Virus record (IMG/VR): IMGVR_UViG_3300001683_000154
Span: 2,917-23,598 of that record
Direction: 5' to 3' (one strand)
Source of the DNA: a virus
DNA length: 20,682 nucleotides
This document shows positions 1 through 20,682 of the stretch, piece after piece; position 1 is the stretch's first letter, and each line of letters opens with the position of its first letter. Under the pieces are notes generated by a model. It saw nothing but the letters and a program-made list of their open reading frames with translations, made no database searches and had not been told where the DNA came from. Both the position numbers and the translations under genes were made by a program.

Positions 1-50
1 GGGTAGACGGTTCTGTATTATATCTTCGTAACGATGGAACTGAAGCTTAA
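1..50 (+). CDS. C-terminal end of an upstream gene (partial)
   Basis: The frame beginning at base 3 is open and reads VDGSVLYLRNDGTEA, then stops with TAA at 48-50, two bases before the next start codon. Only 15 residues are visible. The next genes look structural and all run the same way, so this is probably the end of another virion protein gene. The fragment is too short to assign, and it could be a chance open frame. Confidence 0.45.
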   Translation, partial: VDGSVLYLRNDGTEA

Positions 51-52
51 TT

Positions 53-553
53 ATGTTAGAATTAGTAAAAATTTGTTCTCAGTATATGAGTGGAAAAGTT
101 CAGGGACTTGAACCATATGTTTTTGGACATATACTACTAGCATATAAACTAGACGAGGTCTCTGGATCTACCTTCGTTGATGATATGATTTCAACTGGGA
201 ATTCTTCTGTATTGTGGTCTGAGTTAGATGTTGTATACTCCGCATGTGCGATAAATCCACCAGACTGTGCATGTGGCACGGTAGAAGATTTTATTCGTAA
301 TGTTACAGCCCTATTAGACCTTCATTCTAAACCGTTTGTTACTCGACTAAACTCAAACTACTCATTAGAAGAAATTTCAAATGACTCTGATAAGTCTGAA
401 GTAACGTTTATGTATGGTAGGTTAGAAGGCAACCTTGATGAGTTTTTAGCATTCGCTTCAATTGGATCTGAGTGGTGGAGTGCTCATATTGGAATTTTTC
501 CTACTGTTAATTTAGACAATAAGTTATTAGTAAGGTTGGTTAATAATGCCTGA
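53..553 (+). CDS. Hypothetical protein, possibly tail- or baseplate-associated
   Basis: A 166-residue protein that I do not recognise. It is acidic, with no signal peptide or clear membrane segment, and is rich in short hydrophobic stretches typical of a globular fold. Cysteines cluster at about residues 65-74 (SACAINPPDCACG), which is unusual for a cytoplasmic phage protein and could bind metal, though no standard zinc motif is clear. It starts two bases after the preceding stop, and its last codons overlap the next start (ATG at 546), so the genes are translationally coupled. Its place ahead of several tail-like genes and the T4-type head genes suggests a virion role. That is inference from position only. 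Confidence 0.6.
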   Translation: MLELVKICSQYMSGKVQGLEPYVFGHILLAYKLDEVSGSTFVDDMISTGNSSVLWSELDVVYSACAINPPDCACGTVEDFIRNVTALLDLHSKPFVTRLNSNYSLEEISNDSDKSEVTFMYGRLEGNLDEFLAFASIGSEWWSAHIGIFPTVNLDNKLLVRLVNNA

Positions 554-794
554 TTACACTGATACATTTATATGGTCTGATACTACGGGTCTTGTGACTG
601 TAAATATTCACGAAGTAAGAGATTACTATCTCACGGACGATTTTAAGTATTCCATCGATCCTATTGATGGAGCATACTTATTAGAGGGTTGTTGCGCTGC
701 AGATATTAGACATCTAAGACCTACTTCAACAGATCCACTTAATTTAAATATTGCGCTATCTAGATCTAGATATAGTGAAATGAGGAGAATCTAA
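546..794 (+). CDS. Small hypothetical protein
   Basis: An 82-residue protein of unknown function. The start ATG lies inside the end of the preceding gene (8-base overlap) and the stop TAA shares one base with the next start (TAATG), so it sits in a tightly coupled series. The sequence is rich in Asp and Tyr, with an internal Cys pair (GCC near residue 49). No membrane segment or known motif is seen. The overlaps and uninterrupted frame argue that it is real. A small structural or tail accessory protein is possible. Confidence 0.55.
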   Translation: MPDYTDTFIWSDTTGLVTVNIHEVRDYYLTDDFKYSIDPIDGAYLLEGCCAADIRHLRPTSTDPLNLNIALSRSRYSEMRRI

Positions 795-1150
795 TGGTAT
801 GGCCAACACCACGTCGCACGTGGACAACAGTGTTTGGTACTTCACGTGCAACTTCACGTGGTACTTCAAACATCACGACAATAAATACAACATGGGATAA
901 AGCGACTGCGGGTGATATTGCAATCATTAATTCGACTACTTCAGAGGTAGAGGGATACGATTTTGATGGCGCCAGAACTGTTAATATAGATGGCACTGAA
1001 GTGAATGATGTCTATATAGACGGAACACTTATTTGGAGCAAATCCGCAGGCACGACTAGTTGGGAGACAACGGCCGCAACCTCTTGGACAACCTCTTACA
1101 CAACGTCGTGGACAACTTACTTTAACACGACCCGAACCACCTCAGCATAG
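794..1150 (+). CDS. Repeat-bearing structural/tail protein with TSxx tetrapeptides
   Basis: A 118-residue protein preceded by a strong GAGGAG ribosome binding site at 782-787. Both ends are built from four-residue repeats starting Thr-Ser or Thr-Thr: near residues 16-33 (GTSRATSRGTSNITTINTTW) and near residues 87-118, where TSW, TSY and TTR units recur. Between them lies a small domain of about 50 residues with alternating beta pattern, including VNIDGTEVNDVYIDGTLIW, of the kind seen in phage structural and adhesin proteins. The DNA repeats too (ACTTCACGTG occurs twice near 838-860). The low-complexity Thr/Ser/Trp/Arg runs suggest a fibrous or surface-exposed segment, perhaps a tail fibre or receptor-contact part. 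Its exact role is not established. Confidence 0.6.
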   Translation: MVWPTPRRTWTTVFGTSRATSRGTSNITTINTTWDKATAGDIAIINSTTSEVEGYDFDGARTVNIDGTEVNDVYIDGTLIWSKSAGTTSWETTAATSWTTSYTTSWTTYFNTTRTTSA

Positions 1151-1159
1151 AGATACTAT

Positions 1160-2077
1160 ATGTCAAAGATTAATTTTTTATCCACGGACAATGTAGACTT
1201 ACTTAATTCTAGGTTCTCCAGAGAACTACAATTTGGTAGACCACAATCAGAAGGTATTAATGCCATAAATCTTAGGGTTCTGGCATCTGATTGTAAATCT
1301 GTTTCTATTGGTAATGTGTTATATGACTTCCTAAGTAATAATACAGAGCATACTATTACCATTGATTATGTGATGGTTCAAAATGAACTAAACAATCCAG
1401 AACACGATGCCAATAAGACTATGCTTGAGGGTATGTTTGGTATAACAATAGATGTTATAAACTACTCGTCATTGGATGTAGCAGACCATCTTAAAGATTT
1501 ACCAGATACTGGCGCAATGGCGCATAACTCTGTTGGGTCTATGAGTGCAATTATTCCAACCGTTATTTCTACACTTCCAACTCACACACAAGGTAAAATT
1601 GAACTTCTTGTAACGGGTAGGAAGAACAAATCCCATACAATAGATTTAGATTACATTAGAACTTATCATTCTGATATATTTGAATATTTTTATAATTATC
1701 ATGTGGCTCGAGATTATTCTACATTGTTTAATATTAGACCTATCCTTGATGATTATGATGCGCATATGGACGAATATCTCAATTCACATCTATACATATC
1801 TGAAGTTGGTTCGGCACTACACAGAGCTATTGGAGTTGCGTTTTCTCCAGAAGTATCAGAACATTTTTCTGCATTAGATTTTCTTCCAGTATTACTTGAC
1901 CCGTTTACATTAGTTGTACATGGTGAATCAGTAACACAGGCATTGGTTGATTCTTACTCTACTGAGGATATCCAACATATTATTGATTGGGAAGCAGAGA
2001 ATTCTAGATCATTCTTTGTAGATTCAGAATATTCAAGACTTATAAATATGAATGTAACTTTAACTTCAATGGTATAA
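1160..2077 (+). CDS. Hypothetical protein, probable virion/tail component
   Basis: A 305-residue soluble protein that I cannot assign. It starts with ATG nine bases after the preceding stop. It contains a Gly/Ser/Pro-containing central stretch (about residues 113-142) and an acidic C-terminal third rich in Tyr, Asp and Glu. There is no signal peptide, obvious membrane span or catalytic motif. Its place directly after the repeat-bearing protein and ahead of the oxygenase genes makes a tail or baseplate part plausible. It could equally be a non-structural accessory protein. A T4-type late promoter element lies within its last codons. Confidence 0.55.
   Translation: MSKINFLSTDNVDLLNSRFSRELQFGRPQSEGINAINLRVLASDCKSVSIGNVLYDFLSNNTEHTITIDYVMVQNELNNPEHDANKTMLEGMFGITIDVINYSSLDVADHLKDLPDTGAMAHNSVGSMSAIIPTVISTLPTHTQGKIELLVTGRKNKSHTIDLDYIRTYHSDIFEYFYNYHVARDYSTLFNIRPILDDYDAHMDEYLNSHLYISEVGSALHRAIGVAFSPEVSEHFSALDFLPVLLDPFTLVVHGESVTQALVDSYSTEDIQHIIDWEAENSRSFFVDSEYSRLINMNVTLTSMV
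2041..2048 (+). promoter_or_regulatory. T4-type late promoter element (TATAAATA)
   Basis: An exact TATAAATA octamer, the -10 element read by RNA polymerase carrying the gp55 late sigma factor, lies 33 bases upstream of the first oxygenase gene (ATG at 2081). Its position at the end of a gene, just ahead of a new functional group, fits a late promoter. AT-rich sequence makes chance matches common, so confidence is moderate. Confidence 0.5.
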
Positions 2078-2080
2078 ATT

Positions 2081-2938
2081 ATGTACAGCAAGGGTGGGCA
2101 GTTCTATGATTATGAAGTTCCAACTAATCCTATCTGGGATATTAATAAGGTAGACCTTAATTGGAAGAAAGTAAATAACCTTATAGAGTTCTCAACCAAG
2201 AATTCTCGTATACTCCCCGATGAGCATCAAGCTTTCGACTTAAACACACACCCACACTCTATTATTATAGTCGACGACTTAATATGTCCAGATGCCCTTG
2301 AAGCCCTAAGGAATGAATACCATAAGATTCATGGCGAATACTCAGCCACATTCAACATCCGTAACAATTCCGTAACACCCTCAAAATACAAAAAAATTGT
2401 ACACACTTCAAAATCAAAAGATTCCTCTGGTTTAGGTATTCATGACGCATTGCAATGTGTCACGGAACAAGTTTGGGATTATGGTAAGAATATTTTATTA
2501 AAAAATGGATATGAAGGTATTCATCATATAGACTCTTGGATTAATAAAGGGAAACTGAAAGGATCTGCAAAGGGTATGTATCATTTCATGCACTATGATT
2601 GTGACGAATACCTTGAGTTCTCAAAAGACTTATTCAGATTTCCAGCATGTGCTGCTGTACTATTCCTCAAGGTAGAAGAAAACTCTCACAAAACATACTT
2701 CCCAGATTTTGACCAATCAATAACACCAAAGACAGGAAGAGTTGTATTTTTTGATGCTAGATATCTTCATGGAGTTTTTCTAAATAAACTTCAAAAACTT
2801 GAAGACGAAAGAATTGTAATGGTGTCAAATTTATGGGACTACCCAACAAGATCAGAACAAATTGAAACTACTCATGGAGTTACTGGGTTCACTAGAGGAT
2901 TAAAAGATGGAATTGAATATACAAAAGAAAACCCTTAA
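2081..2938 (+). CDS. 2OG-Fe(II) oxygenase-like protein (1 of 4)
   Basis: A 285-residue protein with the signature of Fe(II)/2-oxoglutarate-dependent oxygenases on a double-stranded beta-helix. The likely iron-binding facial triad is H171-x-D173 (in MHYDCDEY) and H230 (in DARYLHGV), and R244 (in DERIVMVSNLW) is the expected 2OG-binding arginine. The spacing between H-x-D and the distal His (about 57 residues) fits the family. The first 100 residues are an N-terminal extension. These enzymes couple 2OG decarboxylation to hydroxylation of protein, sugar, nucleic acid or lipid substrates; the substrate cannot be read here. It is the first of four such genes in a row, and the next gene starts inside its last 32 bases. 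Confidence 0.72.
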   Translation: MYSKGGQFYDYEVPTNPIWDINKVDLNWKKVNNLIEFSTKNSRILPDEHQAFDLNTHPHSIIIVDDLICPDALEALRNEYHKIHGEYSATFNIRNNSVTPSKYKKIVHTSKSKDSSGLGIHDALQCVTEQVWDYGKNILLKNGYEGIHHIDSWINKGKLKGSAKGMYHFMHYDCDEYLEFSKDLFRFPACAAVLFLKVEENSHKTYFPDFDQSITPKTGRVVFFDARYLHGVFLNKLQKLEDERIVMVSNLWDYPTRSEQIETTHGVTGFTRGLKDGIEYTKENP

Positions 2939-3533
2939 TACATTAGGGTCAGAGCGGGCAGTATATATTATAGATGGACTATTCAATGAAGATGAAGTCT
3001 CAGCTTTATTTGATAGTGCAATGAAGTCGACATATACACTCAACGCCGAATGGGCTACAAACAATACGGATAAAGTAAAATTTATTTCTGGAAGAGATAA
3101 CCTCGAATTTCAAGGTTCCACAACATTCTCTAAATTTAAAGATGCAGCTTTAAAAACGTTCGGTAGGTTTAATCTTCAGCTTAAACCATATGATGTTTCT
3201 GTGAACTGTACTAATCCAGGAGATACTCCATACGAACATAGGGATGGGTTTTGTAAGGATGTTTTAGATTTAACTTTTATACTCTATATAAATACTACAT
3301 GGGATAGAAACTGGGGTGGTGAAACAGTTTATTATACAGATTCTGGAGAAGTTGCATTTTCTGTATTACCAAAACCTGGAAGACTAGTGATTCATGAGTG
3401 CATATTAAACCACGCATCACGAGCCCCTTCTATAGATATGCTTGCAGGACAACCACACAGATTTACTCTGGCCGCGAAGTGTACGAACAATATGAAATAT
3501 TATAATTTTAAATGCGAAGGTGATTGTGTATAA
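2907..3533 (+). CDS. 2OG-Fe(II) oxygenase, prolyl-hydroxylase-like (2 of 4)
   Basis: A 208-residue protein resembling the prolyl-4-hydroxylase/PiuC-like branch of the 2OG-Fe(II) superfamily. The iron ligands are H111-R-D113 in the segment EHRDGF, and a distal His in NHASRAPS (H169). R185 in HRFTLAAK is the likely 2OG anchor. The motif LYINTTWDRNWGGET between them is characteristic: a strand followed by W-x-x-x-x-GGE. The chosen ATG at 2907 lies inside the previous gene but has an AGAGGA ribosome binding site just upstream, so the 32-base overlap is probably genuine. Such genes are frequent in marine T4-like phages, but their substrates are largely unknown. The superfamily call is solid; the target is not known. 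Confidence 0.85.
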   Translation: MELNIQKKTLNTLGSERAVYIIDGLFNEDEVSALFDSAMKSTYTLNAEWATNNTDKVKFISGRDNLEFQGSTTFSKFKDAALKTFGRFNLQLKPYDVSVNCTNPGDTPYEHRDGFCKDVLDLTFILYINTTWDRNWGGETVYYTDSGEVAFSVLPKPGRLVIHECILNHASRAPSIDMLAGQPHRFTLAAKCTNNMKYYNFKCEGDCV

Positions 3534-3534
3534 C

Positions 3535-4145
3535 ATGTTAAATAATAGATTCTCCGTACCAATATGGATTAATTCCGTCGATGAAAAATATCACAGATAC
3601 TTCAAATACCTATCAGAATATGTCCTCTTTCTGAAGGATAAGGATACTGAAAATTCTAGTCACGACAGATTGCAACATAATCGATCTGGTCTATATACAA
3701 CATATCACTCAAAAAAACAAAATAAACTACTTGTTGACAAAGAATGTGAATATCTTAGAGAAATTATAACAGAACAAGTTCATGAATATTTTAAGTCTAT
3801 GGATTTTGATTTTGATAAAAATAAGTTTTCTATTGTATCATTATTCGCTAATGTCATAAGTAAAGGTGGTTATCACTCCAACCACATCCACGAACAGACA
3901 CCGTTCGCTGAGAAGATTCTTCACCTCTATATGTATTGTCCCCAATGGTACAACAGACATCCTGTATACCAATTACAACTTTTCATAAAAACGGTCCTAC
4001 ACAATTCGAACAAGCTATTAAACTTCCACCAAAGGTTGGAGATGTGGTTATGTTCCCTGCATATGTTTTCCATGAAGTAACACCATCTGCCGTAGATGAA
4101 GATAGAATATCTGTTGGATTTAATATTCAAATTGAAGCTAAATGA
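3535..4145 (+). pseudogene. 2OG-Fe(II) oxygenase (3 of 4), interrupted by two +1 frameshifts
   Basis: The first part reads from ATG 3535 in one frame through GGYHSNHIHEQTPF (likely iron ligands in the HxxHIHE segment). That frame then loses similarity. A second frame continues with FFTSICIVPNGTTDILYTNY (about 3917-3982), and a third continues with HKNGPTQFEQ, PPKVGDVVMFPAYVFHEVTP and RISVGFNI to the stop at 4145. Joined, these give about 202 residues with the full family pattern: N-terminal His motif, beta core, GD-(x)4-FPAYVFHEV distal His, and Arg. Each junction needs one base skipped, near 3913-3917 and in the T run at 3980-3983. Either the gene is truly broken, or the sequence has two single-base insertion errors. 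The stop overlaps the next start (ATGA). Confidence 0.65.
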
Positions 4146-4936
4146 GTATGAATAATATGTTTGTTGATACTCGCGGAATGTTAGAGGTATCTAAAGACTT
4201 AAAGGTTTCTGTTAAACAAGTTGACGGGGCTGATGTGTTAATAGTTGATAATTTTTTCGCTAATCCAGAAAGAATACTTAATTTCATAGACACAACACCT
4301 GCTCCAATATGGAAGGCTGGTGCTAACACACGCAACTTTATTGACTACTATGATTGTAGACATATAATGGGGCTTGCTTACTTTGATCCTGTTAAAGGTA
4401 CATGGCCAATGGAAATAGACAATACCCATGCAGTTTTAAAGTCTATGATAAAACACTTCTATAAAGTTGATGTTAAATATATGGAATCATATAGTCTGAT
4501 CTCTAATATATTTAAAAATCTTAAAGAAAATAAAGGCGGACCACGCCCACATCAAGATGGTGGGGAGGTTATGACTTCGGTAATATATATGAATAAGGAT
4601 GAAGATGGTGCGTCTGGTACATCATTCCACACATCTAAGTTTAACAATGTTGCCAATATAAACAACTTAACCTTCAATGAGCATAGAGCAATGAACGACT
4701 TCTATGCATTTCATAAGTTAAGTGAAGACGGTACAAATTATTATCTTGAAGATTATGATAAATATTGGGAAGAAGCGGACTATGTTGAATCAAAATTTAA
4801 CAGGTTAGTAGTATTTCGCGGTGATATATGGCATTCAGCTAAACATACAGGGTCACAATTTATGAATGAACCTAGGAAAAACTTTATAACATTTTTAGAT
4901 GTTATAAATTCAAAAAGAAAATATGACAAATTCTAA
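4142..4936 (+). CDS. 2OG-Fe(II) oxygenase-like protein, DUF6445-like (4 of 4)
   Basis: A 264-residue protein. The likely iron ligands are H137-Q-D139 (GPRPHQDGG) and H231 or H235 (GDIWHSAKHTG), with R245 (EPRKNFITFLD) as the candidate 2OG-binding arginine. The segment SVIYMNKDEDGASGTSFH after the first ligands is typical of the DUF6445-type oxygenases: a strand and then a Gly-rich turn. An insertion of roughly 50 residues sits between this strand and the distal His. It starts in an ATGA overlap with the preceding frameshifted oxygenase, so it is part of the same coupled series. The fold assignment is fairly good. The substrate is unknown, and it differs clearly from the other three copies, so this is not a simple tandem duplication. 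Confidence 0.7.
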   Translation: MSMNNMFVDTRGMLEVSKDLKVSVKQVDGADVLIVDNFFANPERILNFIDTTPAPIWKAGANTRNFIDYYDCRHIMGLAYFDPVKGTWPMEIDNTHAVLKSMIKHFYKVDVKYMESYSLISNIFKNLKENKGGPRPHQDGGEVMTSVIYMNKDEDGASGTSFHTSKFNNVANINNLTFNEHRAMNDFYAFHKLSEDGTNYYLEDYDKYWEEADYVESKFNRLVVFRGDIWHSAKHTGSQFMNEPRKNFITFLDVINSKRKYDKF

Positions 4937-6059
4937 AGCGATTATACATGTTATACATAAACATAAAGAGAAAGTAACTAATCGGTTTATAAAAGACCTT
5001 GAGAAAAAACACGGAGTCTCTTTTAGGTGGGAACACTTTTCCAACAAACCTACAGACTTTAAACTTACGGTTAATGTTTACGATCAAAAAGTTAAAGTAT
5101 ATAACGACTCTTTGTTATTAGTTTCAACTGGTGAGCCAATGTCTGTAAAGCTTGACGAACATTTTGAACGCCTTGATATTAAAGTAAATGATATATCTGA
5201 TATACAAGAACTTGAAGCCTTTTTAATTGAGGAGTGTGAAAAATTTGATATAGAATTATCTCATGATACTATGGCGGCAGAAGCACTTAATTTCAAATCA
5301 TTAAGTTATTCATTCTTTGCTGGTTCTATTTTTATTACACCACAATCAGATTATGCTTGGGCATCTTATATGATTGATGCCATAACGAATATAAGTGAAG
5401 AGGACAAAGTTTCAGAAGACTTGGATTTACCACCTTGGGATATTCTCGAGGATATAAATGATTCTGCTGTTGATAGTTTAACTTCTGTAGGTAATGCAAA
5501 TAATTATACAAATTACTTCAACAATCCCTCAGACAAGTATAAGTCCATAAGCCATAAAAAAATTCCTGATATTAAAGACCTTGTTATTCTACCCGGATCT
5601 AATATACTTAAGCAGCTTGTGGATCGTAATAAATTACTCGATCTAGCGCACGATGGGGCATATGCTAAACTTCATCCAGTTACATTAGATGAAGATATTG
5701 AACTAATTAAAGATATTTTTGGTAATAGGGTATTCGGTCCAGAGTATGGGTTATACGAACTATTTAATAAAGCTCAGACTATACACACAACATTCACTTC
5801 AGAGTCTGTGGTATATTCCGCGTTTAATAGAAAAGAACTACACTCGATTGCTGAGGATAACACCCACGTTCCCTCTTCATACAAAGGTTTAAATAATCAT
5901 ATATTTTGGATTAATGATATCGATAAAGCTGAAGAGTTTATTCAAACATTTTTTAAATCTGAGATATGTTGTCTATTTAGACCGGAAGACCGAAATGTTA
6001 AAGAAAAAATTAGAAGATATGTGGATTATATTAAATCTAAGGTAGATTATATTGTATAA
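4923..6059 (+). CDS. Unknown protein with GT-B glycosyltransferase-like C-terminal pattern
   Basis: A 378-residue soluble protein starting 14 bases inside the preceding oxygenase gene. The first 200 residues show nothing I recognise. The C-terminal half has a pattern seen in GT-B glycosyltransferases and capsule-polysaccharide transferases: KLHPVT at residues 249-254, a short strand FGPEYGLYELF near 271-281, then IHTTFTSESVVYSAF near 287-301, where the nucleotide-sugar phosphate-binding loop would be. An analogous role would be adding a sugar to a virion protein or surface glycan. The similarity is from memory of motif shape, not alignment, so the call is tentative. A late promoter lies over its stop codon. 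Confidence 0.45.
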   Translation: MTNSKAIIHVIHKHKEKVTNRFIKDLEKKHGVSFRWEHFSNKPTDFKLTVNVYDQKVKVYNDSLLLVSTGEPMSVKLDEHFERLDIKVNDISDIQELEAFLIEECEKFDIELSHDTMAAEALNFKSLSYSFFAGSIFITPQSDYAWASYMIDAITNISEEDKVSEDLDLPPWDILEDINDSAVDSLTSVGNANNYTNYFNNPSDKYKSISHKKIPDIKDLVILPGSNILKQLVDRNKLLDLAHDGAYAKLHPVTLDEDIELIKDIFGNRVFGPEYGLYELFNKAQTIHTTFTSESVVYSAFNRKELHSIAEDNTHVPSSYKGLNNHIFWINDIDKAEEFIQTFFKSEICCLFRPEDRNVKEKIRRYVDYIKSKVDYIV

Positions 6060-6062
6060 ATA
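6055..6062 (+). promoter_or_regulatory. T4-type late promoter element (TATAAATA)
   Basis: An exact TATAAATA lies over the stop of the preceding gene and 36 bases upstream of the first desaturase start at 6098. It is the only gap of note between the oxygenase series and the lipid cassette, so the desaturases, ACP and the downstream terminase genes probably form a late transcription unit starting here. Confidence 0.6.
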
Positions 6063-6097
6063 TAATAAGTCATAATTAACTATACTATAAGATTACT

Positions 6098-6976
6098 ATG
6101 AATTTTACATTATCAAACAACGCAAAAGTAAAAATACTTCAAGCATTTGTGTATATTGTGTCAATCTGCACAGTTGTATTTGCCTTTGACTTGACATTAT
6201 TCTTAGTTGCACTTGCACTTGGGTGGATTACATTTGGTATAGCTGGTTCAATTTGCCTACATAAACTATCATCACACCGGTCATTTGTTCCTAAGAATAA
6301 GTTAATTAAGTGGATCATCCTATGGTTTGGTACAATTGGATCACTCGGTTCAACTATATGTTGGGCAGCGGGTCACAGAGAACACCACGAACATTCAGAT
6401 TTAAAAACTGATCCACACAGACCTTTTGGTTCTCCGTTCCATAAATTTAAAATGTGGTTCTACTACTTCCCAACATGGGATATAAGCCCTGCAATTGTCG
6501 CAGATCTTCTTCGAGATAAAGACCACGTTTTCTTCCACAAACATTACTATAAGATTGTATTGTCTTATATCATATTCCTTGGTATCCTTAACCCAATCTA
6601 CATTGGGTACTTCTATGCTATTCCCGTACTCTACCTATTATTTGGTATTTCTTGGGCAACAGTTATAGCACATATACCACAACTCGGTTATAAATCATTT
6701 AGAACTTATAACTCGAGAGACTACACATATAATAGTCATATGTGGGGAATTATTCTTGCGGGTGAAGGTTATCACAATACTCACCACTCTAATCCTTGGC
6801 TTTGGAATACAGCTCTTTGCAAAGGTGAGTTTGATCTTACGGCACCAATAATTAAATTGATTGGTATTCCTAATGATATTCCTCCAAAACCTTTTGATGA
6901 ACCTCGTACAGGATTTGCTCTGGTTGAAGAGCTAAGGGTAGTTAAGTTTAATCTTGAGAATGGTGGTCACGAATGA
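6098..6976 (+). CDS. Membrane fatty-acid desaturase (DesC/acyl-CoA type)
   Basis: A 292-residue integral membrane desaturase. All three histidine boxes of the di-iron desaturase family are present and correctly ordered: H55-x4-H60 (HKLSSH), H93-x2-HH97 (HREHH) and H226-x2-HH230 (HNTHH). Hydrophobic pairs flank them at about residues 14-53, 69-90, 151-165 and 167-192, consistent with four membrane spans and His boxes on the cytoplasmic face. Family members insert a double bond, often delta-9, into acyl chains bound to CoA, ACP or membrane lipid, using O2 and two electrons. No cytochrome b5 or ferredoxin domain is fused, so electrons must come from the host. It starts a late unit and its stop overlaps the paralogue that follows. 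Lipid desaturases are known from marine T4-like cyanophages. Confidence 0.9.
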   Translation: MNFTLSNNAKVKILQAFVYIVSICTVVFAFDLTLFLVALALGWITFGIAGSICLHKLSSHRSFVPKNKLIKWIILWFGTIGSLGSTICWAAGHREHHEHSDLKTDPHRPFGSPFHKFKMWFYYFPTWDISPAIVADLLRDKDHVFFHKHYYKIVLSYIIFLGILNPIYIGYFYAIPVLYLLFGISWATVIAHIPQLGYKSFRTYNSRDYTYNSHMWGIILAGEGYHNTHHSNPWLWNTALCKGEFDLTAPIIKLIGIPNDIPPKPFDEPRTGFALVEELRVVKFNLENGGHE

Positions 6977-7779
6977 CACACTACCAATTAACAAAACTAT
7001 TCCAAGCTTTTAGTTGGGTAGGACTACTATCAGTATTTGCATTCTTCTTTGATTCTACCTTATTCCTCTTCTCGATATTAACAGGATGGTTATATTCTGG
7101 ATTTGGTCTTGGTATATGCCATCATAGATATGCAGCACATAAATCTGTTGAACCGAGGAATAGATTTATTAAGTTATTTTTATTGTTCATTGGAACTATA
7201 ATTACACACGGCTCTGTGATTGCTTGGACTATTACACATAGGTATCACCATAAGTATGTTGACGAAAAGAAAGATCCTACTAATCCTGCAGGGTCTGTTT
7301 GGCACAAGGTAAAGTGTTTCTTTTATCACTTTGAAAACTTAGAGGCAAACAACACGAATATAATGGTACTCGACCTTATTAGAGATAAAGACTTTCTATT
7401 CTTCCATAAGTATCATTTTCATATAGTCATCTCCTACATAGTTGCATTGGCATTAGTAAACCCTTTATATGTATTATATTTCTATTGTATTCCGATATGT
7501 TATGTAATTGGTACTTCAGGGTGGGTTACTACACTCAGTCACTCTCCAAGTACCTCTATATTCGGATATAGGAATTATAATTCTAAAGATTTGGCATATA
7601 ACTCGTTATTTTGGCAAATATATACAATGGGTGATGGGTATCATAATAATCATCATGCTTGTCCTTGGTTATCAGATATGGCAGTAACTAAATATGAATT
7701 TGATTTATGTGGTAAGATTTGTCAGATAATAGGTAAACCAAAAAAACAAGAACCCAGCTCCGTGGAGATAAGTAAATAA
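6973..7779 (+). CDS. Second membrane fatty-acid desaturase
   Basis: A 268-residue paralogue of the preceding desaturase, joined to it by an ATGA overlap. The histidine boxes are intact: H51-x4-H56 (HRYAAH, preceded by another His), H89-x2-HH93 (HRYHH) and H224-x2-HH228 (HNNHH). Four hydrophobic segments surround them. Shared blocks with its neighbour include a RDKD-x3-FFHK stretch before the third hydrophobic region and a YNS-(R/K)D motif before the third His box, showing common ancestry. The sequences have clearly diverged, so the two may differ in double-bond position or acyl carrier, or form a hetero-oligomer. Its stop shares a base with the ACP start (TAATG), so the two are coupled. Confidence 0.9.
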   Translation: MTHYQLTKLFQAFSWVGLLSVFAFFFDSTLFLFSILTGWLYSGFGLGICHHRYAAHKSVEPRNRFIKLFLLFIGTIITHGSVIAWTITHRYHHKYVDEKKDPTNPAGSVWHKVKCFFYHFENLEANNTNIMVLDLIRDKDFLFFHKYHFHIVISYIVALALVNPLYVLYFYCIPICYVIGTSGWVTTLSHSPSTSIFGYRNYNSKDLAYNSLFWQIYTMGDGYHNNHHACPWLSDMAVTKYEFDLCGKICQIIGKPKKQEPSSVEISK

Positions 7780-8027
7780 TGAATATTGAAGAACAAGTTA
7801 AGAATGTAATATCTAAACGATTGAGTATCGATATAGATAAAGTTAAGAGTGAATCGCGGTTAATTGAAGATCTGAAAGCAGACTCTCTCGACACAGTTGA
7901 GGTGATATTGATGCTTGAAGAACAACTTGAAATGACCATCCCGGATCAACATTTTGGAGATATATCAGATGTACAATCTGTCATTGACCTTATGGAAAAA
8001 TTAACATATACGAGCCAAGATGACTAA
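7779..8027 (+). CDS. acpP: Acyl carrier protein
   Basis: An 82-residue acidic protein matching bacterial acyl carrier proteins over their whole length. The phosphopantetheine attachment motif is DSLD with the modified serine at residue 36, the same number as in E. coli AcpP, and the surrounding ADSLDTVEVILMLEEQ helix II is classic. ACP carries acyl chains as thioesters during fatty-acid and lipid synthesis; it is inactive until a holo-ACP synthase adds the phosphopantetheine arm. A GGAG ribosome binding site lies at 7762-7765 within the end of the desaturase gene. Direct coupling to two desaturases suggests that it presents acyl chains to them or to host acyltransferases. A cognate holo-ACP synthase gene is at 16960. 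Confidence 0.93.
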   Translation: MNIEEQVKNVISKRLSIDIDKVKSESRLIEDLKADSLDTVEVILMLEEQLEMTIPDQHFGDISDVQSVIDLMEKLTYTSQDD

Positions 8028-8356
8028 ATTAAACGACACATTCGGCACAGAATCTGAAGTGCTTACTCCATATGTAAAATTATGAATATACTAGGGAAAA
8101 CCTATATAATCTAGTTGAGAATGGTAATGCCGCACTTGAAGATTTGGTTGAGTTGGCTAAACAATCTGAGCATCCTCGAACCTATGAGGTTCTAGCAACT
8201 CTAATAAAAACAATTGGGGATACTGCAGATAAGTTAGCTATACTCCACGAGAAGCAACAGAAATTGGAAGGTAAAGATGAAGGTCCAGATTCTGTAACTA
8301 ATAACCTTTTTGTTGGATCATCTACAGAGTTATTGGATATAATTAACAAAAAATGA
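8020..8356 (+). CDS. 16: Terminase small subunit gp16, with apparent +1 frameshift
   Basis: The downstream frame (8078-8356) encodes a stretch matching T4 gp16: AKQSEHPRTYEVLATLIKTI, then FVGSSTELLDII near the end. gp16 recognises concatemeric DNA and stimulates the gp17 packaging motor. This frame has no ATG start, only a TTG at 8144 well inside the conserved helix NYEYTRENLYNLVENG. A start ATG at 8020, overlapping the ACP stop, opens a 21-codon frame ending in TGA at 8083. Skipping one base in the A run at 8076-8079 joins the two into a 111-residue protein, with the join just before NYEYTREN. So this is a +1 frameshift: programmed (TTA-TGA context, like prfB), a mutation or a sequence error. 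T4 gp16 is 164 residues. Confidence 0.75.
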
Positions 8357-9906
8357 GTGACGCTTATCTAAATAATCCACTTCTAACTAGAAAACGCTCT
8401 GTACATAATTATACAGAAGAGCAAATTATTGAGTTAAAGAAGTGTGCAGACGATATAGAGTATTTCGCAGAGAATTACTTTACTATTGTGCATGTAGATA
8501 AAGGTAAAATAAAAATACCATTATATGACTATCAGAAAGCTTTACTTAAACAGTTCGGCAAAGAGAGATTCAATATAGTCACACAATCCAGACAGTCTGG
8601 TAAAACAACTACAACTACTGTATTTGTTCTCCATTATATTCTATTCAATAAAGATAAGACTGTTGCCATTCTAGCAAACAAAGGTGATACTTCACAGGAA
8701 ATATTGAGCAGAATCCAGTTGGCGTTCGAATTAATTCCAAACTGGCTAAAGCCTAACGTAACCGAATGGAATAAACGGACTGTTGAATTTGAGAATGGAT
8801 GCCGTATTATGGCTCGGGCTACTAGTTCTAGTTCCATTCGTGGTCAATCTGTGTCATGTCTTATTGTGGATGAGGCAGCTTTTGTTCAGGGCTGGAATGA
8901 ATTCTACACATCAACTTATCCAACAATTGCTTCTGGTAAGGATACTAAGGTTATATTGGTATCAACTGTTAATAAACTAAACCACTTTAATTCAATTCGA
9001 GTTAAAGCGGAACGGGGTGAGAACGAGTTTGTGCCATTTGAGGTTAAATGGTCAGATGTTCCGGGAAGGGATGAGGAATGGAAACGACAAACGATAGCCA
9101 ATACTTCGCTTGAAGACTTCCTACAGGAGCACGAGAATGAAGCACTCGGTTCTACGAATACACTAATATCATCATCTGCACTTAGAGAGGTAGTTACAGA
9201 AGAACCTATAAAAATTGCACATGGGGTGTCTTATTTTGTCCTACCAATTCCTGAGCATAAATATATAATAACAGTAGATACTTCGCACGGTAAAGGGTTA
9301 GATTACTCAGTTGCGTCTGTGTTTGATGTAACAAAGTATCCAATAGAACAGGTTGGAATGTTTAGGTCAAATAACACAGCCCCTGTGGTATACGCTAAGA
9401 TTGTTAATAATCTAGGCATTCAATATAACGAGGCATACATATTAGTAGAATCTAACGATGTAGGGTCTGCGGTAGTTGGTGATCTAAACTATGAATACGA
9501 GTATGAAAACATTATTAACGAAAGAACTGGTACAGAAAAATACGCACTTGGTGTTAGAACAACTAAGCTGACTAAGAGAATTGGTTGCCAAACACTTAAA
9601 GATTTAATAGAGTCAAATAAACTTATTATTCGTGATATAAATACTATAGTAGAATTAGCGAACTTTGTTTCTGTTGGTAATTCATACCAAGCTGAACGAG
9701 GTAAAACTGATGATATAGTAATGACTTTGGTAATGTTAGCTTGGTGTACAACCACTGAAAATTTTGACGTAATAGGCGACACACAAATAAAAGGATTATA
9801 TAAAGATAAGATAGATGCGGTAGACGATATGTTGACACCATTCCTTTCATCAGAAATGGATGAAGACTCAAACGGGTTTTACGAAAACGGCGACTACTGG
9901 CACTAA
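8353..9906 (+). CDS. 17: Terminase large subunit gp17 (packaging ATPase/nuclease)
   Basis: A 517-residue T4-type large terminase (T4 gp17 is 610). The N-terminal ATPase has Walker A SRQSGKTT at 79-86, Walker B LIVDEAAF with D173-E174, and coupling motif VSTVN near 203-207. The C-terminal RNase H-like nuclease has the expected acidic triad at D309 (TVDTSHGKG), E366 (LVESND) and D453/D454 (GKTDDIVM). With the gp16 ring it docks on the portal, cuts concatemers and pumps DNA into the prohead using ATP. It begins in an ATGA overlap with gp16. In T4 it is followed by tail genes 18 and 19; here the portal gene follows directly after a late promoter. Confidence 0.97.
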   Translation: MSDAYLNNPLLTRKRSVHNYTEEQIIELKKCADDIEYFAENYFTIVHVDKGKIKIPLYDYQKALLKQFGKERFNIVTQSRQSGKTTTTTVFVLHYILFNKDKTVAILANKGDTSQEILSRIQLAFELIPNWLKPNVTEWNKRTVEFENGCRIMARATSSSSIRGQSVSCLIVDEAAFVQGWNEFYTSTYPTIASGKDTKVILVSTVNKLNHFNSIRVKAERGENEFVPFEVKWSDVPGRDEEWKRQTIANTSLEDFLQEHENEALGSTNTLISSSALREVVTEEPIKIAHGVSYFVLPIPEHKYIITVDTSHGKGLDYSVASVFDVTKYPIEQVGMFRSNNTAPVVYAKIVNNLGIQYNEAYILVESNDVGSAVVGDLNYEYEYENIINERTGTEKYALGVRTTKLTKRIGCQTLKDLIESNKLIIRDINTIVELANFVSVGNSYQAERGKTDDIVMTLVMLAWCTTTENFDVIGDTQIKGLYKDKIDAVDDMLTPFLSSEMDEDSNGFYENGDYWH

Positions 9907-9916
9907 ATTAATTTAT

Positions 9917-9924
9917 TATAAATA
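9917..9924 (+). promoter_or_regulatory. T4-type late promoter element (TATAAATA)
   Basis: An exact TATAAATA in the 24-base gap between the terminase stop and the portal start at 9931. The ATG lies only 6 bases past the element, so the transcript would begin about at the start codon. It may therefore be a near-leaderless late start for the portal gene, or a promoter used mainly for the genes further down. Confidence 0.6.
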
Positions 9925-9930
9925 ATACAT

Positions 9931-11430
9931 ATGGCAAAAGATAATAGTATATTCGGCTTCTCTTTTAAAAGGAAAGAGAAACCTCAAACAAAAGCATTAG
10001 AATTTATTGCACCAGTAACCGATGACGGTACTCAAGATGTTGAGGCTTCAGGATTCTTTGGTGCTGGTGTAAACACCAAACCAGAAAATGCAACCACTGA
10101 AAATGGGTTGATTGAACAATATAGATCTGTTTCACAGATTCCAGAAGTTGACCATGCAGTTGAGGATATTGTTAATGAGGCCATCATTGCAGATAACATG
10201 ACTGGCCAAGCGGTATCAGTTTCAATTGTCAGTGAAGATTATTCAGACGAAGTTAAAGAACTCATATCAAAAGAATTTGATAATATACTAAGGCTTCTAA
10301 ACTTTAATTCACAAGGTCACGATATATTCAGAAATTGGTATGTTGATGGTCGTACATACTATCATAAACTTATTGACCCATCTGCCCCTAAAAAAGGACT
10401 AATTGGTCTAAGATCTATTAACCCAACTGAAATTAAAAAGGTTAGGGAAATATCGAAGGAAAGAGATACTGCATCTGGTATTGATGTTATTACAAATATT
10501 GAAGAATATTTTGTATACTCAACAGAATCTGGTATGTCTTCCACCGAACTTAAAGTTGCTCCAGATTCAATAGCATACGTTTCATCTGGTATTACAGACA
10601 GAACTTCTGGAATGGTATTATCACCACTTCATAAAGCTGTTAGGGCCGCCAACCAACTGAGAATGACCGAGAACGCACAGGTTATTTACAGATTAGCTCG
10701 AGCACCAGAACGTAGAATCTTTTATATTGATGTTGGTAATATGCCTAAAGCGAAAGCTGAGCAACATCTTAAAGACATCATGGATAGATACCGTAATAAA
10801 ATGGTATACGATGCAACCTCGGGCAACCTAACAAATTCATCAGACCAAATGAGTATGATGGAAGACTTTTGGTTACCGAGGAGAGAAGGTTCTAAAGGAA
10901 CAGAAATTACTACTCTCCCTGCAGGATCAAACCTTGCGGATATTGATGACATTATCTACTTCCAAAAGAAACTATACAAATCACTTAACGTGCCAATCAG
11001 TAGATTAGACCCAGAGTCTTCATACTCATTTGGTTCTGGTTCTGAAATAACTAGAGACGAAGTAAGATTCTCTAAACATATTTCAAAACTTCGGAGAAAA
11101 TTCTCAGGGTTATTTGATGACCTCCTTAAGACTCAATTACTACTCAAATCTGTTATCTCTTTAAAAGAGTGGGATAAACTTAAAGAGGTTATTACATACA
11201 AATTTGTTGAAGATAACTACTACGCAGAACTTAAAGAGGCAGAGGTTCTGAAGGAACGAATTATGACACTAGAGTCACTTGAGCCGTATGTAGGCAAATA
11301 CTTCTCTAATGATTACGTTCGACGTGTTATTCTTAAACAATCAGATCAAGATATTATAAATATAACTAAACAAATAAAGGACGAAGAAAATAACCCTTTA
11401 TACAAAGATGACGATGAAGAGGATTTTTAA
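9931..11430 (+). CDS. 20: Portal vertex protein gp20
   Basis: A 499-residue T4-type portal (T4 gp20 is 524). Twelve copies form the ring at one capsid vertex where assembly starts, DNA enters and the tail attaches. Recognisable blocks are VDHAVEDIVNEAI near residue 73, the RNWYVDGRTYYHKLID stretch near 135-150, RSINPTEIKKVREI near 162-175, and the long segment with LYKSLNVPISRLDPES near 349-364 followed by ITRDEVRFSKHISKLRRKFS. These are the family's most conserved parts, the last being the stem and tunnel-loop region. The C-terminus is very acidic (DDDEEDF), as usual in this family. It is followed at two bases by the small core-protein gene. Confidence 0.96.
   Translation: MAKDNSIFGFSFKRKEKPQTKALEFIAPVTDDGTQDVEASGFFGAGVNTKPENATTENGLIEQYRSVSQIPEVDHAVEDIVNEAIIADNMTGQAVSVSIVSEDYSDEVKELISKEFDNILRLLNFNSQGHDIFRNWYVDGRTYYHKLIDPSAPKKGLIGLRSINPTEIKKVREISKERDTASGIDVITNIEEYFVYSTESGMSSTELKVAPDSIAYVSSGITDRTSGMVLSPLHKAVRAANQLRMTENAQVIYRLARAPERRIFYIDVGNMPKAKAEQHLKDIMDRYRNKMVYDATSGNLTNSSDQMSMMEDFWLPRREGSKGTEITTLPAGSNLADIDDIIYFQKKLYKSLNVPISRLDPESSYSFGSGSEITRDEVRFSKHISKLRRKFSGLFDDLLKTQLLLKSVISLKEWDKLKEVITYKFVEDNYYAELKEAEVLKERIMTLESLEPYVGKYFSNDYVRRVILKQSDQDIINITKQIKDEENNPLYKDDDEEDF
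11355..11362 (+). promoter_or_regulatory. Possible T4-type late promoter element (TATAAATA)
   Basis: An exact TATAAATA about 70 bases before the end of the portal gene. It could drive the gp67-gp21 genes that follow. It lies inside coding sequence (Ile-Ile-Asn-Ile), so a chance match is possible. Confidence 0.35.
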
Positions 11431-11431
11431 A

Positions 11432-11584
11432 ATGGAACTAATTAAAAACATTATAGCCGATAACCTAGTCAAAGCAAAAGCATCATTTTCTGATGTAATG
11501 ACTTCAAAGGTTATTGACAAGTTAGATCAACTAAAAAAGACAGTTGCCTCTAACTTATACAAGGACAAAAAAGAGGAATCTTAG
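11432..11584 (+). CDS. 67: Prohead core protein gp67-like (small)
   Basis: A 50-residue reading frame, ATG one base after the portal stop, ending one base before the gp21 start. Its position between gp20 and gp21 is that of T4 gene 67, and the sequence resembles the first half of T4 gp67: a start of ME-x-LI-type, IIADNLVKAKASFSDVM, then KVIDKLDQLKKTVASNL. T4 gp67 is 80 residues with a long acidic tail; here the tail is reduced to KDKKEES. gp67 is a minor component of the prohead scaffold core needed for correct head shape, and is cut to small peptides by gp21. The assignment is good from position and pattern, though it rests on a short protein. Confidence 0.75.
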   Translation: MELIKNIIADNLVKAKASFSDVMTSKVIDKLDQLKKTVASNLYKDKKEES

Positions 11585-11585
11585 C

Positions 11586-12212
11586 ATGAAACTTATAACA
11601 GAACTTTTAGATCATGAGTTAGAAATTATAACAGAGGGTAAGAATAAAGACTTATTCATTGAAGGCATCTTTATGCAATCTACTATTAAGAATAGAAATG
11701 GTCGAGTTTATCCTAAAGAGGTTATGCAAAAGGAAATCTCTCGTTATGTTTCCGAAGAAGTTGCACAAAAAAGATCTATCGGTGAATTAAACCATCCAGC
11801 TAATCCTGCTATTAATCCTGAACGAGCTTCTCATCTAATTACAAGTTTAGTAGAGAACGGTAACGATTATATCGGTAAAGCTAAAATCTTAGATACTCCT
11901 ATGGGAAATATCGTTAGAGGTTTACTTGAAGGTGGAGTTAAACTGGGTGTTTCATCAAGAGGTCTTGGTTCGATCACAAAGAAAGGCACAACTTCTATTG
12001 TTGGTCCTGACTTTAAATTAAGTACAATTGATATTGTGGCAGATCCATCTGCCCCTTCTGCGTTTGTTGAAGGAATAATGGAAAATGCGGATTGGGTATA
12101 CGATGATGTTCTCGGGTATCAAACTGTTCGTGACATCATTTCTAAAACACCATCAAAAGAGCTCGAAGAAGCAAAATTGATGGTGTTTCAGAATTTTATA
12201 AATAAACTATAA
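11586..12212 (+). CDS. 21: Prohead maturation protease gp21
   Basis: A 208-residue serine protease of the T4 gp21 family (T4: 212). It has the diagnostic blocks FIEGIFMQSTIKNRNGRVYP (residues 24-43), GELNHP with the likely catalytic His70, and GVSSRGLGS with the likely nucleophile Ser123 or Ser124. A conserved Asp lies in VADPSAPSAF near residue 153. It assembles in the prohead core, is activated once the shell is complete, then cuts gp22, gp67 and the N-terminus of gp23 after Leu/Ile-x-Glu sites. I chose ATG 11586 over an upstream TTG at 11544 because the TTG would overlap gp67, and GAGGAA lies just ahead of the ATG. Residues before the ATG in that frame do not match the family. Confidence 0.95.
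   Translation: MKLITELLDHELEIITEGKNKDLFIEGIFMQSTIKNRNGRVYPKEVMQKEISRYVSEEVAQKRSIGELNHPANPAINPERASHLITSLVENGNDYIGKAKILDTPMGNIVRGLLEGGVKLGVSSRGLGSITKKGTTSIVGPDFKLSTIDIVADPSAPSAFVEGIMENADWVYDDVLGYQTVRDIISKTPSKELEEAKLMVFQNFINKL
12197..12204 (+). promoter_or_regulatory. T4-type late promoter element (TATAAATA)
   Basis: An exact TATAAATA in the last codons of gp21 and 52 bases upstream of the scaffold start. The two most heavily expressed head genes, gp22 and gp23, follow with strong ribosome binding sites and no other promoter between them, so this is probably their main late promoter. Confidence 0.6.
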
Positions 12213-12228
12213 TATAACTAAGTTATAT
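12212..12228 (+). other. Small inverted repeat in the gp22 leader
   Basis: A perfect 7-base inverted repeat, ATATAAC / GTTATAT with a 3-base TAA loop, lies just downstream of the late promoter element and before the gp22 ribosome binding site. It would form a weak hairpin at the 5' end of the mRNA. It could modulate mRNA stability or be a by-product of AT-rich sequence. Confidence 0.4.
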
Positions 12229-12256
12229 GCAATGAAATATTTACTAGGAGAAAACA

Positions 12257-13207
12257 ATGGATCAAGCTAACGCTGATGATCTTCAGGTAACTGAAGAAGA
12301 AGTCATTACGGCTGCCGATGAAATTGTAGAAGAACTTGTTTCTGAAGACGAGCAATTGTCGGAAAAGAAAAAAGTTGTTGAGGACGAAGACGAAGTTGAA
12401 GTTAAAGCTGACGATTCTGAAGAAGAAGAAGAAGTGGAAGACGAAGACGAAGACGACGGTGAAGTTGAAGAGAAGAAGAAAGCTGTAAAAGAAGATAAAG
12501 TTGATATGTCTGCGGACGTTGATGCGCTTCTTGAAGGTGAAGACTTTTCTGAAGACTTTAAACTTAAAGCTACTACAATCTTTGAAGCTGCAATTGGTGC
12601 TAAACTAGCATCAGAAAAAACACAACTTGAAGAAGGTTATGCAACTAAATTAGAAGAGGCTACTCAAGAAATTGAAGAAGCTTTATCTGAAAAAGTTGAT
12701 TCTTATCTTTCTTATGTAGTTGAAGAATGGGCAAAAAACAATGAAGTTGCTCTTGAGCACGGCATTCGTTCAGAAATCGCAGAAGGTTTCTTGGGCTCTA
12801 TGCGTGAAGTGTTCGTAGAAAACTTTATCGACATCCCAGAAGAAAAACTTTCAATCGTTGAGTCACAATACGACGAAATTGAAGAATTAACTGCTAAATT
12901 AAACGAATCAGAAGTTGCTAAAGTTGCAATGACTGCAGAGCTTAACGAAGCTGTTAAAGAAAGAATTCTTTTAAAATTATCTGAAGACTTAGCAGTAACG
13001 GAAACAGAGAAATTTAAAGAACTTGCTGAAAATGTAGATTTTGAATCAAGTGAACTATATGAAACCAAGCTCGAAATCATTAAGGGTAAATACTTCCCTT
13101 CTGATGAAAAGGTAAGTAATATTGAAGAGACTACTTCTTCAAACATTACTCCAGAAGTGAGTGATAATATGTCAGCTTATATGGCTGCTATTTCAAACCA
13201 ACAATAA
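12257..13207 (+). CDS. 22: Prohead scaffolding core protein gp22
   Basis: A 316-residue acidic scaffold protein (T4 gp22 is 269). The first 80 residues are almost all Glu, Asp, Lys and Val (for example EEEEEVEDEDEDDGEVEEKK near 55-74). The rest is long helices, likely coiled coil, including SEKTQLEEGYATKLEEATQE and QYDEIEELTAKLNESEVAKV. LeuxGlu and IlexGlu sites suitable for gp21 cleavage are scattered through it. It forms the internal core on which the gp23 shell grows and is then degraded and expelled. An AGGAG site sits just before ATG 12257. Position between gp21 and gp23 and composition give the identification, since this family is poorly conserved in sequence. Confidence 0.88.
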   Translation: MDQANADDLQVTEEEVITAADEIVEELVSEDEQLSEKKKVVEDEDEVEVKADDSEEEEEVEDEDEDDGEVEEKKKAVKEDKVDMSADVDALLEGEDFSEDFKLKATTIFEAAIGAKLASEKTQLEEGYATKLEEATQEIEEALSEKVDSYLSYVVEEWAKNNEVALEHGIRSEIAEGFLGSMREVFVENFIDIPEEKLSIVESQYDEIEELTAKLNESEVAKVAMTAELNEAVKERILLKLSEDLAVTETEKFKELAENVDFESSELYETKLEIIKGKYFPSDEKVSNIEETTSSNITPEVSDNMSAYMAAISNQQ

Positions 13208-13228
13208 TTCCAATTAGGAGAACGACAA

Positions 13229-14461
13229 ATGTTCCAAACAGAACAATTAAACGAAAAATGGCAGCCAGTTCTTGAGCATGCAGATCTTCCTGAGATCAAA
13301 GATGCATACAAGAAGTCTGTTACTACTGTAATTTTAGAAAATCAAGAAAAAGCATTTAAAGAACAATTAAACGAGGCTGCTCCTGCTAACGCTACTGGCT
13401 CTTCTGTTGCTAACTGGGATCCTGTCCTAATTAGTTTAGTTCGACGTGCAATGCCTAACCTTATCGCTTATGATATCGCTGGTGTTCAACCAATGACTGG
13501 TCCTACTGGTCTTATCTTTGCTATGAAAGCAAAATATTCATCACAATCTGGTACAGAAGCTGGTTTCGCAGAAGCGGATACAGACTTTGCTGGTTCAGGT
13601 ACACAAGCTGGTACTGATCCTTCAGTATTGAATGATGCTGTGCCTGGTACTTACACAACTGGTGCTGGTGAAACAACTGCTACTGGTGAAGCAATGGGTG
13701 ACGGTACTACTGCATTCCCTGAAATGGCTTTCTCAATTGAGTCTACTTCAGTTACTGCTAAAACTCGTGCATTAAAAGCTGAGTACACAACAGAATTAGC
13801 TCAAGACCTTAAAGCTGTACATGGTTTAGACGCTGAAGCTGAATTAGCTAACATCTTATCTACTGAGATCTTAGGTGAAATCAACCGTGAAATGGTACGT
13901 ACTATCTACATCAACGCTGTTGAAGGTTCACAAGACGCTGGTACTGCTGGTACTCTTGCTGCTGCTGACTTAGACGGTCGCTGGTCTGTTGAGAAGTATA
14001 AAGGTCTTATGTTTGCTATCGAGAAAGAAGCTAATGCAATTGCAATCGCTACTCGCCGTGGTAAAGGTAACATCTTAATCTGTTCATCAAACGTTGCATC
14101 TGCTCTTGCTATGGTCGGTAACTTAGACTTTGGTGGTGTTGCTGGTGGTTTAGACGGTGGTGTTGATGCTGCAGGTAATACATTCGTAGGTACTCTAAAC
14201 GGTTCTATCAAAGTGTATGTTGATCCTTACTCAACAGGTACTGACTACTTCGTAGTTGGTTACAAAGGTAGTTCACAATATGACGCTGGTATGTTCTACT
14301 GCCCATATGTACCTTTACAAATGGTTAAAGCTGTTGGCGAAAATAGTTTCCAACCAAAAATTGCATTTAAAACACGTTACGGTATGGTTGATAATCCATT
14401 CGTTACTGCTGGTGCAAACAACAACGTTTATTACAGACGTACTAAAGTAACTGCTATCTAA
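13229..14461 (+). CDS. 23: Major capsid protein gp23
   Basis: A 410-residue HK97-fold capsid protein of the T4 gp23 family, shorter than T4 (521). Diagnostic blocks are SSVANWDPVLISLVRRAMPNL near 58-78, DIAGVQPMTGPTGLIFAMK near 82-100, and KARALKAEYT-like TAKTRALKAEYTTELAQDLK near 176-195. Further on are GRGNILICSSNV-like RRGKGNILICSSNVA near 273-287 and GYKGSSQYDAGMFYCPYVPLQM near 343-364. A Leu-Asn-Glu followed by Ala at residues 47-50 is the probable gp21 cleavage site. Codon choice is less AT-biased than in the neighbours (many GGT, GCT, CGT, AAC), typical of a very highly expressed gene. An AGGAG site precedes ATG 13229 and a strong terminator follows. Confidence 0.98.
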   Translation: MFQTEQLNEKWQPVLEHADLPEIKDAYKKSVTTVILENQEKAFKEQLNEAAPANATGSSVANWDPVLISLVRRAMPNLIAYDIAGVQPMTGPTGLIFAMKAKYSSQSGTEAGFAEADTDFAGSGTQAGTDPSVLNDAVPGTYTTGAGETTATGEAMGDGTTAFPEMAFSIESTSVTAKTRALKAEYTTELAQDLKAVHGLDAEAELANILSTEILGEINREMVRTIYINAVEGSQDAGTAGTLAAADLDGRWSVEKYKGLMFAIEKEANAIAIATRRGKGNILICSSNVASALAMVGNLDFGGVAGGLDGGVDAAGNTFVGTLNGSIKVYVDPYSTGTDYFVVGYKGSSQYDAGMFYCPYVPLQMVKAVGENSFQPKIAFKTRYGMVDNPFVTAGANNNVYYRRTKVTAI

Positions 14462-14464
14462 GTC

Positions 14465-14509
14465 AATGAAATAAATGACTTAACTAAATAAGTTAATAGA
14501 TTTTTCATT
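14465..14509 (+). other. Inverted-repeat structure after gp23
   Basis: Just after the capsid gene, AATGAA (14465-14470) can pair with TTCATT (14504-14509), enclosing a smaller hairpin TTAACT / AGTTAA (14480-14485 with 14491-14496). It lies upstream of the terminator and might protect the 3' end of the capsid mRNA. It is AT-rich and weak, so its importance is uncertain. Confidence 0.35.
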
Positions 14510-14527
14510 ATTAACTGAATGTAGTGG

Positions 14528-14554
14528 AAAAGGATCCTTCGGGGTCCTTTTTTT
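14528..14554 (+). terminator. Rho-independent terminator after the major capsid gene
   Basis: A textbook intrinsic terminator: stem AAGGATCC / GGGTCCTT (8 pairs with one G-T, extendable by two A-T pairs), a TTCG tetraloop at 14538-14541, and a run of T through 14554. It sits 66 bases after the gp23 stop and closes the head-gene transcription unit. It is the only clear intrinsic terminator that I see in the window. Confidence 0.93.
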
Positions 14555-14584
14555 ATGCCTTGAATTTGTAGTTAATTGGTTTGT

Positions 14585-14592
14585 TATAAATA
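14585..14592 (+). promoter_or_regulatory. T4-type late promoter element (TATAAATA)
   Basis: An exact TATAAATA between the gp23 terminator and the next gene (ATG 14619), in non-coding sequence. The distance of 26 bases to the start and an AGGA site at 14607-14610 fit a late promoter for a single tail gene. Confidence 0.7.
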
Positions 14593-14618
14593 AGTGTATA
14601 TAAAATAGGATCAGGTGT

Positions 14619-15074
14619 ATGAACCCATATAATACAAGTCACTTTCAATTTGTTAACAAACACTTTAAATTAGTAGAAAACGCTTGCACAGCTGTGTCTA
14701 TTCCTGCAATATCACTTGCCTCTGTTGCACAAAGTTCTAGGTTTGCTTCAGCTAAACATCCTGGTGATAAGTTAGAATTTTCTGACATGTCTATTACATT
14801 CTTAGTCGACGAAGACCTTAAAAACTATAATGAAATATCCGACTGGTTAATGTCTATACAGAACACGGAATATAAAAATATAAAGGATAAAATATCTGAC
14901 TCTAAAATATTAGTTCACAACTCAAGTCATAAACTTGTTGGAACATATACGTTTACTGATTCATTCCCCATAAGTTTAAGTGAATTAGATTTACAAACTG
15001 ACGCTACTTCTATTACATATCCAAAAATTACTGTAGACTTCGCATATACGAGTTTTTCTTTCGAAAGAGCTTAA
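14619..15074 (+). CDS. Tail-tube-fold protein (gp3/gp19/gp54-like)
   Basis: A 151-residue protein with the look of the T4 tail-tube family: FQFVNKHFKLVENACTAVSIPAISL at about residues 9-33, where a Pro-rich turn follows the first strands. Next come a basic Gly-Asp loop (HPGDKLEFSDMSITFLVDEDLKNY, about 47-70) and a helix NEISDWLMS, then alternating strands to the end. In related marine phages a gene of this size directly after gp23 is usually annotated as tail completion protein gp3. gp19 tube and gp54 tube-initiator share the fold, and I cannot separate them from sequence alone. It has its own late promoter, and the early-type promoter of the next operon starts five bases after its stop. Confidence 0.65.
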   Translation: MNPYNTSHFQFVNKHFKLVENACTAVSIPAISLASVAQSSRFASAKHPGDKLEFSDMSITFLVDEDLKNYNEISDWLMSIQNTEYKNIKDKISDSKILVHNSSHKLVGTYTFTDSFPISLSELDLQTDATSITYPKITVDFAYTSFSFERA

Positions 15075-15078
15075 GCGG

Positions 15079-15107
15079 TTTACAATTAGCACAATTTGTG
15101 TTATAAT
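15079..15107 (+). promoter_or_regulatory. Sigma70-type promoter for uvsY-uvsW-acpS
   Basis: TTTACA (15079-15084), a 17-base spacer and TATAAT (15102-15107), the optimal arrangement for the host housekeeping sigma factor. The predicted +1 is at 15114, which is the A of the uvsY ATG, so the message may be leaderless. A near-dyad TATAAT-TAT-ATTATG covers the -10 and start site. Confidence 0.85.
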
Positions 15108-15113
15108 TATATT

Positions 15114-15503
15114 ATGAATAAAATTGATGTTACAAAATTAGCCACTGAATCCGCAGAGACTCCCTTTATATACTCCGCCAAGTTAAACCAGTACAATGAA
15201 GTATTGGCTAAACTTAAATGGGTTCAAATGGAGTATGATTCTGAATACAAAAACAAATTCCGATATTATCTAGGTAAGGCTGAGCCTTCAGTTTATTTAG
15301 ATAACCCCCTCCCAGAAAAAGTTCTTAAAGTTGATGTTTCTATATACATTAACGCAGATACAGATATTATTGAAATTAAAAAGAAATTAATTGGTCTTGA
15401 AATACAAGAGAAGACCTTGACACTTGAGCTTAAAGAACTATCTACTAGAAGTTTCCACATACGAAATATTATTGAATGGACTAAATTCCAAGACGGTGTA
15501 TGA
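15114..15503 (+). CDS. uvsY: UvsY-like recombination mediator
   Basis: A 129-residue, mostly helical protein directly upstream of uvsW. The size (T4 UvsY is 137) and pattern fit UvsY: an N-terminal helix with YSAKLNQYNEVLAKLKWVQME, a basic aromatic stretch KNKFRYYLGK, and a C-terminal helix ending RSFHIRNIIEWTKFQDG, which parallels the RGFAIKHIQDMRAFEAG end of T4 UvsY. UvsY loads the UvsX recombinase onto single-stranded DNA coated with gp32. A TTG six codons upstream (15096) lies within the promoter and has no ribosome binding site, so I take ATG 15114. No Shine-Dalgarno sequence is seen before the ATG. The stop overlaps the uvsW start (ATGA). Confidence 0.78.
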   Translation: MNKIDVTKLATESAETPFIYSAKLNQYNEVLAKLKWVQMEYDSEYKNKFRYYLGKAEPSVYLDNPLPEKVLKVDVSIYINADTDIIEIKKKLIGLEIQEKTLTLELKELSTRSFHIRNIIEWTKFQDGV

Positions 15504-16960
15504 TAACAAATAATAAATCTGATATAATTATCAAGAAAATAAACTCTGTTCATGTGCATGTTGAATGTTCTAGAGACATTGCAATGGAGCTTTACGAACA
15601 CTTTACATTCATGGTTCCAGGTGCTAAGTTTATGCCAACCTATAAGTCTGGTTTTTGGGACGGCAAGGTTCGAATGTTTAACCTTAATTCTGGAAAGATT
15701 TATTACGGTTTAAAGTTTGAAGTGGCAAGGTTCGCGGAGACTCGAGGATATACATTCTCTCTATTCGACGAATCTGTTTCTGTTGAGTTAAACCAAGTTG
15801 AAGATATCATTGAAGCGCTCAACCTACCAATGAAACCGTATGACTATCAAGTTGACGCTATTCACCACGCAATAAAACACAACAGAGCTCTTCTGGTTAG
15901 TCCAACAGCCTCTGGTAAATCTTTAATTATATACTGCCTAGCTAGGTATCACCTCGCGAAGCAAAACAAAGTATTAATTTTAGTTCCAACAACCTCTTTA
16001 GTGTCCCAACTTCACAAAGACTTTAAAGACTACGGATTTGATTCTGATACTTTTTGTCACCAAGTTACGGCTGGTGTAGATAAAATTTCAGACAAACCTG
16101 TTATCATATCTACATGGCAGTCTGTATATAAGATGGGTAAAGAATACTTTGCAAAGTTTGATGCTATCTTTGTAGATGAATGTCACCTTGCTAAGGCGAA
16201 GTCTTTATCTACTATACTTGAGAAGATGACTCACTGCGACTTTAAATACGGGTTGACAGGAACACTTGACGGAACAGAAACTAATAAACTAACGCTCTCT
16301 GGTTTGTTTGATGTCCCTAAGATAGTAACAACAACAAAGAAGCTAATAGATGATGGAGCAATATCAAATCTAAAGGTGAACTGTTTAATATTAAATCATT
16401 CGAAAGAAGATAAAAAGATTGCCGTAGCGGCAAAGTCTTATCAAGAAGAATGTGATTACTTAGTTTTAAATAAATCAAGGAACCAATTTATCTCTAGGTT
16501 GGCTACTTCATTAAAGGGTAATACACTTGTTCTGTTTAGTTACGTAGAGAAGCACGGTATGCCATTGAAAGACCAAATTGCAGCGATGACAGATAAAGAA
16601 GTTCGCTATGTATCTGGCATAGTTAAAGCTGTCGATAGAGAAGAAACTAGAGCTATTGCAGAGAAGAATGATGATGTTATTATTGTAGCTTCATATGCAA
16701 CATTCTCTACTGGTATTAACATTAAAAACCTACACAATATTGTTTTTGCCTTTCCAACTAAGTCACAGGTTAGAGTTCTTCAGTCAATAGGTCGTGGTCT
16801 TCGTACACATAAGTCTAAAGATATTTGTAATGTATATGATATTGCAGATGATATAAGGGCTGGTAAAAGGAAGAATTATACTATGAACCATTTTAACTCG
16901 AGAGTTGGAATTTATAGGGATTCCGAGTTTGATATATCAATGAATATTATTGATTTATAA
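15500..16960 (+). CDS. uvsW: UvsW-type superfamily 2 DNA helicase
   Basis: A 486-residue helicase aligning with T4 UvsW (503) over its length. The N-terminal domain has the family's GFWDGKVRMF near 51-60. SF2 motifs follow: the Q-like YDYQVDAI near 114-121, motif I SPTASGKS (134-141), Ia LVPTTSLV, motif II VDECH (D226-H229), III TGTL near 253-256, and motif VI QSIGRGLR at 428-435. UvsW unwinds branched DNA and R-loops, drives branch migration and stalled-fork regression, and shifts T4 from origin-dependent to recombination-dependent replication. It is coupled to uvsY by ATGA and to acpS by TAATG. In T4, uvsW is a late gene; here it appears to be read from the sigma70-type promoter at 15079. 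Confidence 0.96.
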   Translation: MITNNKSDIIIKKINSVHVHVECSRDIAMELYEHFTFMVPGAKFMPTYKSGFWDGKVRMFNLNSGKIYYGLKFEVARFAETRGYTFSLFDESVSVELNQVEDIIEALNLPMKPYDYQVDAIHHAIKHNRALLVSPTASGKSLIIYCLARYHLAKQNKVLILVPTTSLVSQLHKDFKDYGFDSDTFCHQVTAGVDKISDKPVIISTWQSVYKMGKEYFAKFDAIFVDECHLAKAKSLSTILEKMTHCDFKYGLTGTLDGTETNKLTLSGLFDVPKIVTTTKKLIDDGAISNLKVNCLILNHSKEDKKIAVAAKSYQEECDYLVLNKSRNQFISRLATSLKGNTLVLFSYVEKHGMPLKDQIAAMTDKEVRYVSGIVKAVDREETRAIAEKNDDVIIVASYATFSTGINIKNLHNIVFAFPTKSQVRVLQSIGRGLRTHKSKDICNVYDIADDIRAGKRKNYTMNHFNSRVGIYRDSEFDISMNIIDL

Positions 16961-17361
16961 TGATTTACGGTATAGGTACAGATATTGTTGACCTCGCTCG
17001 GATCGAATCGAGTATTATAAAGTTTGGGGACTCCTTCGCTCGAAAGATTTTATCGGAAAGAGAGTTAGAAGGGTATTCCTCATGTATGTCAGAGAGGGCC
17101 AACTATATTGGAAAAAGGTTTGCTGCAAAAGAAGCATTTTCAAAGGCAGTAGGTACGGGTATCAGAAACCCTCTATCATTTCAAAACATTACTATTCTTC
17201 ATGATAACCTAGGTAAACCCATTATCCATCTGGCAGAAAATCTTGAAGATTTGATAAGGAAAAGACGTATTACTTCAATGCACCTTACCATTTCAGATGA
17301 GAAGAATTTAGCCGCTATAGCATTTGTTGTACTAGAGGGGTTTACAACTAAGCTAAACTAG
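16960..17361 (+). CDS. acpS: Holo-[acyl-carrier-protein] synthase (AcpS)
   Basis: A 133-residue phosphopantetheinyl transferase of the AcpS type (E. coli: 126). It moves the 4'-phosphopantetheine arm from CoA to the serine of apo-ACP. Both family signatures are intact: GIGTDIVDLARIE at residues 4-16, with the Mg-binding Asp8, and KRFAAKEAFSKAVGTGIR at 52-69, with Glu58. The end HLTISDEKNLAAIAFVVLE (108-126) is the last conserved strand block. The ATG shares a base with the uvsW stop (TAATG), so it is expressed with the recombination genes. The natural substrate is presumably the phage ACP at 7779; the phage enzyme could also act on host ACP. Its last 21 bases hold the -35 and spacer of a further promoter. 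Confidence 0.95.
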   Translation: MIYGIGTDIVDLARIESSIIKFGDSFARKILSERELEGYSSCMSERANYIGKRFAAKEAFSKAVGTGIRNPLSFQNITILHDNLGKPIIHLAENLEDLIRKRRITSMHLTISDEKNLAAIAFVVLEGFTTKLN

Positions 17362-17369
17362 TATATAAT
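17341..17369 (+). promoter_or_regulatory. Sigma70-type promoter at the end of acpS, driving the non-coding region
   Basis: TTTACA (17341-17346), a 17-base spacer and TATAAT (17364-17369). The hexamers and spacing equal those of the three other promoters in this half of the window. Predicted start is near 17376. The dyad TATAAT-AGT-ATTATA covers 17364-17378. There is no reading frame for about 390 bases downstream, so its first product would be an untranslated RNA. Confidence 0.78.
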
Positions 17370-17375
17370 AGTATT

Positions 17376-17633
17376 ATAAGTTAAAGTGCTTTATGTAACA
17401 AATATAACCGTCTGAGTCGCAAGCTATCGGGTTAGTTAAGGCTACCAATTCCACCTATGTGAAATTGCAACCGTCCATTGAGTCTGCACAATCAAGATAT
17501 GGAAAAGAAATCGAGTCGGGGCAATAACAATTCCGTATGATATGAATATACGGTTGAGCCCATTTAAGATTCCTGAATTAACAGGAACTAGGCTAGTAGA
17601 ATCCGTAATCTACCTTAATATAACTGTAACCAA
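17376..17633 (+). ncRNA. Candidate structured non-coding RNA, family unknown
   Basis: The 409-base gap between acpS and the methylase gene has its own strong promoter and no supportable reading frame. Its base composition is richer in G and C than the flanking AT-rich spacer. Several exact hairpins are visible. CAATT-C-CAC/GTG-A-AATTG with a CTAT loop spans 17446-17467. CCGTAT/ATACGG spans 17533-17553, enclosed by GGGC/GCCC (17519-17522 with 17558-17561). TTCCTG/CAGGAA spans 17570-17587 and GTAGA/TCTAC spans 17596-17613. AACC/GGTT (17406-17409 with 17430-17433) is also possible. I find no tRNA, tmRNA, RNase P, group I or group II intron core, hammerhead or glnA-type motif that fits. It could be a regulatory RNA, a riboswitch-like leader for the methylase gene, or an unknown phage RNA. 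The 3' end is not defined. Confidence 0.55.
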
Positions 17634-17665
17634 AATTAATACTTAAATAATAATTAATACTTAAA
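17634..17665 (+). repeat. Two 14-bp direct repeats, 18-bp period
   Basis: AATTAATACTTAAA occurs at 17634-17647 and again at 17652-17665, exactly 18 bases apart, between the candidate RNA and the methylase promoter. Tandem AT-rich repeats of this kind can bind a regulator or be slippage products. Nothing else identifies the role. Confidence 0.7.
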
Positions 17666-17679
17666 ATGTCATATATGTA

Positions 17680-17697
17680 AATAATAATAATAATAAT
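17680..17697 (+). repeat. AAT trinucleotide run (6 units)
   Basis: Six perfect AAT units lie just upstream of the methylase promoter -35 element. It is a simple repeat, probably arising by slippage, and could act as an AT-rich upstream element. Confidence 0.8.
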
Positions 17698-17698
17698 T

Positions 17699-17732
17699 CT
17701 ATTTACAATACTAGTAATATATGTTATAATAG
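17699..17732 (+). repeat. 34-bp direct repeat, copy 1 (contains promoter)
   Basis: The 34 bases at 17699-17732 are identical to 18227-18260. The copies flank the methylase gene, 528 bases apart, and each contains a full promoter. Such identity in AT-rich non-coding sequence implies recent duplication or recombination. Confidence 0.95.
17702..17730 (+). promoter_or_regulatory. Sigma70-type promoter for the methylase gene
   Basis: TTTACA (17702-17707), a 17-base spacer and TATAAT (17725-17730). Predicted start is near 17737, giving a leader of about 34 bases with an AAGGAA ribosome binding site at 17757-17762. A TATAAT-AGAT-ATTATA dyad (17725-17740) overlaps the start site. Confidence 0.88.
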
Positions 17733-17770
17733 ATATTATACATAAAGATATTTAATAAGGAATATATAAT

Positions 17771-18223
17771 ATGAAAAATAGAAGCTTAAATCATTCAGAT
17801 AATTGGGAAACACCAAAAGAACTTTATGATGCTTTAAATGATGAATTTAACTTTGACTTTGATCCTTGTCCAATATCACATATCGATATAACAGAAGATA
17901 AAGATGGATTATTAATTGAATGGGGTAATTCTAATTTTATTAATCCACCTTATTCTAGACAATTAAAAGAAGCATTTGTTAAAAGAGCAATTGAATATTC
18001 AAAAAAAGGTAGAACCTGTGTAATGTTATTACCTGTCTCAACTTCTACTATTCTATTTCATGAACAAATACTTCCAAATGCATCAGATATTAGATTCCTT
18101 AGAGGTCGAGTTAAATTTATAGGTATTAATACATTTGGTGAAAAGGTATCTACAAAAGCTGGTATGCATGATTCAATGATAGTAGTTTTTAACAATTCGG
18201 GAAAGATATGGTATAATCGTTAA
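17771..18223 (+). CDS. Phage DNA N6-adenine methyltransferase (Dam-like)
   Basis: A 150-residue protein of the small phage N6-adenine methyltransferase family (the DNA_N6 / 'Dam, phage protein' type). Landmarks are NWETPKELYDALNDEF at 11-26, FDFDPCP at 28-34, the catalytic NPPY at 58-61 with following SRQLKEAFVKRAIEYSKKG, and LPVSTSTILFHEQIL near 92-106. RFLRGRVKF follows near 113-121, and the end is GMHDSMIVVFNNSG. It would methylate adenine in DNA using S-adenosylmethionine, as protection from host restriction or as a regulatory mark. It has its own promoter and is more AT-rich in codon choice than the neighbouring replication genes. It is flanked by 34-bp repeats, suggesting an inserted module. 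Its recognition sequence cannot be read here. Confidence 0.88.
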   Translation: MKNRSLNHSDNWETPKELYDALNDEFNFDFDPCPISHIDITEDKDGLLIEWGNSNFINPPYSRQLKEAFVKRAIEYSKKGRTCVMLLPVSTSTILFHEQILPNASDIRFLRGRVKFIGINTFGEKVSTKAGMHDSMIVVFNNSGKIWYNR

Positions 18224-18226
18224 ATC

Positions 18227-18260
18227 CTATTTACAATACTAGTAATATATGTTATAATAG
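18227..18260 (+). repeat. 34-bp direct repeat, copy 2 (contains promoter)
   Basis: Identical to 17699-17732. It begins four bases after the methylase stop and carries the promoter of gp55. The copies diverge immediately outside these bounds, except that the ATTATA part of the start-site dyad is kept. Confidence 0.95.
18230..18258 (+). promoter_or_regulatory. Sigma70-type promoter for gp55-gp47-gp46
   Basis: TTTACA (18230-18235), a 17-base spacer and TATAAT (18253-18258). Predicted start is near 18265, leaving a 30-base leader with an AGGA site before ATG 18295. The dyad TATAAT-AGT-ATTATA spans 18253-18267. It places the late sigma gene and recombination nuclease under the host-type early promoter, as expected of regulators made before late transcription. 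Confidence 0.88.
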
Positions 18261-18294
18261 TATTATATTTAATATTAATAAAATAGGAAATTAT

Positions 18295-18804
18295 ATGAGT
18301 AATAAAGAACCTGTTCAACAACTTAAACCTAAACCTAAAGTCAAACCTTCTCATTATGTTAACAATGAAGAATTTCTTGCAGACATGTCAATTTATCGGG
18401 CTGACTATCTTAAGTACAAAGAAGACCCAGATAATGTAGAAAGACCAGTTTTATCTAATACTTCTGCTGTAGCCTTTATGAAGATATCTAAGAATTTAGC
18501 AACAAAACCTAACTTTAGAGGTTATACATTTGTTGAAGAAATGGTTCTTGATGGTATTGAAAACTGTATTGCATATGCTCACAACTTTAATCCAGAGAAG
18601 TCTAAAAATCCATTTAGTTATTTTACACAAATAATCTATTATGCATTTATTAGACGTATTCAAAAAGAAGCTAAACAAACTACCGCTAAACGTGGGTTGA
18701 TTCGTAATATTGATTTATCTCAATTGTTTTCTATTGACATTTCTGAGGGTAATGTGGATCTTCAACGATATTATGAGGATATTCTTAAGGATTATTTTAA
18801 ATGA
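18295..18804 (+). CDS. 55: Late-transcription sigma factor gp55
   Basis: A 169-residue protein matching T4 gp55 (185). The conserved core is NFRGYTFVEEMVLDGIENCIAYAHNFNPEKSKNPFSYFTQIIYYAFIRRIQKE at about residues 74-126, the part equivalent to sigma region 2 that binds the core polymerase clamp and reads the TATAAATA element. The N-terminus is Lys/Pro-rich. The C-terminal end, LQRYYEDILKDYFK, has the acidic/aromatic character of the sliding-clamp-binding tail in T4 gp55. It directs RNA polymerase to the late promoters seen in this window. It starts after an AGGA site and overlaps gp47 in ATGA. Confidence 0.93.
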   Translation: MSNKEPVQQLKPKPKVKPSHYVNNEEFLADMSIYRADYLKYKEDPDNVERPVLSNTSAVAFMKISKNLATKPNFRGYTFVEEMVLDGIENCIAYAHNFNPEKSKNPFSYFTQIIYYAFIRRIQKEAKQTTAKRGLIRNIDLSQLFSIDISEGNVDLQRYYEDILKDYFK

Positions 18805-19850
18805 AGATAGCTTGTGTAACGGACCAGCATTTTGGAGCAAGAAGTGATTCAATAACATTCTCTGAATATTTTGATAAGTTCTACTCTTCGGTATTCTTTC
18901 CATATTTAGAGAAGAATAATATTGATACAGTTATTGACCTCGGTGATACATTTGACCATCGTAAATATATTAACTATGATATCTTGGCTAGAACTAAAGC
19001 TACATGGTTTGATAAGTTGGCTGAGAAGAATATTCAACTTCATTGTATTGTAGGTAATCACTCTACATATTTTAAGAATACTAATTCTATCAATTCAATT
19101 GACTTACTGACTCAAGGTTATTCTAATGTAACAGCATATTCTGAATCTACCGATGTTAATATTGGCGGTCTTGATATACACTTTATCCCGTGGATTAACT
19201 CCGAAAACTCTGAGTCCGCTTTAAAGATGATTAAAGATACTAAAGCTAAGGTTGCATTTGGGCACCTTGAGATTAACGGTTTCTATTTAAACTCTGCAGT
19301 TGTTGCTCGTCACGGACTTGAAGCTAATATATTTAATAAGTTTGATTCTGTATATACAGGACACTTTCACAAGAAGTCTGATAACGGAACTATATATTAT
19401 CTAGGAACGGCATATCAGATTAACTGGTCCGATTATGGGGAAACAAAGGGTTTCCATGTATTTGATACAGAGACACTTGAGATGGAGTTTATTGAGAATC
19501 CACATACAATCCTAGAGAAAATATATTATGATGATAGAACCAACGACTATTCCACTTTTGATGTATCTGAATATGCAGGTAAGATAATTAAAGTTATAGT
19601 TCAAAATAAAACAGACCTCTATGGATTTGACCGATTCATTACTAGGCTTTACTCTATAGATACAGTAGATATTAAGATATTAGAAACTCATTCAATTGAT
19701 GAGATTGACGAGAACGATATTGACGAGATTGATGACACACGGTCTCTTATTACACATTATGTAGAATCAGTTAATATTCCTTCTATTGACACACCCACAC
19801 TTCAAACGAAGATGGATACATTATACACGGAAGCAGTTGAATTATTATGA
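18801..19850 (+). CDS. 47: Recombination nuclease subunit gp47 (SbcD/Mre11-like)
   Basis: A 349-residue metallophosphatase (T4 gp47: 339) that pairs with gp46 to resect DNA ends for recombination and host DNA breakdown. The motifs run in order: D8-x-H10 (TDQHFG), GD-T-FDHRK with D49, VGNHS at 84-88, GHLE with H155, and GHFHK with H188 and H190. The third motif is usually GNHD or GNHE; Ser here is unusual, but the metal-binding Asn and the His are kept. The C-terminal part ends with an acidic run (SIDEIDENDIDEIDD, about 295-309). It is coupled to gp55 and gp46 by ATGA overlaps. Confidence 0.95.
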   Translation: MKIACVTDQHFGARSDSITFSEYFDKFYSSVFFPYLEKNNIDTVIDLGDTFDHRKYINYDILARTKATWFDKLAEKNIQLHCIVGNHSTYFKNTNSINSIDLLTQGYSNVTAYSESTDVNIGGLDIHFIPWINSENSESALKMIKDTKAKVAFGHLEINGFYLNSAVVARHGLEANIFNKFDSVYTGHFHKKSDNGTIYYLGTAYQINWSDYGETKGFHVFDTETLEMEFIENPHTILEKIYYDDRTNDYSTFDVSEYAGKIIKVIVQNKTDLYGFDRFITRLYSIDTVDIKILETHSIDEIDENDIDEIDDTRSLITHYVESVNIPSIDTPTLQTKMDTLYTEAVELL

Positions 19851-20682
19851 TAGTTTTTAAGAAAATTGAGTGGAAGAATTTACTGTCTACGGGTAATGAA
19901 CCCCAATCAGTCCTGCTTAACCAATATAATAAGACAATGATTATTGGCAAGAATGGCCATGGTAAATCAACTGTTATTGATGCAGTTGCATTTGCCTTAT
20001 ATGGTAAACCGTTTAGAGCCATTAAGAAGGATAACTTAATTAACTCTGTCAATAGAAAGGATTGTTTAGTTACAATTCATTTTTCTGTTGGGGATAAGTC
20101 GTATAAAATTAAGCGCGGAGTTAAGCCCAACATCTTTGAGATTTATATTAACGACAAGATGGTTGATCAGGATGCCAAGGTCAGGGACTATCAGAAATAT
20201 CTTGAGGACAATATCCTTAAGATGAATTATCAAACATTTACTCAAGTTGTAGTGCTAGGTTCTACTAGTTATGTTCCGTTTATGAAACTGAATTCTGCTA
20301 ATAGACGAGACTTAGTAGAAGGTCTACTTGATATTAAAGTATTCAGTTCAATGAACATTCTTGTAAAACAAAATATCAAACAGGTTGCAGAGGACTACAG
20401 AGAACTTGTCGGTTCAATTGATATTCTGAAGGAGCAGATTAGACTGAATATTATTAATAGAGATTCTATGAAGAGTCGAATGGATAGTTCAGTAAGTTCC
20501 AACGATAAACGGAGAGCCGATAACAATCTCCAAATTGAAACAATTGATCGTAGAATTCAAGATCTTGAGAAGGTTAAATTACAACTTCAAAACTCAATTG
20601 AGGACCACTCAACGGTATCGGAGACAAATAAGAAGTATATATCACTTCACGGGCAGCTTAAAAATAAGTTGGCAACAACTAC
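19847..20682 (+). CDS. 46: Recombination nuclease subunit gp46 (SbcC/Rad50-like), partial
   Basis: The gene begins at ATG 19847, overlapping the gp47 stop, and stays open to the window edge (278 codons), so its C-terminus is missing. It has the Walker A motif GKNGHGKST at residues 34-42, followed by IDAVAFALYGKPFRAIKKDNLIN, typical of SbcC/Rad50 ATPases. The Q-loop region is at TFTQVVVLGSTSYVPFMKLNSANRRDLVEGLLDI (near 127-160). A long helical stretch rich in Glu, Lys, Asn and Arg then begins the coiled coil. With gp47 it forms the ATP-driven end-resection nuclease. The missing part should hold the rest of the coiled coil, zinc hook and Walker B. Confidence 0.96.
   Translation, partial: MIVFKKIEWKNLLSTGNEPQSVLLNQYNKTMIIGKNGHGKSTVIDAVAFALYGKPFRAIKKDNLINSVNRKDCLVTIHFSVGDKSYKIKRGVKPNIFEIYINDKMVDQDAKVRDYQKYLEDNILKMNYQTFTQVVVLGSTSYVPFMKLNSANRRDLVEGLLDIKVFSSMNILVKQNIKQVAEDYRELVGSIDILKEQIRLNIINRDSMKSRMDSSVSSNDKRRADNNLQIETIDRRIQDLEKVKLQLQNSIEDHSTVSETNKKYISLHGQLKNKLATT

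Follow-up and report, generated by a model that had tools for sequence, protein, structure and literature searches.

The virus analysed here is represented by one metagenomic contig, a record of 23,598 bases, of which we studied a stretch of 20,682 bases (hereafter the window) that carries T4-like genes for terminase, the major head protein, UvsY, UvsW, gp55 and a gp47-like protein, with the nearest annotated matches of gp55 lying in pelagiphages and cyanophages. The interval between uvsW and gp55 holds acpS, an adenine methylase gene and, between these two, a structured RNA gene of about 220 nt, together with two near-identical promoters of which one stands ahead of the methylase and the other ahead of gp55 (Table 1). 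Profile matches upheld the identities that a first-pass annotation had given to the methylase (PF05869 adenine methylase) and to gp55 (phrog_234 late sigma factor); the RNA gene just upstream of the methylase and the third promoter at 17341 were absent from that annotation. Besides the holo-ACP synthase, the same contig carries an acyl carrier protein and two genes resembling fatty-acid desaturases (6098-8027 and 16960-17361 of the window).

Table 1. Features of the uvsW-gp47 region, in window coordinates.
Feature	Position	Strand	Evidence or remarks
uvsW helicase gene	15500..16960	+	UvsW_N / phrog_16; left anchor of variable interval
acpS, holo-ACP synthase	16960..17361	+	TIGR00516, 124 bits, above cutoff
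RNA gene promoter, TTTACA-17-TATAAT	17341..17369	+	overlaps acpS end
Structured non-coding RNA with pseudoknot	17404..17620	+	covariance-model match 198.8 bits; covariation
RNA gene 3' tail	17621..17672	+	homologous to L173 tail; 0/1000 shuffles reach score
Left promoter repeat	17695..17740	+	34 exact, 17699-17732; -35 17702-17707, -10 17725-17730; ahead of methylase
Orphan N6-adenine DNA methyltransferase, 150 aa	17771..18223	+	PF05869 E=2e-22; phrog_111
Extra promoter-like site, TTAACA-17-TATAAT	18189..18217	+	inside methylase 3' end; 11/12 matches
Right promoter repeat	18223..18267	+	34 exact, 18227-18260; -35 18230-18235, -10 18253-18258; ahead of gp55
gp55, late-transcription sigma factor	18295..18804	+	phrog_234 E=2e-45
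gp47, SbcD-like nuclease subunit	18801..19850	+	phrog_100 E=1e-105; right anchor

Direct comparison confirmed what had been noted at first pass, namely a stretch of 34 bases, 17-base spacer included, in which the two promoter copies do not differ, and the likeness extends to 37 of 38 bases ungapped (17695-17732 and 18223-18260) and to 44 of 46 columns, with one mismatch, when one 1-base gap is allowed (17695-17740 and 18223-18267). No other exact direct repeat in the window is as long; against the 34 bases observed, the maximum was 18 bases in 200 dinucleotide-Markov controls of the whole window and 24 bases in 300 controls of AT-rich intergenic composition. Both copies are sigma70-like (TTTACA-17-TATAAT, with TG before the -10 box and 11 of 12 consensus matches), and the pattern TTTACA-N(15-19)-TATAATA occurs three times in the window where 0.05 occurrences are expected, namely at the two copies and at 17341. 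Judged from its position, each copy would drive the gene that follows it, as the -10 box lies about 40 bases from the start codon. The right copy starts on the final base of the methylase stop codon. Downstream of the copies, the two leaders show no significant similarity, their alignment score being reached by 193 of 1000 shuffles, and the further promoter-like site inside the 3' end of the methylase may be a chance occurrence. A terminator-like hairpin was looked for from 17600 to 18320 and not found, and methylase transcripts may thus also run on into gp55. A palindrome of the form TATAATA-(1-2)-TATTATA, seen by eye and partly computed, covers the -10 box in three promoters of the window (17725-17740, 18253-18267 and 17364-17378), and may be due to chance in AT-rich DNA.

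Similar to other orphan phage Dam-type methylases (PF05869 / TIGR01712 / phrog_111), the product of the bracketed gene matches PF05869 over its whole length (80.1 bits, curated cutoff 28.1) and retains an intact NPPY sequence at residues 58-61, the catalytic (D/N)PPY motif, which is invariant across 7 sequences; unlike them, it is encoded in a T4-like genome beside gp55 and falls below the TIGR01712 cutoff (60 bits against a curated 97). It shares 63% amino acid identity with the methylase of Lauvirus lau218, and by analogy with its family it probably guards phage DNA from host restriction. The first-pass annotation had proposed that the gene arrived as a promoter-plus-gene module. We found, though, that among 80 relatives of the methylase elsewhere none had the window promoter in its neighbourhood, none was flanked by repeats of at least 18 bases and none had other genes of the window nearby. 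The module proposal, in which the methylase brings its own promoter along, is thus not borne out, and the 80 relatives argue for a promoter that is proper to the phage lineage and not to the methylase.

A search of IMG/VR with gp55 gave 19 close contigs (L001-L019; gp55 56-70% identical), several of them near-duplicates, so that the independent lineages number fewer than 19. Each of these contigs has gp55 downstream of uvsW, and in the stretch examined between the two genes none has a methylase or a match to acpS. The methylase is accordingly, by sequence comparison with these relatives, an insertion in the lineage of the window, and acpS appears to be another lineage-specific gene at this place. 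The TTTACA-17-TATAAT promoter is the last element before gp55 in 15 of the 19, with no match to the pattern there in L015, L016, L017 and L018. The anticipated allele without the methylase is thus present in all 19, in 15 of them with one such promoter. The gp55 promoters of the three relatives compared share only 20-22 of 29 bases with the window copies. Because of this divergence, single-promoter relatives look ancestral rather than like products of deletion. No relative had a different gene between identical copies, the bracketed gene being either the methylase or absent, and we found no deletion allele with the same promoter among viral contigs; for these two reasons we treat the ‘ready-made gene-swap cassette’ of the first-pass annotation as a hypothesis. 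The interval as a whole is variable among the relatives by its gene content, with L014 carrying two beta-oxidation genes, a thiolase (269-1573) and a FadJ-like gene (1577-3550), in the space from uvsW to the RNA gene, and with other ORFs present in Mosig, HTVC008M and Melnitz.

To what extent promoters of this type resemble each other within a genome can be seen from 115 same-contig pairs, for which the mode of spacer identity is 8/17; the window pair alone reaches 17/17, followed by pairs in L177 (14/17) and L166 (12/17). An exact 33-base search of viral contigs for the window promoter returned nothing, and a degenerate search of IMG/VR found it only in L173, where 25 of 29 promoter bases and 11 of 11 downstream bases agree. 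There it precedes a copy of the RNA gene that occupies another genome position, between tRNA-Met and a tail-sheath-like gene. The 11 downstream bases are common to the right (gp55-side) copy of the window, while the left (methylase-side) copy has 3 of 11 ungapped; as this match is to a promoter in a related phage, it weakly suggests that the right copy is the resident one. The AT-rich segment 17622-17672 was considered as a decayed ancestral gp55 promoter and rejected, since its likeness to L010 and L004 is no better than that of shuffles (411 and 382 of 1000); it is instead homologous to the tail of the RNA in L173.

At this locus the RNA gene is of greater novelty than the promoter arrangement. 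We found it in 25 related IMG/VR contigs, 24 by exact motif and one as a diverged copy in L002 (94.5 bits), and it lies between uvsW and gp55 in 18 of the 19 relatives and elsewhere in L017. In an alignment of 12 sequences, made by MAFFT without structural information although the structure was derived from the same alignment, standard pairs fill 98.3% of the cells of a 48-pair structure, and both sides have changed in 23 of its pairs; none of 500 shuffles reaches the observed values, and slid structures give at most 46%. A pseudoknot is formed by the helix at columns 184-188/252-256, which crosses that at 112-115/211-214, and both helices contain changes on both sides. The evidence is one of covariation, as the single-sequence fold of the region is no better than that of shuffles (z 0.67). 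Rfam 15 yielded no match by sequence or structure, relaxed thresholds included, the best chance-level hit reaching 14.4 bits against a gathering threshold of 46.7, and the gene matched no known family, tRNA or tmRNA; our search of the literature was limited. Nor was it found by a motif search of bacterial and archaeal genomes, by blastn in phage records, or by covariance model in HTVC008M, Mosig, Melnitz and lau218. CFrI, PhotoRC-II, wcaG and the glutamine riboswitch have been named as structured RNAs for T4-like cyanophages (PMC9602691), and the RNA of the window is similar to these Rfam phage RNAs in being a conserved structured RNA of T4-like marine phages, but differs from them in matching no Rfam 15 family.

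In L170, L174 and L178 the RNA gene has gp23 and a gp19-like tail-tube gene as its neighbours and is encoded on the opposite strand, and we consider it an independent gene on this account; these positions, together with that in L173, rule out that it is a leader of gp55. Two further features were observed beside RNA genes in relatives. In L002 the 5' half of the gene (3690-3860) is strongly diverged, with a late-promoter-like TATAAATA just upstream at about 3691, and in L173 the adjoining ORF (8095-8676) has CxxC pairs and an HP motif that look HNH-like by eye, with no Pfam match at 0.01.

We think it reasonably probable that a recent insertion, through recombination or template switching at a promoter of the lineage's type, placed the methylase in front of gp55 and gave the order promoter-methylase-promoter-gp55. 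The methylase would have carried, or acquired, a copy of the lineage's promoter, and joining at the resident gp55 promoter by either process would be the simplest mechanism, such that gp55 would retain its promoter and the new gene would gain one of the same kind. The event would be recent enough for the copies to have stayed identical, and if the insert were excised through the repeat, a single promoter would again be left. In this sequence of events we infer the recombination step, its recency, the activity of the promoters and loss of the insert through the repeat. What stands against dating it is that no close relative has the methylase at the site; the insertion is for this reason not datable, and its direction rests on 11 bases. 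Alternatively the insertion could be old, with gene conversion or shared function keeping its two promoters similar, in which case their identity would say nothing about arrival. T4-type phages recombine heavily, and the partial likeness of the same-genome pairs in L177 and L166 suggests recurrent homogenisation or duplication of promoters, but functional constraint alone leaves spacers at about 8/17 in these phages and the methylase is found in 0/19 relatives, and we hold an old insertion to be rather unlikely. Also tentative, and in our view doubtful, is a broader reading of the site as a gene-exchange point organised around a mobile phage RNA gene, hitherto undescribed, and its promoters, where the repeats would admit cargo genes (the methylase, acpS and fatty-acid genes) beside core genes of late transcription; it is prompted by the co-occurrence of the RNA and the same promoter type elsewhere in the genome of a related phage.

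The direct repeat brackets a single gene, and its right copy begins at the stop codon, as might be expected of a target-site duplication or of the ends of a transposon, homing gene or site-specific integrant. Nevertheless, no transposase, integrase or homing nuclease is among the interval's genes, relatives of the methylase lack such ends, and what is repeated is a promoter resembling others of the lineage; moreover target-site duplications are usually shorter than 34-46 bases, and a mobile element is thus very improbable. Hardly more credible is that the contig was misjoined at the repeat, or the repeat duplicated by the assembler. The record is a single metagenomic one and its promoter was found in no other contig except, diverged, L173, yet the order on both sides (uvsW-RNA to the left, gp55-gp47 to the right) is that of the relatives, one mismatch and one gap separate the copies, and assembly k-mers are usually longer than 34 bases.

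Taken together, the arrangement most likely represents the recent insertion of one gene at a promoter, an event of the type already put forward for T4-type phages, here without the usual stem-loop. Promoter early stem-loops (PeSLs) mediate modular gene shuffling in T4-type phages according to Arbiol et al. 2010 and Comeau et al. 2014, as given in a passage of PMC4503421 from which, along with general background, we take their definition. By this definition, the window is similar to PeSLs in having a repeated host-type promoter that is intergenic, lies in a T4-like phage and brackets a lineage-specific gene, with recombination between promoter repeats as the proposed agent. The host-type early promoter is recognisable in its sequence (TTTACA-17-TATAAT with TG before the -10 box), and near-identical copies in several intergenic spaces are represented by two within a 23.6-kb fragment. 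It differs from PeSLs, so described, in that neither copy has a stem-loop or terminator and in that only one gene is bracketed, adjoining a core gene. Since the promoter and repetition features are present and the stem-loop is not, we regard the arrangement by its sequence as PeSL-like and not as a PeSL. Among the relatives, hairpins were seen only in L014, where two perfect ones of 9 and 10 bp immediately precede the gp55 promoter.

Adjoining the insertion is a strongly supported structured RNA that is absent from Rfam. If the insertion reading is true, the locus would show promoter-mediated gene gain at an early stage, in a marine T4-like phage that is uncultured and next to the gene (gp55) by which late transcription is switched on, and would suggest that a promoter repeat alone may suffice for such gain, with no need of the PeSL stem-loop.
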